Assembly (NCBI RefSeq): GCF_023100945.1
Contig: NZ_CP064689.1
Span: 868,001-932,000 of the forward strand
DNA length: 64,000 nt
From: Bradyrhizobium sp. 200
Lineage (GTDB): Bacteria; Pseudomonadota; Alphaproteobacteria; Rhizobiales; Xanthobacteraceae
Direction: 5' to 3'
Made by a program: the position numbers and the translations under genes. Below, in pieces: positions 1 through 64,000 of the stretch. Below the pieces are notes generated by a model, which was not told the origin of the DNA, ran no database searches, and saw only the letters and a list, made by a program, of their open reading frames with translations. How positions within the stretch are numbered: position 1 is the first letter of the stretch; the number at the start of each line of letters is the position of its first letter.

Positions 1-1591
1 TCAGATCCTGGAACCAGTGCTGCGCCTGCACGAACTTCTTGACCTTCGGCGACAGCGCGTGCGGATTGGTATCGTGCACCACCCAGACCAGCGTGGCGTC
101 GTCGACGATCGCAGCATGCGCCTGCGCCAAGAGTTCGTCCTGTTTGGCGACATCGAACGTCTGCTTGGCCTCATCGATCAATGCATCGACCTTCGGGTTC
201 TTGTAGCCGCCCCAGTTGACGCCGACCGGCGCGATCTGGCCGGAGTGGAAGAAGCGTACGATGGCGTAGAGCGGATCTGAGGTGACATAGGCGATGTTGT
301 TGGAGGTGATGCCGGCGTTCATCTCGTCGGCCGCGCCCTTGCGCCAGGCGGTATATAGCGTCTCGAGCTCGACCACCTTGAAGTCAACATCGATGCCGAT
401 TTCCTTAAAACTCTGCTGCAGGAATTCGTTCATCGGCAGCGACAGCATCTGTCCGGTGCCGCCCTGCGCGATGACGAAGGTGGTCTTCAGCGGCTTCTCC
501 TTGGAATAGCCTGCCTCCTGCACCAGCTTCTTCGCCGCCGCGACATCGTATTTGAGTTCAAAGGACGGCTTGCCAAACCAGGGACTCGACGGGTCGACCT
601 GGCCCTTGGCGGGTTTTGCCAATCCGTTCATCAGCCCGACCACGGCCTCGCGGTCGATCGCCAGATTGAGCGCCTTGCGCAGACGGATGTCGGTCCAGGG
701 CGAGCCGGGCAGCACGCTTAAGTGATAATTCCAGACATGCGGCGTGACGTTGTCGACGATCTTCATGCCGGCCGATTTGAGTTGCGGCACCGCATCCGGC
801 GCCGGCGTCTCGATCAGATCGACCTGGCCGGCCAGCAGCGCATTGGTGCGCGTCAGCGCTTCCGGCATCGGGATCAGCACGATCTTGTCGGCCTTCGGAA
901 TCCGCTTCTTGTCCCAGTAGTCGGCGTTCTTGGTGAGTTCGGCGAGTTCGCGCGGCACAAGTTTGGTCAGCTTGAACGGCCCGGTGCCGGAGGGCTGGCT
1001 GGCGAACTTGTCCCAGTCCTTGCCGAGCTTTTCATATTGCGCGGGGCTCGAGACCAGGAACCAGAGCATCTGATACGGGAAGAACGAATCCACGGTTTTG
1101 GTGGTGATCTCGACCGTGCCGTCGTCGATCTTGGCGTAGCTCGCGACCGAGGGCAGGCGGGTTTTCACCTGCGCGCTCTGGCGCTTGTCGAACTGCGGTG
1201 CCTTGTCGTTGAGCACCTTGTCCAGATTCCAGATCACCGCGTCGGCATTGAATTCGCTGCCGTCGTGAAACTTGACGCCCTTGCGCAGGGTAAAGCGCCA
1301 TTTCTTCTTGTCGGTCTCGCCGACTTTCCATTCGGTGGCCAGGCCCGGCACCAGCTTGCCCGGCCGGTCGGACACGTCCATCTCCCAGGCAACCAGGGGA
1401 TCGTAGATCGTGTACGCCGAGAACTGGTAAGCGCCGGCGCCGCGGTCCGGCTGGCCAGTGGTCAGCGGAATATCCGCCATCGAAATGCCGTAGCGCACAA
1501 CGGTCTCCGCCTGCGCCGAAATTGTAGGCAAGCCAAGAGACAATCCGAGGGCTGCCGCGGCAGCAAGAAGCATCGAATTTCGGGTGCACAT
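1..1591 (-). CDS. Oligopeptide-type ABC transporter solute-binding protein (3' end outside window)
   Basis: Periplasmic solute-binding protein of the DppA/OppA (SBP_bac_5) family, which captures peptides or similar solutes for an ABC importer. About 530 codons are visible and the frame is still open at base 1, so the C-terminus is missing. The ATG at 1591 follows a GGAG box by 8 bases. Residues 1-28 form a Sec signal peptide (cleavage after Ala-Gln-Ala). The product is clearly paralogous to the divergent gene at 1790: both begin with an ETV(V/L)R.G motif and share the WKV..TDKKKW and FHDGS blocks. A consensus sigma-54 promoter lies 39 bases upstream. Its permeases and ATPases may be outside the window, or it may share those of the rightward operon. 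Confidence 0.9.
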   Translation of the reverse strand, partial: MCTRNSMLLAAAAALGLSLGLPTISAQAETVVRYGISMADIPLTTGQPDRGAGAYQFSAYTIYDPLVAWEMDVSDRPGKLVPGLATEWKVGETDKKKWRFTLRKGVKFHDGSEFNADAVIWNLDKVLNDKAPQFDKRQSAQVKTRLPSVASYAKIDDGTVEITTKTVDSFFPYQMLWFLVSSPAQYEKLGKDWDKFASQPSGTGPFKLTKLVPRELAELTKNADYWDKKRIPKADKIVLIPMPEALTRTNALLAGQVDLIETPAPDAVPQLKSAGMKIVDNVTPHVWNYHLSVLPGSPWTDIRLRKALNLAIDREAVVGLMNGLAKPAKGQVDPSSPWFGKPSFELKYDVAAAKKLVQEAGYSKEKPLKTTFVIAQGGTGQMLSLPMNEFLQQSFKEIGIDVDFKVVELETLYTAWRKGAADEMNAGITSNNIAYVTSDPLYAIVRFFHSGQIAPVGVNWGGYKNPKVDALIDEAKQTFDVAKQDELLAQAHAAIVDDATLVWVVHDTNPHALSPKVKKFVQAQHWFQDL

Positions 1592-1629
1592 GAATTAAGC
1601 TCCATCGGACGGGGTTCGGAGCCGAAAAA

Positions 1630-1645
1630 TGCAAGCTTGGTGCCA
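1630..1645 (-). promoter_or_regulatory. Sigma-54 (-24/-12) promoter of the leftward solute-binding gene
   Basis: The minus strand reads TGGCAC-CAAGC-TTGCA, an exact match to the RpoN core (GG, ten bases, GC). The predicted start is near 1619, leaving a leader of about 28 bases that contains the GGAG box of the gene starting at 1591. Such promoters require an AAA+ enhancer-binding activator; none is encoded in this window. Confidence 0.85.
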
Positions 1646-1664
1646 GATGGAGCATGGAAAGCGC

Positions 1665-1690
1665 GCTTGCATGCGCATTCACAGTGAGTT
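1665..1690. promoter_or_regulatory. Candidate activator-binding dyads between the two sigma-54 promoters
   Basis: The 79 bases between the two -24 elements hold short dyads. GCTTGCAT at 1665-1672 mirrors ATGCAAGC at 1629-1636. TCAC-A-GTGA at 1679-1687 sits almost midway between the promoters (38 and 42 bases from each). One of these could be a shared upstream activating sequence, but neither matches the NtrC consensus, so this is inference. Confidence 0.3.
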
Positions 1691-1724
1691 GTGCGGCTAA
1701 TGGCCCCTGACGAAGCGCCTGCCT

Positions 1725-1740
1725 TGGCACAGGCGTTGCA
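1725..1740 (+). promoter_or_regulatory. Sigma-54 (-24/-12) promoter of the dpp-amidase operon
   Basis: The plus strand reads TGGCAC-AGGCG-TTGCA, again an exact RpoN core with ten bases between GG and GC. Transcription should start near 1751, about 39 bases before the ATG at 1790. It faces away from the minus-strand copy at 1630-1645, so both transporters probably answer to one activator. Confidence 0.85.
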
Positions 1741-1789
1741 TACCTTTGCATAAGAATTAGTCACCCAAGTCGAGAAGGAATTGCTGCAT

Positions 1790-3448
1790 ATGCGTAACGA
1801 CAAATCGAAGAAAACGGCCACCGCGTGGCTGCTGGCGACCGCGCTGGTGGTCGGACTGCCGCAGCTTGCGAGCGCCGAAACGGTGCTGCGGATCGGCATG
1901 ACCGCTGCCGATATTCCGCGCACGCTCGGCCAGCCCGATCAGGGCTTTGAGGGCAACCGCTTCACCGGGCTGACCATGTACGACGCGCTGACCATGTGGG
2001 ACCTCTCGTCGGCGGACAAGGCGAGCGTGATGATGCCGGGTCTCGCGACCGAGTGGAAGGTTGACGAGGCCGACAAGAAGAAGTGGACCTTCAAGCTGCG
2101 GCCCGGCGTCACCTTCCATGACGGCTCGCCGTTCAACGCGGAGGCCGTGGTCTGGAACGTCGAGAAGGTTTTGAAGCAGGATGCGCCGCAGTTCGACGCC
2201 AGCCAGGTCGGCGTCACCGCCTCGCGCATGCCGACGCTGGCCTCTGCCCGCAAGATCGACGACATGACGGTGGAATTGACTACCAAGGAGCCGGATAGTT
2301 TTCTGCCGATCAACCTGACCAACCTGTTCATGGCCAGCCCGACCAAATGGCAGGCGTTTTTCGACAAGGCCGAAGGCGCTGACGCCAAGGCGAAATCGCA
2401 GGCTGCGTGGGCTGCGTTTGCCCGGGACGCCTCGGGCACCGGCCCCTGGAAGATGTCGAAATTTACGCCGCGCGAACGGCTCGAACTGGTGAAGAACGAG
2501 GGCTATTGGGACAAGGCCCGCGTGCCCAAGGTCGACCGGATGGTGCTGCTGCCGATGCCGGAGGCAAATGCCCGCACCGCAGCATTGCTGTCCGGCCAGG
2601 TCGATTGGGTCGAAGCGCCGGCACCCGATGCGGTCAAGGAGATCAAGCAGCGCGGCTTCCAGCTCCAGGCCAATGAATCGCCGCATGTCTGGCCGTGGCA
2701 GTTCTCGCGTATCGAAGGCTCGCCCTGGAACGACATCCGCGTCCGCAAGGCGGCCAATCTCTGCATCGATCGCGAAGGCCTCAAGGAGGGACTGCTTGCC
2801 GGCCTGATGGTGCCGGCCACCGGTACCTTCGAGCCCGGTCATCCCTGGCGCGGCAAGCCGACCTTCGAGATCAAGTATGACCTGAAGGCCGCGCAAAAGC
2901 TGATGCAGGAGGCGGGCTATGGTCCGAGCAAGAAGCTGACTGTCAAGACCCAGACCTCGGCCTCGGGCTCAGGCCAGATGCAGCCCTTGCCGATGAACGA
3001 ATATCTGCAGCAGGCGCTGGCCGAATGCTATTTTGACGTCCAGCTCGACGTCATCGAGTGGAATACGCTGTTCACCAACTGGCGCCGCGGCGCCAAGGAT
3101 GCCACCGCCAACGGCGCCAACGCCACCAACGTCACCTACGCGGCGATGGATCCGTTCTTCGCGCTGGTGCGCTTCCTGCAGTCGTCGATGGCGCCGCCGG
3201 TCTCGAACAATTGGGGCTTCATCAACAATCCCAAGTTCGACGAGCTGGTGACCAAGGCCCGCCAGACCTTCGATCCCGCAGCGCGTGACGCGGCACTCGC
3301 CGAACTGCACGCGGCCTCTGTCGACGATGCGGCGTTCCTCTATGTCGCCCACGACGTCTCGCCGCGCGCCATGAGCCCGAAGGTGAAGGGCTTCGTGCAG
3401 CCGAAGAGCTGGTTCGTCGACTTCTCGCCGGTGTCGATGGCGCCGTAG
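1790..3448 (+). CDS. Oligopeptide-type ABC transporter solute-binding protein (DppA/OppA family)
   Basis: Periplasmic receptor (552 aa, SBP_bac_5 family) of the ABC importer encoded downstream. Residues 1-29 (basic start, hydrophobic core, Ala-Ser-Ala) are a Sec signal peptide. The conserved WTFKLRPGVTFHDGS block near residue 95 is typical of the family. The ATG at 1790 is chosen over a TTG at 1781 because the GAGAAGGAA box at 1772-1780 is correctly spaced only for the ATG. It is the first gene of a seven-gene run on one strand (dppA-B-C-F-DUF4089-amidase-dppD). It is driven by a sigma-54 promoter at 1725. The ligand is unknown; the embedded amidase suggests an amide or short peptide. Confidence 0.92.
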   Translation: MRNDKSKKTATAWLLATALVVGLPQLASAETVLRIGMTAADIPRTLGQPDQGFEGNRFTGLTMYDALTMWDLSSADKASVMMPGLATEWKVDEADKKKWTFKLRPGVTFHDGSPFNAEAVVWNVEKVLKQDAPQFDASQVGVTASRMPTLASARKIDDMTVELTTKEPDSFLPINLTNLFMASPTKWQAFFDKAEGADAKAKSQAAWAAFARDASGTGPWKMSKFTPRERLELVKNEGYWDKARVPKVDRMVLLPMPEANARTAALLSGQVDWVEAPAPDAVKEIKQRGFQLQANESPHVWPWQFSRIEGSPWNDIRVRKAANLCIDREGLKEGLLAGLMVPATGTFEPGHPWRGKPTFEIKYDLKAAQKLMQEAGYGPSKKLTVKTQTSASGSGQMQPLPMNEYLQQALAECYFDVQLDVIEWNTLFTNWRRGAKDATANGANATNVTYAAMDPFFALVRFLQSSMAPPVSNNWGFINNPKFDELVTKARQTFDPAARDAALAELHAASVDDAAFLYVAHDVSPRAMSPKVKGFVQPKSWFVDFSPVSMAP

Positions 3449-3475
3449 GAGAGACGCTTCTGCTCGCTCGCTCGC

Positions 3476-3652
3476 TTCCCCCTCTCCCCTTGTGGGAGAG
3501 GGTGGATCGAATGAGCGAAGCTCATTCGAGACGGGTGAGGGGTTCTCTCCGCGGACGTGCCTCCCTCATCTGAAAGACCTGCGTCCGCGGATAGAACCCC
3601 TCATCCGGCGCGCATGAATGCGCGCCACCTTCTCCCACAGGGGGAGAAGGGA
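3476..3652. repeat. Palindromic intergenic element, family A, copy 1 (two halves)
   Basis: The spacer between dppA and dppB holds two mirrored half-elements. Each has a CTCTCCC...GGGAGAGGG-type hairpin and a GGTGAGGGGT/ACCCCTCATC core. Related copies lie at 22213, 36244, 40981 and 48621. It sits inside an operon, so it may shape mRNA stability and favour more binding protein than permease; that role is inference. Confidence 0.8.
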
Positions 3653-3669
3653 AGAAGAAAAAGTGACTC

Positions 3670-4623
3670 GTGTTTGCTTACATCGCCCGGCGTATCGTCT
3701 ACGTCATTCCGATCGTGCTCAGCGTCGCGCTGGTGTGTTTCCTCCTGGTGCACATCACGCCCGGCGATCCGCTGGTGGCCGTGCTGCCGGCTGACGCATC
3801 GCAAGAGCTCGCCGCGCAACTGCGCACCGCCTACGGCTTCGACCGTCCACTGCCGGTTCAGTTCGGCCTGTGGCTGTGGCGCGCGCTCCATGGCGATCTC
3901 GGCAGTTCAATCGCCACCGGCCGCCCGGTACTGTCGGAGGTGCTGCGTGCGGTCAGCAACACGGTCACGCTCGCGATTGCCGCAGCCCTGATCGGCTTTA
4001 CGCTCGGGCTATTGTTCGGCCTGATCGCCGGCTATTTTCGCGACACCTGGATCGACAAGGTCGCGACCTCGATCGCGATCGCCGGCGTCTCGGTGCCGCA
4101 TTACTGGCTCGGCATGGTGATGGTCATCATCTTCTCGGTGCAGCTCAACTGGCTGCCCGCGGTCGGCGCCGGCCCCGGCGGCTCCGGTTCGTGGGGCTGG
4201 GACTGGGAGCACATGAAGTATCTCATCCTGCCGGCGATCACGACCTCGGTGATTCCGATGGGCATCGTGACCCGCACCGTGCGCGCGTTGACCGGCGATA
4301 TCCTTTCGCAGGATTTCGTCGAGGCGTTGCGCGCAAAAGGCCTGCGTGAACTCGACGTGTTCAAGCACGTCATCAAGAACGCCGCGCCGACCGCGCTCGC
4401 GGTGATGGGGTTGCAATTGGGCTACATGCTCGGTGGCTCGATCCTGATCGAGACCGTGTTCTCCTGGCCCGGCTCGGGCCTGCTGCTCAATTCGGCGATC
4501 TTCCAGCGCGACCTGCCGCTGCTGCAGGGCACGATTTTGGTGCTGGCGCTGTTCTTCGTGGCCCTCAATCTGCTGGTCGATATCGCGCAGGCCGCGATCG
4601 ATCCGCGCATCAAGCGGGGCTAG
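3670..4623 (+). CDS. Oligopeptide-type ABC transporter permease (DppB family)
   Basis: Inner-membrane permease of 317 aa with six predicted membrane segments, starting with the Y-I-x-R-R-I sequence usual for DppB/OppB. The EAA coupling motif that contacts the ATPases is visible as EALRAKGLRELDVFKHVIKN near residues 218-237. The GTG start at 3670 is the first start codon giving the family's N-terminus; its GGAGAAGGGA box lies rather far upstream inside the preceding repeat, so the start is moderately certain. It pairs with the next permease to form the transmembrane channel. Confidence 0.9.
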   Translation: MFAYIARRIVYVIPIVLSVALVCFLLVHITPGDPLVAVLPADASQELAAQLRTAYGFDRPLPVQFGLWLWRALHGDLGSSIATGRPVLSEVLRAVSNTVTLAIAAALIGFTLGLLFGLIAGYFRDTWIDKVATSIAIAGVSVPHYWLGMVMVIIFSVQLNWLPAVGAGPGGSGSWGWDWEHMKYLILPAITTSVIPMGIVTRTVRALTGDILSQDFVEALRAKGLRELDVFKHVIKNAAPTALAVMGLQLGYMLGGSILIETVFSWPGSGLLLNSAIFQRDLPLLQGTILVLALFFVALNLLVDIAQAAIDPRIKRG

Positions 4624-4671
4624 AGCATGATCCGGAAAAGTGGAGACCGGTTTTCCGAAAAGATCATGCTC
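4623..4671. repeat. Palindromic element, family J (AGCATGATC repeat)
   Basis: Inverted repeat with arms AGCATGATC (4624-4632) and GATCATGCT (4662-4670), and inner arms CGGAAAA and TTTTCCG. It begins at the last base of the dppB stop codon and fills most of the dppB-dppC spacer. From general knowledge, this sequence type is widespread in rhizobial genomes. Confidence 0.8.
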
Positions 4672-4688
4672 CAACAAAGAGCCTGTTC

Positions 4689-5576
4689 ATGACCGTGATG
4701 TCGGATACCGCCCTGCAAGCCGCGCCCGCCACCAAGGCGCGCGGCTATTGGGCCACCGTCGGCCGCCGCATCGCCCGCGACAAGGTCAGCATGGCTTGCG
4801 CCTTCGTGCTGGTGCTGATCTTTCTGTCCGCGCTGCTCGCGCCATGGCTCGGCCTTGCCGATCCCTATCAGGGTTCGATGATCCGCAGGCTTCGCCATAT
4901 CGGCACGCCGAACTATCCGCTCGGCACCGACGAGCTCGGCCGCGACATGCTGGCGCGGCTGATCTATGGCGGCCGGCTGTCGCTGATCATCGGTATCCTT
5001 CCCGTGATCCTCGCCTTCGTGATCGGCACCTCGCTCGGGCTCGTCGCCGGCTATGTCGGCGGCAGGCTCAACACCGCAATCATGCGCACCATCGACGTGT
5101 TCTACGCCTTTCCGTCGGTGCTGCTGGCGATCGCGATCTCCGGCGCGCTGGGCGCGGGCATCGTCAACTCCATCGTCTCGCTCACGATCGTATTCGTTCC
5201 GCAGATCACCCGCGTCGCCGAGAGCGTCACCACCGGCGTGCGCAACATGGATTTCGTCGAAGCCGCGCGCGCGTCGGGCGCCGGACCCTTCACCATCATG
5301 CGCGTGCACATGCTGGGCAATGTGCTCGGCCCGATCTTCGTCTACGCAACAGGATTGATCTCGGTGTCGATGATCCTCGCCGCCGGCCTGTCATTCCTTG
5401 GCCTCGGCACAAAACCGCCGGAGCCGGAATGGGGCCTGATGCTCAACACGCTGCGCACCGCGATCTATGTCAATCCATGGGTGGCGGCGCTGCCGGGTGT
5501 CATGATTTTTGCGGTGTCGATCTGCTTCAATTTGCTCAGCGACGGCATGCGCAGCGCCATGGATATCAGGAACTGA
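4689..5576 (+). CDS. Oligopeptide-type ABC transporter permease (DppC family)
   Basis: Second inner-membrane permease, 295 aa, of the DppC/OppC family. It has the N-terminal cytoplasmic tail and first membrane helix (about residues 33-55) that distinguish DppC from DppB. The conserved [17 protein letters not shown] block follows the first periplasmic loop, and the EAA coupling loop [20 protein letters not shown] lies near residues 193-212. The ATG at 4689 is followed by five more predicted helices. Only four bases separate its stop codon from the ATPase gene at 5581, which indicates translational coupling. Confidence 0.92.
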
Positions 5577-5580
5577 CGCG

Positions 5581-6660
5581 ATGAATGAGACGAGCCCGCC
5601 AGTCGAGCTACTGGAGCCGGTCGAGGACGTTGGTGGCGCGGCGCAGCCGCTGCTGCAGGTTTCCGGCCTGACCAAACATTTCCCGGTGCGGGGCGATCTG
5701 TTCAGCCCTCGTAAAACCGTGCGCGCGGTCGATGATGTTTCCTTCTCCATCGCTAAGGGCGAAACGGTCGGGATCGTCGGCGAATCCGGCTGCGGCAAGT
5801 CGACCACCGCGCGGCTCTTGATGCACCTGATGAAGCGCGATGCCGGCGATATCGTCTATGACGGCATGCAGGTCGGCCGCGCGCTTTCCTTGCGCGAACT
5901 GCGCCGCGGCATGCAGATGGTGTTTCAGGACAGCTACGCCTCGCTCAACCCGCGCCTGACCATCGAGGATTCCATCGCGTTCGGCCCCAAGGTTCACGGC
6001 ATGGCGGATGCTGCCGCGCGGCTGCTGGCGCGCGAGCTGCTCGGCAAGGTGGGCCTGCGGCCCGAAACCTTCGCCAACCGCTATCCGCACGAGATTTCCG
6101 GTGGCCAGCGCCAGCGCGTCAACATCGCGCGTGCGCTGGCGCTGTCGCCGCGGCTCGTGATCCTCGATGAAGCCGTCTCGGCACTGGACAAATCGGTCGA
6201 AGCGCAAGTGCTCAATTTGCTGGCGGACCTGAAGCGCGAGTTCGGCCTCACGTACTTATTCATCAGCCATGATCTCAACGTGGTGCGCTACATCTCGGAC
6301 CGCGTGCTGGTTATGTATCTCGGCGAAGTTGTCGAACTCGGTCCGGTCGACAAGGTCTGGGATGCGCCGGCGCATCCCTATACGCGGGCGCTGCTGGCAG
6401 CGATGCCGTCGTCCGACCCTGACAACCGCACCGAGACGCCGCCGATCTCGGGCGATCCGCCCAATCCGATCGATCCGCCGCCCGGCTGCCGGTTTCACAC
6501 CCGATGTCCGTTTGCGGAGCCGCTCTGCGCAAATGCGACGCCAAAACTCAGCGATGTCGATACAATGGGCCATCAGGCGGCGTGCTACATGGCCATTGCT
6601 GGCTCCGGGCACAGCCGCGCACCGGCCAAAGAAAATGACAAGGGAGCAACCGCCGTATGA
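5581..6660 (+). CDS. Oligopeptide-type ABC transporter ATPase (DppF/OppF family)
   Basis: ATP-hydrolysing subunit, 359 aa. Visible motifs are Walker [10 protein letters not shown], signature [15 protein letters not shown], Walker [13 protein letters not shown] and H-loop FISHD. The C-terminal oligopeptide-specific domain has the Cys-rich [11 protein letters not shown] sequence. The Walker B neighbour is DEA rather than the usual DEP, a small oddity that leaves the catalytic Glu intact. The ATG at 5581 is preferred over longer in-frame extensions that run back into dppC. Its stop overlaps the ATG of the next gene by four bases. It acts together with the DppD-type ATPase at 8260. Confidence 0.92.
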
Positions 6661-6854
6661 CAAGACCCGATCCCAAGCAGGTCAAGGTAATGACCGACGT
6701 CGCCGGCGTTCCGCAGGATTCGGAGGTTTCCGCGCGCATCGCCAATTCCATCGGCCCGGCCTTCGACGGCTTTGCGTCGATCGCTGGTACACTGCCGATG
6801 GATCTCGAGCCGGCAAGCTTCCTTCTCGTACAGAACGCCAGGGTGTCGAAATGA
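6657..6854 (+). CDS. DUF4089 (AtzG-like) small protein, probable GatC-fold partner of the amidase
   Basis: A 65-residue protein overlapping the upstream ATPase gene by four bases (ATGA) and the downstream amidase gene by four bases. The core VAGVPQDSEVSARIANSIGP and the IAGTLPMDLEP segment resemble DUF4089 proteins such as AtzG. AtzG is a GatC-like subunit that binds and stabilises the amidase AtzE in cyanuric-acid degradation. The same one-to-one pairing with an amidase is seen here, so a stabilising partner role is likely. This is family inference; the protein has no catalytic motif of its own. Confidence 0.75.
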   Translation: MTRPDPKQVKVMTDVAGVPQDSEVSARIANSIGPAFDGFASIAGTLPMDLEPASFLLVQNARVSK

Positions 6855-8263
6855 GCGGCGAACCAGCCCTGATGTCGCTGGTGTCGGTCGCCAAGGCAAT
6901 CGCCGACAAGAAATTGTCCTCGCGCGAGGTGACGCAGTCCTGTCTCGACCGGATCGCGCAATGGCAGCCGCGCGTCAACGCGTTCATGGCGATCGAGGCG
7001 GAGGAGGCGCTTGCTGCCGCTGACGCCGCCGACGCTGATCTTGCCAAGGGCAAGAATCTGGGCGTGCTGCACGGCGTGCCGATGGCGCACAAGGACATGT
7101 ATTACGAGGCCGGCAAGGTCGTGACCTGCGGCTCAAAGATCCGGCGCGATTACGTGGCGACGACGACCTCCACTGCATTGCAGCGGCTGAAGGATGCCGG
7201 CTCCGTCAGGCTCGGCTCGCTGCAGATGGTGGAGTTCGCCTACGGTCCGACCGGCCACAACGTGCATTACGGCGCGGTGCGCAACCCCTGGAATGTCGAT
7301 CACATCACCGGCGGCTCGTCGTCCGGCTCCGGCTCGGCCGTGGCGGCGCGGCTGACCTTTGCGGCGCTCGGCTCCGATACCGGCGGCTCGATCCGGATGC
7401 CCGCGCATTTCTGCGGCGTCACCGGCTTCAAGACCTCGGTCGGCCTGATCAGCCGCGCCGGCGCGATGCCGCTATCGCAATCGCTCGATACGGTCGGCCC
7501 GCTCGCGCAAACCGTCGAAGACTGCGCGCTGCTGGTCGGCCTGATGGCGGGCGCCGACCCCGAAGATCCCACCACCTCGACGCTCCCGGTGCCGAACTAC
7601 ATGGCGGCGACCACAGGCTCGCTCAAGGGTCTCAGGATCGGTGTGCCGACTGCGTTCTATGTCGATGACCTCGATTCCGAAGTGGCGCGGGTGCTGGACG
7701 AAACCATCGCCACCCTCGGACGCGAGGGCGCCGAGATCGTCAAGGTCGAACTGCCGGATCAGCGTCAGCTCACCGCCGCCTGCCAGATCGTGCTCGCGAC
7801 CGAAGCCGCCGCCTTCCACAAGCGCTGGATGATCGAGCGGCCGCAGGATTACGGCGCGCAGGTCTTGATGCGGCTGCAGAACGGGCTTGCGATTCCTGGC
7901 GTGACCTATCTCGAAGCGATGCGCTGGCGCGGGCCTGCGCTTGCCGCCTACCTCGCAGCGGTCACCGGCACCGATGCCGTGATCGCGCCGGTCGCGCCGA
8001 TGCCGGCCGCGACCATTGCCGAAAGCGATGTCGGCAACAGCCTCGATGCGGAAGCTGTGATCCAGCGGATCACAAAATTCACCCGGCCGATCAACTATCT
8101 CGGTCTGCCGTCGCTCTCGATTCCTACGGGCTTCACCGCAAAGGGCCTGCCGGTCGGCATGCAGTTGATCGGCCGCCCCTTCGACGAGGCCGGGCTGTCA
8201 CGGATCGGTGCGGCGTTCCAGCGCGCCACCGACTATCACCTTCAGGTACCGAAAGCTGTATGA
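6851..8263 (+). CDS. Amidase-signature hydrolase (GatA/AtzE family)
   Basis: Amidase-signature enzyme, 470 aa, hydrolysing a carboxamide or a related C-N bond. The Ser-cisSer-Lys triad is visible: Lys in HKDMYYEAG (near residue 80), cis-Ser in GGSSSGSGSAVAA and the nucleophile Ser in SDTGGSIRMPA. It has no signal peptide, so it works in the cytoplasm on imported substrate. The ATG at 6851 overlaps the stop codon of the DUF4089 gene, and its own stop overlaps the start of dppD. Being locked between two transporter ATPase genes, it very likely acts on the transported compound. The substrate cannot be named from sequence. Confidence 0.9.
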   Translation: MSGEPALMSLVSVAKAIADKKLSSREVTQSCLDRIAQWQPRVNAFMAIEAEEALAAADAADADLAKGKNLGVLHGVPMAHKDMYYEAGKVVTCGSKIRRDYVATTTSTALQRLKDAGSVRLGSLQMVEFAYGPTGHNVHYGAVRNPWNVDHITGGSSSGSGSAVAARLTFAALGSDTGGSIRMPAHFCGVTGFKTSVGLISRAGAMPLSQSLDTVGPLAQTVEDCALLVGLMAGADPEDPTTSTLPVPNYMAATTGSLKGLRIGVPTAFYVDDLDSEVARVLDETIATLGREGAEIVKVELPDQRQLTAACQIVLATEAAAFHKRWMIERPQDYGAQVLMRLQNGLAIPGVTYLEAMRWRGPALAAYLAAVTGTDAVIAPVAPMPAATIAESDVGNSLDAEAVIQRITKFTRPINYLGLPSLSIPTGFTAKGLPVGMQLIGRPFDEAGLSRIGAAFQRATDYHLQVPKAV

Positions 8264-9240
8264 GCAACCTCGTCGAAATCCGCGATCTCAACATTCGCTT
8301 CACCGGCGAGCGCACGGTTCACGCCGTCAACGACATCTCGCTCTCGCTTGGCGAAGGCGAGGTGCTCGGCCTGCTCGGCGAATCCGGCTCCGGCAAGAGC
8401 GTGACCCTGCGCGCGCTGATGCGGCTGTTGCCGCGGAAGCGGACGCAGATTTCAGGAACCGTGAAGGTGCTGGGACGCGACGTGCTGGCGATGAACGAGG
8501 AACAGCTTTCGGCGTTCCGCGGCCAAACCGTCTCCATGATCTTCCAGGAGCCGGCGCTGGCACTCGATCCCGTCTACACGATCGGCCACCAGATCGCGGA
8601 AAGCGTGATGCGCCATGAGGGCAAGAGCCAGAAGGAGGGGATGGCGCGCGCGCTGGAAATGCTGGAGGTGGTGCGGATTCCCTCCGCCAGGCGCCGCCTC
8701 GAGGCTTATCCGCACGAAATGAGTGGCGGCATGCGGCAGCGCGCGATGATCGCGCTGGCGCTGGCCTGCAAGCCGAAAATCCTGCTGGCCGACGAGCCGA
8801 CCACGGCGCTGGACGCCACGGTGCAGATCCAGATCCTGCTGCTGCTCCGCGAATTGCAGCGCGAGTTCGGCATGTCCGTGATTTTCGTGACCCATGACAT
8901 CGGCGTCGCCATCGAAATCTGCGATCGTGTCGCCGTCATGTATGCCGGCCAGATCGTGGAGCAGGGCCGCCTGCGCGACATCGTGCGCACGCCGGCGCAT
9001 CCCTATGCCAAGGGGTTGCTGGCCTCGACCGTGCACGGCGCCAAGCGCGGCCAGCGGCTGGAGACCATCCCGGGCACGCCGCCCTCGCTCGACAAGGCGC
9101 CCGCGAGTTGCTCGTTCGCGCCGCGCTGCAGTTCGGCGCAGCCGCGCTGCAGCGAGCGATTGCCGCCCAATGTGCAGGTGTCGCCGGATCGCACCGCGCG
9201 CTGCGTGCTGGCGGAGCGGGCTGAAGCGACCGCGAGCTAA
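8260..9240 (+). CDS. Oligopeptide-type ABC transporter ATPase (DppD/OppD family)
   Basis: Second ATPase of the importer, 326 aa. It carries Walker A GESGSGKSV, signature MSGGMRQRAMIALAL, Walker B ILLADEPTTALD, H-loop FVTHD and the C-terminal oligo_HPY region with the FAPRCSSAQPRC cysteines. The ATG at 8260 overlaps the amidase stop by four bases. In most dpp operons dppD sits next to dppF; here two genes for an amidase and its partner lie between them, so the operon order is unusual. It is the last gene of the run. Confidence 0.92.
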   Translation: MSNLVEIRDLNIRFTGERTVHAVNDISLSLGEGEVLGLLGESGSGKSVTLRALMRLLPRKRTQISGTVKVLGRDVLAMNEEQLSAFRGQTVSMIFQEPALALDPVYTIGHQIAESVMRHEGKSQKEGMARALEMLEVVRIPSARRRLEAYPHEMSGGMRQRAMIALALACKPKILLADEPTTALDATVQIQILLLLRELQREFGMSVIFVTHDIGVAIEICDRVAVMYAGQIVEQGRLRDIVRTPAHPYAKGLLASTVHGAKRGQRLETIPGTPPSLDKAPASCSFAPRCSSAQPRCSERLPPNVQVSPDRTARCVLAERAEATAS

Positions 9241-9258
9241 GCTGAAGAAACAGGCGTC

Positions 9259-9287
9259 GTCATGCCCGGGCTTATCCCGGATCGGCC
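9259..9287. repeat. Fragment of palindromic element, family G
   Basis: The GTCATGCCCGGGCTTATCCC sequence here matches one arm of the fuller element at 30742-30833. The partner arm is missing, so this is a decayed half copy. It overlaps the 3' end of the small leftward gene at 9272. Confidence 0.5.
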
Positions 9288-9493
9288 CAGCGCTCGATCT
9301 GCGCGGGGCCCACGACCTGTTTCGGTTGATGGGGGTTGAGCGTGCCCGCGCTGGCGGACCAGCCCTTGGACAGAATTTGCATCGCAAAAAGCTTGGCGTC
9401 GATTTCCGACTTAAAGGTGCGGGTCGAGCGCGACATGCTCTCCGCCGTCTCGTCCGGACCAAAAGTCACATACCAAATGTCGCCATTCTTCAT
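9272..9493 (-). CDS. Small protein of unknown function (73 aa)
   Basis: Short leftward frame starting with the ATG at 9493 and ending inside a repeat fragment. The sequence (MKNGDIWYVTFGPDETAES..., then TRTFKSEIDAKLFAMQILSKG and SAGTLNPH) resembles a group of short Bradyrhizobium proteins, recalled from general knowledge, that show the pattern xTFKSExxAKxFAxxxxxKG-xSAGTxNPH. No catalytic motif or signal peptide is visible. No clear Shine-Dalgarno box precedes the ATG, so the start is uncertain. Function unknown. Confidence 0.55.
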   Translation of the reverse strand: MKNGDIWYVTFGPDETAESMSRSTRTFKSEIDAKLFAMQILSKGWSASAGTLNPHQPKQVVGPAQIERWADPG

Positions 9494-9629
9494 GCTGACA
9501 TAACGCGAGTGACGCAAAAAAGTTTCACTTCGCAGGCGTCGTTGGAGCGCGTGCGGATTGCGGCTCGTCACATCGGGCAATGATGGATAGGCTGTCCCCG
9601 GCTTGCGCCGCAACATCGGGGGACTTCCA

Positions 9630-9899
9630 ATGCAGATTTCCAACGAAGGCATTCTCGTCATTCTCTTCGTCGGCCTGGTCGCCGGCTGGCTCGCCGGCAA
9701 GATCGTGCGCGGCACCGGCTTCGGCATCATCGGCGACATCATCGTCGGCATCGCCGGCGCGTTGCTCGCAAGCCTGCTGTTTCCCAAGCTCGGCATCCGC
9801 CTCGGCACCGGGCTGGTGTCCGAGATCGTCTATTCCACCATCGGCGCCGTCCTGCTGCTGCTGATCGTGCGGCTGGTGCGGACCGGCGGAAGGTTATAG
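9630..9899 (+). CDS. GlsB/YeaQ/YmgE family membrane protein
   Basis: An 89-residue inner-membrane protein of the transglycosylase-associated (GlsB/YeaQ/YmgE) family. Three hydrophobic segments cover about residues 6-22, 31-50 and 63-80, with the family's GWLAGKIVRGTGFGIIGDII glycine-rich stretch between the first two. Length is normal for the family (80-90 aa). The ATG at 9630 follows a GGGGGA box by six bases. Members are often stress-induced, but their biochemical role is not established. The 280 bases after it, up to the secretion ATPase, contain nothing recognised. Confidence 0.85.
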   Translation: MQISNEGILVILFVGLVAGWLAGKIVRGTGFGIIGDIIVGIAGALLASLLFPKLGIRLGTGLVSEIVYSTIGAVLLLLIVRLVRTGGRL

Positions 9900-10179
9900 G
9901 TACCGCCCGATGGCTTGAAGTCAGTGGCAGGAACCTGCACAAGTCGCCTGGCGCCCTCGATGTCTGTGACGCTGATCCCTGTTTCCGGGCAGTCTGAGGC
10001 CGAACCCGCCGAGCGGCCGGTGTCAGCGTCAAATTGGTGCCAAAACACCCGACTTCCGTCTTCCCCCCGCTTCATGGGGGTGAACTGGATTGAGGTTAAC
10101 GTGACTTAAAATAGACGGTGTCCGGAAACATCGCTAAAACCACCACGTACCCTTTATCCTTTTGAAGAGATACGGATTA

Positions 10180-11928
10180 ATGGCAGCCGCTCCCGGTGTC
10201 CGGCGTTCCGAACTCGGTGAAGCGTTGCGCGCCTGTCGCAACGCCTTTATCGGCGTGGGCGTCATGAGCTGCATGATCAATCTCTTGTACCTCACCGGCT
10301 CGATTTTCATGCTGGAGGTCTACGATCGCGTGCTGCCGAGCCGCAGCGTGCCGACCCTGGTCGGCCTGGTGATCCTCGCCGGCGGCCTCTACATCGCCCA
10401 GGGCGGCCTCGATCTGATCCGCGGACGCATTCTCGGCCGCATCGGAACCGCGCTCGATGAAGCCATCAACACCCGCGTGTTCGAAACCGTGGTGCGGCTG
10501 CCGCTGATGGTCGGCAGCCGCAACGAGGGCCTGCAGCCGCTGCGCGATCTCGACAATGTCAGGTCGTTTCTCGGCAGCATGGGGCCGGGCGCGTTCTTCG
10601 ATCTGCCGTGGCTGCCGTTCTATCTGGCGATCTGCTTTGCGTTTCACTGGCTGCTCGGCGTCACGGCTCTCGCCGGCGCCATCATTCTGGTGGCGTTGAC
10701 GCTGATCACCGAGTTCCTGTCGCGCACGCCGGCAAAGGAGGCGATGACGCTGGCGGCGCGGCGCAACGATCTGGCCGCCACCAGCCGGCGCAACGCCGAA
10801 GTGCTGGTCGCGATGGGCATGTCGGGGCGGCTGAGCAAGCGTTGGGGCGAGGCCAACGAGACCTATCTGGCGGGCAATCAGCGCGCCAGCGACATTGCCG
10901 GCGGCCTCGGCGCCGTCGCAAAAGTCCTGCGCATGATGCTGCAATCGGCGGTGCTCGCGGTCGGCGCCTATCTCGTGATCCACCAGGAAGCCACCGCCGG
11001 CATCATCATCGCGGGCTCGATCCTGAGCGCCCGCGCGCTGGCGCCGGTCGATCTCGCCATCGCCCACTGGAAGGGTTTTGTCGCCGCGCGCCAGAGCTGG
11101 CATCGCCTCTCAAGGCTGCTGGAGCAGATGCCGGCGTCGAACGCGCAGACCCTGCTGCAGGCGCCGTCGAAACGGCTGTCCGTCGAGGCCGTCAGCATCG
11201 TGCCGCCGGGCGATCAGCGCGTCATCGTGCAGGACGTCAATTTTTCGGTCGAGGCCGGCACCGGCCTCGGCGTCATCGGTCCGAGCGGTTCCGGCAAGTC
11301 GTCGCTGGTGCGCGCGCTGGTCGGCGTCTGGACGCCGGTCCGCGGCAAGGTGCGGCTCGACGGTGCGGCGCTCGACCAATGGTCGTCGGACGTGCTCGGC
11401 CGCCATGTCGGCTATCTGCCGCAGGACGTCGAACTGTTCGCCGGCACCGTGGCGCAGAACATCTGCCGCTTCGATCCCGAGGCGAAATCGGATACGATCA
11501 TCGCCGCCGCCAAGGAAGCCGGCGTGCATGAGATGATCATCAAGATGCGCGAGGGCTACGACACCCAGATCGGCGAGCAGGGCGCAGCCCTTTCGGCCGG
11601 GCAGGCGCAGCGCGTGGCGCTGGCGCGGGCGCTCTACGGCAATCCGTTCCTGATCGTGCTCGACGAGCCGAACTCCAATCTCGACAGCGAGGGCGACGAG
11701 GCGTTGACCCGCGCGGTGCGCGGCGCGCGCGAACGCGGCGCCATCGTGGTCGTGGTGGCGCACCGGCCGATCGGCATCGAGGCGGTTGATCAATTGCTTG
11801 TCTTGAAGGACGGCCGCATGCAGGCGTTCGGTCCAAAGGAAACCGTGCTCGGCCAGGTGCTGCAGCGCGTCCCGCCGCCGACGCCGATCAAGATCGTGTC
11901 CGAAGCAGGAGCTGCGAAGAAGTCATGA
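10180..11928 (+). CDS. Type I secretion system permease/ATPase (PrtD-like)
   Basis: Inner-membrane exporter of 582 aa. An N-terminal ABC membrane domain (about residues 20-310, six helices) is followed by an ATPase domain with Walker A GPSGSGKSS, signature LSAGQAQRVALARAL and Walker B FLIVLDEPNSNLD. LSAGQ replaces LSGGQ, as is common in the PrtD branch. There is no N-terminal peptidase-like extension, so substrates would be RTX proteins with C-terminal signals rather than leader peptides. The ATG at 10180 lies after a GAAGAGA box. It overlaps the adaptor gene by four bases. No RTX substrate gene is nearby. Confidence 0.9.
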   Translation: MAAAPGVRRSELGEALRACRNAFIGVGVMSCMINLLYLTGSIFMLEVYDRVLPSRSVPTLVGLVILAGGLYIAQGGLDLIRGRILGRIGTALDEAINTRVFETVVRLPLMVGSRNEGLQPLRDLDNVRSFLGSMGPGAFFDLPWLPFYLAICFAFHWLLGVTALAGAIILVALTLITEFLSRTPAKEAMTLAARRNDLAATSRRNAEVLVAMGMSGRLSKRWGEANETYLAGNQRASDIAGGLGAVAKVLRMMLQSAVLAVGAYLVIHQEATAGIIIAGSILSARALAPVDLAIAHWKGFVAARQSWHRLSRLLEQMPASNAQTLLQAPSKRLSVEAVSIVPPGDQRVIVQDVNFSVEAGTGLGVIGPSGSGKSSLVRALVGVWTPVRGKVRLDGAALDQWSSDVLGRHVGYLPQDVELFAGTVAQNICRFDPEAKSDTIIAAAKEAGVHEMIIKMREGYDTQIGEQGAALSAGQAQRVALARALYGNPFLIVLDEPNSNLDSEGDEALTRAVRGARERGAIVVVVAHRPIGIEAVDQLLVLKDGRMQAFGPKETVLGQVLQRVPPPTPIKIVSEAGAAKKS

Positions 11929-13232
11929 CCGCCGAGCTGAAAGGCGCGCAGCGCTCGATACGCGCGCATCTGATTCTGGGCCTTTCGCTGATGCTGGTGC
12001 TCGTCGGCGGGTTCGGCGGCTGGGCCTCGACGGTGCAGATCTCGGGCGCGCTGATCGCGCCGGGTTCGGTGGTGGTCGATTCCAACGTCAAGAAGGTGCA
12101 GCACCCGACCGGCGGCGTGGTCGGCGAAGTTCGCGTGCGCGACGGCGATATCGTCAAGGCCGGCGATGTCGTGGTGCGGCTCGACGAGACCGTGGTCAAG
12201 GCTGGCCTCGCCATCGTCGTCAAGACGCTGAACGGTTTGTGGGCGCGCGCGGCGCGGCTGGAGGCCGAGCAGCGCGGCCTCGACAAGATCAAGTTCCCGC
12301 CGCAGCTTGCCGATCAGGCCGGTGATCCCGACGTGCGCGACGTCATGGCGAGCGAAACCAAGCTGTTCGAGGTGCGCGTATTCGGCCGCGCCGGGCAGAA
12401 ATCGCAACTTCGCGAGCGCGTCGCGCAGCTCAACGAGGAAATCGCGGGCCTCACCGCGCAGGAGCAGGCCAAGGACAAGGAAATCGCGCTGGTGGAGAAG
12501 GAGCTGGTCGGCGTGCGCCAGCTCTATGAGCAGCGCCTGATTCAGATCTCGCGCCTGACGGTGCTGGAGCGCGACCTTGCCCGGCTGTCGGGCGAGCGCG
12601 CGCAGTACATCGCTGCCCGCGCCCAGGCGAGAGGCAAGATCACCGAAACCGAGCTGCAGATCATCCAGGTCGACAAGGATGTGGTCAGCGAGGTCTCCAA
12701 GGATCTGCGCGAGACCAACGACAAGATCGGCGAGTTCGTCGAGCGCAAGGTCACCGCCGAGGATCAACTGCGCCGCATCGACATTCGCGCGCCGCAGGAC
12801 GGCGTCGTGCTGCAGTCGACGGTGCACACCGTGGGCGGCGTCATCACCGCCGGCGACGCCATCATGATGGTGGTGCCGAAGGCCGACGATCTTTCGGTCG
12901 AGGCCAAGGTCAATCCGCAGGACATCGACAAGCTGCAGATCGGCCAGAAGACGCTGCTGCGGCTGTCCGCCTTCAACCAGCGCACCACGCCGGAACTGAA
13001 TGGTGTAGTGACCCGCGTCTCCGCCGACGTCACCACCGACCAGCGCACCGGCCAGAGCTACTACACCATCCGCGTCTCGCTGCCCCCGGCCGAAGTCGCC
13101 CGCCTCGGTGAGGTCAAGATCATCCCGGGCATGCCGGTGGAAGCCTTCGTCCAGACCGGCGACCGCACCATGTTCTCCTATCTGATGAAGCCGTTCAGCG
13201 ACCAGTTGATGCGCTCGTTCAGGGAGCGGTGA
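11925..13232 (+). CDS. Type I secretion membrane fusion protein (HlyD/PrtE-like)
   Basis: Periplasmic adaptor of 435 aa linking the ABC exporter to an outer-membrane channel. A single N-terminal membrane helix (about residues 19-38) is followed by a biotinyl-lipoyl-like half motif (KKVQHPTGGVVGEVRVRDGD). A long charged coiled coil spans about residues 150-270, and the second lipoyl/beta-barrel half (IRAPQDGVVLQSTVHTVGGV) follows. The start overlaps the ATPase stop (ATGA). A TolC-type outer-membrane gene is not in the window, so the channel must be supplied from elsewhere. Confidence 0.92.
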   Translation: MTAELKGAQRSIRAHLILGLSLMLVLVGGFGGWASTVQISGALIAPGSVVVDSNVKKVQHPTGGVVGEVRVRDGDIVKAGDVVVRLDETVVKAGLAIVVKTLNGLWARAARLEAEQRGLDKIKFPPQLADQAGDPDVRDVMASETKLFEVRVFGRAGQKSQLRERVAQLNEEIAGLTAQEQAKDKEIALVEKELVGVRQLYEQRLIQISRLTVLERDLARLSGERAQYIAARAQARGKITETELQIIQVDKDVVSEVSKDLRETNDKIGEFVERKVTAEDQLRRIDIRAPQDGVVLQSTVHTVGGVITAGDAIMMVVPKADDLSVEAKVNPQDIDKLQIGQKTLLRLSAFNQRTTPELNGVVTRVSADVTTDQRTGQSYYTIRVSLPPAEVARLGEVKIIPGMPVEAFVQTGDRTMFSYLMKPFSDQLMRSFRER

Positions 13233-13251
13233 GGCCTGGTCTCTCCACACG

Positions 13252-13372
13252 GTCGTCCCTGCGAACGCAGGGACCCATAACCACCGATGTTAGTTGTTGG
13301 ACGAAAGCCGTCGAACAGCGTCTCTCAAAACAGGCTGCACGGCGTATGGGTCCCTGCTTTCGCAGGGACGAC
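13252..13372. repeat. Palindromic intergenic element, family B, copy 1
   Basis: Element bounded by GTCGTCCCTGCGAACGCAGG and its inverted partner ending CGCAGGGACGAC, each end also containing a small CCTGCG..CGCAGG hairpin and a GGACCCATA core. Other copies are at 37972 and 45135. It separates the convergent genes ending at 13232 and 13389. Confidence 0.8.
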
Positions 13373-13388
13373 AGTGTGCCCGCCGCCC

Positions 13389-14279
13389 CTACCTCCGATC
13401 ATACTCATTCGGCCCCATCGCCCACGCCCACTGCTCGTGGCCGGGCGCATAGGTGCGGTTGGTCTCGGCCGGGTTGCGGTTGACCAGCGGCCGCATGAAC
13501 ATCGGGTGCGTGGCGCTGCGCACCTCGTGCTCGACGGTGAACAGATGCCGGCCGCCGTCGAGATCGACGATGTCGCGAAAGCGGTATTGATACTGGTTGT
13601 CCTCCTGCGAGATCAGGCCGCGCTCGCTCAGGCGGCGATAGGGACCCGAGAAGTCCGTGATGTAGATCTGCACGTGATGCCCGTCGAACTCCGGCTGGCG
13701 CCGGTCGGTCTCGCGGAATTGCAGGTACTGATCCTTTCCCGCCTTGACCCGCGCCACCGCGCCGTCGCCGTTCAGGAGTTCGGCCTGCATCCCCATGATG
13801 GCGGGATAGAAGGCGCAGATCGCTTTCGCGGAGCCGACCGGCACATCGAACTCGACATAGGGGATGCCGAGCGTGATGCGCCCGAAACGCGCGGCGTCCG
13901 GCTCATAGCAGCGCACGCGGTTGCCCCAGGGGCAGATCGCCTCGACATGGTCGTTATGCTCGGTGAATGCGAACGATGTTCCTTCCAGCTTTTTCGCGAC
14001 CGACGCCAGCCGCTCCAGCAGCGCCTCGCGGCCGGCAATGACGATGCCGGTATGGCCGCGCAGCACCTGCGGTGCGCCATCAGGCAGATGAAACTGGCTC
14101 CTGCCGACATTGACCCACATGTTGGTGTCCGACACCATCAGATAGGGATCGCGGGTCAGCCCGAGGCCTGCGATATAGAACAGCGTCGCCAGCCGCTGAT
14201 CGGGAATGGTGACGTTAACATGCTCGAAATGGATCGAGTTGCCGAGATCTTCTGCGGCGCGGTCGAATGGCTGTTGCAT
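13389..14279 (-). CDS. VOC (glyoxalase/dioxygenase) superfamily protein
   Basis: A 296-residue protein with two vicinal-oxygen-chelate modules: one from about residue 15 (IHFEHVNVTIPDQRLATLFY) and a second from about 130. Candidate metal ligands in the second half are His in DGHHVQIYITDF and Glu in FTVEHEV. The usual first-strand His of extradiol dioxygenases is not obvious at LGIPYVEFDV, so ring cleavage is not assured. It lies beside genes for amidohydrolases and a Rieske ferredoxin, which suggests a place in aromatic or organic-acid breakdown. The ATG at 14279 is preceded by a weak box. Confidence 0.8.
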   Translation of the reverse strand: MQQPFDRAAEDLGNSIHFEHVNVTIPDQRLATLFYIAGLGLTRDPYLMVSDTNMWVNVGRSQFHLPDGAPQVLRGHTGIVIAGREALLERLASVAKKLEGTSFAFTEHNDHVEAICPWGNRVRCYEPDAARFGRITLGIPYVEFDVPVGSAKAICAFYPAIMGMQAELLNGDGAVARVKAGKDQYLQFRETDRRQPEFDGHHVQIYITDFSGPYRRLSERGLISQEDNQYQYRFRDIVDLDGGRHLFTVEHEVRSATHPMFMRPLVNRNPAETNRTYAPGHEQWAWAMGPNEYDRR

Positions 14280-14309
14280 GGATGCGGGTCCTCAATGAGG
14301 GATAGTCCG

Positions 14310-14395
14310 TAGCCCGGATGGAGCGCAGCGCAATCCGGGAAACTTTCGCGCGGCGTGCACTTGCCCCGGATTGCGCTGCGCTTCATCCGGGCTAC
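14310..14395. repeat. Palindromic intergenic element, family C, copy 1
   Basis: Inverted repeat with outer arms TAGCCCGGATGGAGCGCAGC and a matching GCGCTGCGCTTCATCCGGGC; inner arms read GCGCAATCCGGG and CCCCGGATTGCGC. It fills the space between the CinA-like gene and the VOC gene. A second copy is at 59821. Confidence 0.85.
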
Positions 14396-14402
14396 AATCG
14401 TC

Positions 14403-14885
14403 TCACTTCGACAAATTCTCCAGCAGCAGATTCAGCGCCGTCTTCGCAAACGCCTGCATGTTGGCGTGCCGGTCCGCACTTCCAGTCTCCAGCGTGAATA
14501 CCGCGCTCTGCGGCCCCGCCACCGCCATGCAGCTATGCCCGGCGGCGTCGCCGTAACGGTTGCCGGTAGGCCCCGTCGCCCCGGTTTCCGACAAGCCCCA
14601 GTCGGTCGAGAAGCGTTCGCGCACCTGGCTTGCGAGCAGTTTCGCGTAAGGCTCGGACGCCGAGCGGATGCCCTTCATCGCCTCGTCCGGAATATCCATC
14701 AGCAACCGCCGCGCGTCGCGCGTATAGACCACCGCGCCGCCGAGGAAATAGGCAGATGCGCCGGGCACCGACAGCAGCGCCGCCGAGATCAGGCCGCCGG
14801 TTGAAGATTCCGCAACTGCAATCGTCTGCTTCCGCGCGATCAATTGAGCAGCAATCTTTTCGGCTATCGTTACGAGTTCTTTCAT
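14403..14885 (-). CDS. CinA C-terminal domain protein (PncC-type nicotinamide-nucleotide amidase)
   Basis: A 160-residue protein consisting of only the CinA C-terminal domain. Members deamidate nicotinamide mononucleotide to nicotinate mononucleotide, recycling NAD breakdown products in the cytoplasm. The catalytic-region motif AESSTGG lies near residue 25, and SETGATGPTGNRYG carries the conserved glycine-rich loop. The ATG at 14885 follows a GGGAG box by five bases and is preferred to a longer upstream start. The length fits stand-alone PncC. Activity in this particular branch is inferred from the family. Confidence 0.8.
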   Translation of the reverse strand: MKELVTIAEKIAAQLIARKQTIAVAESSTGGLISAALLSVPGASAYFLGGAVVYTRDARRLLMDIPDEAMKGIRSASEPYAKLLASQVRERFSTDWGLSETGATGPTGNRYGDAAGHSCMAVAGPQSAVFTLETGSADRHANMQAFAKTALNLLLENLSK

Positions 14886-15021
14886 CTCAACTCCCAAAAA
14901 AATCCCGCCAGTCATGTCCTCCTAGCACAGGAGGTCCACATTTGCCGAGTTGCGACGCAGGGCCTGCCCTGATTGAATACCTCAAACAGCCGCGGCCCAC
15001 GCGGGCGAACGAGGAAACATC

Positions 15022-16107
15022 ATGACGTCGCCGCTTCCCGGCGGCGTGGATTGCGACCTGCATCCCGCCGTTCCGCATCTGACCAGCCTGTTGCCCTACA
15101 TGAACGACTATTGGCGCGACCAGGTGACTACGCGCGGCATGACGGACCTCGTCTCGCAATCCTATCCGACCAATTCGCCGATCTCCTCGCGCCCGGACTG
15201 GCGGCCGGCGCAGGGCAAGCCGGGCGCGGATCTCGCCGATATGCAGAAGCAGGCGCTCGACCGGTTCGCCGTAGCTTACGGCATCTGCAATCCACTCTAC
15301 GGCGTGCAGATGGTGTTCTCCGAGGACATGCAGGACGCGTTCTGCCGCGCGCTGAACGACTGGCTGGCCAGGGAATGGCTCGACAAGGATGCGCGGTTGC
15401 GCGGCTCGATCGTGATCCCGACCCAAAGCGTCGAGAAATCCGTCGCCGAGATCGAACGCTGCGCCAGGGACAAGCGCTTCGTTCAGGTGCTGGTGCTGGT
15501 CATGGGCGACATGCCCTTGGGCAAACGCGTCTACTGGCCGATCTATGCGGCGGCCGAACGGCTGGGCCTCACCATCGGCATCCACGCCGGCAGCGCCTAT
15601 CACAACCCGCCGACCTCAGTCGGCTGGGGCTCCTACCACATCGAGGATTATGTTGCGCAAGCCACCGCGTTCCAGACCCAGCTCACCAGTCTGATCGTGG
15701 AGGGCGTGTTCGCCCGCCATCCGAATTTGAAGATAGTGATGCTGGAAAGCGGCTTCACCTGGCTGCCGGCCTATCTGTGGCGATTGCACAAGTTCTGGCG
15801 CGGCATACGGATGGAAACGCCGTGGGTCGATCGCGCGCCGCTGGAGATTGTGCGCAGCAACATCCGTTTCTCGCTGCAGCCTGTCGATGCGCCGCCGGAT
15901 CCCGCAACCCTGAACCGCCTGTTTGACCATATGCAGTCGGACGAATTGCTCCTATTCTCAACCGACTATCCGCACTGGCAATTCGACGGCGACGAGGCGC
16001 TGCCGCCGGGGTTGTCGTCCGATCTTGTTCGCAAGATCATGATCGACAATCCGCTCGCGACCTATAGCCGCCTCGGTCAGGCGGCGATGAAGGAGACGAC
16101 GCCATGA
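15022..16107 (+). CDS. Amidohydrolase_2 (ACMSD-like) family metal hydrolase/decarboxylase, first copy
   Basis: A 361-residue TIM-barrel enzyme of the amidohydrolase_2 group, which includes aminocarboxymuconate-semialdehyde decarboxylase and several aromatic-acid decarboxylases. Metal ligands are seen as Asp-x-His in DCDLHP at the N-terminus, His in GIHAGS (near residue 194) and Asp in STDYPHW (near 314). The ATG at 15022 follows a GAGGAAAC box. Its stop overlaps the start of a paralogous gene, so the two are translated together. A C-C lyase or hydrolase role on an aromatic or ring-cleavage product is likely, but the substrate is unknown. Confidence 0.85.
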   Translation: MTSPLPGGVDCDLHPAVPHLTSLLPYMNDYWRDQVTTRGMTDLVSQSYPTNSPISSRPDWRPAQGKPGADLADMQKQALDRFAVAYGICNPLYGVQMVFSEDMQDAFCRALNDWLAREWLDKDARLRGSIVIPTQSVEKSVAEIERCARDKRFVQVLVLVMGDMPLGKRVYWPIYAAAERLGLTIGIHAGSAYHNPPTSVGWGSYHIEDYVAQATAFQTQLTSLIVEGVFARHPNLKIVMLESGFTWLPAYLWRLHKFWRGIRMETPWVDRAPLEIVRSNIRFSLQPVDAPPDPATLNRLFDHMQSDELLLFSTDYPHWQFDGDEALPPGLSSDLVRKIMIDNPLATYSRLGQAAMKETTP

Positions 16108-17213
16108 ATGTGCAGTTCCGCGACCGCCCGGAGCCCGCGTCAACCGTCAGCCTCAAAACTGCGATCGCCGACTGCGACATCCATCCGGCGCGCGCGACCG
16201 CGGAAGAACTCTACCCCTTCCTGGAAAAACGCTGGCACGAACATCTCGAGGCCTACGGCAAGCAGGCCTATCACGGCATGATGGAAGGCCCGCCCTATCC
16301 GAAGGCGCAGCCGAACGCCTCGCGCCGCGACGCCTGGCCGCCGGAAGGCGGGCCGCAAGGTTCCTCGCTGTCGTTCATGCAGAAGCAGCTTCTCGATCCC
16401 TACAACGTCGCGCTCGGCGTGCTCAATCCGCTCAACAGCGGGCAGGGCCTGCGCAACCAGGATCTGGCCGGCGCGATCTGCACCGCGATCAACGATTGGC
16501 AGATCGAGAAATGGACCAGCCAGGACAAGCGGCTGAAGGCGTCGATCGTCGTCGCCAATGAGGACGGCGTTTCCGCCGCCGCCGAAATCCGCAGGCGCGC
16601 AGGCGATCCGAATTTCGTGCAGGTGCTTTTGCTCAGCCGCAACGTCGAGCCACTCGGCCAGCGCCGCTACTGGCCGGTCTACGAGGCGGCGCAGGAGATC
16701 GGCTTGCCGGTCGGCGTCCACGCCTTTGGCTTCGGCGGCAATCCGCTCACCCCGTCGGGGTGGCCGAGCTTCTATATCGAGGAGATGGTCGGCCATGCGC
16801 AGTGCCAGCAGACGGCGCTGGCGAGCCTGGTTCTCGAAGGTGTGTTCGAACGTTATCCCAGGCTGAAGATGGTGATGATCGAGGCCGGCTTCGGCTGGGC
16901 GCCGTCGCTGGCGTGGCGGCTCGACAAGAGTTTCGAGCGGTTGCACAGCGAGGTGCCGCATCTGAAGCGAAAGCCGTCGGAATATATCCGCGACCACATC
17001 TGGTGGACCACGCAGCCGATGGAAGATCCGGAGCGCCGCGAGCATCTGTTCCAGGTGATCGAATGGATCGGCTGGGACAAGCTGTTGTTCGCCACCGATT
17101 ACCCGCATTGGGATTTTGACGAGCCGTCGCGCGTGCTGCCGGCCGGCGTCAGCGACGCCAACCGCGAGGCGTTCTATCTCGGCAACGCGAAGAAGCTTTA
17201 CGGGATCTCTTGA
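16104..17213 (+). CDS. Amidohydrolase_2 (ACMSD-like) family protein, second copy
   Basis: A 369-residue paralogue of the preceding product. It shares the DCDIHP metal motif near residue 27, the GVHAFGFGG region and the terminal ATDYPHWDFDEP block. The overlap of four bases with the upstream gene and of one base with the Rieske gene downstream shows a tight three-gene operon. Two adjacent paralogues could form a hetero-oligomer or act on successive intermediates; the sequence does not decide between these. No signal peptide, so cytoplasmic. Confidence 0.85.
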   Translation: MNVQFRDRPEPASTVSLKTAIADCDIHPARATAEELYPFLEKRWHEHLEAYGKQAYHGMMEGPPYPKAQPNASRRDAWPPEGGPQGSSLSFMQKQLLDPYNVALGVLNPLNSGQGLRNQDLAGAICTAINDWQIEKWTSQDKRLKASIVVANEDGVSAAAEIRRRAGDPNFVQVLLLSRNVEPLGQRRYWPVYEAAQEIGLPVGVHAFGFGGNPLTPSGWPSFYIEEMVGHAQCQQTALASLVLEGVFERYPRLKMVMIEAGFGWAPSLAWRLDKSFERLHSEVPHLKRKPSEYIRDHIWWTTQPMEDPERREHLFQVIEWIGWDKLLFATDYPHWDFDEPSRVLPAGVSDANREAFYLGNAKKLYGIS

Positions 17214-17626
17214 TGGTGCGGCACGTCATTGCTCCGGTGGATGAACTGCCGCCGGGGACACGAAAATTCCTCGACATCGACGGGCGGCCGATCGCGATCT
17301 TCAACATCAAGGGCGAGTTCTTCGGCCTGTTGAACCGCTGCCCGCATCAGGGCGCGGCCTTGTGCGAGGGCCCGCTGATCGGACTCGCGCAATCCTCCGA
17401 TCCCGGCGAAATCGAATACACAAAGCTGGGCGAAATCATCCGCTGCCCCTGGCACGGCTGGGAATTCGATATCCGCACCGGCCAGTCCTATTGCGACCCC
17501 AAACGCTTTCGCGCGCGGGCCTATCCGGTGAACGTTGAGCCGGGATCGGCGGTGGTGAAGGGACCGTATGTGGCGGAGACGCTCGCCGTGTCGGTGGAGA
17601 GCGATTACGTGGTGGTGGATTTGTAG
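17213..17626 (+). CDS. Rieske [2Fe-2S] ferredoxin-type protein
   Basis: A 137-residue soluble protein with the Rieske cluster motifs Cys-x-His (NRCPHQGA) near residue 42 and Cys-x-x-His (CPWHGWEF) near residue 80. It carries electrons, most likely to an oxygenase. There is no catalytic oxygenase domain and no signal sequence, so it is ferredoxin-like. The ATG at 17213 shares its first base with the last base of the upstream TGA. No oxygenase large subunit is present nearby, so its partner is elsewhere or the amidohydrolase operon uses it in an unknown way. Confidence 0.9.
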   Translation: MVRHVIAPVDELPPGTRKFLDIDGRPIAIFNIKGEFFGLLNRCPHQGAALCEGPLIGLAQSSDPGEIEYTKLGEIIRCPWHGWEFDIRTGQSYCDPKRFRARAYPVNVEPGSAVVKGPYVAETLAVSVESDYVVVDL

Positions 17627-17652
17627 TCGGGCGTCATTACAAGATTCGCAAG

Positions 17653-17736
17653 GTGGGCAAAGGCGCGTCAGCGCTGTGCCCACCCTCGATCACCGAGCGC
17701 GCTTCCAAATGGTGGGCACGCTCCGCTTTGCCCACT
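17653..17736. repeat. Palindromic element, family D, degenerate copy
   Basis: Arms GTGGGCAAAG near 17653 and CTTTGCCCAC near 17736 with inner GTGCCCACC/GGTGGGCAC. It is a degenerate relative of the intact element at 26743. It lies in the 246-base space after the Rieske gene, where no gene is supported. Confidence 0.65.
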
Positions 17737-17872
17737 ACGATCTCTGGAAGGAGCGGCGCGCGACGCTCGGCCTGGGGCGATCGCCCTACAAGCTTGCAAC
17801 CGAGGAGCGCCGCTCAGAGAGTCTGTTCAACTGGGCGCCGATCGCCGCGCGGTCAGGCCCTTTTGCTGAGGC

Positions 17873-18286
17873 TCAATACGCGCCTTTCATTGGCGTCCAA
17901 TTAAACTGCGGCTGTTGCGGCCCGCCTTGTATGGTTTCGGCCGGGGCTTGTGTGGCTGTAGTTGCGAACGGAGCTGGGCCCATCGTCCCCGGATAAGCGG
18001 TCTGGGCCACGCTTTCAGCGCGCAACGCTTGGCCCAGATGCATGGCGCATCCACTCATCTGCCCACTGAGCATTGCGTCCTGCGCCTGAGCAATCTCCCT
18101 TTCCGCCGTGAACTTGGCGGGGCCGTCGGCCATGGTCTCGACCCCGCCTTCAGCTTTAGCGAAGCTGTCGCCGCTACATCCGACACCGAAATGCGCGGCG
18201 TGATGGACGTGCCCGGCATATGCGGCGGGCACAAAAGCATAGGCCGTTGCAGCCATTGCGGCTGCACCTAGCAACTTCCTGAGCAT
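17873..18286 (-). CDS. Secreted protein of unknown function (137 aa)
   Basis: Begins with a clear Sec signal peptide (basic MLRKLLG start, alanine-rich core, cleavage after Ala-Tyr-Ala near residue 22). The mature start GHVHHAAHFG is rich in histidine. Three cysteines follow in the mature part (GVGCSGDS, SGCAMH region), then a low-complexity Pro/Gln/Thr tail. The ATG at 18286 is preceded by a GGGAAG box with good spacing, which fixes the start. No enzymatic motif is recognised. The histidine-rich N-terminus could bind metal, but this is speculation. Confidence 0.7.
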   Translation of the reverse strand: MLRKLLGAAAMAATAYAFVPAAYAGHVHHAAHFGVGCSGDSFAKAEGGVETMADGPAKFTAEREIAQAQDAMLSGQMSGCAMHLGQALRAESVAQTAYPGTMGPAPFATTATQAPAETIQGGPQQPQFNWTPMKGAY

Positions 18287-18638
18287 TGTTCTTCCCTTTT
18301 TTGCTTTGCAATCCGGCATCATCGCCGGACTACCCAATTAACACCGGCTGCGTCCAATCGTCGCGGGCGATCGGAATGAACTTTCCGCGATTTTGCGCGA
18401 TCCAAATGTGATCGGCAGTAATTGCAATACCGCCGCACGCCCTTACGAGGGGGCCACCTCCCACCGATCAAGCTCGATGAGTGGGGGCGTGTCGCGTTGT
18501 ACGGCTCACTTCACTTGCAAACACGCTCGACGTGCAATGCTGGCGGCTGTGGGCGGGCCTGTCGGCTTCCGTGGCCTTCCGCGGAGTGCTAGCGTTCAGA
18601 CCGAACCCACTCGTCTGGGGAGCGCTCCATGAGCGAGA
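18287..18638. other. Intergenic region without a supported gene
   Basis: This 352-base divergent spacer holds the upstream region of the secreted protein (17873-18286) and of the DedA-like gene. A small TCCGGC/GCCGGA hairpin is present near 18311-18327. Short frames on both strands have no recognisable product. Confidence 0.5.
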
Positions 18639-19244
18639 TTGGGTGGGCTTACATTGCTGTTTCCGACGGATCTGACCTCGTTCCTCGACCTCATACGCCA
18701 GCACGGCGATGTGGCCTACAGCCTCATGTTTGCCTATGCGGCCTCGCATAGCCTGCTGCTTGCGCTATTCGCCGGCTATGCGGCGCATTCGGGCGCGCTG
18801 GGTCTTGGCACGCTCATCGTGATGTGCTGGTTCGGCAGTTTCACCGGCGACGTCATTCGCTTCTGGATCGGGCGGCGCTATGGCGGCCGCTTGCTCCTTC
18901 GTTTTCCGCGGTTCGAGCGCCCCGTGCAGACCGTCGTTCGCCTGACGGATCGTCACTATCTCTGGATGATCCTGTTTCACCGTTTTCCGCATGGCATCCG
19001 CGGGCTCGCGGGGTTTGCTTACGGGATATCGCGGCTGCCCTGGTCCACTTTCCTTGCGCTCAACTTCGTCGCGGCGGGCCTTTGGTCCGGAGCCGTTGTC
19101 TCGGCCGGCTATGCCTTTGGCCAATTCTCGGAGACGTCCATCAACAATGCCTCCTCTAGCCTTGGCATCGTGATGCTGGTCGCGTTCCTCGGCCTGTCCT
19201 GGTTGCTCAGCAGGAAGCTCGATCAGATCGTGGAGCGATACTGA
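18639..19244 (+). CDS. DedA/SNARE-associated family membrane protein
   Basis: About 201 residues with several hydrophobic segments and the DedA core: GSFTGDVIRFWIGRRYGG and the FHRFPHGIRGLAGFAYGIS block with its conserved Arg and Gly. DedA proteins are inner-membrane proteins linked to lipid-carrier or polyamine flux and envelope stress. The start is unclear. This frame opens with TTG at 18639. The ATG with the best ribosome-binding site (GGGGAG, then ATG at 18629) is in a different frame that stops near 18750. Either TTG is used or a small frameshift separates the true start from the body. Confidence 0.8.
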   Translation: MGGLTLLFPTDLTSFLDLIRQHGDVAYSLMFAYAASHSLLLALFAGYAAHSGALGLGTLIVMCWFGSFTGDVIRFWIGRRYGGRLLLRFPRFERPVQTVVRLTDRHYLWMILFHRFPHGIRGLAGFAYGISRLPWSTFLALNFVAAGLWSGAVVSAGYAFGQFSETSINNASSSLGIVMLVAFLGLSWLLSRKLDQIVERY

Positions 19245-19496
19245 AGCAGGAGGGGGCAAAGGCGCTCTTGCGCCATGCCCACCATCGCGCGCATCACTCG
19301 GGATGGCGGGCACGCTTCGCTTTCGCGCGTTGAGCTACGGCGGACAAGTCGCTTTGCCGACCCGACGTTTGCTACTCGTCCATTGGGCCGGCAAGGGTAC
19401 GACGAAGGCGCTGAGTCTCGCGCCACGTCTCACCAACCTCTTTCCCAAGACGAGCGAGCTTGGTTGCTAGCTGCATGATGATGAGTGTGACCATGG

Positions 19497-19706
19497 CTAT
19501 CGCCCCGCCTTGACGAGCAAACGGCTGATTTGCCGCTCGGCATCATCAGACAGCTTTTGTAGCCCGTGAGTAGCAATGTACTCTTCGACAACGCGGTCAG
19601 CATGCCGCTGACGGGCTTCGGCGTTAACGCGCAATAATCGTGCGAAAAATGAGGGTTTTTTGGTCGGAGCAGAAAGCCAGGCTCCAGTAGTTAGGACGTT
19701 CGCCAT
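19497..19706 (-). CDS. Small protein of unknown function (69 aa)
   Basis: A compact basic protein (MANVLTTGAWLSAPTKKPSF then FARLLRVNAEARQRHADRVV). The ATG at 19706 is preceded by an AAAAGGAG box six bases upstream, good evidence for translation. The mid-section is helical and amphipathic with many Arg and Glu, and the C-terminus has RQISRLLVKAGR. No known domain is recognised. It stands alone; the 250 bases between it and the DedA-like gene contain only degenerate family-D repeat sequence (about 19257-19360). Confidence 0.6.
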   Translation of the reverse strand: MANVLTTGAWLSAPTKKPSFFARLLRVNAEARQRHADRVVEEYIATHGLQKLSDDAERQISRLLVKAGR

Positions 19707-19880
19707 AGATGGCTCCTTTTCGGAGTTGTCCTTGGGGCGAATTTCCTACCTGAATCACACATAGGTACTGGTAAGCGCCAATGCGAGGTCAAATAGCGCG
19801 CATTCGTGCACTAATTTGTGTCTTTTCGTGAAAATGCGCGAAGCAGTCACGCTCCGATGAGATCGCGAAACTGCATCCAC

Positions 19881-20000
19881 CGTCATTGCGAGGAGCGAAG
19901 CGACGAAGCAATCCATTCCTCCGCAAGCCGCGAAATTGATTGCTTCGCTGAGCCTGTCATCCGGCAGCGCTTCGCGCTGACCGGGTGGCTCGCAAAGACG
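19881..20000. repeat. Palindromic intergenic element, family F, copy 1
   Basis: Starts with CGTCATTGCGAGGAGCGAAG and closes with a degraded CTCGCAAAGACG arm; inner arms GAAGCAATCCAT and TTGATTGCTTCG are visible. A better-preserved copy is at 31220 and a half copy at 26726. It ends 18 bases before the tcuB stop codon. Confidence 0.75.
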
Positions 20001-20017
20001 TGGAGAGGCCGCCGGCC

Positions 20018-21133
20018 TTACTCCCCCGTCCCATGCCCCATCGCCTTCCGCTCCATCGCGTATCGCACCAGCGCGACGAAGCGATAGATGCCATGCACGA
20101 ACTTGCCGTAGGGCATGGTGACGAACAGCGAGAACACCACGCCGAGATGCAGCGCCAGCAGCGGGCCCATCGCCGCCGTCTCGCGCAGGATCAAGAGCGC
20201 CATGCCGGTCAGGCTGGTAAGGAACAGCATGACGATGAAGGCGACATCCATGCCATAGCGCGCTTTATCGACCAGGACGGAATCGCGCTTCCAGCGCTCG
20301 GTGAGCAAGCCGACCGGCCCGATCAACAGCCCGATGCCGCCGAGCGTACCCAGCACGACGGGCAGATCCCACCACGGATACGGCGCCTCGCGTGCCAGGA
20401 GATAGTGATAGAGCGTCGCGACGCAGGTGGAGGCGAAGCACAGCGCAAAGCCGTAGAAAGTGAAATGGTGATAGAGCTTGCGGCGGTCCGTCGGGCGATC
20501 GTCCTCATTGAAGCAGCCGACGCCGCCGCCGTCGAGATAGCGCAGCTCGCCGGCATCGCGAATGGCCTGAAACAATGCGCCCGCGTCGGTCTTCATGCCG
20601 ACGGGCTCGCCGATGTCGCGCCAGAACGCGCGCACGCCCATGATCAGCGCCACGATCGCATAGAGGAACGCGGCCCCGAACAACGCGGCCATCGCGTTAT
20701 GTGGCATCAATTTGTAGAACGCGCCCGGACCGGTATGGACGCCGAACAGCACCTGCCGGTCGTTCAGCGCCGCAAAGCCGAAGATGAACGCGGCAACGCT
20801 GATCGCGGCAACGAGGCTGATGACGAGACCGTTGCGCGCGAAGGCGCCGGCGAACGCGCGGGGCCACGCATAGGCCGCGTAGGACTCGGCCCGCGCCACC
20901 GCGAGCGTCTTCGGGACGTTGACGTTGAATTCATGCGGCGGCGAGAACTGGCAGTCGGTGTAGCAGGCGCCGCAGGCGTGGCAGAGATTGGCGAGATAAT
21001 TGAGATCGCCGTCGGAAAATGCGCGGCGCATTTCCATCGCCGGAAATACTGCGCAGAGGCCCTCGCAATAGCGGCAGGAATTGCAGACCGTCATCAGGCG
21101 GTCGGCCTCTTCCAGAATTCGCGTTCCGTGCAT
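20018..21133 (-). CDS. tcuB: Tricarballylate-utilisation type iron-sulfur/membrane protein TcuB
   Basis: A 371-residue protein with two N-terminal 4Fe-4S motifs, CNSCRYCEGLC near residue 17 and CHACGACYTDC near residue 51, followed by about six membrane helices. This is the TcuB/CobZ-C layout, in which electrons from a flavoprotein (TcuA) pass through the clusters into the quinone pool. The ATG at 21133 follows an AGGAAG box. The gene lies 30 bases after the esterase and downstream of tcuA on the same strand. TcuA/TcuB homologues also act in other alpha-oxidations (CobZ), so the substrate need not be tricarballylate. Confidence 0.88.
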   Translation of the reverse strand: MHGTRILEEADRLMTVCNSCRYCEGLCAVFPAMEMRRAFSDGDLNYLANLCHACGACYTDCQFSPPHEFNVNVPKTLAVARAESYAAYAWPRAFAGAFARNGLVISLVAAISVAAFIFGFAALNDRQVLFGVHTGPGAFYKLMPHNAMAALFGAAFLYAIVALIMGVRAFWRDIGEPVGMKTDAGALFQAIRDAGELRYLDGGGVGCFNEDDRPTDRRKLYHHFTFYGFALCFASTCVATLYHYLLAREAPYPWWDLPVVLGTLGGIGLLIGPVGLLTERWKRDSVLVDKARYGMDVAFIVMLFLTSLTGMALLILRETAAMGPLLALHLGVVFSLFVTMPYGKFVHGIYRFVALVRYAMERKAMGHGTGE

Positions 21134-21163
21134 CCGTTGCTTCCTGCCCTCAAACGAATCCGC

Positions 21164-22195
21164 TTACTTCGTCAGCCCCTTGCCTTCGAGCCATTTCTGG
21201 ATCAGGGCGGCGACCTCGGCATTGTTCTTGTCCATCATCACCATGTGCGAATTACCCTTGATGCCGGCCTGCGGCAGGTCGACGACATCGACGCTGCCGC
21301 CCGCGGCCTTGATGGCGTCCGCAAAGGCGATGCCGTTGGCGCGGATCTTCGGCCAGCGCGAGTCCTTCTCGATGTAGTCGCCGTAAACGATCAGCGTCGG
21401 AATATTTTTCAGAACATCGACCTTGGCGGGATCGCCGACGCCGGCGGGCTCGATCGCGATCAGCGCCTTGACCTTGTCGGGACGCGCCTGCGCCACCTTG
21501 AAACCGAAACTGCCGGCCTGGCTGTGGAAAAGGATGATGGACGGACCGACACGGTCGATCTCGGCGATATAGGCGGCGATGATGGCGTCATCAGTCGTGG
21601 TCCAGCGCGGCACGTTCTGCTTGACGAAATTCTCATAGCCTTCGTTGGGAAACTGGCTGCCCGGCATCAGCTTGCGCTTGGCCGGATCCGGATTGTAGGA
21701 GCCCGCGCCATCGCCGATACGAAAGCGCTCGAATGGATTGGCTGTCGTGAGGAACACCGGCTCGCTCTTGAAGATATCAGGGTATTGCGCCCACCCCGCA
21801 CGGCCGCGCTCGACCGCGTCGGAATTGTAGACGGCCCAGCCCTTGCGCAGGAAATGGTTCAGCCAGCCTCCGCGTCCGTCCGGCGTGGTCTCGTAGGTCA
21901 CGCCGGTGAGGCTGCCGCCGTGCCACATCAGGAGCGGATAGGCGCCATTCTCGTTGGCCGGCAGAAAGTACTGCACATACATCTGCTCGACCTGATAGGT
22001 GCCGTTGGGATCGACCTTTGCCGGCACGCCGCCGGGGGTGAAGGTCACGTCCTTCACCGGCTTGCCGGAAATCTCGACCAGCCGCCCACCGACATGGAAC
22101 GAGCCCATGTCGCGCAGCGCGATCGGCTCAGCCGCGTTGACCAGCGTCGCGGACATCAGAACTGCAACAGCAGAGACAATCGCTACGCGCATCAT
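21164..22195 (-). CDS. Secreted alpha/beta-hydrolase (esterase)
   Basis: A 343-residue exported hydrolase. A signal peptide covers about residues 1-22, ending Val-Asn-Ala-Ala. The oxyanion region WHGGSLTG lies near residue 85. The nucleophile elbow is HSQAGSFGF near residue 223, and a C-terminal His sits in GNSHMVMMD. The ATG at 22195 follows a perfect GGAGG box. It lies between tcuA and tcuB on the same strand, so it may release the carboxylic acid that TcuA oxidises from an ester. That link is inference from gene order. Confidence 0.8.
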   Translation of the reverse strand: MMRVAIVSAVAVLMSATLVNAAEPIALRDMGSFHVGGRLVEISGKPVKDVTFTPGGVPAKVDPNGTYQVEQMYVQYFLPANENGAYPLLMWHGGSLTGVTYETTPDGRGGWLNHFLRKGWAVYNSDAVERGRAGWAQYPDIFKSEPVFLTTANPFERFRIGDGAGSYNPDPAKRKLMPGSQFPNEGYENFVKQNVPRWTTTDDAIIAAYIAEIDRVGPSIILFHSQAGSFGFKVAQARPDKVKALIAIEPAGVGDPAKVDVLKNIPTLIVYGDYIEKDSRWPKIRANGIAFADAIKAAGGSVDVVDLPQAGIKGNSHMVMMDKNNAEVAALIQKWLEGKGLTK

Positions 22196-22212
22196 CAATC
22201 CTCCCGTCGTTG

Positions 22213-22318
22213 TCTCCCTCTTCCCGCCCTTCGCGGGGTCGAGACGAGCGAAGCTCGCTCTTAGAGGGTAGGGTGAGGGGCTCTCTCCATGCACCGTGCT
22301 CGCGGAGAGTGAACCCCA
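22213..22318. repeat. Palindromic intergenic element, family A, copy 2 (partial)
   Basis: Contains GAGACGAGCGAAGCTCGCTC, GGGTGAGGGGCTCTCTCC and the terminal CGCGGAGAG of family A, but lacks the mirrored CCCACAAGGGG half. It separates tcuA from the esterase gene. Confidence 0.7.
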
Positions 22319-22320
22319 AA

Positions 22321-23721
22321 CTAATTCCTCGCATTCTTCGCCGCTTCCCGTCCCGCGACCCGGCCGAACACGCTGCCGATGGTCATGCCGATGCCGGCCG
22401 CATAACCCTTGCCGAGCACGTTGCCGGCCATGATCTCGCCGGCCGCGAACATGTTGGCGGAAGGCTTGCCGTCCTTCATCACCATGCGCGACTGCTTGTT
22501 CACGCGGGTGCCGAGATAGGTGAAGGTGATGCCGGGCCGCACCGGATAGGCGAGGTAAGGCGGCGTCTCGATCCTGCGCGCCCAATGCGTCTTCGGTGGC
22601 GCGATGCCTTCGGTGCGGCAATCGTCGAGGATGGTGTGGTCGAAGGTGCCGGGCTGCACCGCGGCGTTGAAATCGGTAACCGTTTTCTCCAGCGCGGCCG
22701 GATCGAGTTCGAGCTTGCCGGCGAGTTCGCCAAGCGTTGCGCCTGCGATCGGCGGAAACAGCGTCGGCATGAAGCTCGTGACAACAGTGGAATCGAAAAT
22801 GATGTAGGCGATCTGGTCGGGCTGCGCGGCCACCAAGCGTCCCCAGATGGCGTAACGCTTCGGCCAGATGTCCTCGCCCTCGTCATAGAATCGCTGGGCG
22901 TGCTTGTTGACGACGATGCCGAACACCACCGAGTCGTGCCGCGTGATGATGCCGCCGTCGAATTTCGGCGCGCGGGCGTCGATCGCGACCGCATGGCATT
23001 GCGTAGGATCGCCGATGTCCTGCACGCCCTTGTCGAGCAGCATCTTCAGGATCGAGCCGCGGTTATAGGGCGTGCCGCGGATCAGGAAATTGTCGGCGGC
23101 CTCGCCCCAATATTCCTTCAGCCATTCGATGTTGGCTTCAAAGCCGCCGGCCGCTGCCACCAGCGCTGCGGCACGAATTTCTGTTGCACCATTGACCGGT
23201 TGCTTCAACGTTGCGGACAGGAACATGCCGTGCTCGATCTCGAGGTCGGTAACCTCTGCATCGTAGACGATCTCGACGCCGAGTTTTTCGGCGGTGAGAT
23301 AGAGCGCATTCAGCATCGCGCGTCCGCCGCCCAGGAAGAACGAATTGGTGCGGCCCAGGCTCAGCGTGCCGCCGAGCGAGGGCTGCCAGCGCACGCCCTG
23401 TTCGACGATCCAGTTCAGGATGTCCTTGGACTCCTTGATCATGAACTTGGCCAGTTCCTCGTCGGTCTGCCCGCCGGTCAGGCGCAGCAGATCGTCCCAG
23501 AACTCTTCCTCGGTATAGGGCCCGGTGAGGATGTCGGTTGCGGCATCATGCGCGCAACGCATGTTGCGGGTGTGGCGGGTGTTGCCGCCGCGATAGAACT
23601 TTGGCGCGCCTTCCAGCACCAGCACCGAGGCGCCGGCGCGCCGTGCGCTGATCGCGGCGCACAGGGCGGCGTTACCGCCGCCGATCACAAGCACATCGAA
23701 TTTTTGAGTGAGATCGACCAT
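22321..23721 (-). CDS. tcuA: FAD-dependent tricarballylate dehydrogenase TcuA
   Basis: Flavoprotein of 466 aa of the succinate dehydrogenase/fumarate reductase flavoprotein fold. The dinucleotide motif VLVIGGGNAALCAAISARRAG is at residues 10-30. The TcuA-typical GGNTRHTRNMRCAHD follows, and a second FAD-binding stretch FAAGEIMAGNVLGKGYAAGIG lies near the C-terminus. TcuA oxidises tricarballylate to cis-aconitate, with TcuB reoxidising the flavin. Upstream in the same direction is a LysR gene, matching the TcuR position. No TcuC transporter gene is seen nearby. The wider TcuA/CobZ family has other substrates, so the exact reaction is inferred. Confidence 0.88.
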   Translation of the reverse strand: MVDLTQKFDVLVIGGGNAALCAAISARRAGASVLVLEGAPKFYRGGNTRHTRNMRCAHDAATDILTGPYTEEEFWDDLLRLTGGQTDEELAKFMIKESKDILNWIVEQGVRWQPSLGGTLSLGRTNSFFLGGGRAMLNALYLTAEKLGVEIVYDAEVTDLEIEHGMFLSATLKQPVNGATEIRAAALVAAAGGFEANIEWLKEYWGEAADNFLIRGTPYNRGSILKMLLDKGVQDIGDPTQCHAVAIDARAPKFDGGIITRHDSVVFGIVVNKHAQRFYDEGEDIWPKRYAIWGRLVAAQPDQIAYIIFDSTVVTSFMPTLFPPIAGATLGELAGKLELDPAALEKTVTDFNAAVQPGTFDHTILDDCRTEGIAPPKTHWARRIETPPYLAYPVRPGITFTYLGTRVNKQSRMVMKDGKPSANMFAAGEIMAGNVLGKGYAAGIGMTIGSVFGRVAGREAAKNARN

Positions 23722-23898
23722 GCGCTCTTGTTATCGTTGTTGGCATGGAAATCAAACCGGCGCTCGGCCGGGCAAGTCCATCCGTCCCGGCGTTTTTCTA
23801 GCCTGCTGAAGCGGCCGCGTCACGCGTCTCGTACGTTTCGAAATGCGGCGTCATGCGACGATGTCGCATGCGTATCGTCGCGCGGAATTTCTGTTGCG

Positions 23899-24798
23899 TC
23901 AGGGCTTGCTCTGGACGGAATTGAGCAGCCATTGCCGGAAGGCCGACAGTTTTGGCGGATCGGTTCTTCCCGCAGGCGAGACCAGATAGAACCCGGCATC
24001 GACCGGGAACGCGATTTTGAAGGGGACCACCAGGCGTCCCTTGGCGATGTCTTCCTGAACATAGGCGGTGCGGCCCATCGCAACGCCGAGGCCGTCGATC
24101 GCGGCCTGCACGGTCATGAAGATCATGTCGAAGGTGACGCCGGGCTGCTTCGAATAATCGGCCGGCAGACCGGCCACCGTCAGCCACAACCGCCAGTCGT
24201 CGCTGTTGGCGTTGCTGGTGTGCAGCAGCACGTGATCCCTAAGGTCTTCCGGGCATTTCAGCGGCTTGTTGCCCTTGAGCAGCGCCGGGCTGCAAACCGG
24301 AAACAGCTCATCCGCCATCAGCCAGTCGGCACGCAGTCCCGCCCACTGGCCGCGGCCGTAGCGGATGGCGGCATCGACCTTGTCGCGCTGGAAGTCCACC
24401 AGGCTGGTCGAGGTGGTAATGCGGACATCGATCCCGTGATGGGCTTCCTGAAAGGCGGTCAGTCGCGGCAGCAGCCATTTGGCGGCGAGCGAGGCCAGCG
24501 TCGAGACCGTCAGCACATGGTCGTCGTCCTTGCGCAGCAGGCGGTCGGTCGCGAGCCTGAGGTCGTTGAAGGCGGCGCGGATACCCGGAAGGTAGTCCTG
24601 CGCTTCCGCTGTCAGGGCCAGCGCGCGGTTCTGGCGGATGAACAGGCGAACGCCGAGTTCTTCCTCCAGCCGCTTGATCTGGTGGCTGATCGCGGTCTGC
24701 GTGACGTTCAACTCCGAGGCTGCCTGGGTGAAGCTCAGATGCCGAGCCGCGGCCTCAAATGCTCGCAATCCATTCAGCGACGGCAGCCTTGCGGTCAT
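23899..24798 (-). CDS. LysR-family regulator (GcvA type)
   Basis: A 299-residue regulator. The winged helix-turn-helix (about residues 5-64) contains LSFTQAASELNVTQTAISHQ, characteristic of the GcvA group, and the effector domain runs from about 92. It is divergent from a DUF1127 gene and co-oriented with tcuA 177 bases downstream. It could therefore be a TcuR-like activator, a regulator of the DUF1127 gene, or both. The shared upstream region has an ATGA-N7-TCAT dyad (24817-24831), the T-N11-A pattern typical of LysR targets. Confidence 0.9.
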   Translation of the reverse strand: MTARLPSLNGLRAFEAAARHLSFTQAASELNVTQTAISHQIKRLEEELGVRLFIRQNRALALTAEAQDYLPGIRAAFNDLRLATDRLLRKDDDHVLTVSTLASLAAKWLLPRLTAFQEAHHGIDVRITTSTSLVDFQRDKVDAAIRYGRGQWAGLRADWLMADELFPVCSPALLKGNKPLKCPEDLRDHVLLHTSNANSDDWRLWLTVAGLPADYSKQPGVTFDMIFMTVQAAIDGLGVAMGRTAYVQEDIAKGRLVVPFKIAFPVDAGFYLVSPAGRTDPPKLSAFRQWLLNSVQSKP

Positions 24799-24816
24799 TC
24801 CGCGATCCCCAAATGC

Positions 24817-24831
24817 ATGAGTTTATATCAT
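24817..24831. promoter_or_regulatory. Candidate LysR-binding dyad
   Basis: ATGA-GTTTATA-TCAT matches the T-N11-A rule for LysR-type boxes. It lies 19 bases upstream of the LysR start and 82 bases upstream of the DUF1127 start, a normal place for autoregulation and control of the divergent gene. Confidence 0.4.
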
Positions 24832-24912
24832 CCGAAGCGGTACAAAGTGTCGTTTGTGGATAGCCCGAATAGCACAGATATTCGGTGCAACAGGATACTA
24901 CAGGAGCCGAAA

Positions 24913-25116
24913 ATGTCCACTTTCACCCATGAATCGATGATAAATCATCATGAACCGGGGCTTTTGAGCCAGATCGGTGAGACCTTCCATGTCTGGCGGC
25001 AGCGCTATCGGTCGCGACGCGAACTGGCGAGCTGGTCCGAACGAGAACTCCACGACATCGGCATCTCCTGGAGCGATGTCGCCTACGAGGCCGAAAAGCC
25101 GTTCTGGCGGGCTTGA
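24913..25116 (+). CDS. DUF1127 domain protein
   Basis: A 67-residue protein ending in the DUF1127 helix-turn core (WRQRYRSRRELASWSERELH, then DIGISWSDV). DUF1127 proteins are small, basic, and in several alphaproteobacteria bind RNA or affect phosphate and carbon metabolism. The ATG at 24913 follows a CAGGAG box, so the start is secure. It is divergent from a GcvA-type LysR gene, an arrangement common in rhizobia, and is closed by its own terminator at 25127. Confidence 0.88.
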   Translation: MSTFTHESMINHHEPGLLSQIGETFHVWRQRYRSRRELASWSERELHDIGISWSDVAYEAEKPFWRA

Positions 25117-25126
25117 ATCGCCGCCG

Positions 25127-25166
25127 GGCCGGCGTCGCCTCATCAGAGGGACGCCGGCCGCTTTTT
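25127..25166 (+). terminator. Rho-independent terminator after the DUF1127 gene
   Basis: A ten-base stem, GGCCGGCGTC (25127-25136) with GACGCCGGCC (25150-25159), is followed by GCTTTTT. It begins ten bases after the DUF1127 stop codon. Confidence 0.85.
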
Positions 25167-25186
25167 GGAACCGACAGGAGCGGGCC

Positions 25187-25807
25187 ATGACCGCGATGCG
25201 TTTCGACGATCTCAGGCAATATTCCGACGTGCTGCGTTCGCGGCATGGCCAGGCCGTGACCGTGCGCTTCGTCGAGCCGCGCGATGCGGAGGCGCTGCAG
25301 AACTATTTCCGCTCGCTGACCACGCGCTCCCGCTACAACCGCTTCCTCGGCGCGGCCAGCGAACTGCCGCGCTCGCTGCTCGAGGATTTCATCCATATTG
25401 GCGAAGCCGACCGGTTCAGCGTGGTCGCGACCATGCTGGTCGACGGCCGCGAGACCATCGTCGGCGAAGCGCGCTATGCCTTTGACAGCGACACCGCCTC
25501 TATCGAGTTCGGCCTCTCGATCGACGACCGCTGGCAGGGCCACGGCATCGGCAAGGCGCTGTTGAAAAACCTCGAATGCCGCGCCGCCTCGTTCGGTGTT
25601 ACGCGCGTGTTCGGCGACACGCTGCGCTCCAACGACGCCATGATCGCGCTCGCCCGCCAGGCCGGCTATGCCTTCACCAACACTCCCGGCGACTGGAAGC
25701 TGACGCGCTTCCAGAAGCAGATTGATGTCGAACCGCAGGAAATCCCATGCGCCAGTTGGCGGCTTGCCGCCGTCTCTCCCAGCGCAATGTCCTCGCTTGC
25801 GGTCTGA
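25187..25807 (+). CDS. GNAT-family N-acetyltransferase
   Basis: A 206-residue acetyltransferase. The acetyl-CoA binding motif appears as DDRWQGHGIGKALLKNLECR (about residues 113-132), a good fit to the R/Q-x-x-G-x-G/A signature. A preceding beta strand ASIEFGLSI and a following VFGDTLRSNDAMIALARQAG also fit the fold. The ATG at 25187 follows a CAGGAG box. It resembles the acetyltransferase domains used in protein or small-molecule acetylation, but its acceptor is unknown. The gene is monocistronic, ending at a strong terminator. Confidence 0.85.
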   Translation: MTAMRFDDLRQYSDVLRSRHGQAVTVRFVEPRDAEALQNYFRSLTTRSRYNRFLGAASELPRSLLEDFIHIGEADRFSVVATMLVDGRETIVGEARYAFDSDTASIEFGLSIDDRWQGHGIGKALLKNLECRAASFGVTRVFGDTLRSNDAMIALARQAGYAFTNTPGDWKLTRFQKQIDVEPQEIPCASWRLAAVSPSAMSSLAV

Positions 25808-25813
25808 CCACTG

Positions 25814-25851
25814 AGCCCGGTTCTGGCCGCCCCAGAACCGGGCTATTTTCC
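25814..25851 (+). terminator. Rho-independent terminator after the acetyltransferase gene
   Basis: A perfect 13-base stem AGCCCGGTTCTGG (25814-25826) with CCAGAACCGGGCT (25832-25844) is followed by ATTTTCC. It lies between two convergent genes; only the rightward side carries the T-run. Confidence 0.85.
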
Positions 25852-25870
25852 TCAATTGTCGGCGAACGTC

Positions 25871-26701
25871 TCAACTTCCCCTGAACACCGGCTTGCGTTT
25901 GTCGATGAAGGCCTGCACGGCCTCTCTGTGATCGACTGTCACCTGGGCTCGGATCATGCGCTCGGCCTCATGATCGCGCGCTGTGGCGAAATCGAACATC
26001 AGGGCTTCGTCCAGATTGTCCTTCATGTAGCGGATCGCGATCGTCGGCCCTTCAGCGATCGATTTGGCGAGCGCGAAGGCTTCCGCCTGCAACCTGTCGT
26101 CCGGGACCACGCGGTTCACCAGGCCGATCGCCTCGCACCTCGCCGCATCGACCCTGTCGCAAGTGAACATCAATTCCCGTGCCCGCGACGTGCCGACCAA
26201 CCGTGTCAGGAGCCAGGCGATGCCATAATCGCCGCTCAGACCCACCTTGAGGTAGCCGGTGGAAAGGAATGCCGATTGCGCGGCGATGCGCATGTCGCAG
26301 GCCATCGCCAGCGCCAGCCCGGCGCCGACCGCGGGGCCGGGCAGCGCCGCAATGGTCGGCTTGCGCACCGAGACCAGCGCGCCGGTCAGGAGACGCTGCC
26401 GCTCCTGCAGATCGGCGACCCGCTCGTCATGCGACATTGCGAGCTTCGCCTTGTCGCGATTCGCCCCCATACCCTTGACGTTGCCGCCGGCACAGAACGC
26501 CGTACCGGCGCCGGTGAGCAGCAGCACGCCGACATCGGGATTTTCGCCGCAGGCCTTGATCATGTTGCGCAAGGCCGGGGTCAGATTATCCGACATCGCG
26601 TTGCGGGCCTCGGGGCGGTTCAGCGTGATGATGGCTACGCGGTCGCGGATCACGCAGAGCAGTTCGTCGGTGCCGGTGTCGATCTTGGTTTCTGTGGTCA
26701 T
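25871..26701 (-). CDS. Enoyl-CoA hydratase/isomerase family protein
   Basis: Crotonase-fold protein of 276 aa acting on acyl-CoA. The oxyanion-hole stretch is GTAFCAGGNVKGMG near residue 67 and the second is GPAVGAGLALAMACDMRIAA near 120. The usual second catalytic Glu region reads KVGLSGDYG, with Asp where many hydratases have Glu, so the reaction may be isomerisation or hydrolysis rather than hydration. The ATG at 26701 follows a GGGGGAGC box. It is followed on the same strand only by the terminator region. Confidence 0.88.
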   Translation of the reverse strand: MTTETKIDTGTDELLCVIRDRVAIITLNRPEARNAMSDNLTPALRNMIKACGENPDVGVLLLTGAGTAFCAGGNVKGMGANRDKAKLAMSHDERVADLQERQRLLTGALVSVRKPTIAALPGPAVGAGLALAMACDMRIAAQSAFLSTGYLKVGLSGDYGIAWLLTRLVGTSRARELMFTCDRVDAARCEAIGLVNRVVPDDRLQAEAFALAKSIAEGPTIAIRYMKDNLDEALMFDFATARDHEAERMIRAQVTVDHREAVQAFIDKRKPVFRGS

Positions 26702-26725
26702 ATCGCTCCCCCTGTTGTTGTTGGT

Positions 26726-26741
26726 TCGTCATTGCGAGGAT
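26726..26741. repeat. Half copy of family F element abutting a family D element
   Basis: CGTCATTGCGAGGA is the left arm of family F. It is directly followed by the complete family D element at 26743, and the right arm of F is absent. This looks like insertion of D into, or replacement of, an F element. Confidence 0.55.
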
Positions 26742-26742
26742 T

Positions 26743-26831
26743 CGTAGGGTGGACAAAGCGAAGCGTGCCCACCATTCACCATCGCGTCGAGCCGGTAGAC
26801 GGTGGGCACGCTGCACTTTGCCCACCCTACG
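26743..26831. repeat. Palindromic intergenic element, family D, intact copy
   Basis: Outer arms CGTAGGGTGG and CCACCCTACG-type ends; inner arms CGTGCCCACC and GGTGGGCACG. It separates the enoyl-CoA hydratase gene from the dehydrogenase gene. Confidence 0.85.
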
Positions 26832-26840
26832 GCTCGTTCC

Positions 26841-27542
26841 TCAAAACTTCTCCACCCACGGCCGCAGTTCAACCTCCCAGGTCCAGGCGCTGCGCGGCTG
26901 CTGCAGTACGTTCCAGTAGCTTAACGCAATCGCGTCAGGATCGAGCATCGAGTCCGGCCTGTCGGCAGGTTCGGCTCGCACGGCGCTGCGGATGCCGCCG
27001 TCGATGACGAAATGCGCCACGTGAATACCTTGCGGCGATAATTCGCGCGCCATGCTCTGGGCGAGCCCGCGCAGCGCGAACTTGCCCATCGCGAACGGCG
27101 CCGATTGTGCATAGCCCTTCACACTGGCGGAAGCGCCGGTGAGCAAGATAGCACCGTGCTTGTTGGGCAGCATGCGCGTTGCCGCCTGCTGCGCCACCAG
27201 AAAGCCGCCAAAGGCCGAAACGGCAATCGCCTGCGCCACATCTGCCGGCACCAGGTCGGTGAAAGCGCCGCGCGCCCGTCCGCTGGCATTATAGACGACG
27301 ATATCGGGCGTGCCGATCTCGCGCTCGACCATGCCAAAGAGACGCTCGACCTCTTCGGCTTCGGTCGCATTGCAGGCAAAGGCGCGGGCGCCGGTCTCGG
27401 TGCAGAGCGCGCCGAGTTTTTCGATCTTGCGCGCGGCCAGCGCAACCTTGATGCCTTCGCGCGCGAACAGCCGCGCCAGCGATGCGCTCAATCCTTCGCC
27501 GGCGCCGACGATCAGGGCGATCTTGTATTTTGGGATTTCCAT
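26841..27542 (-). CDS. Short-chain dehydrogenase/reductase-like protein lacking the catalytic tyrosine
   Basis: A Rossmann-fold protein of 233 aa. The N-terminal cofactor motif reads VGAGEGLSASLARLFAREG, and a YNASG motif lies near residue 85. At the active site the usual Tyr-x-x-x-Lys is Phe-Ala-Met-Gly-Lys (SAPFAMGKFALRG), so the catalytic Tyr is replaced by Phe while Ser (TGASAS) and Lys remain. Classical hydride transfer is therefore doubtful; it may bind NAD(P) in a regulatory or altered catalytic role. The ATG at 27542 follows a GGAGAG box. Confidence 0.85.
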   Translation of the reverse strand: MEIPKYKIALIVGAGEGLSASLARLFAREGIKVALAARKIEKLGALCTETGARAFACNATEAEEVERLFGMVEREIGTPDIVVYNASGRARGAFTDLVPADVAQAIAVSAFGGFLVAQQAATRMLPNKHGAILLTGASASVKGYAQSAPFAMGKFALRGLAQSMARELSPQGIHVAHFVIDGGIRSAVRAEPADRPDSMLDPDAIALSYWNVLQQPRSAWTWEVELRPWVEKF

Positions 27543-27575
27543 GAGCGCTCTCCAGAGAAGACCGGGACTTGGTAT

Positions 27576-27723
27576 CTAGGCACGCAATCCCGCCAGGCAA
27601 CCTGCCGGGGCGAGGATAGGCTCGAGATCGCGCCTATTGGCCGCGTTTCGCAAAATCCAATGGAGCGGAATGTCCTTGTAGCGGAAATATCTCGGCGCCA
27701 ATGATGCGGTATCCATCCGCCAT
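27576..27723 (-). pseudogene. Remnant of a glutathione S-transferase gene
   Basis: A GGAGG box and ATG at 27723 open a frame reading MADGYRIIGAE, typical of the start of a rhizobial GST. After codon 11 the match continues only in another frame (RYFRYKDIPLHWILRNAAN), ending at a TAG at 27576. About seven residues of the expected first helix are missing, and the remaining 85-90% of the gene is absent. The identification rests on recalled GST N-termini, so it is probable rather than certain. Confidence 0.6.
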
Positions 27724-27814
27724 GGGGCGGTCCTCCAATTATGGTTGTTGACGGCCTAAGCGCCTGCGCTATCGGTAGATGATCAAGATCGGGCGGAACG
27801 AACAAGGGATAAAT

Positions 27815-29596
27815 ATGCATCCACTCATGCATGATCGCGCGACAGCTTCAGCCAATCATCCGGGATTGCTCGCGCCTGATACGACGGGAATGAATTTCTA
27901 CCGGGCCGATCCGGCGCTGACCGATCTGCTGCGGCTGCATCTCCCCGATGCGCTGTTTCGGCATATCGAGCCGCATCTCGATCGCCTCGGCGAACTGGCT
28001 GGCGGCTATCTCGACGAATGCGCGCGGCTCGCCGACCGCCACACGCCGGTGCTGCATCAGCGCGACAAGTTCGGGCGCGATACCCAGTACATCGAATATC
28101 ACCCGGCCTATCGCGAACTGGAAAAAGCCGCGTTCGGCGAGTTCGGCATCCACGCGCTCTCGATCCGCAAGGGCATCATGGGCTGGCCGGACAAATACCC
28201 TGTGGTCGCCAAGCACGCCTTCACGTTCCTGTTCAATCAGACCGAGTTCGGCATGGGCTGTCCGATCAACGTCACGGATGGCTGCGCCAAACTGCTCAAC
28301 AATTTCGGCAGCGAGGCGTTGAAGGCCAGATATCTCGACGGCCTGACCCAGACCGACATGAGCAAGCTGACCCAGGGCGGCCAGTTCATGACCGAGAAGG
28401 AGGGCGGCTCCGACGTCGGCACGCTGACGACGACGGCCGTGCAGGAAGGCGACCACTGGCGGCTCTATGGAGAAAAGTGGTTCTGCTCCAATGCCGACGC
28501 TGAGGTGGTGATGCTGCTGGCGCGTCCGGAAGGGGCAGGTCCCGGCACGCGCGGCGTCGGGCTGTTCCTGATGCCGCGGCATCTCGACGGCGGCTCCCAG
28601 AACCACTACCGAATCGTTCGCCTGAAGGACAAGCTCGGCACCCGCTCGATGGCCTCGGGCGAAATCAAGTTCGAGGGCGCGATTGCCTATGCCGTCGGCA
28701 AGCTCGACCGCGGTTTTGTGCAGATGGCCGAGATGGTCAATTCCTCGCGGCTGTCCAACGGCGTCAAGTCGACCGCGCTGATGCGGCGCGCGCACCACGA
28801 CGCGATGACGGTGGCGCGAAACCGCGTGGTGTTCGGCCAGCGTATCATCGACCTGCCGCTGGCGCGGCGGCAATTGATGAAGATCATGCTGCCGACCGAG
28901 CAGGCGCTGTCGATGAGTTTTCTCACGGCAGATGCGCTCGATCGTGCCGAAGCCGGCAGCCAGGATGCGGCGGCGCTGCTGCGGATTTTGACGCCGACCC
29001 TGAAATTTCGCGCGACGCGCGATGCGCGCAAGGTCTGCGGCGACGCGTTGGAGATGCGCGGCGGCATCGGTTACATCGAGGAATTCGCGACCGCCCGGCT
29101 GCTGCGCGATGCGCATCTCGGCTCGATCTGGGAAGGCACCGGCAATATCGTCGCGATCGATGCGCTGACGCGCGCGGTCGGCCGCCACGGCGCCGATGCC
29201 GCGCTGGCAGCAGACCTGCACGCCCGTCTCGACGACAGTGCCAATGTTCCACAGGCCTGGCGCAATCGCTTGCGGGAATTGACCGATCGCGCCGTAGGCT
29301 TCGCTCGCGAAGTGGCCAGCCGGAGCGACAATGAAGGCGATGCGCGGCGCGCCACCAGCCTGCTCTATCATGTCGGAAGCGCCGTTGCCCTGGCCTGGGA
29401 GGGCGGGCGCATCCATGAGATGCGCGGCGACGCAAGGCGGCTGTTGCTGTCGCGCATGGTCGTCGACCACCGCATCTCGGTGGGCGATCCGTTCCGGCTT
29501 GCGGAAAATGCGACCCAGCGCGCCATCACCGATCATTTGCTCGGCGAGCGCAACGTCGGCATGGTCGAGGTTGGCGAATTGCTCGTCGCAGCGTAG
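27815..29596 (+). CDS. Acyl-CoA dehydrogenase (AidB-like large type)
   Basis: A flavoprotein of about 593 aa, longer than ordinary acyl-CoA dehydrogenases (380-420 aa) and close to the AidB/ACAD11-like group. Core motifs are FMTEKEGGSDVGTLTTTA (FAD/substrate contact, near residue 200), WFCSNADAE, and GGIGYIEEFATARLLRDAHL followed by SIWEGTGNIVAIDAL. It would introduce an alpha-beta double bond into an acyl-CoA, or have a protective role as proposed for AidB. The ATG at 27815 follows AAGGGA; another ATG at 27779 is possible. An alcohol dehydrogenase gene follows after 48 bases. Confidence 0.88.
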   Translation: MHPLMHDRATASANHPGLLAPDTTGMNFYRADPALTDLLRLHLPDALFRHIEPHLDRLGELAGGYLDECARLADRHTPVLHQRDKFGRDTQYIEYHPAYRELEKAAFGEFGIHALSIRKGIMGWPDKYPVVAKHAFTFLFNQTEFGMGCPINVTDGCAKLLNNFGSEALKARYLDGLTQTDMSKLTQGGQFMTEKEGGSDVGTLTTTAVQEGDHWRLYGEKWFCSNADAEVVMLLARPEGAGPGTRGVGLFLMPRHLDGGSQNHYRIVRLKDKLGTRSMASGEIKFEGAIAYAVGKLDRGFVQMAEMVNSSRLSNGVKSTALMRRAHHDAMTVARNRVVFGQRIIDLPLARRQLMKIMLPTEQALSMSFLTADALDRAEAGSQDAAALLRILTPTLKFRATRDARKVCGDALEMRGGIGYIEEFATARLLRDAHLGSIWEGTGNIVAIDALTRAVGRHGADAALAADLHARLDDSANVPQAWRNRLRELTDRAVGFAREVASRSDNEGDARRATSLLYHVGSAVALAWEGGRIHEMRGDARRLLLSRMVVDHRISVGDPFRLAENATQRAITDHLLGERNVGMVEVGELLVAA

Positions 29597-29644
29597 GCTG
29601 CCGTTAGTTCTGGTTCAAAAAACATAAATGACAGGGAGTACCCG

Positions 29645-30733
29645 ATGAAGGCCGCCGTCCTGCACGAAGTCAATACGCCGCTGGCGATCGAGGATGTCAG
29701 CGTGCCGAATCCCGGCCCACGTGAAGTCCTGATCCGCACCCGCGTCGCCGGCCTCTGTCATTCCGACCTGCATTTCATGGAAGGGCTGTATCCGCATCCG
29801 TTGCCCGCGGTGCTCGGGCACGAATCCGCCGGCGTCGTCGAGAAGGTCGGCTCCGACGTCACCTATGTAAAACCCGGCGATCACGTCGTGACGTGTCTCT
29901 CGGTGTTCTGCGGCACCTGCGACAACTGCACCACCGGCCGCACCGTGCTGTGTACCGATACCACGGTGAAGATGCTGCCCGGCCAGTCCAACCGGCTGTC
30001 CTGGGCGCGTTCGGAGAAGCTCAATCAGTTCCTCAACCTGTCGTCGTTCGCCGAGCAGATGCTGGTGCACGAAAACGCCATCGTGAAAATCCGCAAGGAC
30101 ATGCCGCTGGAACTGGCGGCGCTGATCGGTTGCGGCGTCATCACGGGCTATGGCGCCGTGGTGAACACCGCAAAGGTTCAGGCCGGCGAAACCGTGGCCG
30201 TGATCGGCTGCGGCGGCGTCGGCATGGCCGCGATCAACGGCGCCGCGATCGCGGGCGCCGGCCGCATCATCGCCATCGACACCAACCCGGTTAAGCTGCA
30301 ACTCGCCACCAAGCTCGGCGCCACCGACATCGTCGATCCCGCCAAGGGCGACGTCGTGCAGCAGGTGCGTGAACTCACCGGCGGCGGCGTGCATCACTCC
30401 TTCGAGGTGCTCGGTCGCAAGGAAACCGCGGAGCAGTCCTTTGCGATGCTGGCCGCCGGCGGCACCGCGACCATCGTCGGCATGATTCCGTTCGGCCAGA
30501 AGATCGAGCTGCACGGTTTCGACTTCCTGCGTGAGCGCCGCATCCAGGGCTCGTCGATGGGCTCCAACCATTTTCGCGTCGACATGCCGCGCCTGGTCGA
30601 ATTCTACATGCGCGGCAAGCTGCATCTGGAGGACTGGATCTCGGCCAAGCTGAAGCTGTCCGAGATCAACGAGGGCTTTGCCAACATGAAGGCCGGCAAG
30701 ACGCTGCGTAGCGTGATCATGTTTGATAGCTGA
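29645..30733 (+). CDS. Zinc-dependent alcohol dehydrogenase
   Basis: Medium-chain dehydrogenase of 362 aa. Catalytic zinc ligands are Cys in GLCHSDLH (near residue 37) and His-Glu in LGHESAG (near 59). Structural zinc is held by CGTCDNCTTGRTVLC (about 89-103). NAD is bound at IGCGGVGMAAINGA. The order and spacing match class III-like ADHs of bacteria. The ATG at 29645 follows a CAGGGAG box. Lying just after an acyl-CoA dehydrogenase gene, it may oxidise a long-chain or aromatic alcohol, but the substrate is not indicated. Confidence 0.92.
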   Translation: MKAAVLHEVNTPLAIEDVSVPNPGPREVLIRTRVAGLCHSDLHFMEGLYPHPLPAVLGHESAGVVEKVGSDVTYVKPGDHVVTCLSVFCGTCDNCTTGRTVLCTDTTVKMLPGQSNRLSWARSEKLNQFLNLSSFAEQMLVHENAIVKIRKDMPLELAALIGCGVITGYGAVVNTAKVQAGETVAVIGCGGVGMAAINGAAIAGAGRIIAIDTNPVKLQLATKLGATDIVDPAKGDVVQQVRELTGGGVHHSFEVLGRKETAEQSFAMLAAGGTATIVGMIPFGQKIELHGFDFLRERRIQGSSMGSNHFRVDMPRLVEFYMRGKLHLEDWISAKLKLSEINEGFANMKAGKTLRSVIMFDS

Positions 30734-30741
30734 AGAAGCTT

Positions 30742-30833
30742 GTCATGCCCGGGCTTGACCCGGGCATCCATCGATCTTCAAAGACGCCTTGTTCCGAAGT
30801 GGATGGATTGCCGGGTCAAGCCCGGCAATGACG
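30742..30833. repeat. Palindromic intergenic element, family G
   Basis: Arms GTCATGCCCGGGCTTGACCC and the mirrored GGGTCAAGCCCGGCAATGAC, with inner GGCATCCATC/GATGGATTGC. It separates the convergent alcohol dehydrogenase and NTF2-like genes. Confidence 0.85.
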
Positions 30834-30841
30834 GCGTTGGT

Positions 30842-31195
30842 CTACCGCGACACATGCGCCGATACGGCCAGCCATTTTCCGTTCTGCTTCGCCCAGCAAT
30901 CAGTATAGCGGCCGTGGGCCTGCTGGCCGTCGGCGGTCGTATAGCTGGTGGCGGCGTGGATGATGGCGAAGTCGCCAAGGATGCGGATTTTGACGTCGTG
31001 TGCGGTGAGGTTCCTGATCGTCACTGGGACCGCGGTCTGCTTCAGGAACGCCGCGCGGTCGACCAGCGACTTGTCGGGGTTCGAACAGTAGAAGTCAGCG
31101 GCAAGGATTTCGTCGAAGCGTTTGACGTCTGAGTTCTGGACTGAGGCCACATAATCGCGGTTGAGGGCGGTGAGTTCTTCGATATCCTTACTCAT
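30842..31195 (-). CDS. NTF2-like (SnoaL/DUF4440 type) protein
   Basis: A small protein of 117 aa with the cone-shaped NTF2-like fold pattern: an N-terminal helix (ELTALNRDYVASVQNSD), DEILAADFYCSNPDKSLVDR, and C-terminal strands (DFAIIHAATSYTTADGQQAHG, YTDCWAKQNGKWLAVSAH). Such proteins are small enzymes or ligand-binding domains. No signal peptide. The ATG at 31195 has a GGGAG box eight bases upstream and is preferred to the earlier ATG at 31210, which lies inside that box region. No clear operon partner. Confidence 0.8.
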   Translation of the reverse strand: MSKDIEELTALNRDYVASVQNSDVKRFDEILAADFYCSNPDKSLVDRAAFLKQTAVPVTIRNLTAHDVKIRILGDFAIIHAATSYTTADGQQAHGRYTDCWAKQNGKWLAVSAHVSR

Positions 31196-31219
31196 GGTTG
31201 TTTCTCCCATCTTCCAACG

Positions 31220-31341
31220 CCGTCATTGCGAGGAGCCAACGGGTCGCGCGAATGCGCGCCCGATGACAGGCTCCGCGACGAAGCAATCCATCTATCCCCG
31301 AGTGGAGGTATGGATTGCTTCGCTTCGCTCGCAATGACGGG
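31220..31341. repeat. Palindromic intergenic element, family F, copy 2
   Basis: CGTCATTGCGAGGAGCCAAC at the left and CGCTCGCAATGACG at the right form the outer arms; GAAGCAATCCAT and ATGGATTGCTTC form the inner arms. It lies between the amidase and NTF2-like genes. Confidence 0.85.
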
Positions 31342-31365
31342 TAGGCAATCGCATGCCGCGGCCTC

Positions 31366-32838
31366 TCAATCATCAAACATCGGCGGCGGCTTGAACCCGC
31401 CGAATTCGCGCTCGATCAGTTCGGCCAGCCTCAAGGGCGTGCGGTCTTCCAGCCAGGGGCCGACGATCTGCACGCCGACCGGCAGTCCATCCGGCGAAAA
31501 GCCGGTCGGGATCGCGGTGGAGGGCAGGCCGGGCAAGGTGGCGATGCCGGGCCAGGAGAGTTGATCGGGATAGACGTAGTCCTTGCCGTCGATCTTGATG
31601 CGCCGCTTTTCCTGGTCGTCCGAATGATCGTGCGGATAGGCCGGCGTCGGCATGATCGGGCAGATCACCGCGTCGTATGTCCTGAACAATTCGCGCCATT
31701 GCGCGCGCAAGCGGGAGCGTCCGCCATCGGCCATCAGCCAGTCGCGGTGGCTGAGCGCGATGCCGCGCAGGCGTTCGGCGGCGAGGCTGTTGTCCTCGGC
31801 CGGCAGGGCGGCCGCAGCGGCCTTTGCGCCGGCATAGATTTCCGGTGCAAAGGAAGCCGCGAGGAACGACATCAACATCCGCATGTAGAGCCGGCTCGAT
31901 GCGGCGAAATCAGGCAGCAGCGGACTGGTGCGGTCGATCTTGACGCCGGCCTTGGCGAGATTGGCGGCAAGCGTTTCCAGCGCGCCGCGCACCACGTTGT
32001 CGGTCGGCATGACCGGATCGGTATCGATCAAAAGCAAGCGGAAGCTCTTCATCTCGGTGTGACGCGCCGGCGGCAGCGTGAGCTGATAGGCCTTGCCGGA
32101 TTCGAGCGGGTCGGGCCCCGCGATCACATCCAGCAACAGCGACAGGTCGGCCGCGCCGCGCGCCATCGGTCCGATCACGCTGAGGTCGCGCGTGGAGGGC
32201 AGCGGCAGCAGGGGCGGCGGCGTGTGGCCGCGCATGGCGACGAGATCGAACGTCGGTTTGTGCGCATAGATGCCGCAGTGAAACGCGGGCACACGTAGCG
32301 AGCCGCCGATATCGGACCCGAGCGACAGAGCTCCATAGCCCGCGGCGAGCGCCGCCGACGCGCCGCCGGAGGAGCCGCCCGGCGTGCGGCCGAGATCAAA
32401 GGGATTGTTGGTGGTGCCATAGATCTCGTTATAGCTCTGCCAGTCGCCGAGCCCGATCGGCACGTTGTTCTTGCCGAGGATAACGCCGCCGGCGTCCTTG
32501 ACGCGCGAGATCGGCAGCGCGTCTTCAGTGGGCGTGAAATCTTTCTGCGCCGGATTGCCCCAGGTCGTCGGCAGGCCCGCGATATTGAAGGATTCCTTCA
32601 CCGTCATGGGCAGGCCGAGCAGCGGCTTCCTCACGCCACGCGCCAGTTCGGCGTCGGCGGCGCGGGCCGCCGCCAGGCCGCGTTCGAAGTCGCGAACACA
32701 GATTGCGTTGATCTTCGCGTCATGCCGCTCGATCCGGGCGATCGCGTCCTCCGCCAGTTCGACGGCTGAAACTTTTCTGGCAGCGAGGGCTGCCGACAAT
32801 TCAACGGCGGTCTTGAAGCTCCATTGCGACTTGGCCAA
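31366..32838 (-). CDS. Amidase-signature hydrolase
   Basis: Amidase of 490 aa, probably cytoplasmic. The catalytic Lys is in MTVKESFNIAG (near residue 79), the cis-Ser in TPGGSSGGASAALAAG and the nucleophilic Ser in GSDIGGSLRVPA. Length and motif spacing fit the family. It is divergent from the orphan solute-binding gene at 33015 across 176 bases, so the two may share control and substrate. It is only distantly similar to the amidase at 6851: it lacks the DUF4089 partner and has different flanking blocks. Confidence 0.9.
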   Translation of the reverse strand: MAKSQWSFKTAVELSAALAARKVSAVELAEDAIARIERHDAKINAICVRDFERGLAAARAADAELARGVRKPLLGLPMTVKESFNIAGLPTTWGNPAQKDFTPTEDALPISRVKDAGGVILGKNNVPIGLGDWQSYNEIYGTTNNPFDLGRTPGGSSGGASAALAAGYGALSLGSDIGGSLRVPAFHCGIYAHKPTFDLVAMRGHTPPPLLPLPSTRDLSVIGPMARGAADLSLLLDVIAGPDPLESGKAYQLTLPPARHTEMKSFRLLLIDTDPVMPTDNVVRGALETLAANLAKAGVKIDRTSPLLPDFAASSRLYMRMLMSFLAASFAPEIYAGAKAAAAALPAEDNSLAAERLRGIALSHRDWLMADGGRSRLRAQWRELFRTYDAVICPIMPTPAYPHDHSDDQEKRRIKIDGKDYVYPDQLSWPGIATLPGLPSTAIPTGFSPDGLPVGVQIVGPWLEDRTPLRLAELIEREFGGFKPPPMFDD

Positions 32839-33014
32839 GGCGTACTCCCGGTCTGTTGTTCGATGCGGCGCGGATGATGCTCAGTTTGCGGCAGTGCCGC
32901 AAGAGCAATGGCTGTACAGTGGCCGAGCCCGCCACGCTGTTACGCTCTTGGCGAAGGCGTCGTTTGCGCGCTAGTCTCCCGATCAACAAAAAGAAAACAG
33001 CGTGGGAGACTCCG

Positions 33015-34013
33015 ATGAGACCGTCGTGGATGACAGGCGCGGTGATGACCGTCGCCATCTGTGGCGCAACGGTGGGGGATGCCGCCGAAATCAGGTTGGC
33101 CGAACAGTTCTCGATGGGTTACCTGCAATTCAACGTCATGAAGCGTGACAAGCTGATCGAGAAATATGCCACGCAACGCGGCCTGAAGGACTTCACGGTT
33201 TCCTGGCAGCGCTTCAACGGCCCGGTGGCGATGAACGAGGCGCTGCTGTCGAATTCGACCGACATCGTCAGCGGCGGGGTGCCCGGCCTGATCACGCTGT
33301 GGGACAAGACGAAGGGCACCTCGTTCGAGGTCAAGGGAATCTGCGCGCTGAGCTCGCAGCCGTTCCTGCTCAACACCGCCAATCCCGATGTCAAGTCCAT
33401 CAAGGATTTCACCGAGCGCGACCGCATCGCGGTGCCTTCGATCAAGGTGTCGGTGCAGGCGGTGCTGCTGCAGATGGCGTCAGCGGCGGCCTATGGCGAA
33501 GAGAACTATGCCAAGCTCGATCCGCTCACGGTGTCGATGTCGCCGCCGGATGCGACGATCGCGATTCTGAGCGGCGCGGGCGGCGTGAGTTCAGCCTTCA
33601 GCGTTCCGCCGTTCCAGTTCCAGCAACTGGAACAGAACAACATCCACACCGTGCTGTCGTCATTCGACGTGCTCGGGCCGCACACCTTTACGGTGGCATG
33701 GACATCCGCGCGGTTCCGCAAGGACAATCCCGAGCTTTACGCGGCCTTCCTCGACGCCGTGAAGGAAGCGACCGCGATCATCGCCGCCGATCCGAAGGGG
33801 ACCGCGCAAAGCTGGATCAACGACAGCAATTCCAAGCTGCCGCTGGAGATGGTGACCAAGGTGGTGACGGCGGCCAATGTCGAATGGACCATGACGCCCG
33901 CCGCCACGATGAAATTCGCAAAATTCATGCGCCGGGTCGGCACCATCAAGAACGAGCCGGCGTCGTGGAAGGACATGTTCTTCCCGGAGATCGGCGGCCT
34001 GAACGGCAGTTGA
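33015..34013 (+). CDS. ABC transporter solute-binding protein (NitT/TauT/NMT1-like), without partner genes
   Basis: A 332-residue exported protein. Residues 1-24 form a signal peptide (ending near Gly-Asp-Ala-Ala). The fold pattern (AEIRLAEQFSMGYLQFNVM, then DIVSGGVPGLITLWDKT and DRIAVPSIKVSVQAVLLQMA) is that of NMT1/SsuA-like binding proteins for small organic anions or thiamine precursors. The ATG at 33015 follows a GGGAG box. No permease or ATPase gene is adjacent, which is unusual. The divergent amidase gene may hint at an amide ligand. Confidence 0.85.
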   Translation: MRPSWMTGAVMTVAICGATVGDAAEIRLAEQFSMGYLQFNVMKRDKLIEKYATQRGLKDFTVSWQRFNGPVAMNEALLSNSTDIVSGGVPGLITLWDKTKGTSFEVKGICALSSQPFLLNTANPDVKSIKDFTERDRIAVPSIKVSVQAVLLQMASAAAYGEENYAKLDPLTVSMSPPDATIAILSGAGGVSSAFSVPPFQFQQLEQNNIHTVLSSFDVLGPHTFTVAWTSARFRKDNPELYAAFLDAVKEATAIIAADPKGTAQSWINDSNSKLPLEMVTKVVTAANVEWTMTPAATMKFAKFMRRVGTIKNEPASWKDMFFPEIGGLNGS

Positions 34014-34018
34014 GACCT

Positions 34019-34990
34019 CTAAGCCGCGCCGATCAATATCCCAACCGCGAGCACGATGGCGCCGCCGAGCACGATCTGGAACACCGCCTGCAGGAACGGC
34101 GTGTCCATGTAGCGCGCGCGGATGAAGGCGATCGCCCATAGTTCGAAGAACACCACGATGCAGGCGATAGCGGTCGCGATCCAGAACGCGTTCGCCCAGC
34201 TATCCGGCACCAGATAGGGAATGGTGTGGCCGAGACCGCCGAGCGTCGTCATCAATCCGCAGGTGACGCCGCGCAGCCACGGCGAGCCGCGCCCGGTGAG
34301 CGAGCCGTCATCGGACAGCGCCTCGGCAAAGCCCATGCTGATGCCGGCGCCGATCGAGGCGGCCAGCCCCACCAGAAACGTCTGCCAGTTCTGATGCGTG
34401 GCAAAGGCGGCTGCGAACAATGGCGCCAGCGTCGAGACCGAGCCGTCCATCAATCCGGCGAGCCCCGGCTGCACATATTGCAGCACGAACATGCGCCGGC
34501 GCGTCTTGTCCTCCTCGGCGCGCACGTCGGGGCTGAGGATCTCCCCGGTCAGCTTCACCGCCAGCCGCTCGTGGCCCTTTTCCTCATCGGCGAGATCGCC
34601 GAGCAATCGGCGGACGCCGACATCATCGGCCTGCTCACTGGCCTTGGCGTAGAAGCGCTCGGCCTCGAGCTCCATCGTCTCGACTTCCTTGCGGATGGTG
34701 TCGAGCGGCAGGTTCTTGGTCAGCCAGATCGGACGGCGCTTCAGAAAGCCCTTGACGTCCTCGCGGCGGATCGGCGGCAGATGCGCCCCAAAGCGCTTCT
34801 CATAGAGTTCGAGCAGGCGGTGACGGTGGCCGCGTTCCTCCTCGGCCATCTCTTCGAACACCTTGGCGGAGTCGGGATAGCGTTCGGCGAGGTCTTCCGC
34901 GAAGGTCATGTAGATGCGGCTGTCCTCTTCCTCGGATGAGATCGCAACGGCCAGCACTTCGCGCTCGGTCAGATCGGCGAAATTCTTCAC
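34019..34990 (-). CDS. mbfA: Membrane-bound ferritin/iron exporter MbfA
   Basis: A fusion of an N-terminal rubrerythrin-like diiron domain and a C-terminal VIT1/CCC1-type membrane domain, 323 aa. Metal ligands are visible as EEEDSRIY near residue 20, EEERGHRH near 50, EAERFY near 110 and DEEKGHER near 137. Membrane helices follow from about 180. This is the layout of Bradyrhizobium and Agrobacterium MbfA, which exports iron and protects against iron and peroxide stress. The start is a GTG at 34990. The upstream ICE-type palindrome (35012) matches its known repression by Irr under low iron. Confidence 0.93.
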
Positions 34991-35011
34991 GGGACAGCGC
35001 CTTTTTCTTAG

Positions 35012-35028
35012 TTTAGAATTATTCTAAT
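35012..35028 (-). promoter_or_regulatory. Iron control element (ICE, Irr-binding type) upstream of mbfA
   Basis: TTAGAAT-T-ATTCTAA (35013-35027) is a perfect palindrome matching the ICE consensus TTTAGAA..TTCTAAA. It lies about 23 bases upstream of the mbfA GTG, where Irr bound without heme would block transcription. Irr control of mbfA is known in Bradyrhizobium and Agrobacterium. Confidence 0.85.
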
Positions 35029-35076
35029 ATTGGCTGTCGCCGCGGTCAATTGCCGGGCGCGGCCTGGTTGCTTCGT

Positions 35077-36228
35077 CTACGCGCTTGTCTTCGTCCCTCG
35101 CAGGAATTGCACCAGCAACCAGCTCACTTGGTTAGCCTGCTCCTGCTGCACCCAGTGGCCCGCGCCATCGACGAGATGGCTGCCGATCATGTTGGTACAG
35201 GCCTTCGACTGCATGGCCTCGTACACGCCGGGGCGCTGATAGGTGCCCCAGTCCTGCTTGCCCGAGATGAAGGCAGAGCGCACGTCGATGGTGCGGCCCG
35301 ACCACGTCTGCAATTCCGGCGTGAACGCGCCCGACGTGCCGCAGCGATACCATTGCAGGCCGCCCTGAAATCCATTGCGCTCATACTCGGCGCTGTAGAA
35401 GGCCAGTTCGTTGTCCGGCAGCCATTTATTCGCGGCGATCTCTTCCGCCGACGGCATTTCTTCCGCAACGGTCGCGGCCATGTCCTTGGCGAGATCCATC
35501 ACGTAGTAGGTCGGCAGTTTCGCAATTTCGTCCGCGGTCCAGGATTTGAGCGGGTAGGGCTTGTTGCCTTTCCAGTCCGCGCTCTTGTGGTGGTAATAGG
35601 CGCGCAGAAAATCATGCACGCCCTGTGGCGGGCGATGCATGTCGGCGTTCGCCTCGCGCGTCGAGTAGTACCACTGGTAATGTTTTCGAGGCCGCGGCAG
35701 CGCCGCCAGATCGCGATGAATGGGATCATCGACGCGCTCGGCCGGCCCGTTCGCGATATTGAAGGGCAGCGACGGCGGCCCGCCGAACGGCGCACTCATC
35801 ATGACGACGGAGCGAAACACGTCGGGCCGGATCAGCGCACACCAGGCGGCGACCGAACTGCCAAAGTCATGTCCGATCACGGCATCGACGCTGCGATAGC
35901 CGAACGCCGACACCAGCCCGAGCGCGTCGCGCACCAGGTTGGTGAGCCGGAACGAGGCGAGGTCGCCGTCATAGTCCGGATCCCATCCGGTGGTGCGGCC
36001 ATAGCCGCGCTGGTCCGGCGCGATCACGTGATACCCGGCTTCGGCCAGAATGGGCATCACTTTGCGCCATGAGAAGGCGAGCTCAGGGAAGCCATGCAGC
36101 AACAGCACGCAGGGCCGGCCGCGCGTCTCGAAGCCGGCTTCGAGCACGTGCATGCGCAGGCCATTGATGCCGTCGACGGTGCGGGAGCGGATAGCGGAGG
36201 GGAGCGGGATGTCGGGGAGGGTGGTCAT
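35077..36228 (-). CDS. Epoxide hydrolase-type alpha/beta-hydrolase
   Basis: A cytoplasmic hydrolase of 383 aa. The oxyanion motif HGFPE is near residue 45, the nucleophile elbow is GHDFGS (Asp nucleophile, typical of epoxide hydrolases and dehalogenases) near 118, and a C-terminal His lies in GAGHWVQQEQ. A cap region with paired tyrosines (HYQWYYSTREAN, DFLRAYYHH) agrees with epoxide ring opening. The ATG at 36228 lies just before repeat DNA. No signal peptide. Substrate unknown; it borders the acyl-CoA catabolic island. Confidence 0.88.
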   Translation of the reverse strand: MTTLPDIPLPSAIRSRTVDGINGLRMHVLEAGFETRGRPCVLLLHGFPELAFSWRKVMPILAEAGYHVIAPDQRGYGRTTGWDPDYDGDLASFRLTNLVRDALGLVSAFGYRSVDAVIGHDFGSSVAAWCALIRPDVFRSVVMMSAPFGGPPSLPFNIANGPAERVDDPIHRDLAALPRPRKHYQWYYSTREANADMHRPPQGVHDFLRAYYHHKSADWKGNKPYPLKSWTADEIAKLPTYYVMDLAKDMAATVAEEMPSAEEIAANKWLPDNELAFYSAEYERNGFQGGLQWYRCGTSGAFTPELQTWSGRTIDVRSAFISGKQDWGTYQRPGVYEAMQSKACTNMIGSHLVDGAGHWVQQEQANQVSWLLVQFLRGTKTSA

Positions 36229-36243
36229 TGTCTGCGCCTCTCT

Positions 36244-36384
36244 TCCCCTCTCCCCTTGTGGGAGAGGGTGGATCGAATGAGCGGCAGCTCATTCGAGACG
36301 GGTGAGGGGTCTGTCTCCGCGGACAGAGACCCCTCATCCGCCTTCCCTTCGGGAAGGCACCTTCTCCCACAAGGGGAGAAGGGA
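36244..36384. repeat. Palindromic intergenic element, family A, copy 3 (complete)
   Basis: Both mirrored halves are present: CCCCTCTCCCCTTGTGGGAG at the left and TCTCCCACAAGGGGAGAAGG at the right, with the central GTCTCCGCGGACAGAGAC hairpin. It separates the epoxide hydrolase and acyl-CoA synthetase genes. Confidence 0.85.
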
Positions 36385-36409
36385 AGGAAGCGACGTCTTC
36401 GAAATGCAG

Positions 36410-37948
36410 CTACCCCTTCGCGGCCCTCGGCCAGTATTTGTCGCGCAGATGGCGCTTCACCAGTTTGCCGGTGGGGGTGCGCGGCAATTCAGCCTCGAAG
36501 TCGATGCTTTTCGGGCATTTGATCGGCGACAAATGCTTGCGGCAGAACAGGATCAGCTCGGCCTCGAGCTCCTTGCCGGCTTTTGTCATGTCGTGCGGCT
36601 GCACCACGGCCTTGACCTCTTCGCCCATCTCCTCGTTCGGCACGCCGAACACAGCAACGTCTGAGACGGCGGGATGGGTGATCAGGACGTCCTCGGTCTC
36701 CTGCGGATAGATGTTCACGCCGCCGGAAATGATCATGTAGCTCTTGCGGTCGGTGAGATAGAGGAAGCCCTCTTCGTCGAGATAGCCGACGTCGCCGAGC
36801 GTCGACCAGCCCCTGGCGTTGTAGGCCTTCCTCGTTTTCTCGGGATCGTTGTGATAGGTGAAGACTGGCGCGTCGGCAAAATACACCGCGCCGATCTGCC
36901 CCGTGGGCGCTTCTTCCTCGTTCTCGTCGAGGATCTTCACCTTGCCGACCACGGCGCGGCCGACGGTGCCGCGGTGGGTCAGCCACTGTTGGGAGGTCGA
37001 CACCGTGACGCCGTTGCCTTCGGAGCCGGCGTAATACTCGATCAGGATCGGCCCCCACCATTCGATCATTTTTGCTTTCACGTCGACCGGGCAGGGCGCT
37101 GCGGCGTGGATCGCGCCTTTCAGCGTTGAGACGTTGTAAGCCGCGCGCACCTCGTCCGGCAGCTTCAGCATGCGCACGAACATGGTCGGCACCAACTGCG
37201 ACTGCGTGACCTTGTATTTTTCGACGAGTTTCAAAAATTCCTCAGCGTCGAAATGCTCCATGATGATGGAGGTGCCGCCGAGCGTGATCGCCATCATGTT
37301 GAAGCGCAGGGGAGCCGCGTGATAGAGCGGCGCCGGCGACAGGTAGATGCTGTCGGACGACATGCCGCACATGTCGGAGCAGAGAATTCTGAGAAATGCG
37401 TTCGGCACGTCGATCGGATTGTTTTCGAACGCCTTCTTGATGCCCTTGGGCCGCCCGGTGGTGCCGGAGGAATAGAGCATGTCGTAGCCCGCCACTTCGT
37501 CCGATATCGGGCGGGCCGGCTGCGCGCCGGCTTCCCTGTCAAAGGAACGGAAGCCCGGCTCCGGCTCGTCCATCATGTAGAGCAGCGGTCCGCCCACCTG
37601 GCCGACGAGGCCCCTGACCTGTTCGGCGCATTTCGGCGTGGTGATGAAGACTTTCGCGCCGCAGTCTTTCACGATGTAGGCGATTTCGTCCTGCGTCAGA
37701 TAGCGGCTGATCGCGGTGTAGTAGAGGCCTGCGCGCTGCGCCGCCCAGCAGATTTCCATGAAGGCGAGGCGGTTTTCCATCAACAGCGCAATGTGGTCGC
37801 CGGCCTTCAGCCCTAGCGAGCGGAACAGTTGCGCGCCCTGGTTCGAGAGCTCGTCGAGTTCGCGATAGGTGATCGCCTTGCCGGTCCCGGCCATCTGGTA
37901 GGCGATCTTGTTCGGTGTGTTGCGGGCGTGGATAGAGGGGTGGGTCAT
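36410..37948 (-). CDS. AMP-forming acyl-CoA synthetase
   Basis: Adenylate-forming ligase of 512 aa that activates a carboxylic acid to its CoA thioester. The P-loop-like motif SSGTTGRPKG is near residue 170, EYYAGSEGNGVT near 310, and the hinge region YLTDRKSYMIISGGVNIYPQ near 410. The catalytic Lys lies in the C-terminal RTPTGKLVKR. It resembles the fatty-acyl/cyclohexanecarboxylate-like synthetases of rhizobia; the acid is not identifiable. It is the leftmost gene of the acyl-CoA island, oriented with the thiolase gene across a repeat. Confidence 0.9.
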   Translation of the reverse strand: MTHPSIHARNTPNKIAYQMAGTGKAITYRELDELSNQGAQLFRSLGLKAGDHIALLMENRLAFMEICWAAQRAGLYYTAISRYLTQDEIAYIVKDCGAKVFITTPKCAEQVRGLVGQVGGPLLYMMDEPEPGFRSFDREAGAQPARPISDEVAGYDMLYSSGTTGRPKGIKKAFENNPIDVPNAFLRILCSDMCGMSSDSIYLSPAPLYHAAPLRFNMMAITLGGTSIIMEHFDAEEFLKLVEKYKVTQSQLVPTMFVRMLKLPDEVRAAYNVSTLKGAIHAAAPCPVDVKAKMIEWWGPILIEYYAGSEGNGVTVSTSQQWLTHRGTVGRAVVGKVKILDENEEEAPTGQIGAVYFADAPVFTYHNDPEKTRKAYNARGWSTLGDVGYLDEEGFLYLTDRKSYMIISGGVNIYPQETEDVLITHPAVSDVAVFGVPNEEMGEEVKAVVQPHDMTKAGKELEAELILFCRKHLSPIKCPKSIDFEAELPRTPTGKLVKRHLRDKYWPRAAKG

Positions 37949-37971
37949 TCATAATCCCGAAAAACAATGTG

Positions 37972-38092
37972 GTCGCCCCTGCGAACGCAGGGGCCCATAA
38001 CCACTGCTCTGAATTTTGAAACGAGCTGGAGCCCCAGCTCCGCATAACCACGAACATTTGTGGTTATGGGTCCCTGCGTTCGCAGGGACGAC
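37972..38092. repeat. Palindromic intergenic element, family B, copy 2
   Basis: GGTCGCCCCTGCGAACGCAG at the left and CCCTGCGTTCGCAGGGACGA at the right; inner arms CCCATAACCAC and GTGGTTATGGG. It lies between the ligase and thiolase genes. Confidence 0.85.
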
Positions 38093-38126
38093 ACCTTTTT
38101 TGTTGGAGCGCCTGTGGCTGCTTTTC

Positions 38127-39299
<1,173 letters not shown>

Positions 39300-39375
39300 G
39301 TCTGTTCTCCCTGATTGTTTGTTGGTGTGGGTGTTTTGAAGGATGGGCCGGATTTAAGGGGCGCTGTGGGATTTA

Positions 39376-39393
39376 GTCAATCAATCAATTAAC
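39376..39393. promoter_or_regulatory. Candidate TetR-family operator
   Basis: GTCAAT-CAATCA-ATTAAC is an imperfect dyad (one mismatch per arm pair) lying in the divergent region between the thiolase and regulator genes. Placement fits an autoregulatory TetR site; the match is weak. Confidence 0.3.
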
Positions 39394-39453
39394 TCTTGAG
39401 TGCAGCCGCGGCATGCGCTTATGTGTGGCCCGGATTTTCCGGCAGGGCAGGGA

Positions 39454-40128
39454 ATGGGAACACCGTTGAATACCAGCGTACCGACCAGGCTTCCGGCCGG
39501 TAAGAACGGCACCGCCGAGAAGCTGCTTGTCGCGGCGAGCGAATTGATGATCGAGCGCGCTTCGATCGAGGTATCGCTTTCCGACATCGCGCAGAAGTCG
39601 GGCGTCAATGCTGCGCTGGTGAAATACCATTTCGGCAACAAGGACGGGCTGTTGCTGGCGCTGCTGGCGCGCGACGCCGCGACCGAGATGTCGGGACTCG
39701 AATACCTGATCAGCCAGCCGATCTCGCCGACCGCAAAACTCAAGCTGCATATCGGCGGCATCATCCGCGCCTATCACCAGTTCCCCTATATGAACCGGCT
39801 GATCCATTATCTCCTGCACGAGAGCAGCCCGGAGGCCGCCGACGAAGTTTCGCAATTCTTCGTCGCGCCATTGCTGGAATTTCATCGCCGCCTGCTTGCC
39901 GAGGGCGTCAAGGCCGGCGAGTTCCGCGACATCGATCCGGTGCTGTTCTACACCAGCCTGATCGGCGCCTGCGATCACCTGTTCTTCGGCCGCCACGCGA
40001 TGTCGCGGGCGACCGGTGTCGGCCCGGTCACCGACGAAGTCTGCCGCCAATATATCAAGCATATGGAAGCGCTGATCTGCGGCGGGATGCTGGAAGAAAG
40101 GAAGGGGCGAATGGCGAATAGCGAATAG
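39454..40128 (+). CDS. TetR/AcrR-family transcriptional regulator
   Basis: A 224-residue repressor-type protein. The N-terminal helix-turn-helix reads VSLSDIAQKSGVNAALVKYHFGNKDGLL (about residues 40-67), and the C-terminal ligand domain is all-helical. The ATG at 39454 is preferred because an AGGGCAGGGA box precedes it. It sits between divergent thiolase and dehydrogenase genes and so probably controls this acyl-CoA island in response to a CoA thioester. The last residues (KGRMANSE) are encoded by the arm of palindromic element H, so the C-terminus was altered by the repeat. Confidence 0.88.
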   Translation: MGTPLNTSVPTRLPAGKNGTAEKLLVAASELMIERASIEVSLSDIAQKSGVNAALVKYHFGNKDGLLLALLARDAATEMSGLEYLISQPISPTAKLKLHIGGIIRAYHQFPYMNRLIHYLLHESSPEAADEVSQFFVAPLLEFHRRLLAEGVKAGEFRDIDPVLFYTSLIGACDHLFFGRHAMSRATGVGPVTDEVCRQYIKHMEALICGGMLEERKGRMANSE

Positions 40129-40174
40129 CGAATGGATATCTCCCTTACTCCACTCGCTATTCGCCATTCGCCAT
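40109..40174. repeat. Palindromic element, family H, overlapping the TetR gene end
   Basis: ATGGCGAATAGCGAATAGCG on the left and CGCTATTCGCCATTCGCCAT on the right form a long hairpin. Its left arm includes the last codons and stop codon of the regulator gene. Confidence 0.8.
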
Positions 40175-40209
40175 CTAGAGAAGAAAACACCCAAGGAAAG
40201 GTTCAAAAA

Positions 40210-40968
40210 ATGCAGTTGCAAGACGTAGCCGTTCTCATCACCGGCGGTGGCTCCGGCCTCGGTGCCGCGACCGCCCGCGCCATGGCCGCCAAGGGCGCGA
40301 AAATCGGCGTCATCGACCAGAACAAGGAAAACGCCGAGAAGGTCGCCGCCGAAGTGAAGGGCGTCGCCCTCCACGCCGACGTGACCGACGAAGAGGCGAT
40401 CAAGGCGGCGATCGCCAAGGCCGAAGCCGCGCACGGCATCGCGCGCGTGCTGATGAATTGCGCCGGCATCGGCGGCTCGCAGCGCACCGTCGGCAAGGAC
40501 GGCGTCTATCCGCTGGCAAAATTCGTCCGCATCATCAATGTCAATCTGATCGGCACCTTCAACGTGCTGCGCCTGTTCGCCGAACGGCTGGCGACCGCGC
40601 CGCCGATCGGCGAAGAGCGCGGCGTCGCCATCAACACCGCCTCTGTTGCGGCCTACGAAGGCCAGATCGGCCAGATCGCCTATTCGGCGTCGAAGGGCGG
40701 CGTTGTCGGCCTCACGCTGCCGGCGGCGCGCGACCTCGCCAGCCTGAAGATCCGCGTCAACACCATCGCGCCCGGCCTGTTCCTGACGCCGCTGCTGATG
40801 GGCCTGAACGAAGAGGCCCGCAAGAGCCTCGGCGCGCAGGTGCCGCATCCGGCGCGCCTCGGCGATGCTTCCGAGTATGGCAATCTCGCGGTTCACATCG
40901 TCGAGAACCCGATGCTGAACGGCGAGACCATCCGTCTCGACGGCGCCATCCGCATGGCGCCAAGGTAG
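40210..40968 (+). CDS. Short-chain dehydrogenase (3-hydroxyacyl-CoA dehydrogenase type II-like)
   Basis: NAD-dependent dehydrogenase of 252 aa. The cofactor motif VLITGGGSGLGAATARAMA is near residue 8 and NCAGIGG near 87. The catalytic Ser is in NTASVAAYEG and the Tyr-x-x-x-Lys in IAYSASKGGV (near 160). The extended loop SQRTVGKDGVYPL and overall pattern match the human HSD17B10 type, which oxidises 3-hydroxyacyl-CoA. The ATG at 40210 follows AAGGAAAGG. It would supply the third step of beta-oxidation beside the hydratase, thiolase and acyl-CoA dehydrogenases of the island. Confidence 0.9.
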   Translation: MQLQDVAVLITGGGSGLGAATARAMAAKGAKIGVIDQNKENAEKVAAEVKGVALHADVTDEEAIKAAIAKAEAAHGIARVLMNCAGIGGSQRTVGKDGVYPLAKFVRIINVNLIGTFNVLRLFAERLATAPPIGEERGVAINTASVAAYEGQIGQIAYSASKGGVVGLTLPAARDLASLKIRVNTIAPGLFLTPLLMGLNEEARKSLGAQVPHPARLGDASEYGNLAVHIVENPMLNGETIRLDGAIRMAPR

Positions 40969-40980
40969 TAGGTGCGCTTC

Positions 40981-41117
40981 TTCCCTTCTCCCCATGTGGG
41001 AGAAGGTGGCGCGGACGCAGTCCGCGACGGATGAGGGGTTCTATCCGTCTGGCAACCCCTCACCGTAATGAACAAGCGGCCGATGCCGGTGATGCCCTCT
41101 CCCACAAGGGGAGAGGG
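40981..41117. repeat. Palindromic intergenic element, family A, copy 4
   Basis: CCCTTCTCCCCATGTGGGAG at the left and CTCCCACAAGGGGAGAGGGC at the right with GGATGAGGGGTT/AACCCCTCACC inside. Its right end supplies a purine-rich stretch just upstream of an alternative start (41125) of the next gene. Confidence 0.85.
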
Positions 41118-41160
41118 CGCAGCAATGAGCGCCGCAATCCGCGGATGCAGGGAGCGCCTC

Positions 41161-41967
41161 GTGACTCAACCGCTGCTGATTGAACATCGTGACGGGGTCG
41201 ATTGGGTCACGCTCAATCGCCCGGACAGTTTGAACGCACTCGATCCCTCGCTGATCGACGCCCTCAACGCCTATTTCGAAGGCCTGCAGCGCAACCGTTC
41301 TACCCGCGTCTTGGTGCTGAGGGGCGCCGGCGCATCGTTCTGCGCGGGCCTCGATCTCAAACACGCGATGAAGCGCCGCGCCGGCCAGCAGGAGCCGCCC
41401 GGCGTAACGGAGTCGCTGGATTCGCAGCGGCGCATCGCCGACATCGTGATGTTGATGCGGCGCTGCCCGCAGCCGATCATTGCACTGATCCAGGGCGCGG
41501 CGGCCGGCGGCGGATTCGCGCTGGCGCTCGCCGCCGATATCCGGATCGCCACGAAATCCGCGCGGATGAACTGCGCCTTCATCAAGCTCGGTCTCGGCGG
41601 CTGTGACATTGGCACTTCCTATTTCCTGCCGCGGCTGGTCGGCGTCTCGGTCGCGTCCGAACTGATCCTGACCGGCCGCTTCATCGGCGCCGAGCGTGCG
41701 CTTGCCGTCGGCCTCGTTTCCGAGGTCGTCGAGGAAGGCGGGCTGGACGCGGCGGCCGAGCCCTACGTCGATGCGATGATGACGGCTTCGCCGGTGGGTT
41801 TGAGGCTGTCCAAGGAATGTCTCAACATGAGCGTCGATGCCGGCTCGATCGAGGCGGTGATCGCGATGGAAGACCGCAATCAGGTGCTCTGCAGCCGCTC
41901 GGAAGATTTCAACGAAGGCATCAGGGCCTTTCTCGAAAAGCGAAAGCCTGTCTATATCAAGCGATAG
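41161..41967 (+). CDS. Enoyl-CoA hydratase/isomerase family protein
   Basis: Crotonase-fold enzyme of 268 aa hydrating or rearranging an enoyl-CoA. The first oxyanion stretch is GASFCAGLDLKHAM near residue 60 and the second GAAAGGGFALALAADIRIA near 114. The GLGGCDIGTSYFLPRLVG segment replaces the usual PDGG-type catalytic loop. The GTG at 41161 is chosen because a GGGAG box lies seven bases upstream and the product then begins at the normal family N-terminus. An ATG at 41125 would add twelve residues encoded near the repeat. The ligase gene follows 42 bases later. Confidence 0.88.
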   Translation: MTQPLLIEHRDGVDWVTLNRPDSLNALDPSLIDALNAYFEGLQRNRSTRVLVLRGAGASFCAGLDLKHAMKRRAGQQEPPGVTESLDSQRRIADIVMLMRRCPQPIIALIQGAAAGGGFALALAADIRIATKSARMNCAFIKLGLGGCDIGTSYFLPRLVGVSVASELILTGRFIGAERALAVGLVSEVVEEGGLDAAAEPYVDAMMTASPVGLRLSKECLNMSVDAGSIEAVIAMEDRNQVLCSRSEDFNEGIRAFLEKRKPVYIKR

Positions 41968-42009
41968 AACTTGAAGATCCGCAAAGGACTGAATTCCGGG
42001 AGACGCAAT

Positions 42010-43881
42010 ATGGTTGGGAGTGCTGCCGCAGTGTTGACCAAGCCGGCCTTTCGCAAGATCGAATGGCTGGCGCGCGACATCGCGGTCGAGCGTCGTCCCG
42101 ATGGCGTCATCATCCTGAAGTCGCGCATTCCGCTGCAGCCTTACGAGAAACATATTCCGGCATCGCTTTCGAAATGGGCGAAGCAGGCGCCCGAGCGCAC
42201 CTGGCTGGCGCAGCGCGGCGGCGCGGACCGGCAGTGGCGCAAGGTCTCTTACGGCGAAGCCAAGCGCATCGTCGACGGGCTGACGCAGGGCCTGCTCGAT
42301 CTCGGCCTCGCAGAAGGCCGACCCGTTGCGATCCTGTCCGGCAATTCGATCGAGCACGCGCTGATGACGCAGGCCGCGATGCAGGCGCGCCTGCCGGCAG
42401 CGCCCGTGTCGCCGGCCTATTCGCTGATGAGCCAGGACCATCTCAAGCTCAAATACCTCTTCGACCTGATCAAGCCTGCCGTCGTGATGGTGCAGGACGG
42501 GCCGACCTTCGAGAAGGCCTTGAAGGCGCTCGATCTCACCGGCGTCACCGTCGTGCATGTCTTGCGCCCCTGCGACGGCATCAAGAGCGTGTCCTTTGCC
42601 GATCTTGCCGCAACGCCGGTGACGAAAGCGGTCGAGGAGTCGATTGCGAAAATTACGCCTGACACCGTCGGCAAGCTGCTGTTCACATCGGGCTCGACCG
42701 GGATGCCCAAGGCCGTCATCAACACGCAGGAGATGATGTGCGCCAATGCGGCGATGATGATGCAGGTGCGCCCGCGCGATCCGAACGGGCCGATTGCGAC
42801 CGTGCTCGACTGGATGCCATGGAATCACACCATGGGCGGCAATGCCGCGTTCCATCCGATCCTGGTCGATGGCGGCACGCTCTATATCGACGACGGCCGG
42901 CCGATGCCCGGCCAACTCGATGAGACCATTCGTAACCTGCGCGAGGTGTCTCCGACCTATTATGCGAACGTGCCCGCGGGTTACGCGGCGCTTGCGGCGG
43001 CGATGGAGAAGGACGACGCGCTCTGCCGCAGCTTCTTCAAGAATCTTGGCATCATGGCCTATGGCGGCGCGCGGCTGCCTGACGATCTCTACGACCGCAT
43101 GCAGGCGCTGGCGGTGAAGACCACCGGCGAGCGCATCGTGTTCTATACGGGGTGGGGCTCGACCGAGACCGCGCCGACCTCGACCGGCACCTATTGGGAC
43201 ACCGAGCGCGTCGGCCTGATCGGCCTGCCGTTCCCCGGCGTCGAACTGAAACTTGTGCCGTGCGGTTCGAAATACGAACTGCGCCTGCGCGGCGTCAACG
43301 TCACGCCTGGCTATTTCGGCCAGCCCGATCTGACCACGAAGATGTTCGACGAGGAAGGTTTCTACTGCATCGGCGATGCCGGCGTGTTCGTCGACGATAA
43401 GGATCCGCTGCAGGGCATCATCTTCGCCGGCCGCGTGGTCGAGGACTTCAAGCTCACGACCGGCACCTTCGTCCATGTCGGCTCCCTGCGCACCGATGCG
43501 ATCGCCGCCGCGACGCCTGTGGTGCACGACGCGCTGGTTGCCGGTCAGGACCGGGAATTCATCGGGCTGCTGGCGTGGCCAAATCTGCACGCCTGCCGGC
43601 AGATGGTCGGCAATCCCGACGCGACGTTTGAAGACGTGATCAGGCATCCTGAGATAATCGACTGCTTGAAGCGCGGGCTGGAAGCGCACAATGCATCCTG
43701 CACCGGCAGCAGCATGCGGATTGCGCGGGTCATGCTGATGGCCGAGCCGCCATCGATCGACGGCAACGAACTCACCGACAAGGGCTACATCAACCAGCGC
43801 GCCGGGCTCGAGCGCCGCGTGGCGCTGGTGGAGAAGCTTTATGCCGACAAGCCGGGAGAGGACGTAATCATTTTGAACTGA
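42010..43881 (+). CDS. Feruloyl-CoA synthetase-like AMP-binding ligase
   Basis: Adenylate-forming ligase of 623 aa, longer than fatty-acyl ligases and of the size and style of feruloyl-CoA/benzoate-type synthetases. Motifs: FTSGSTGMPKAV near residue 228, the DWMPWNHTMGGN block near 272 and YTGWGSTETAPTSTGTYWD near 382, both typical of the feruloyl-CoA synthetase group. The FYCIGDAGVFVDDKDPLQG region lies near 450. The ATG at 42010 follows a GGGAG box. Its presence suggests the island degrades an aromatic or long side-chain acid, with side-chain beta-oxidation carried out by neighbouring enzymes. Confidence 0.85.
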   Translation: MVGSAAAVLTKPAFRKIEWLARDIAVERRPDGVIILKSRIPLQPYEKHIPASLSKWAKQAPERTWLAQRGGADRQWRKVSYGEAKRIVDGLTQGLLDLGLAEGRPVAILSGNSIEHALMTQAAMQARLPAAPVSPAYSLMSQDHLKLKYLFDLIKPAVVMVQDGPTFEKALKALDLTGVTVVHVLRPCDGIKSVSFADLAATPVTKAVEESIAKITPDTVGKLLFTSGSTGMPKAVINTQEMMCANAAMMMQVRPRDPNGPIATVLDWMPWNHTMGGNAAFHPILVDGGTLYIDDGRPMPGQLDETIRNLREVSPTYYANVPAGYAALAAAMEKDDALCRSFFKNLGIMAYGGARLPDDLYDRMQALAVKTTGERIVFYTGWGSTETAPTSTGTYWDTERVGLIGLPFPGVELKLVPCGSKYELRLRGVNVTPGYFGQPDLTTKMFDEEGFYCIGDAGVFVDDKDPLQGIIFAGRVVEDFKLTTGTFVHVGSLRTDAIAAATPVVHDALVAGQDREFIGLLAWPNLHACRQMVGNPDATFEDVIRHPEIIDCLKRGLEAHNASCTGSSMRIARVMLMAEPPSIDGNELTDKGYINQRAGLERRVALVEKLYADKPGEDVIILN

Positions 43882-43883
43882 CC

Positions 43884-43963
43884 GTAGGATGGGTAGAGCG
43901 CAGCGAAACCCATCACTCCCGACCGAGTCATTGATGGGTATCGCTTCGCTCCACCCATCCTAC
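43884..43963. repeat. Palindromic intergenic element, family E
   Basis: GTAGGATGGGTAGAGCGCAG at the left and GCTCCACCCATCCTAC at the right; inner GCGAAACCCATCA and TGATGGGTATCGC. It starts three bases after the ligase stop codon. Confidence 0.85.
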
Positions 43964-43992
43964 AGAACTGTAACCAACGCGAGTAGGCCGCC

Positions 43993-45120
43993 ATGAATTT
44001 CGATTTCTCCGACGAACAAAAACAGATGCGCGACGAGGCGAGGAAGTTTCTCGCCGAAAAGTGCCCGCCGAAGGCCGTGCGCGAGGTGCTCGACGGCAAG
44101 GCGCCGTATGACAAGGCGCTGTGGAAGGGTCTCGCCGAGATGGGCTTCCTCGGCGTCGCAATCCCCGAAAAGTTCGGTGGCGCCGGTGCGGGCCATCTCG
44201 AACTCTGCGTGATCGCCGAGGAAATGGGCCGCGCGAATGCGCCGGTGCCGTTCTCGTCCACCGTCTATCTCGCCGCTGAAGCACTGCTGCTGGCCGGCTC
44301 CGACGCGCAGAAGCAAAAGTGGCTGCCGAAGATCGCGAGCGGCGAGGCGATCGGCACGCTGGCGCTGTTCGAGGGCAAGGGCAATCCGTCGCCGAAGGCG
44401 ATCAAGCTGCAGGCTTCCGGCGGCACGCTCAATGGCGTGAAGAAGCCCGTGCCCGATGGCGCGATCGCCGATTTCGCCGTGGTCGCCGCGCGCACCGGTT
44501 CGACCGGGCGCGATGCCGATATCTCGCTGTTCCTGGTCGATCTCAAAGCTGGCGGTGTTGAGGTTAAGGAACTGACCAATGTCGATCCGACCCGCGGTCA
44601 AGCCGAACTCACCTTCAAGAACGCCAAGGCCGAGCCGCTCGGCGCAGCCGGTGACGGCTGGAGCATCCTGACCCAGATGCTCGACCGCGCCGCGGTGCTG
44701 CTCGCATTCGAGCAGGTCGGCGGCTCCGATCGCGCGCTTGAAATGGGCCGCGACTATGCGCTCGACCGTATCGCCTTCGGCCGGCCGATCGGCTCGTTCC
44801 AGGCGGTGAAGCACATCTTGGCCGACATGTATGTCTCGGCGACGCTGGCGCGCTCGAATTGCTATTACGGCGCATGGGCGCTCTCGACCAATGCGTCGGA
44901 ACTACCGGAAGCCGCCGCGGCCGCGCGCATCAGCGCGACGCAGGCGTTCCAGCACTGTTCCAAGAACAACATCCAGGTTCACGGCGGCATGGGCTTCACC
45001 TGGGAATTCGACTGCCACATGTACTACCGCCGTGCCAACACCACCGCGCTGATGCTCGGCAGCCTGTCGTACTGGGAAGATCAGTTGATCGACCGCATGC
45101 GCAAGAAGAACGCGGCGTAG
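43993..45120 (+). CDS. Acyl-CoA dehydrogenase (375 aa)
   Basis: FAD-containing dehydrogenase introducing an alpha-beta double bond into acyl-CoA. The N-terminal domain starts MNFDFSDEQKQMRDEARKFL; the FAD/nucleotide region is GRDYALDRIAFGRPIGSFQA near residue 250. The C-terminal IQVHGGMGFTWEFDCHMYYR block near 330 matches the group that lacks the common catalytic Glu position of medium-chain enzymes. In steroid-degrading actinobacteria such subunits pair with a second type to form alpha2-beta2 enzymes. The two dehydrogenases encoded next are of the complementary type, so heteromer formation is plausible but inferred. Confidence 0.9.
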   Translation: MNFDFSDEQKQMRDEARKFLAEKCPPKAVREVLDGKAPYDKALWKGLAEMGFLGVAIPEKFGGAGAGHLELCVIAEEMGRANAPVPFSSTVYLAAEALLLAGSDAQKQKWLPKIASGEAIGTLALFEGKGNPSPKAIKLQASGGTLNGVKKPVPDGAIADFAVVAARTGSTGRDADISLFLVDLKAGGVEVKELTNVDPTRGQAELTFKNAKAEPLGAAGDGWSILTQMLDRAAVLLAFEQVGGSDRALEMGRDYALDRIAFGRPIGSFQAVKHILADMYVSATLARSNCYYGAWALSTNASELPEAAAAARISATQAFQHCSKNNIQVHGGMGFTWEFDCHMYYRRANTTALMLGSLSYWEDQLIDRMRKKNAA

Positions 45121-45134
45121 GGGTTCACCCCGGT

Positions 45135-45251
45135 GTCGTCCCCGCGAACGCGGGGACCCATACTCCGCGGCCCCTCGATTGAATCAAGTTGCGAGAGACG
45201 GGACTACTATTTTGGCCGGTGGTTATGGGTCCCTGCTTTCGCAGGGACGAC
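45135..45251. repeat. Palindromic intergenic element, family B, copy 3
   Basis: GTCGTCCCCGCGAACGCGGG at the left and CCCTGCTTTCGCAGGGACGA at the right. The arms have drifted in compensating fashion within the left hairpin. It lies between two acyl-CoA dehydrogenase genes of the same operon direction. Confidence 0.8.
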
Positions 45252-45276
45252 GGGCCAAGTTTGAAGGACGAAACCG

Positions 45277-46524
45277 ATGAACTTCGACGACACCCCGCAG
45301 GAAGCCGCGTTCCGCGCTGAAGCCAAGGCGTGGATTACAGCCAACGCGCCGAAGCAATACGAGGAGGAACTGCGCAAATCCTCGCTCGGCCGTACCGTGC
45401 TCAAGGGCGCCAATATTCTGGAGGTCGCAAAGGCCTGGCAGAAGAAGAAGGCCGATGCCGGCTGGGCCTGCCTGCACTGGCCGAAGGAATATGGCGGCCG
45501 CGGCTCGTCGCCGATCGAGCGCGTGATCTGGCAGCAGGAAGAGGGGCCGTTCGGCAAACTCAGCGGCATGTTCATCATCGGCCACGGCATGTGCGGGCCG
45601 ACCATGATGGCGTTCGCCGGCGAAGAGCAGAAGCGGAAGTACCTTCCGCCGCTGGCTTCGGGCGAAAAGGTCTGGTGCCAGCTATTCTCCGAACCCGCCG
45701 GCGGTTCCGATGTCGCGGGCCTGCGCACCCGCGCTGAAAAGAAGGGCGACGACTGGATCATCAACGGCCAGAAGATCTGGACCTCCGGTGCGCACTATTC
45801 GGACTACGGGATCCTGCTAACGCGCACCGATCCGACCGTGCCGAAGCACAAGGGGCTGACCATGTTCTTCCTGGACATGAAGAGCAGGGGCGTCGAGGTG
45901 CGGCCGATCAAGCAGGCCAGCGGGCAGTCCGATTTCAACGAGGTCTACTTTACCGACGTGAAGATTCCGGACTCGCAGCGGCTGGGCGCCGTCAATGACG
46001 GCTGGAACGTGTCGCTGACGACGCTGATGAACGAGCGCATGTCGATCGGCGCGGGCGTTTCGACCGGCTTCCCCGAATTGTTCGACTTCTGCAATAGCCT
46101 GATGCTGGAGGATGGACCCGCGATCGAGGACCGCAGCGTTCGCTCGAGACTTGCGAATTATGCAGTGAAGGCGAGTGGCCTGCGATACACCAGCATGCGC
46201 GCGATCTCGGCGCTGTCGAAAGGCGAGCGTCCCGGTCCGGAAAATTCCATCGGTAAGCTGGTCGCGGGATCGATGGTCCAGGAAGTCGCGATGTACGCGC
46301 TCGACCTGCAGGGCGCCGCCGGCGTGCTGAGCGGGCCCGAAGACGCCGAGGTCGCCGGCAAATTCCAGGCGATGCTGCTGCGTGCGCCGGGCACCCGCGT
46401 CGAGGGCGGCACCGACGAGATCATGCGCAACATCATCGCCGAGCGCGTGCTTGGTTTGCCGGGCGATATCCGTGTCGACAAGGACGTGCCGTTCAACAAG
46501 ATCCCGACCAAGGGAAGAGCCTGA
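45277..46524 (+). CDS. Acyl-CoA dehydrogenase, tandem copy 1 (415 aa)
   Basis: Acyl-CoA dehydrogenase with the WCQLFSEPAGGSDVAGLRTR FAD-contact block near residue 130, GQKIWTSGAHYSDYG near 168, and the C-terminal EGGTDEIMRNIIAERVLGLP block near 375 that contains the catalytic-Glu region. It begins MNFDDTPQEAAFRAEAKAW. The protein is very similar along its full length to the product of the next gene, showing tandem duplication. It probably works with, or in place of, its twin on closely related acyl-CoA substrates. Confidence 0.92.
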   Translation: MNFDDTPQEAAFRAEAKAWITANAPKQYEEELRKSSLGRTVLKGANILEVAKAWQKKKADAGWACLHWPKEYGGRGSSPIERVIWQQEEGPFGKLSGMFIIGHGMCGPTMMAFAGEEQKRKYLPPLASGEKVWCQLFSEPAGGSDVAGLRTRAEKKGDDWIINGQKIWTSGAHYSDYGILLTRTDPTVPKHKGLTMFFLDMKSRGVEVRPIKQASGQSDFNEVYFTDVKIPDSQRLGAVNDGWNVSLTTLMNERMSIGAGVSTGFPELFDFCNSLMLEDGPAIEDRSVRSRLANYAVKASGLRYTSMRAISALSKGERPGPENSIGKLVAGSMVQEVAMYALDLQGAAGVLSGPEDAEVAGKFQAMLLRAPGTRVEGGTDEIMRNIIAERVLGLPGDIRVDKDVPFNKIPTKGRA

Positions 46525-46525
46525 G

Positions 46526-46640
46526 TGTCGTTCCGGGGCGGCGCGCAGCGGCGAACTATGATGCGCAATTGCGCATCTGGGAACCTCGAGCAACATAACC
46601 TCTAGATTCCGGGTTCGCGCGATGCGCGCCCCGAAATGAC
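46526..46640. repeat. Palindromic intergenic element, family I
   Basis: TGTCGTTCCGGGGCGGCGCG at the left and GCGCGCCCCGAAATGACA at the right, with a small GATGCGCAATTGCGCATC hairpin inside. Only one copy is seen in the window; it separates the two duplicated dehydrogenase genes. Confidence 0.75.
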
Positions 46641-46660
46641 AAGCAAAAAAGGAAGCCGCC

Positions 46661-47905
46661 ATGAACTTCGACGATACCCCGCAGGAAGCCGAATTCCGCA
46701 CCACCGCCCGTAAATGGATCGCCGCCAACGCGCCGAAGCAATACGAGGCGGAGCTGTCAAAATCTTCGCTCGGCCGCATCCGGCTGGAGAAGGAGGAGAT
46801 CGTCGATGTCGGCAAGGCCTGGCAGAAGAAGAAGGCCGAAGGCGGCTGGGCCTGCCTGCACTGGCCGAAGGAATATGGCGGCCGCGGCGCCACCCCGATC
46901 GAGAAGGTGATCTGGCAGCAGGAGGAAGGCGTCTACGGCAAGCTGACGCAGCCGTTCCAGATCGGCGAGGGCATGTGCGGTCCGACGGTGATGGCGTTCG
47001 GCAGCGAGGAGCACAAGCGTCACTATCTGCCAAAACTCGCTTCCGGCGAACATATCTGGTGCCAGCTTTTCTCCGAGCCGGCCGGCGGCTCCGACGTTGC
47101 GGGCCTGCGCACCCGCGCGGAAAAGAAGGGGGACAACTGGATCGTCAACGGCCAGAAGATCTGGACTTCGGGCGCGCATTATTCCGACTACGGCCTTCTG
47201 ATCACGCGCACCGATCCCAATGTGCCCAAGCACAAGGGCCTGACGATGTTCTTCCTCGACATGAAGAGCAGGGGTGTCGAGGTGCGGCCGATCAAGCAGG
47301 CCAACGGCATGCAGGAGTTCAACGAGGTCTATTTCACCGACGTCGTGATTCCCGATCACCAGCGTCTCGGCGCGGTCGGCGACGGCTGGAACGTGTCGCT
47401 GACCACGCTGATGAACGAGCGCATGTCGATCGGCTCGCGGCTCGCCACCGGCTTTCCGGAAATGTTCGAGTTCTGCTCGAACCTGATGACCGATGACGGG
47501 CTCGCGATCGACGATCCCGCGACGCGTTCGAAGCTCGCGAGCTGGGCGGTGAAGGCGAGCGGCCTGAAATACACCAGCTACCGCGCCATCTCGTCGCTGT
47601 CGAAGGGCGAGCGGCCGGGCCCGGAAAATTCCATCGGCAAGCTGGTCTCCGGCTCGATGCTGCAGGACATCGCGACTTACGCGATGGACCTGCAGGGCGC
47701 CGCCGGCGCGCTGACCGGCACGGATGAAGAGGAGGCGCGCGGCCAGTTCCAGCAGATGCTGCTCTCGTCGCCGTCGATGCGTATCGCCGGGGGTACCGAT
47801 GAAATCCTGCGCAATATCATCGCCGAGCGCGTGCTGGGTCTGCCCGGCGATATCAGGGTCGACAAGGACGTGCCCTTCAACAAGATCCCGACCAAGGGGC
47901 GCTGA
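46661..47905 (+). CDS. Acyl-CoA dehydrogenase, tandem copy 2 (414 aa)
   Basis: Near twin of the preceding product, sharing the MNFDDTPQEA start, the WCQLFSEPAGGSDVAGLRTR block, the IWTSGAHYSDYG block and the final VDKDVPFNKIPTKGR tail. Differences concentrate in the middle (for example TQPFQIGEG for SGMFIIGHG) and near the C-terminal substrate side, which suggests divergence in acyl-chain preference. The nitroreductase-like gene starts two bases after its stop, so the two are translationally coupled. Confidence 0.92.
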   Translation: MNFDDTPQEAEFRTTARKWIAANAPKQYEAELSKSSLGRIRLEKEEIVDVGKAWQKKKAEGGWACLHWPKEYGGRGATPIEKVIWQQEEGVYGKLTQPFQIGEGMCGPTVMAFGSEEHKRHYLPKLASGEHIWCQLFSEPAGGSDVAGLRTRAEKKGDNWIVNGQKIWTSGAHYSDYGLLITRTDPNVPKHKGLTMFFLDMKSRGVEVRPIKQANGMQEFNEVYFTDVVIPDHQRLGAVGDGWNVSLTTLMNERMSIGSRLATGFPEMFEFCSNLMTDDGLAIDDPATRSKLASWAVKASGLKYTSYRAISSLSKGERPGPENSIGKLVSGSMLQDIATYAMDLQGAAGALTGTDEEEARGQFQQMLLSSPSMRIAGGTDEILRNIIAERVLGLPGDIRVDKDVPFNKIPTKGR

Positions 47906-47907
47906 CC

Positions 47908-48618
47908 ATGGACGCTGCGGCAAAGGCGCGTTACGAGACGGAAGATCGCATTGGCGTGCTCGAGGAGCTCTTGAACGAACGCTATTCCGTTCGCGCCTTC
48001 CTGCCGCAGGAGGTGCCGCGCGAGACGATCGAGCACGTATTAAGCGTGTCGCAACGCACGGCGTCATGGTGCAACAGCCAGCCCTGGCAGGTGCTGATTG
48101 CCAGCGGCGAGGCCAAGGAGCGCTTCCGCAAGGCGATCTATGCCGAGGCCGCCTCCGGCGCCAGGGACGACCATGATTTCACCCCGCCGCGCGAATATCT
48201 CGGCGTCTATCTCGAACGCCGCCGCGAGAGCGGCTTTCAGCTCTACAACACGCTCGGCATCGCGCGCGGTGACAAGATGGCGTATGCCAAACAGGCGCTG
48301 GAGAACTACAATTTCTTCGGTGCGCCGCATGTTGCGATCATTCACACCGACGAGCCGCTCGGCATCTACGGCGCGGTCGATTGCGGCGCCTATGTCTCTA
48401 ATTTCATGCTTGCCGCCCAGGCGCTCGGCCTCGGCACGATTCCGCAGGCCGCGCTGGCACGGCATTCCGGGCTGATCCGGCGGCACTTCAAGCTGTCCGA
48501 CGATCGCAAGGTAGTTTGCGGCATTTCGTTCGGCTACGCCGACCACGCCCAGAAGGTGAACAGCTACCGCACCTCGCGGGCGAGCGTGGCGGATACCGTG
48601 ACGTTCGTGAGTGAATAG
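47908..48618 (+). CDS. Nitroreductase-family flavoprotein
   Basis: FMN-dependent oxidoreductase of 236 aa. The FMN-binding N-terminal pattern NERYSVRAFLPQEVPRETIE is near residue 22, SWCNSQPWQVLIA near 52, and the dimer/FMN region VDCGAYVSNFMLAAQALGLG near 150. Such proteins reduce nitro groups, quinones or enoate-type bonds with NAD(P)H. The ATG at 47908 is two bases after the dehydrogenase stop, so it belongs to the acyl-CoA operon, perhaps reducing an unsaturated or aromatic intermediate. The exact reaction is unknown. Confidence 0.88.
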   Translation: MDAAAKARYETEDRIGVLEELLNERYSVRAFLPQEVPRETIEHVLSVSQRTASWCNSQPWQVLIASGEAKERFRKAIYAEAASGARDDHDFTPPREYLGVYLERRRESGFQLYNTLGIARGDKMAYAKQALENYNFFGAPHVAIIHTDEPLGIYGAVDCGAYVSNFMLAAQALGLGTIPQAALARHSGLIRRHFKLSDDRKVVCGISFGYADHAQKVNSYRTSRASVADTVTFVSE

Positions 48619-48620
48619 AT

Positions 48621-48744
48621 CCTTCTCCCCTTGTGGGAGAAGGTGGCGCGAAGCGCCGGATGAGGGGTCTCTATCCGCGGAGACAGACCCCTCACCCGTC
48701 TTCGCTTCGCGAAGCCACTCTCTCCCACAAGGGGAGAGGGAGAA
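48621..48744. repeat. Palindromic intergenic element, family A, copy 5
   Basis: CCTTCTCCCCTTGTGGGAGA at the left and CTCTCCCACAAGGGGAGAGG at the right; the core GGATGAGGGGTCT and AGACCCCTCACCC is intact. It separates the convergent nitroreductase and ankyrin genes. Confidence 0.85.
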
Positions 48745-48750
48745 GAGTCT

Positions 48751-50391
48751 TCAAATTTCGCGACCCAGCAGCACCTCGGTGACCTCGTCGGAGAATCGTT
48801 TCTTCACGCCGGCAACCATCACCCATTCGGAAACGCCGGGGATCGCCGTCGCACCCGGCATGCCGTGATCGAGCAGGGCGCGCGCGCAACCGGCCCAGTC
48901 GCCGCCTTCGACCGGCTCGTTGAGGGACGCCCATGACAGCGAGCCGCAGGCGTTGTCGCCGAAGCCGTGCTGCTCCGTCCATTTGGCGCCGTGCTCGAGC
49001 AGGAAACGCGTCAGAGCGGCGTTGCCGCGGAATACCGCGAGATTGAGCGCGGACGCATCCCAGTCGCCGCCGCGTACGGCGATCGGCCAGCCGAGGCTGA
49101 CCATCAGCCGCACGGCGTCGTCGGCGCCTGCCGCGGCCAGATCGGGCAGCAATCGTAATTGCGCCGGCGGCAGCGCGGCGGGGAGATCGGGCCGTCGCGA
49201 CCGGATCGTTCGCGCCTCGGTCTCGTTGCCGCACGCGCAGGCGGCGACGAAGCGTTCCTCGTCGGTGAGATCAGGCACGTCAGTTCGCTCACGCAGCAGA
49301 GCGACGACATCGGAAAGCCCGAACCGCAGCGCCAGTTGGTAGAGACTGGTGCCGTCCGGGGTCGATCGCGACGCATCGGCGCCCGCGTCCAGCAGCGCCT
49401 TTATGTGGCGGGGCCGTCGGCGATAGATCGCCCATGCAAGCGGCGAGCCCCAATCGGTCGGCGGTGGATTTTGCGCCGGCTCGTTCGGATCGCCGCCATG
49501 CTCCAGCAGCAATTTCAGCGCGGTGTCGTCGTCGAGATCGATCGACCGGTAGATCGCATTGCTTTCTGCGATCCGCGCGCCGTGCTCCAGCAGCAGGCGC
49601 GTGCATGCGGGATTCTCCAGCGAGTGATAGAGCGATTCGCCGTCATTGGGATTCGCGCCGGCATCGAGTAACAATTTAGTCAATGCGGGATCGTGGTTGC
49701 TTCCGGCCGCGCCGTAGAGCGTTGAGAGCGAAGAGCGCCGGTCCGGCTCGCTCAGCGATCCCGGCGGCCAGCGGTTGTAGATATGCTGGTTGACGTCGGC
49801 GCCGGCCGCGATGAGCTGTTGCGCGCTGCGATGCAGCCGCTCGCGAAATTCGCCGACGCGCAGCAGGCTCGAATGCGCGACGGCGAAGAGCGGCGGCAAT
49901 CGCAGCGGGCCGCCTGATAGGTTGACCCATGCCGGATCGGCCTCTGTCGCCCGCCGCAGCGCGCTTTCGTCGCCGATCGCGCAGGCAAGCCAGGGATCGC
50001 CTGCGATCAGATCGGGATCGTCGGCGAGCATCCGCAAGCCAACGCGCGGGTTTGCGCGGTTGACCGTGCCGCTGACGTCGCCGGAATAGATCAACTGAGC
50101 CCAGTGCAGGATGCGCGCGCTGCGTTCCTTCCGCGTGACCGCCTGCATTTCAACGTAACGCTTCAGGTCGGGCCAGGAAACAAAGCCATGCTCGCGGGCA
50201 ATACATGATTGCGCATCGTGCAGGTGAAGTTGCAGCGATGAAATATCTTCATCGCCGCGGCCGGCGGCAGCCGGCAGTGCGTCGCGAAACCGCGCTATCG
50301 CCGCCGGATCGCGGCTTCGATAGAGGCGGATCAATTCCTTGGCTTGCTTCTTCAGATGATCGAGATTCAATCGATCGGGGAGCGGGTTCAT
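48751..50391 (-). CDS. Ankyrin-repeat protein (546 aa)
   Basis: A protein made largely of ankyrin repeats from about residue 100 onward. Typical repeat ends are visible: LLLDAGANPNDGESLYHSLE, RLLLEHGARIAESNAI, KLLLEHGGDPNEPAQ, ALLDAGADASRSTPDGTSLYQL and RFLLEHGAKWTEQHG. The N-terminal segment (LDHLKKQAKELIRLYRS) is a conserved helical start seen in such bacterial proteins. There is no signal peptide, so a cytoplasmic protein-binding role is likely. The partner is unknown. The ATG at 50391 lies in a 243-base spacer with no other gene. Confidence 0.88.
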   Translation of the reverse strand: MNPLPDRLNLDHLKKQAKELIRLYRSRDPAAIARFRDALPAAAGRGDEDISSLQLHLHDAQSCIAREHGFVSWPDLKRYVEMQAVTRKERSARILHWAQLIYSGDVSGTVNRANPRVGLRMLADDPDLIAGDPWLACAIGDESALRRATEADPAWVNLSGGPLRLPPLFAVAHSSLLRVGEFRERLHRSAQQLIAAGADVNQHIYNRWPPGSLSEPDRRSSLSTLYGAAGSNHDPALTKLLLDAGANPNDGESLYHSLENPACTRLLLEHGARIAESNAIYRSIDLDDDTALKLLLEHGGDPNEPAQNPPPTDWGSPLAWAIYRRRPRHIKALLDAGADASRSTPDGTSLYQLALRFGLSDVVALLRERTDVPDLTDEERFVAACACGNETEARTIRSRRPDLPAALPPAQLRLLPDLAAAGADDAVRLMVSLGWPIAVRGGDWDASALNLAVFRGNAALTRFLLEHGAKWTEQHGFGDNACGSLSWASLNEPVEGGDWAGCARALLDHGMPGATAIPGVSEWVMVAGVKKRFSDEVTEVLLGREI

Positions 50392-50581
50392 CAGACACCT
50401 CCGTGCATGACATCGCCGACGGCCCGCAATACCGGCTGCACAAAGGCACTAGATGTCGCTCGAAAGCTGCAAGTGGGTTCAACCCTTCCCGCGGGCCCGG
50501 GAGCGGCTTGCACCTCATGTCCTACAATACGGCCAGCGCAGGCAATGGTCAACGTGCCCGGACAAGTCACGGCTCCAGGCA

Positions 50582-50613
50582 GAAAAATCCCGGCCGCATG
50601 CCGCGGCCGGGAT
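50582..50613 (-). terminator. Rho-independent terminator after the small secreted protein gene
   Basis: On the minus strand an eleven-base stem ATCCCGGCCGC/GCGGCCGGGAT (50587-50597 with 50603-50613) is followed by a TTTTT run, 22 bases after the stop codon of the gene at 50635. Confidence 0.88.
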
Positions 50614-50634
50614 GATGATTGCAAATCCGTTGGA

Positions 50635-50883
50635 TCAGTAGGCGCAGACGTTCACGGTGCGCAGGCGCATGCCGCGGCGGGTTTCGACCCAGCGCTGCTG
50701 CAGGCAGCCGTTCAGACCGGTGTCGACATAGACGCCGCCGAAGCCGACGCCGATGGCAGGTCCCCAGCCATAGCCGTGGCCCCAGTGATGGCCGTGGTAA
50801 AAGCCGCCGGCGGAAGCGGGCGCTGCAGCGGCAAAGGTGAGCGCGGCGGTGGCGATTAGTCCGAGGGTCATCTTGCGAAACAT
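50635..50883 (-). CDS. Small exported His/Gly-rich protein (82 aa)
   Basis: A Sec signal peptide covers about residues 1-25 (MFRKMTLGLIATAALTFAAA, ending Ala-Ser-Ala). The mature protein starts GGFYHGHHWGHGYGWGPAIG, a histidine/glycine/tryptophan-rich stretch, and ends with two cysteines (GLNGCLQQRW, VNVCAY) likely to form a disulfide. The ATG at 50883 follows a GGAG box, and a terminator follows the stop. Similar short proteins are common in Bradyrhizobium; their function is unknown. Metal binding is possible from composition only. Confidence 0.75.
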   Translation of the reverse strand: MFRKMTLGLIATAALTFAAAAPASAGGFYHGHHWGHGYGWGPAIGVGFGGVYVDTGLNGCLQQRWVETRRGMRLRTVNVCAY

Positions 50884-50987
50884 CGTAAATATTCTCCAAT
50901 TTAAAGGCGCGAGGCCGTTGTTGCGTCCCTGCCCATCAGTCGGACCAGCCACGGCTTGCGTTCACGTGCGAAGGGGAGAATCGTGTT

Positions 50988-52016
50988 TCAGGAATGTTTC
51001 GTAGGACGAGACCGGCGGGAAGCCTTTCGAACAGGGTAACCATCCTGCGCCGTCCGGTAGCGTGCGGCCATGGCCTGGGTGAGCTCGGCCATCCTGTCGC
51101 GCAGCTCGGCCGGTGCCAGCACCTCCGCCTCCGCGCCGAGACGCAGCAGCTCGGCCACCGCATGCCACACCGTTTTTCCGATCGGCACAATTGCGATCCG
51201 CCAGCCGGCGGCATCTGCGGTCCCCTCGATACGGGTGCGCGTTCTCACGTAAGGCTGGCTCAAGGCGTTGAGCAGTTTTACGCCGAACGGCGACAGCCGT
51301 ACGGTGACGTAGTTCGGATGCATCTCGGCTTCGAGCCGGATCGTTGCGGCTTGCCAATAGGCGGCGAGATCGAAATCGGCGGGCCGGACGAAGCGCTCCT
51401 CCAGAACATTGCAGTCGAGAACCCGCGCCGCGCGATAGGTGCGCACGCTGCCATCGACGCTTCCCGCCAGATACCAACTACCGCCTTTCAGCACGAGACC
51501 GAGCGGCGCGACGCGGCGACGTTTCTCGGCTCTCCAGCTCTGGTAGCGGATTTCGATCAGGTTCTCGCGCAGCAGCGCGCCCGCAATGGCACGCAGATGT
51601 CTGGGCTGCTCGGTTTCGCCGAACCAGCTTGGTGCATCGAGATGAAAGCGTTCCTGCATCCGGCCGGCGTTCGGACGCAGATTGGCCGGCAGCGCCGCCA
51701 TCAGCTTGGTCTGCGCCGCCAGCATCGCCGCATCGAGGCCAAGCGCCGCTGCAGGCCCCGGCAGTCCCGTCATGAACAGCGCCTCGGCCTCCGGCTGGGA
51801 CAGCCCGTTCAGCCGCACGCGATAGCCATCGAGCAGGCGATAGCCGCCCTCGGCGCCGCGCTCGGCATAAACAGGAATGCCGGCGGCCGACAGCGCATCG
51901 ATGTCGCGATAGATGGTGCGCACCGAAACCTCACAGGCCTCCGCGAGTTCGGGCGCGGTGATGTGTCCCCGCGCCTGCAGGGTGGTGAGGATCGAAAGCA
52001 GCCGGCTCGCGCGCAT
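50988..52016 (-). CDS. WYL-domain transcriptional regulator (YafY family)
   Basis: A 342-residue regulator. The DeoR-like helix-turn-helix is at residues 1-60 (MRASRLLSILTTLQARGHIT, then SVRTIYRDIDALSAAGIPVY). The WYL ligand-binding domain runs from about 140 (IRYQSWRAEKRRRVAPLGLV, GGSWYLAGSVDG) and is followed by the WCX C-terminal extension. Such regulators sense a small ligand or nucleic acid. It is divergent from a GST gene across 88 bases that contain a perfect palindrome (52027-52057), so it most likely represses itself and the GST operon. Confidence 0.9.
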   Translation of the reverse strand: MRASRLLSILTTLQARGHITAPELAEACEVSVRTIYRDIDALSAAGIPVYAERGAEGGYRLLDGYRVRLNGLSQPEAEALFMTGLPGPAAALGLDAAMLAAQTKLMAALPANLRPNAGRMQERFHLDAPSWFGETEQPRHLRAIAGALLRENLIEIRYQSWRAEKRRRVAPLGLVLKGGSWYLAGSVDGSVRTYRAARVLDCNVLEERFVRPADFDLAAYWQAATIRLEAEMHPNYVTVRLSPFGVKLLNALSQPYVRTRTRIEGTADAAGWRIAIVPIGKTVWHAVAELLRLGAEAEVLAPAELRDRMAELTQAMAARYRTAQDGYPVRKASRRSRPTKHS

Positions 52017-52026
52017 GGTCCCTTAG

Positions 52027-52057
52027 ACCATACCTGACACAGGATGTCAGGTATGGT
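52027..52057. promoter_or_regulatory. Perfect palindromic operator of the first WYL/GST module
   Basis: ACCATACCTGACA (52027-52039) and TGTCAGGTATGGT (52045-52057) form a perfect inverted repeat with a five-base centre. It begins ten bases upstream of the WYL start codon and ends 47 bases before the GST start, overlapping the expected promoter of both. Confidence 0.75.
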
Positions 52058-52104
52058 CGGGCATAGAAGGTCCGTTGCCTGTCGGGTTCAAAAGGAGACT
52101 GCCA

Positions 52105-52749
52105 ATGACCAGCAAGGACCGCATCACGCTTTATTATTCGCCGCAGACCCGCGCGACGGGCACGCGGGTGCTGCTGGAGGAACTCGGCGCCCCCTATGAT
52201 CTCCACGTCCTGAACATGAAGGCGGGCGAGCAGCGCCAGCCGGCCTATCTCGCCGTCAACCCGCTGGGCAAGGTGCCGGTGATTGGCCACGGCGAGGCGC
52301 TGGTGACCGAGCAGGTGGCCATCTACATCTATCTCGCCGATCTGTTTCCGGGCGCAGGGCTGACGCCCGCGCTCGACGATCACAGCCGAGGTCCGTATCT
52401 GCGCTGGATCGCCTATTATGGTTCGTCCTTTGAGCCTGCCCTGATCGACAAGTTCATGAAGCGCGAACCGGCGCCGCCGACGCACTCGCCATATTCCGAT
52501 TACGAGACCATGCTTGCTGCATTGGAGGCGCAGCTTTCCAGGGGGCCATATCTGCTCGGAGAACGCATGACGGCAGCCGACATTCTCTGGGGTGTGGCGT
52601 TCAGTTGGACGATGATGTTTGGCCTCGTGCCGCGAAACGACGTATTTGTAGCCTATGCCGAGCGCATCACCTCGCGTCCCGCCTTCCATCGCATCGCCGC
52701 TGCCGATGCCGAGATGGCGGCGCAGCACGCCGCTGCTTGCGGCGGGTGA
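52105..52749 (+). CDS. Glutathione S-transferase family protein
   Basis: A GST-fold protein of 214 aa. The thioredoxin-like N-domain (ITLYYSPQTRATGTRVLLEE) has the usual catalytic-loop Ser/Thr region near residue 13 and the cis-Pro VPVIGHGEALVTEQ near 57-70. The C-domain is helical (GPYLLGERMTAADILWGVAF near 140-160, the N-capping box motif). The ATG at 52105 follows an AAAGGAG box. It conjugates or reduces an electrophile with glutathione, likely induced through the adjacent WYL regulator. A DUF6157 gene follows in the same direction. Confidence 0.9.
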   Translation: MTSKDRITLYYSPQTRATGTRVLLEELGAPYDLHVLNMKAGEQRQPAYLAVNPLGKVPVIGHGEALVTEQVAIYIYLADLFPGAGLTPALDDHSRGPYLRWIAYYGSSFEPALIDKFMKREPAPPTHSPYSDYETMLAALEAQLSRGPYLLGERMTAADILWGVAFSWTMMFGLVPRNDVFVAYAERITSRPAFHRIAAADAEMAAQHAAACGG

Positions 52750-52776
52750 GCGGCACCACGAGAATTGGATTGCTGA

Positions 52777-53211
52777 ATGGCAAAGACGGTTCACACGACC
52801 AACTGCTTCGACACCTTCATCCAGGTCGCGGAAGATTGTCCCGCGCGTACCGGCGAGGAGCCGCCGGCCCGCGCGGGGAATCCGACGGTGGCAGGCCTGC
52901 AATACAGGATGATTGCGGAAGCGCCCTACAAGCACACCTCGGACGACGTGATATTCGCGACCTCCGCCCCTGGCCGGCAACTCGATGCGAAGGCGACGAA
53001 GAAGGAGCGAAGTCTTGCCCGCGACGAATTCTTCTCCAGGGGGCAGGCGTGCCTGAGAGCATCAGGGCTTGGCAAGCGCTTCGGCTGGGGTGTGCACGCC
53101 GATGCCGAGGGGCGCGTTGCGATCTATGCGGTCGACAGCAAGCGCTATCAGGCGCTTGCGCGGGATCCCGATATCAAGCAGGTCCGCGCGATGCGGACGA
53201 AGCGCGCGTGA
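52777..53211 (+). CDS. DUF6157 family protein
   Basis: A 144-residue soluble protein whose conserved blocks, HTTNCFDTFIQVAEDCPA at the N-terminus, AEAPYKHTSDDVIF near 47 and FFSRGQACLRASGLGKRFGW near 85, agree with the DUF6157 family. No enzymatic motif is known for this family. It lies 27 bases after the GST gene, so it is likely co-transcribed and controlled by the WYL regulator. It may be a partner in the same detoxification response. Confidence 0.75.
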   Translation: MAKTVHTTNCFDTFIQVAEDCPARTGEEPPARAGNPTVAGLQYRMIAEAPYKHTSDDVIFATSAPGRQLDAKATKKERSLARDEFFSRGQACLRASGLGKRFGWGVHADAEGRVAIYAVDSKRYQALARDPDIKQVRAMRTKRA

Positions 53212-53221
53212 ATTTTTCCTC

Positions 53222-54007
53222 TCAGAATTTCGGCGGGCGTTTCTCGGCAAACGCCTTGATGCCTTCCTTGATCTCGGCGCTGCGCATGCTCTCGCGGTGG
53301 CGGAGGTCGGCGGCTTCTTCATCGAATTTGCCGCGGGCGAATTCGTTGATGGCGCGCTTCATGCCGCGCATCGCAAGCGGCGCGTTGCCGGCCAGGATGG
53401 TGGCGAGCCGGTCGACTTCCTCGTCGAGCGCTTCCGCCGGCACCATGGCGGTGAGGTAGCCGATCCGCAGCATTTCCGGCGCCGTGATTTTTTGCGCGGT
53501 GAGGAACAGCATTTTGGCATTGTCGACGCCGAGCCGCGACACATAGCGGGCGATGCCGCTCTTGTAATAGTGCAGGCCGAGTCGGGCAGCCGGCATGAAC
53601 ATTTCAGCCGTATCGACGCCGATGCGGAAGTCGCAGGCCAGTGCCAGGTCGGTCGAGCCGCCATACACGCCGCCATTGAGCCGGCAGATCGTCGGCACGC
53701 CAAGGTCCTCCAGGCGGTCGACCACCGCCTCGAAAGCCGATCCCGCGCTCGGTTGCGCGGTCGCGCTGGTGGCGCGATCTGCGACCGAATTGAGATCGTA
53801 GCCGGCGCTGAAGGCGCGGCCAGTGCCGGTCAGCACCAGCACGCGGATGGCGGGATCGGTCTCGATCCGGTCGAACAATTTCACGAGATCGCCGAGATCC
53901 TCGCTCTGCAGCCGGTTCAGATGTTTCGGCCGGTTGAGGCGGATGGTGGCGCTGGCGCCGCTGATCTCGAGTATGGGCGCGCTCGCCGTCTCGGCTGCAT
54001 CAGCCAT
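53222..54007 (-). CDS. Enoyl-CoA hydratase/isomerase family protein
   Basis: Crotonase-fold protein of 261 aa. The oxyanion stretch GRAFSAGYDLNSVAD is near residue 60 and NGGVYGGSTDLALACDFRIG near 110; the loop ARLGLHYYKSGIARYVSRLG replaces the catalytic-Glu segment of classical hydratases. The ATG at 54007 is chosen because a GGAG box lies six bases upstream, while the first in-frame ATG at 54019 has none. It converges with the DUF6157 gene and follows the channel gene at 54038 on the same strand. Substrate unknown. Confidence 0.88.
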   Translation of the reverse strand: MADAAETASAPILEISGASATIRLNRPKHLNRLQSEDLGDLVKLFDRIETDPAIRVLVLTGTGRAFSAGYDLNSVADRATSATAQPSAGSAFEAVVDRLEDLGVPTICRLNGGVYGGSTDLALACDFRIGVDTAEMFMPAARLGLHYYKSGIARYVSRLGVDNAKMLFLTAQKITAPEMLRIGYLTAMVPAEALDEEVDRLATILAGNAPLAMRGMKRAINEFARGKFDEEAADLRHRESMRSAEIKEGIKAFAEKRPPKF

Positions 54008-54037
54008 GCTGTTCTCCATTGTTCTTGTTTGTTTGAA

Positions 54038-55150
54038 CTATTCATTCTCTTGCGTACGACGCCTGGCTTCGGCGTCGATGGTTTCGGCCAGATCAGGATG
54101 CCGCGCCATCAGCAGGCGGAAATCCACGAGATCGAGCACCAGGAGCCGCGTCACCTTGGTGGTCGTGACATTGGCGCCGCGCACACTATTGCCGAGCAGG
54201 GCCATCTCGCCGAAGAACGCGCCCTCGCCGAGCGCCACCTTCTTGCCGGGCAATTCAACCTCGGCTTCGCCGGCGGCGATGAAATACATGCAGTCGCCTT
54301 GCTGGCCCTTGCGGATGATCATGGTGCGCGCCGGCAGATCCATGGTTCGCAGCATGTGGGTGACGTCTGCAATCGCGGCCGGGCCGAGATGGGCGAAGAA
54401 CGGCACCTTGCTGACGGTCTCCCACGTCTTCAGGAAATTGTCGCGGCGGGTCTCGGCGGCAAAGCCGGTCGCCAGAATACCGGTCCAGAGCCCGAACACG
54501 CCGAGGCCGGAGATCATGACCAGCGCGGCGACCATTCGGCCGAGCGGCGTGATCGGCACCACGTCGCCATAGCCGGTCGTGGTTAGCGTCACCACCGCCC
54601 ACCACAGCGCGGCCGGCATGCTGCCGAAGGGGGCCGGCTGCACGTCGCGTTCGAGGAAATATTCCGCGACCGACGCCAGGAATACCACCATCAGGAAGAT
54701 CACGAGCACGCTGAACAGCGGCCCCGATTCCAGCACCAGCACGCGCCGCAACTGCCGCAGCCCCGGGATGCCCGGAACGACCTTGAGCACCCAGAGGACG
54801 CTGAGCAGCCACGCCGTCCTGGGCTCGATGCCCGAGAGCAGCGCGACCGGCACGGCCAGGGCGCCGATCGCGTCGACGATCCCGCTGCTGGAAAGCGCGT
54901 AGAGCGATAGCCGCCCTTGCCGCGCCATGTGGCGCAGCCGCACCAGCCATTCGAACACGAAATAGACGAGGCACGTCCACAGCACCGCGTCGACCCAACG
55001 GTGCGCCGCCTCATAGGCCGGAGCCGTGGTGAGCGCCACCATCGCAGCGACGCCGGCCGCGACGGCGGCATAGGCCGCCTTGGTCATGTTGCGGCCGGCC
55101 GTCTTGGCGGTGAACTGAGCCAGTGCCGAGAGAACGAGCCGCTTGGACAT
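54038..55150 (-). CDS. Cyclic-nucleotide-gated potassium channel (MloK1 type)
   Basis: A six-helix channel of 370 aa. The S1-S4 region spans about residues 20-150, the pore helix and selectivity filter read LTTTGYGDVVP near 215, and S6 follows. The C-terminal cyclic-nucleotide domain (about 260-355) contains GEGAFFGEMALLGNSVRGAN, with the phosphate-binding Glu and Arg present. Length and layout match Mesorhizobium MloK1 (355 aa), which opens on cAMP binding. The ATG at 55150 has no strong box. It is divergent from another cyclic-nucleotide membrane protein gene at 55457, which suggests shared cAMP signalling. Confidence 0.9.
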   Translation of the reverse strand: MSKRLVLSALAQFTAKTAGRNMTKAAYAAVAAGVAAMVALTTAPAYEAAHRWVDAVLWTCLVYFVFEWLVRLRHMARQGRLSLYALSSSGIVDAIGALAVPVALLSGIEPRTAWLLSVLWVLKVVPGIPGLRQLRRVLVLESGPLFSVLVIFLMVVFLASVAEYFLERDVQPAPFGSMPAALWWAVVTLTTTGYGDVVPITPLGRMVAALVMISGLGVFGLWTGILATGFAAETRRDNFLKTWETVSKVPFFAHLGPAAIADVTHMLRTMDLPARTMIIRKGQQGDCMYFIAAGEAEVELPGKKVALGEGAFFGEMALLGNSVRGANVTTTKVTRLLVLDLVDFRLLMARHPDLAETIDAEARRRTQENE

Positions 55151-55456
55151 CGGATGAAGAGAGGCCTGATGGGTGCAATAAAAGCTGGATAACGGCCAAG
55201 CCGCAGCGTGGCCAATGCCCGCAAAGTGCCTGCCTGCGGGGAGGCCGTCAACGACGGCCTTCACACGGCGCTGCGCGTCCTCGGGGCCGCCGCTCCGGCC
55301 GCCGCCGGGAGCCGGGGCTGAGGGCCGAATTTTACCCCGGCAATCGTGAGAATCCCGACAATTCGTCGTTCTTTCCTCGTATATCAAAATGGTCCCGCGG
55401 ACATTACGATAGCGGGCACTGCAACAGAATCACGTTTAGATATTGGTTGGTTTCCG

Positions 55457-56122
55457 ATGGATACGTCTCATCTGGCACAACACGCAGGAACCGCGGGCGC
55501 GCTGTTCGCGACAATTTTCGTGGTCGCCACCACCACGATGAAGACCATGATCCCGTTGCGGGTCTTCGGCATTCTCGCCAACGTCATCCTGATCGTGACC
55601 GCGATCCCGGCCCATAACTACCTGGTCATGGTGGTGCAGTTCGCCATGCTGCTGGTCAATTCCTACCGCTTGCACCAGATGCTGCAGTTGGTGCGCGACG
55701 TGAAGAAGTCCGTCAACAGCGACCTGTCGATGGAATGGCTGAAGCCGTTCATGACCGAGCGTCAATGCGCCGCCGGCGAGATCCTGTTCTACAAGGACGA
55801 AAAGGCCGAGGACATGCTCTATATCGTCAGCGGCAGGTTCAAGCTGGTCGAGTCGGGCATCGTGCTGCCGGTCGGCGCCATCGTCGGCGAACTCGGCATG
55901 CTGTCGCCGTCGAACATGCGAACCCAGACGCTGGAATGCGTGGAAGCCGGCCTCGTCCTGAGCGTCAGCTACAGCAAGGTCGAGGAGCTCTACGTACAGA
56001 ACCCGGCGTTCGGCTTCTACTTCCTTCGCCTGGCCAGCGCCCGCCTGTTTCAGAACCTCGAGACGTTGCAGCAGCAGTTGAACCAGCAAACGGCATCCGC
56101 CGCCGTGCCGAAGCCTGCATAG
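55457..56122 (+). CDS. Three-helix membrane protein with a cyclic-nucleotide-binding domain (Popeye-like layout)
   Basis: A 221-residue protein. Three hydrophobic segments (about residues 14-32, 34-50 and 55-72) are followed by a cyclic-nucleotide-binding fold (about 95-200). The phosphate-binding stretch GELGMLSPSNMRTQT keeps the Glu and the Arg-Thr pair. There is no helix-turn-helix, so it is not a Crp-type regulator. The three-helix plus cNMP order is that of animal Popeye (POPDC) cAMP effectors, for which bacterial relatives are known. It is divergent from the MloK1-type channel gene and 19 bases before the DUF6537 gene. Confidence 0.8.
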   Translation: MDTSHLAQHAGTAGALFATIFVVATTTMKTMIPLRVFGILANVILIVTAIPAHNYLVMVVQFAMLLVNSYRLHQMLQLVRDVKKSVNSDLSMEWLKPFMTERQCAAGEILFYKDEKAEDMLYIVSGRFKLVESGIVLPVGAIVGELGMLSPSNMRTQTLECVEAGLVLSVSYSKVEELYVQNPAFGFYFLRLASARLFQNLETLQQQLNQQTASAAVPKPA

Positions 56123-56141
56123 AGGCCGGGAGCCCAAGGGA

Positions 56142-57014
56142 GTGGCAGACCGCGGTATCCTGTCGTCGTTGCGCTATTTGTTCGCCGATATCATCGGCGA
56201 CGATGACGACACGCCGCCGTTTTTGCCCGAGGGGCTGCCGGAGCCGGCGATGGCGGCGGCGAGCGACGCCATCCATCTGCTCATCGACTATCAGGGCCCG
56301 AGCTACGCCAACCTCTATGTCCACCGGTTGCGGCGGTTCGTCGGCAAGCAAGGCGTCGACGATGCGATGCTGACCGAGATTGCGCGGCTGATGGCGGTGC
56401 GCATGAGCTATGAGGATCCGATCCGGATCGCGCAGCTCAAGCTCATCGAACGCGATGGCCGGCCCGGCGCGTCGGCCGGGTCCGTCGACGTCAGGAAATT
56501 TCGAATCGAAGAATTGATCGGCGCGCTTCCCGCTGTCTTCGCCGAGTATTTGCTCGATGCCCTCGAATGGGCAGGCTGGGTCAACAAGCGGGTCTCCATC
56601 CGCTTCAGCAGCGCAAGCCGGTTCGGCATCCGCCGCCTCAAGATCGAGGCGGGGCTGCGGCGATGGCGGCTGCTCTCGGTGCGTTATGCCAAGGAGCGGG
56701 TCTGGGTCGAACGCTGGCTGCACATGATCGACCGCAGCCTGACCAAACAGCCCCAGGCGGCGCCTGCGATCGTGCAGACCGCAACCATGATCGAGGGCTA
56801 TGGCGACGTCTATCGGCAGGGCATGGCGGACTGGAATGCGATCATCGATGGCCTGGTCAAGCCGACATTCGATGGCGTGCTGGCGCTGCCTGATCTGGGC
56901 AGCGCGGTGACTGAGGCGCGCGCCGCCGCATTACCCGACCCGCGGCAGGCGGCGCTCAAGCGCAAGATCGCTGAAATCCGCGCGCGATTGCCGGCCGGCT
57001 CGAACGCGGCCTGA
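56142..57014 (+). CDS. Free-standing DUF6537 protein (like the C-terminal part of indolepyruvate ferredoxin oxidoreductase IorB)
   Basis: A 290-residue protein recognised by blocks found in the C-terminal part of large IorB proteins: VRMSYEDPIRIAQLKLI (near residue 88), RRWRLLSVRYAKERVWVERW (near 173), IEGYGDVYRQGMADWNAIID (near 225) and AALPDPRQAALKRKIAEI. The N-terminal oxidoreductase gamma domain is absent, as are thiamine-diphosphate and iron-sulfur motifs. It therefore cannot be an oxidoreductase alone and may be a binding or scaffold module. The GTG at 56142 follows a GGGAG box. It is cotranscribed with the Popeye-like gene. Identification is from memory of the family. Confidence 0.7.
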   Translation: MADRGILSSLRYLFADIIGDDDDTPPFLPEGLPEPAMAAASDAIHLLIDYQGPSYANLYVHRLRRFVGKQGVDDAMLTEIARLMAVRMSYEDPIRIAQLKLIERDGRPGASAGSVDVRKFRIEELIGALPAVFAEYLLDALEWAGWVNKRVSIRFSSASRFGIRRLKIEAGLRRWRLLSVRYAKERVWVERWLHMIDRSLTKQPQAAPAIVQTATMIEGYGDVYRQGMADWNAIIDGLVKPTFDGVLALPDLGSAVTEARAAALPDPRQAALKRKIAEIRARLPAGSNAA

Positions 57015-57016
57015 TT

Positions 57017-58426
57017 TTACGCACTCTGCGCGGTCTTTACGACCACGACCTTTTCGTCTTGCGTATGACCCTGGACGGCATGCCGCTTGATATGTTCGCG
57101 GCGCAAGCCGATTTCGTCGCGCACGAATTCATAGCCGAGCTTGAAGGTATCCAGTCCGTCGCTGGAGATAGTCCCGTCGCGCAAGCCGATCACCACGCCG
57201 CGCAGGATCCCTTCCAGCTCGTCCTGCAGTTCATCGAGAGCGTCGAGACTCGTGGCGTATTCCATGCGCTCGCCGACATCGAGAATGGCGGTTGCGAGCT
57301 GGCTGGCCTTCTCCGGTGCGATCCGGGTGACCTTGGTGTAGATGGCGGCAAAGATCGTGCCGATGATGCTGAGCGCCGCCAGGGCGACATACATCAGGTC
57401 GCTATAGCGCTCGATAAAGGACTTGATTTCGTCGTTGATGTATTCGGCGGCGCCGGGATGCGCCACGATGAAGGCGTCCTTGTCGGTCGCCGCCGGCTCG
57501 ATCTTGGAGGCGAAGCCGTCGGTGAGCGCAAGCTCGGCCTTGTTCTCGTAGATGATCCGCGCCAGGTCGCCCACGGTCGTGTTGGAGAGCTTGGATTGAG
57601 CGACCAGCAGCCATTCGAGCCCGATGGTGTCGACATCTTCCGCAGGCACGGCAGGCGAGGCGGACAGCATTCCGGTCGCCACCGTTTCCTCGGATATCGC
57701 CGGGTATTTCCTCGCGATCGCTTTCGCCGAATCGATCGCATTCAGCGTGAAGCCGCCGCGCCTGGTAGATTGCTCGTAGCTCTTGTCCTTCACGATCTGC
57801 GAAGCGTGCGCGATCTTGACGATGGCGCCGAACCCTCCGGCGAATAGCTGGTCGAAGGTCGAGCTTGGCGGCGCCATCTGGACCCGCGTCGCCGCATCCG
57901 GGGTGTCGGAGAGTTCGAGAATATTGCGCACCAGCGCAGCCCCGCTCTCGCTGTCGGCTATGACCGCGATCTTCTTTTTCTTCAGCTCGGCAATGGTTTT
58001 GATTTTCTTGCCGTTCGGGCTGATCAAGAGAAGCAGGTCATGTTCGAGGAGCGCCAGCGCGCGGGCGCGGGGCGGTATCCTGGCGTCGGTGCGCAATATC
58101 GCAAGGTTGGCTTCCCTGCGGTCGAACTGCGACAACGCCTTGGCATTGTCGCCGTTGGTCACGATCTTGAGCCGCAGCCGCGAGGAATTGTTCTTCAGCA
58201 CCGTCGCCAGCCGGGCGGCGAAGCGCGCCTCGGGGCCGTTGGCCTCACCGACGGCAAACACCAGCGTCTCGGAATTGCGCAGCCAGGTCCGGCCACCCCA
58301 CACCACGGCGGCGGTCAGGATCAGGGTCAGGATGGAAAACAGCAGGATCTGGGTCCGGTTGCTCTTGACCACTCGCGTACGGCGACGCGGCATTTCCGGA
58401 TGTGGCGTTGGGGCTTCAGCACTCAT
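57017..58426 (-). CDS. Membrane-anchored TAXI-family solute-binding protein
   Basis: A 469-residue protein with an uncleaved N-terminal helix (about residues 27-45). A periplasmic TAXI (TRAP-associated extracytoplasmic immunogenic) domain spans about 50-340 (LVFAVGEANGPEARFAARLA, FDQLFAGGFGAIVKIAH, TVGDLARIIYENK). A second helix (about 345-367, LMYVALAALSIIGTIFAAIY) and a cytoplasmic tail of about 100 residues follow. No DctQ/DctM-type TRAP membrane genes are nearby. With both a periplasmic sensor and a cytoplasmic tail it may signal across the membrane rather than feed a transporter; this is inference. Confidence 0.85.
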   Translation of the reverse strand: MSAEAPTPHPEMPRRRTRVVKSNRTQILLFSILTLILTAAVVWGGRTWLRNSETLVFAVGEANGPEARFAARLATVLKNNSSRLRLKIVTNGDNAKALSQFDRREANLAILRTDARIPPRARALALLEHDLLLLISPNGKKIKTIAELKKKKIAVIADSESGAALVRNILELSDTPDAATRVQMAPPSSTFDQLFAGGFGAIVKIAHASQIVKDKSYEQSTRRGGFTLNAIDSAKAIARKYPAISEETVATGMLSASPAVPAEDVDTIGLEWLLVAQSKLSNTTVGDLARIIYENKAELALTDGFASKIEPAATDKDAFIVAHPGAAEYINDEIKSFIERYSDLMYVALAALSIIGTIFAAIYTKVTRIAPEKASQLATAILDVGERMEYATSLDALDELQDELEGILRGVVIGLRDGTISSDGLDTFKLGYEFVRDEIGLRREHIKRHAVQGHTQDEKVVVVKTAQSA

Positions 58427-58793
58427 GGCTCGTACCCGGAGGTCAGGGACGTGTCGCCGCCGAACTGGCGCGGCAGGCCGTCCGAATGAATTCGTAAATA
58501 CCTAGAAAAGAACGATAATTTGCCCGCCAGCCAATGATAGCCCGCTCCTATGGGATTGCAAAGCGCGCCGGACGGTAACCTTACCCCGCGGGCCGCGCTG
58601 CGCGCGGCTGCCGCAGTATCGCAGTTCCGCCACACCGTGCGATTTTCAGACTACCCACAGGTGCATTCCGGCGCGGGAGATGTCATAAATAAAGGCAACG
58701 TTCGAAATAGCCCGGGTTTGACAAGAACATTGCGCTGACAGCCTAGGTCCCGGTTTTTCGCCACCCCGTCAGTCCCAGCAAAGGGCGTCAGCT
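58427..58793. other. Intergenic region with no supported gene
   Basis: This 367-base divergent spacer contains no recognisable gene, RNA or repeat family. A TTGACA hexamer near 58718 is a possible -35 element for the DUF3307 gene, but no good -10 follows at the right distance. Confidence 0.5.
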
Positions 58794-59201
58794 TTGTTGT
58801 TCCCTTCGATGTCGTCCTCGGTCCCGGTAGGTGCGCTGGTAGGATGGATGCTGCTTCTCACGGTGAAGCACGTCATTGCCGACTTCATGCTGCAGAACTC
58901 CTGGATGGCGATCGGCAAGGATCAAAAGACCGGCTGGGCCCTGCCGCTATTGGCGCATTGCCTCGTGCACCTCGCGGTTGGGCTGGTGCTGATCCTGATG
59001 GTCGCGCCGCGATTCTGGTTCGTCGCGTTCATCGATTTCGCCATTCACATCACCGTCGACCGCATCAAGGGGATCATCGCGTCCCGGTTCGGCGTGACGC
59101 TGGAGAACGAGCATCCGTGGTTCTGGACGCTGATCGGCGTCGATCAGGCGCTGCACCATCTCACCGGTTTCGGCCTGGCGATCTTCATGGCGGCGAACTG
59201 A
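58794..59201 (+). CDS. DUF3307 family membrane protein
   Basis: A small membrane protein of 135 aa (130 if the ATG at 58809 is used). Hydrophobic segments start with WMLLLTVKHVIADFMLQNSW, the DUF3307 hallmark with conserved Lys-His and Asp, continue through LLAHCLVHLAVGLVLILMVA, and end near GVDQALHHLTGF. The conserved histidines and aspartates within helices suggest a catalytic or metal site, but the family is uncharacterised. The TTG at 58794 has an AAGGG box eight bases upstream, whereas the ATG has none. Confidence 0.78.
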   Translation: MLFPSMSSSVPVGALVGWMLLLTVKHVIADFMLQNSWMAIGKDQKTGWALPLLAHCLVHLAVGLVLILMVAPRFWFVAFIDFAIHITVDRIKGIIASRFGVTLENEHPWFWTLIGVDQALHHLTGFGLAIFMAAN

Positions 59202-59401
59202 TCCGGCGGCCGGCGACATCGGCTGGCCTCCTCGTTTCAATCCTCCTCCGGCATCGGAAGCCGCGCATCCACCGCCGCGCGAATCAAGCCCCGATTCCAA
59301 TTCAGGAGTGACTGGCAAGCCCCTCCGGAACACTACTGATGCGGGTGGTTAACCTTTCATTAGAGTATTGCACTGCATCTTCCGCAAAGGGAGAACCCGC
59401 A

Positions 59402-59806
59402 ATGTTTTCAAGCCGTGACGCCTTCGAGAACGATTTCTGTCCGGTCCGGGACGAGCTGCTTGGCGAGATGTATCGCGCCAATGCAAATGGCCTGCCGCTC
59501 CTGGTGGAAAGCGTTTCGTCCGAGGTCCGCGCCATGCTGGCGCTATTCTGCTACCGCCGCAGCCACCTCCACGCGCTGGCCCTTGCCATCGCGGCGAGTT
59601 GCACCGAACGCGAGCTGATCCATTTCGGCGGCCGGGTCGGTTCCACGCTCTATGCGCTGTCGCGCGAACCCGCCGCGCGTTCCGCTGTTTCGTCATCTCA
59701 CGGCGGCCGCAAGCCGATCACGCTCTCGACCAAGCCGCTCTCGACGTTCAAGCCGATCGAGGACGAGATCGACGACGAAGATTTTGTGGAAGCGGTGACG
59801 GCGTAA
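59402..59806 (+). CDS. Conserved hypothetical protein (134 aa)
   Basis: A soluble protein with a helical N-terminal half (DAFENDFCPVRDELLGEMYR, SSEVRAMLALFCYRRSHLHA) and a low-complexity acidic tail (PIEDEIDDEDFVEAVTA). The ATG at 59402 follows a GGGAG box, supporting translation. No known domain or motif is recognised, and no signal peptide is present. It stands between the DUF3307 gene and a family C repeat, apparently as its own transcription unit. Confidence 0.7.
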   Translation: MFSSRDAFENDFCPVRDELLGEMYRANANGLPLLVESVSSEVRAMLALFCYRRSHLHALALAIAASCTERELIHFGGRVGSTLYALSREPAARSAVSSSHGGRKPITLSTKPLSTFKPIEDEIDDEDFVEAVTA

Positions 59807-59820
59807 GCTTGTTCAGCGCG

Positions 59821-59906
59821 TAGCCCGAGTGAAGCGCAGCGCAACCCGGGGTTCTCTCGCAACCGGCTCGACTTGTCCCGGATTGCGCTGCGCTCCATCC
59901 GGGCTA
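59821..59906. repeat. Palindromic intergenic element, family C, copy 2
   Basis: TAGCCCGAGTGAAGCGCAGC at the left and GCGCTGCGCTCCATCCGGGC at the right; inner GCAACCCGGG and CCCGGATTGC. It separates the convergent genes ending at 59806 and 59924. Confidence 0.85.
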
Positions 59907-59923
59907 CCGCCCATTGCGATAGT

Positions 59924-60238
59924 TTACGCCAGCACCGGCAAGCCGTGGCGCTTTCGCGCCATCGCGCATTCGACATCGCCGGGCAGGCAGGTGCGGCACA
60001 CTTCGGGCCGTACCGCATAGATCAGGCACGACGTCGCCTCGCCGACCTTGCCTGACAGCGCCGAACAGCGGTCGCCATCGCAGCGCATTCCCGACAGTCT
60101 TTCGTTGACGAATCTTTCCGGGATCAGATCGAGGGCGGCATCGTCCTCGATGGTGAAACGCGGCCAGTTCTGCGAGTAGCTGCAGCAGGCGCCGCAGGCC
60201 TGGCAGGGGCTTTCGTTATCGGCGGCGATTCGATGCAT
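59924..60238 (-). CDS. YkgJ-family cysteine-cluster protein
   Basis: A 104-residue cytoplasmic protein with the zinc- or iron-sulfur-type cysteine pattern CQACGACC near residue 12, CDGDRCSAL near 53, SCLIYAVRPEVCRTC near 70, and a final Cys at VECAMA. This is the YkgJ/UPF0153 pattern, whose role is not settled; some members bind Zn or Fe-S. Its length (about 100 aa) is normal. It follows the second WYL regulator gene on the same strand, 71 bases downstream. Confidence 0.85.
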   Translation of the reverse strand: MHRIAADNESPCQACGACCSYSQNWPRFTIEDDAALDLIPERFVNERLSGMRCDGDRCSALSGKVGEATSCLIYAVRPEVCRTCLPGDVECAMARKRHGLPVLA

Positions 60239-60283
60239 GGCCTGCGTTTAGCCCCAAATGACGGTCGCGGCCAGCTACCGCCG

Positions 60284-60322
60284 TCAGGTATCTTTTTCAG
60301 GTACCCTTTTCAGGTATCTTTG
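60284..60322. repeat. Three tandem 13-base repeats at the end of the WYL gene
   Basis: TCAGGTATCTTTT (60284-60296), TCAGGTACCCTTT (60297-60309) and TCAGGTATCTTTG (60310-60322) are consecutive. The third unit contains the stop codon of the leftward WYL gene; the other two lie just downstream of it. Confidence 0.8.
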
Positions 60323-61008
60323 GGCGCTTCCCAGACCAGGCTCCGCCGCCATTTCGCGCGCAGGATGTCGCGCCGTTCCGGATATTTCTCGTCGTGATAG
60401 ACCGCGTCGACGACGCGGTCGGTGCGGAAACTGCGGAAATCCTTCCGCAGTTCGCACCACGCCGCCAGGATCCGCACCGCCTCGTGATAGCCGACCGCGA
60501 TCGGCCAGATCGTACGCTGGCTGTCGCGGCCGTGCTCGTCGCGATAGTTCAGCGTGATCTTTTTGCCCTCGTGGATCTGCGTTCGTGTCCGCACCATGTC
60601 GATGCGGTCGGGCTCCCGGTTCCAGGCCGACCGGGCGCGACTGGCCGGCTCCAGCACGAATGGCCGCAGGCGCTCCGGCACGGTTTCGGCGACTTTTGCC
60701 ATCAGGTCCTGGGCTGCGCGCGCCAGCGCGGGATCGGCATGGCCGACCACCCATTGCGCGCCAAGCACGCAGGCCTCGATCTCATCAGGCGTGAGCATCA
60801 AGGGCGGCAGGTCGAACCCCTTTTCCAGGATGTAGCCCACGCCGGCTTCGCCGCGGATCGGCACCCGCTGTTCGATCAACGTCGTTATATCGCGGTAGAT
60901 GGTTCGCTTCGAGGTTTCCAGCTCGGCCGCGATCGCATCCGCGGTCAGGGGTTTGCGGGTACGCCGAAGCACCTGAATGATCTGGAACAGCCGGTCGGCC
61001 CGTCGCAT
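60310..61008 (-). CDS. WYL-domain transcriptional regulator (second YafY-type)
   Basis: A 232-residue regulator with an N-terminal helix-turn-helix (MRRADRLFQIIQVLRRTRKP, TSKRTIYRDITTLIEQRVPI) and a WYL domain (ITLNYRDEHGRDSQRTIWPI, RILAAWCELRKDFRSFRTDR). It is shorter than the YafY-type at 50988 because it lacks the WCX extension. It is divergent from a small gene at 61112; a palindromic operator copy lies between them and a second precedes the downstream GST gene. It likely represses itself and that operon. Confidence 0.9.
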   Translation of the reverse strand: MRRADRLFQIIQVLRRTRKPLTADAIAAELETSKRTIYRDITTLIEQRVPIRGEAGVGYILEKGFDLPPLMLTPDEIEACVLGAQWVVGHADPALARAAQDLMAKVAETVPERLRPFVLEPASRARSAWNREPDRIDMVRTRTQIHEGKKITLNYRDEHGRDSQRTIWPIAVGYHEAVRILAAWCELRKDFRSFRTDRVVDAVYHDEKYPERRDILRAKWRRSLVWEAPKDT

Positions 61009-61044
61009 GGCTCGTTCTCTTTTCTAAAAAGCACCTGCCCGATG

Positions 61045-61068
61045 CTGACAGCATGTTGGCAGCAGGGG
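61045..61068. promoter_or_regulatory. Operator copy 1 of the second WYL/GST module
   Basis: CTGACA, then GCATGT, then TGGCAGCAG and GGG. The same 24-base pattern, with three differences, recurs at 61357-61380. It lies between the divergent WYL regulator and small-protein genes. Confidence 0.7.
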
Positions 61069-61111
61069 TTTTGTATATCGGGACAACACCGCAATTGAAG
61101 GGAACTTGTCC

Positions 61112-61360
61112 ATGACGATTTTCACTGAATTTACCCCCCATCGAAGCCGCCTGCCGGTCCTGAATGCCCAGGCCTTTGCATTTGAGCAACTGGTTTGCAT
61201 CCAGAGCGTCACCACCGACCTGCGCTGGGCGATGGTTGAGCTGGCGTGGCGTTCACTCACGGCAATGTGCGCCTTTGCGCAAGGCAAGCTTGTCTCGTGG
61301 GCACGCAAGGCCCGCACGCCGCGGGCCGAGGAGGGGCGCGGCCGGCATTGTTGCTGCTGA
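61112..61360 (+). CDS. Small protein of unknown function (82 aa)
   Basis: Starts with the ATG at 61112 after an AAGGGA box eight bases upstream. The product (MTIFTEFTPHRSRLPVLNAQ, AFEQLVCIQSVTTDLRWAMV, LAWRSLTAMCAFAQGKLVSW) has one weakly hydrophobic central helix and a basic tail ending Cys-Cys-Cys. Those last codons and the stop are part of the second operator copy at 61357. It is divergent from the WYL gene and upstream of the GST gene, so it belongs to the same switch. No known domain is recognised. Confidence 0.6.
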   Translation: MTIFTEFTPHRSRLPVLNAQAFAFEQLVCIQSVTTDLRWAMVELAWRSLTAMCAFAQGKLVSWARKARTPRAEEGRGRHCCC

Positions 61361-61380
61361 CACCATGGTGGCAGCAGGGG
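61357..61380. promoter_or_regulatory. Operator copy 2 of the second WYL/GST module
   Basis: CTGACA-CCATGG-TGGCAGCAG; extended leftwards it is CTGCTG at 61354 facing CAGCAG, a near-perfect palindrome with one mismatched pair. It starts in the stop codon region of the gene at 61112 and lies 45 bases before the GST start. Confidence 0.75.
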
Positions 61381-61424
61381 GCCGCTAGCCTCGGGGCACG
61401 TTTTTCCAGGATCGGGAGACCAGC

Positions 61425-62159
61425 ATGATTACCCTTTACGGCTTCGGCGCCGGTTTCGGCCTGCCGGAGATCAGCCCCTTTGTGACCAAGACCGAGGTCC
61501 AGTTGAAGATGGCCGGCCTTGCCTATCGCAAGGAGAAGGCCAAGCCGCCGTCCTCTCCCAAGGGGCAGTTGCCCTATATCGTCGATGACGCCGAGACGAT
61601 CGCCGATTCCACGTTCATTCGCGCCCATCTGGAAGCCAAATACGGTTTCGATTTCGATGCCCCGCTCAGCCTGCAGGCGCGCGCGCAGGCCTGGGCCTTC
61701 GAGCGGATGATCGAACACCATGTCTATTGGGCGCTGGTCGGCGCGCGCTGGGTCGATGGCGACAATTTTGCCAAGGGCCCCGCGCATTTCTTCGACAGCG
61801 CGCCGATGCATTTGCGCGAAAAAATGCGTGAGGACGCCCAGTTCCGGGTCGCCGAGAATTACCTGCTCAGCGGCCTCGGCCGCCACGCTCCCGAAGAGGA
61901 TATCGATCTCGCCGCCCGCTCGCTGTTTGCGCTGTCGGTCCAGCTCGGCGACAAGCCCTTTCTGATGGGCGAAACGCCATGCGGCATGGACGCCACCGCC
62001 TTCGGTGCGCTCGCCGGAATCCTGACGCCCTTCTTCGAGTCGGCGCTGCGGCAACGGACCGAGCAGTTCGCCAACCTCACCGCCTATGTCGACCGGATGA
62101 TGCTGCTCTACTACCCGGAATTCGCCTGGGCGCCGGTGCAGCAGGAGCAGGCCGCCTGA
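61425..62159 (+). CDS. Glutathione S-transferase family protein
   Basis: A GST-like protein of 244 aa. The thioredoxin-fold N-domain begins ITLYGFGAGFGLPEISPFVTKTE. Its cis-Pro region is KGQLPYIVDDAETIADSTFI, with the acidic-Ser glutathione contact Asp-Ser. The longer C-domain contains GRHAPEEDIDLAARSLFALS and GETPCGMDATAFGALAGILT, typical of the metaxin/Tom37-like GST branch. The ATG at 61425 follows a GGGAG box. An operator of the upstream WYL regulator lies just before it. The MFS exporter gene follows after 51 bases. Confidence 0.88.
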   Translation: MITLYGFGAGFGLPEISPFVTKTEVQLKMAGLAYRKEKAKPPSSPKGQLPYIVDDAETIADSTFIRAHLEAKYGFDFDAPLSLQARAQAWAFERMIEHHVYWALVGARWVDGDNFAKGPAHFFDSAPMHLREKMREDAQFRVAENYLLSGLGRHAPEEDIDLAARSLFALSVQLGDKPFLMGETPCGMDATAFGALAGILTPFFESALRQRTEQFANLTAYVDRMMLLYYPEFAWAPVQQEQAA

Positions 62160-62210
62160 TCGGGGGCTTCGCTCACAAACGCGACGGCGGCGGTGGAGGG
62201 CAGGGGCCGC

Positions 62211-63590
62211 GTGGGCAACCGCACAACAAACAAAGGCATCGGACAACGGCATTTTTTCCTTGTCACGCTCGCGCTCGGCACCAGCAGCTTTCTGACGCAG
62301 TTCGACGTGACGGCGGTCGTGATCGCAATGCCTGCCATCGCGAAGGACCTCGGATTCGGGGTCGCCGGCTTCGCATGGATCATTGACGCCTACAGCCTTG
62401 CGTTCACCGGCGCGCTTCTTGCGGCCGGTGCGCTTGCCGATCGCTTCGGCCGCCGGCGGAGCATGTTGGGCGGCAACGCCGTATTCCTGCTTGCTTCAAT
62501 CGGATGTGGCATCGCCACGAGCGGGCCGACGCTTTTCGCCGCGCGTGTCCTGCAGGGGGCAGGCGCCGCGTTCATGGTCACTGGCGCACTCGCGCTTGTC
62601 GCCGGTGCGTTTCCGAGCGCCGGTCAGCGGACCCGCGCGTTTGGCATCATGGGTGTGATCTCCGGTGTCGCCATGGCTTTGGGCCCGACGCTCGGCAGCT
62701 TCCTGGCCTCATGGTTCGGGTGGCGTTGGATCTTCCTCGCCAACATCCCCTTCTGTGTCGCATTGGCGCTGGCTGTGCCACGGCTCGTCGCCGAGACCAA
62801 AGATCCCAAGGGGCGGCCGTTAGACCCTGTCGGTGTCGCGTTGCTTACGATGTCGCTTGGCCTGGCGATCGATACGCTTCTGAGGCACGACGCTTCCCTC
62901 GTCACGAGAACCGCCTGCCTGGTGGGGAGCGCAACGGGGGCCATGCTTTTTGGTTGGCACCAATGGCGGAGTCCGCATCCACTCCTTGATCCCCGTGTAT
63001 TCGCAACGTCGGCGATGGCCGGGGTCGGCGCGTTGCTGACCGCCATCCAGTTCGGCTACTGGGCTGTGCTGGTATACCTGCCGCTGTTCCTGAATACCGG
63101 GCTTCGCGTGAGCATGGAGGTCGCTGGAGTGGCGCTACTTGCGGCGACCCTGCCGATGCTGCTGGTACCGCCGATCGGCGGGCGCCTTGCGACATATCAC
63201 GGATGGAAGCACCTCTTCACGATTGCTTTTGGTATCATCGCCCTTGGCGACGTATCGCTTGTGATCTCCGCCCTTTCCGAGACTCCCTCGACACGTCTTG
63301 TCGCCACGGTCGTGGGAATGCTCACGATAGGCATCGGTGCCGCACTCGCAAATCCGCAATTGTCGGCTGTCGCGATAGCTCTCGCGCCGCCCGCGCAGGC
63401 GGGCATGGCGTCGGCCGTGATGATGATCGTGCGCCAAGGCGGCTTTGCCATCAGCATCGCGGTCCTGGGGGCCTTGCTTGGCGCCACCGACGACGTGGCG
63501 GCGTTCGCGAAACCCTTCACGCTGGCCGCCTCCGCAGCCTTGCTCGGCATGACAGCCGCCCTGATGCTGCTTCCCTCGAAATCAACGTAA
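62211..63590 (+). CDS. MFS multidrug-type exporter (DHA2-like)
   Basis: An inner-membrane transporter of about 459 aa with up to 14 helices. MFS motifs seen are FDVTAVVIAMPAIAKDLG in helix 1, GALADRFGRRRSML in the loop 2-3 (motif A), and the motif C region ISGVAMALGPTLGSFLASWF. The GTG at 62211 follows a GGAGGGCAGGGG stretch; a GTG at 62193 would add six residues. It probably exports a hydrophobic compound and lies 51 bases after the GST gene, so conjugation plus export is plausible. Its codon use is slightly more A/T-tolerant than its neighbours'. Confidence 0.88.
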   Translation: MGNRTTNKGIGQRHFFLVTLALGTSSFLTQFDVTAVVIAMPAIAKDLGFGVAGFAWIIDAYSLAFTGALLAAGALADRFGRRRSMLGGNAVFLLASIGCGIATSGPTLFAARVLQGAGAAFMVTGALALVAGAFPSAGQRTRAFGIMGVISGVAMALGPTLGSFLASWFGWRWIFLANIPFCVALALAVPRLVAETKDPKGRPLDPVGVALLTMSLGLAIDTLLRHDASLVTRTACLVGSATGAMLFGWHQWRSPHPLLDPRVFATSAMAGVGALLTAIQFGYWAVLVYLPLFLNTGLRVSMEVAGVALLAATLPMLLVPPIGGRLATYHGWKHLFTIAFGIIALGDVSLVISALSETPSTRLVATVVGMLTIGIGAALANPQLSAVAIALAPPAQAGMASAVMMIVRQGGFAISIAVLGALLGATDDVAAFAKPFTLAASAALLGMTAALMLLPSKST

Positions 63591-63635
63591 CAAACCACAC
63601 GGTGTTGAGCTCTTTCGCTGCTCACCCATCTCGAT

Positions 63636-64000
63636 CTACGCGGACTGGCCCTGCAATGCGGCCAGTTCCGCCTCGAGTTCGGCGATGCGGGCATCGCGCA
63701 CCGCGAGCGCCTGCGCGACGTCAGCGGCGTCGAACCTCTGCGGGATATGCTGCGGGCAATTGGTGTCCCATGCCGCGATCCGAAACAGGATGACCTGCTC
63801 GGGCCGTGCCTTGTAGCCCTGCGGCATCAGCGCTTTGGTCAACGCTGGATCGTCTTCCACCACGCGCGCCTCGCCCCAGATCTTCACGCGTCGGCGGTGG
63901 GTGTAGTCCATCACGAAAATATGCGCCTTCGGATTCTCCGACAGATTGCCGTGCGTGATGTACTGCCGGTTGCCGCTGTAATCGGCGAACGCGATGGTGT
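63636..64000 (-). CDS. Pyridoxamine 5'-phosphate oxidase-like (PPOX) flavin-binding protein, 5' part outside the window
   Basis: The C-terminal 120 residues of a leftward gene that continues past base 64000. The fragment reads ADYSGNRQYITHGNLSENPK, HIFVMDYTHRRRVKIWGEAR, then VILFRIAAWDTNCPQHIPQR, which is the FMN-binding split-barrel pattern of general PPOX-family proteins. A charged helical tail (ARIAELEAELAALQGQSA) ends it. It may be a flavin reductase or a protein of the phage-independent pyridox_oxidase group. The start codon and N-terminus cannot be seen. Confidence 0.8.
   Translation of the reverse strand, partial: TIAFADYSGNRQYITHGNLSENPKAHIFVMDYTHRRRVKIWGEARVVEDDPALTKALMPQGYKARPEQVILFRIAAWDTNCPQHIPQRFDAADVAQALAVRDARIAELEAELAALQGQSA

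What the first reader, a model, noticed from the sequence alone, without database searches (positions are those of the whole stretch)
1592..1789. Two face-to-face sigma-54 promoters serve two paralogous peptide-uptake systems
Seen: TGGCAC-N5-TTGCA occurs exactly once on each strand (1725-1740 plus, 1630-1645 minus), each with the GG-N10-GC spacing and correct distance to the nearest start codon. Both genes encode DppA-type binding proteins. Known: RpoN promoters need an AAA+ activator and are used mainly for nitrogen, carboxylate and similar nutrients. Inference: one activator switches two scavenging systems, one of which also encodes an amidase, perhaps under nitrogen limitation.
Basis: partly seen in the sequence, partly recalled or inferred. 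Interest (0 to 1): 0.7.

Follow-up and report, generated by a model that had tools for sequence, protein, structure and literature searches.

The report
Nitrogen-switched divergent promoters, one importer
Two back-to-back promoters of the special sigma-54 type, conserved in Bradyrhizobium, drive two alternative binding proteins for what looks like a single nutrient importer, and a site resembling that of the nitrogen regulator NtrC sits on one of the two predicted start points.

Summary
The two TGGCAC-N5-TTGCA boxes are the only exact copies in the window, and both boxes, in slightly looser form, are present in 80 of 80 related loci. The promoters are divergent, not face to face. They serve one importer with two binding proteins: the minus gene stands alone, while the plus operon carries permeases, ATPases and an amidase. 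What is conserved is a 17-bp element at 1747-1763, TGCATAAGAATTAGTCA. A motif built only from glnB and glnK1 upstream sites picks it as the best site in 79 of 80 loci (74 of 80 with the most similar site left out; 0 of 400 permuted motifs did as well) and also finds the dusB-ntrB-ntrC operon. Four accessory sigma-54 activators are absent from many locus-bearing genomes. The surprise is position: the site covers -4 to +13 of the plus promoter at fixed distance (77 of 80 loci) and lies about -136 from the minus start. It could activate one promoter and brake the other. No experiment; no literature could be read.

The parts
1..1591 (-). Lone binding-protein gene (SBP_bac_5), running off the window; its stop lies about 20 bases further, in L037; monocistronic
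   Evidence: no related transport genes within 2.6 kb behind it in 70 of 70 testable loci
1585..1601 (.). Second NtrC-like 17-mer TGCACATGAATTAAGCT, overlapping the start of the minus gene; scores lower in the window's near relatives and is not among the top sites of most other clades shown
   Evidence: score 13.8; 10.3-11.2 in L067, L069, L074; p 3e-5 with glnB site A left out
1630..1645 (-). Sigma-54 promoter of the minus gene, TGGCACCAAGCTTGCA; predicted start 1619
   Evidence: 80 of 80 loci
1638..1654 (-). Conserved extension upstream of the minus -24 box (TGCCTATTCTGGCATCA on the minus strand in most relatives); role unknown
   Evidence: poor NtrC score, median p 0.0016
1680..1693 (.). 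Dyad CACAGTGAGTTGTG near the midpoint between the two promoters (1.5 bp off it in the window); role unknown
   Evidence: ACA-N6-TGT in 56 of 81 sequences, in 50 of these 56 within 1 bp of the midpoint
1725..1740 (+). Sigma-54 promoter of the plus operon, TGGCACAGGCGTTGCA; predicted start 1751
   Evidence: 80 of 80 loci
1747..1763 (.). NtrC-type site TGCATAAGAATTAGTCA, covering -4 to +13 of the plus promoter and centred about 136 bp upstream of the minus start
1790..3448 (+). Plus binding-protein gene (SBP_bac_5)
3479..3651 (+). Long hairpin-forming intergenic element between binding protein and permease
3670..4623 (+). Permease, DppB/OppB type
4689..5576 (+). Permease, DppC/OppC type
5581..6660 (+). 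Transport ATPase, DppF/OppF type
6848..8263 (+). Amidase-signature hydrolase, AtzE/GatA-like (below the curated AtzE cut-off); exact start not determined
8260..9240 (+). Transport ATPase, OppD type

Best explanation
This is the control region of one nitrogen-scavenging ABC importer that has two alternative periplasmic binding proteins. Two divergent sigma-54 promoters read out from an 80-bp centre: leftwards a lone binding protein, rightwards an operon of binding protein, permeases, ATPases and an amidase. Under nitrogen limitation phosphorylated NtrC binds the 17-bp site at 1747-1763. From there it acts as an ordinary enhancer (about -136) on the leftward promoter by DNA looping. On the rightward promoter the same site covers the start point, so bound NtrC also meters that promoter (a brake or governor) instead of merely switching it on. 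Shown by sequence: both promoter boxes, their conservation, the gene order, the motif match and its fixed position. Inferred: that the 17-mer is bound by NtrC, the direction of its effect on each promoter, nitrogen limitation as the signal, and that both binding proteins use the one set of permeases.
For: Both promoter boxes in 80 of 80 loci. Motif from glnB and glnK1 upstream sites: the 1747 element is the best 17-mer of the 510-bp region in 79 of 80 loci, in 74 of 80 with glnB site A left out, and 1 of 784 background windows of the own genome reaches its median score. Permuted motifs reached these counts in 0 of 400 each. Among 15 distinct hits at score 12.3 or more in about 0.65 Mb of own-genome sequence, two lie before dusB-ntrB-ntrC, one before glnK1 and one between amtB and glnK2; none of these four was used to build the motif. 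Accessory activators are lacking in many of the 98 locus-bearing genomes: 44 lack L038, 38 lack L047, 81 lack L045, 59 lack L044, and 14 lack all four. No activator gene was found in the fetched flanks (up to 10 kb) of 80 loci. The genome has a clear NtrC (747 bits, cut-off 558.6) with GAFTGA; NtrX has no GAFTGA.
Against: A site over -4 to +13 is an unusual place for a sigma-54 activator and should hinder polymerase on the plus promoter. glnB, glnK1 and dusB-ntrBC have two motif copies 20-28 bp apart; here only one copy is strong in most clades. The classical enteric core GCAC-N7-GTGC is in only 1 of 81 intergenic sequences. A motif built the other way round, from the 1747 elements themselves, did not list the glnB sites among its top 15 hits. 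With the two glnK1 sites alone the motif singles out the element in only 43 of 80 loci; with glnK1 site D alone in 1 of 80. Seven of the 15 high-scoring hits lie inside unrelated open frames. L041, another response regulator, is nearly universal (in 96 of the 98 locus-bearing genomes); the distribution of FlbD and of NtrC itself was not tested.
Confidence: 0.66

Rival explanations
1. The two sigma-54 promoters are driven by another, nearly universal activator (the L041 response regulator or FlbD), perhaps through the central dyad at 1680-1693; the 1747 element is only a secondary NtrC site or a repressor site.
For: L041 is in 115 of 117 genus genomes, including 96 of the 98 with the locus. A dyad sits within 1 bp of the midpoint between the promoters in 50 of the 56 sequences that have it.
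Against: The dyad is missing in 25 of 81 sequences although both promoters stay. G006 (93% complete) and G319 (67% complete) have the locus but no L041 match. The NtrC-type element scores 12 or more in 79 of 80 loci and 11.4 in the other.
Confidence: 0.17
2. NtrC drives only the leftward promoter; the rightward promoter has its own activator and is shut off when NtrC is bound, so the binding proteins are swapped according to nitrogen supply.
For: The site is locked to the plus start (offset 22 in 77 of 80 loci) while its distance to the minus promoter box varies over 91-114 bases.
Against: The permeases lie only in the plus operon, so shutting it off would starve the leftward binding protein of its channel unless a basal level remains. 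The overlap also fits a mild brake.
Confidence: 0.28
3. An accessory activator (PAS type L038, AcoR-like L047, or the response regulators L044, L045) is the cognate regulator.
For: All four are in this genome and carry GAFTGA.
Against: Absent at the chosen thresholds from 44, 38, 59 and 81 of the 98 locus-bearing genomes; 14 lack all four. Three of these 14 (G015, G025, G032) were fetched and have both promoter boxes.
Confidence: 0.04
4. The boxes are chance or relics without function.
For: Looser matches are at chance level in the window.
Against: 80 of 80 loci keep both boxes while much of the sequence between them changes.
Confidence: 0.02

Closest known systems
NtrC/sigma-54 promoters of nitrogen genes (glnB, glnK, dusB-ntrBC of the same genus; glnAp2 of enterics, recalled)
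   Same: Sigma-54 box (seen for glnB) plus 17-bp sites of the form TGC-N11-(near GCA), seen upstream of glnB, glnK1 and dusB-ntrBC
   Different: Here the site overlaps the start of one promoter and serves a divergent pair; the others have paired upstream sites
Dpp/Opp/Nik family ABC importers (SBP family 5)
   Same: Binding protein, two permeases and two ATPases with oligo_HPY domains
   Different: Two alternative binding proteins under separate sigma-54 promoters; all listed scores are below the curated NCBIfam cut-offs (best 25 families shown per protein); an amidase inside the operon
AtzE/biuret hydrolase and GatA-like amidases
   Same: Amidase-signature family, near full-length match
   Different: 347.9 bits against a 461-bit cut-off for AtzE; substrate unknown
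Governor sites of glnAp2 (recalled, not looked up)
   Same: Low-placed NtrC sites that damp a sigma-54 promoter
   Different: Here the site is at the start point and is the strongest of the region

Membership tests
Sigma-54 promoter | GG-N10-GC with TGGCA / TTGC context | tested here: met
   80 of 80 loci on both strands
Sigma-54 promoter | Start 12 bases after the GC; loss of transcript in rpoN mutant | not testable with these tools
   needs 5'-RACE and a mutant
NtrC-controlled promoter | Site matching the NtrC motif of the same genus | tested here: met
   the motif itself was built here from glnB and glnK1 upstream sites, not taken from binding data
NtrC-controlled promoter | Classical enteric core GCAC-N7-GTGC (recalled) | tested here: not met
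   1 of 81 intergenic sequences
NtrC-controlled promoter | Site upstream at enhancer distance | tested here: inconclusive
   about -136 for the minus promoter; -4 to +13 for the plus promoter
NtrC-controlled promoter | Two or more sites in phase | tested here: inconclusive
   one strong site in most clades; 45 weaker hits 41-43 bp upstream of it over 80 loci; a second strong one at 1585 in the window
NtrC-controlled promoter | Functional-looking NtrC in the genome | tested here: met
   TIGR01818 747 bits over a 558.6 cut-off, GAFTGA present
NtrC-controlled promoter | Response to nitrogen limitation through NtrC | not testable with these tools
   needs expression data
NifA-controlled promoter | TGT-N10-ACA upstream site (recalled) | tested here: not met
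   none in the window's intergenic region; 8 of 81 sequences
Dipeptide importer DppABCDF | DppA equivalog score | tested here: not met
   100.6 and 87.1 bits against a cut-off of 1005
SBP family 5 ABC importer | SBP_bac_5, BPD_transp_1 pair, ABC_tran with oligo_HPY | tested here: met

The most novel reading that the evidence does not exclude
NtrC works on both faces of one divergent sigma-54 pair: bound at a single site it activates the lone binding-protein promoter by looping and, by lying on the start point, restrains the sigma-54 promoter of the importer operon. The importer's binding protein would thus be exchanged or re-proportioned according to nitrogen supply.
Probability: 0.3. Interest if true: 0.68.

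Novelty: new variant of a known kind. Interest (0 to 1): 0.47.

Why it matters
It turns a loose guess into a short testable model: a conserved pair of binding proteins for one importer, wired to nitrogen control through one site whose position predicts opposite effects on two promoters. It also gives a candidate NtrC motif for Bradyrhizobium, which could be used to map the regulon of these soil and root-nodule bacteria.

Tried and rejected
Activator next door: tblastn (E <= 1e-10) of 11 own activators against the 80 loci (flanks up to 10 kb, shorter at contig ends), the window and the 20 kb upstream gave no hit. NtrX was considered (recalled CAA/TTG-type motif) but it has no GAFTGA, so it is not expected to activate sigma-54 promoters. 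NifA: no UAS in the window's intergenic region. Central dyad as the universal activator site: missing in 25 of 81. Second NtrC site over the minus -24 box: scored poorly (median p 0.0016; an earlier score of it was off by one base and is not used). A motif from the 1747 elements themselves did not bring up the glnB sites in its top 15; only the softer motif from the gln sites linked the two. Guessing glnII at 4.43-4.83 Mb to enlarge the motif: no class-II synthetase signature found there; the stretch served as background instead. Strict DNA patterns (over the family, over the genus) missed most loci because the first base and flanking letters vary; the protein search replaced them. The script found only glnB because its start pattern was too narrow; that stopped with an error after its first listing and was rewritten.

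Rows dropped before counts: of the 22 DNA loci, L034 and L035 (short matches) and L036 (second match of the same contig) were left out of the 19-row alignment. L034 is probably the real locus cut by a contig end. The 80 loci are the best 80 of 477 confirmed and are related to one another, so they are not 80 independent tests. Of the 12 glnK1 sequences, 11 fitted the site pattern and were used from then on; the 5 glnK2 sequences were not used for the motif.

Selection: glnB site A was first noticed because it looks like the 1747 element, and the other three sites were picked by eye as conserved blocks. The tests without A are the fairer ones.

Literature: 10 paper searches and one look-up by DOI all failed for time. 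Nothing was read, and I make no claim about what is in print. A study of the NtrC regulon of B. japonicum is recalled only.

Full report
What is there. The two boxes are as described: 1725-1740 on the plus strand and 1645-1630 on the minus strand, each GG-N10-GC, each the only exact copy in the window. Loosened by two mismatches the pattern is at chance level (15 found, 18 expected), so the case rests on the exact pair and on conservation. In the own 9.49-Mb genome TGGCA-N6-TTGCA occurs 18 times against 6 for the pattern read backwards, and this is the only pair of the 18 within 1 kb. The promoters read away from each other. Predicted starts are 1751 and 1619.

Genes. The minus gene is a binding protein of SBP family 5 that ends about 20 bases beyond the window. 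The next gene there runs towards it from the other side, and no permease or ATPase related to the plus operon's lies within 2.6 kb behind it in 70 of 70 relatives with enough flank (8 had less flank, 2 had no minus gene found at 75% identity). The plus operon is binding protein, two permeases, ATPase, amidase, ATPase, complete in the same order in 75 of 80 relatives; the other five are cut short or incomplete in the fetched stretch. The two binding proteins are 51% identical. So this looks like one importer with two binding proteins. None of the NCBIfam models shown for these proteins is reached at its cut-off (best 25 per protein shown). The amidase is AtzE/GatA-like and below the AtzE cut-off. 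The substrate is unknown; an amide- or peptide-like nitrogen source is an inference.

Conservation. A DNA search found the region in 21 of 60 genomes, own genome included, all of the same genus. A profile search of the GTDB species genomes gave 477 confirmed relatives, of which the best 80 were kept: 77 labelled Bradyrhizobium, plus Rhodopseudomonas rhenobacensis (L120), a Tardiphaga MAG (L132) and a record labelled Frankia sp. RB7 (L143). All 80 carry both promoter boxes in the form TGG[CT][AG]-N6-TTGC[ACT], 83-84 bp apart in 65 of 80. In the genus the plus binding protein is in 98 of 117 sampled genomes at E <= 1e-200. A strict DNA pattern of the plus promoter found it in 7 of 198 family genomes, all of the same genus.

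Which activator. The genome holds 14 matches to the sigma-54 activator domain, of which 12 score above 180 bits. No activator gene was found in the fetched flanks of the 80 loci. Tested over the same 117 genomes: PAS-type L038 in 59, AcoR-like L047 in 73, response regulators L045 in 21, L044 in 43, L041 in 115. Set against the 98 locus-bearing genomes, L038 is missing in 44, L047 in 38, L044 in 59 and L045 in 81, and 14 lack all four (from handle lists copied out); L041 is missing in 2, G006 and G319. Thresholds were chosen by me, so absence means absence at that threshold. NtrC, NtrX, FlbD, the two NifA-like proteins, L048 and a broken activator frame (L009/L046) were not tested this way.

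The NtrC-type site. Upstream of glnB (13 genomes) and of glnK1 (12 genomes) conserved pairs of 17-mers of the form TGC-N11-(near GCA) lie 20 bp apart (pattern fitted in 13 of 13 and 11 of 12). A symmetric motif from these four sites scores TGCATAAGAATTAGTCA at 1747-1763 at p 2.5e-6, that is, as high as the single best of 400,000 background positions. Across the 80 loci this element is the best 17-mer of the 510-bp upstream region in 79; without site A in 74; with glnB sites alone in 78; with glnK1 sites alone in 43; with site B, C or D alone in 72, 54 and 1. Of 400 permuted motifs each, none reached 74 or 79 (highest 59 and 73). As an outside check the motif was run over about 0.65 Mb of own-genome sequence: 15 distinct hits reach 12.3. 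Two are training sites, two are in this locus, two lie before dusB-ntrB-ntrC (AGCACAAATCTTGGGCA and TGCCTACACTTTAGACA, 28 bp apart, intergenic), one lies 20 bp before glnK1 and one between amtB and glnK2 (these two fall inside opposite-strand open frames of the mechanical list that I take as spurious), and seven lie inside other open frames. Of the 18 own-genome sigma-54-like loci, the two of this pair (one shared site) and L053 have a site at p 3e-6. Against this: a motif made from the 1747 elements did not list the glnB sites in its top 15, and the enteric core GCAC-N7-GTGC is in 1 of 81 sequences. That these 17-mers are NtrC sites rests on their place before classical NtrC targets and on established knowledge of NtrC, not on binding data.

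Position. The element starts 22 bases after the T of the plus TGG in 77 of 80 loci (21 in two, 12 in one; in the Tardiphaga locus L132 the -12 box itself forms the left half), but 91-114 bases from the minus box. It covers -4 to +13 of the plus promoter and is centred about 136 bp upstream of the minus start in the window. The latter is a normal enhancer distance. The former should compete with polymerase. The lock to the plus start suggests that the overlap itself matters. The simplest model is activation of the minus promoter and a brake on the plus promoter, with weaker or clade-specific sites (1585 in the window; 45 weaker hits 41-43 bp upstream of the element over the 80 loci) helping the plus side. 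This part is inference.

Left unexplained. A dyad (ACA-N6-TGT in 56 of 81; ACAA-N4-TTGT in 46 of 81) lies between the promoters, in 50 of the 56 within one base of the midpoint (1.5 bases off in the window itself), and is replaced by another block in, for example, tropiciagri- and elkanii-labelled strains. A TGCC extension precedes the minus -24 box in most loci.

Verdict. An ordinary kind of part (sigma-54 promoters, NtrC, an SBP-5 importer) in an uncommon arrangement, well conserved and now with a concrete candidate activator. No literature could be read, so novelty in print is not judged.

Noticed in passing
window 3449-3669: A roughly 200-nt gap between the plus binding-protein gene and the first permease folds into a very stable hairpin in the window (-144.7 kcal/mol; 200 dinucleotide shuffles mean -83.6, sd 5, z -12.2). 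The gap is about 175-225 nt in 70 of 79 relatives and also folds stably in the few shown whose sequence differs (L120, L136; no shuffles run for them). It could favour binding protein over permease.
   Followed up: partly
window 3491, 3631, 36257, 36363, 40995, 41098, 48632, 48721: TGTGGGAGA/TCTCCCACA occurs in four couples in the window, which fits a dispersed intergenic repeat.
   Followed up: no
L053 (G000:C1:2850868, +): A sigma-54-like box with an NtrC-type 17-mer 232 bp upstream (p 3e-6), about 130 bp before an ATG whose first residues look like a signal peptide by eye; possibly another nitrogen-controlled binding protein.
   Followed up: no
L147-L176, upstream of glnB and glnK1: Paired 17-bp sites 20 bp apart upstream of glnB and glnK1, with a fixed sigma-54 box TGGCATAGACCCTGCT before glnB in 13 genomes; a candidate NtrC motif for Bradyrhizobium.
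   Followed up: partly
L046 (G000:C1:7305000-7313000): A broken-looking sigma-54 activator frame (229-aa open frame) beside genes that look like recombinases by eye.
   Followed up: no
L039, L040: Two NifA-like activators (by eye, GAF-type with GAFTGA) in one genome.
   Followed up: no
window 1680-1693 and relatives: Dyad at or near the midpoint between the two divergent promoters in most clades, lost in others; binder unknown.
   Followed up: partly
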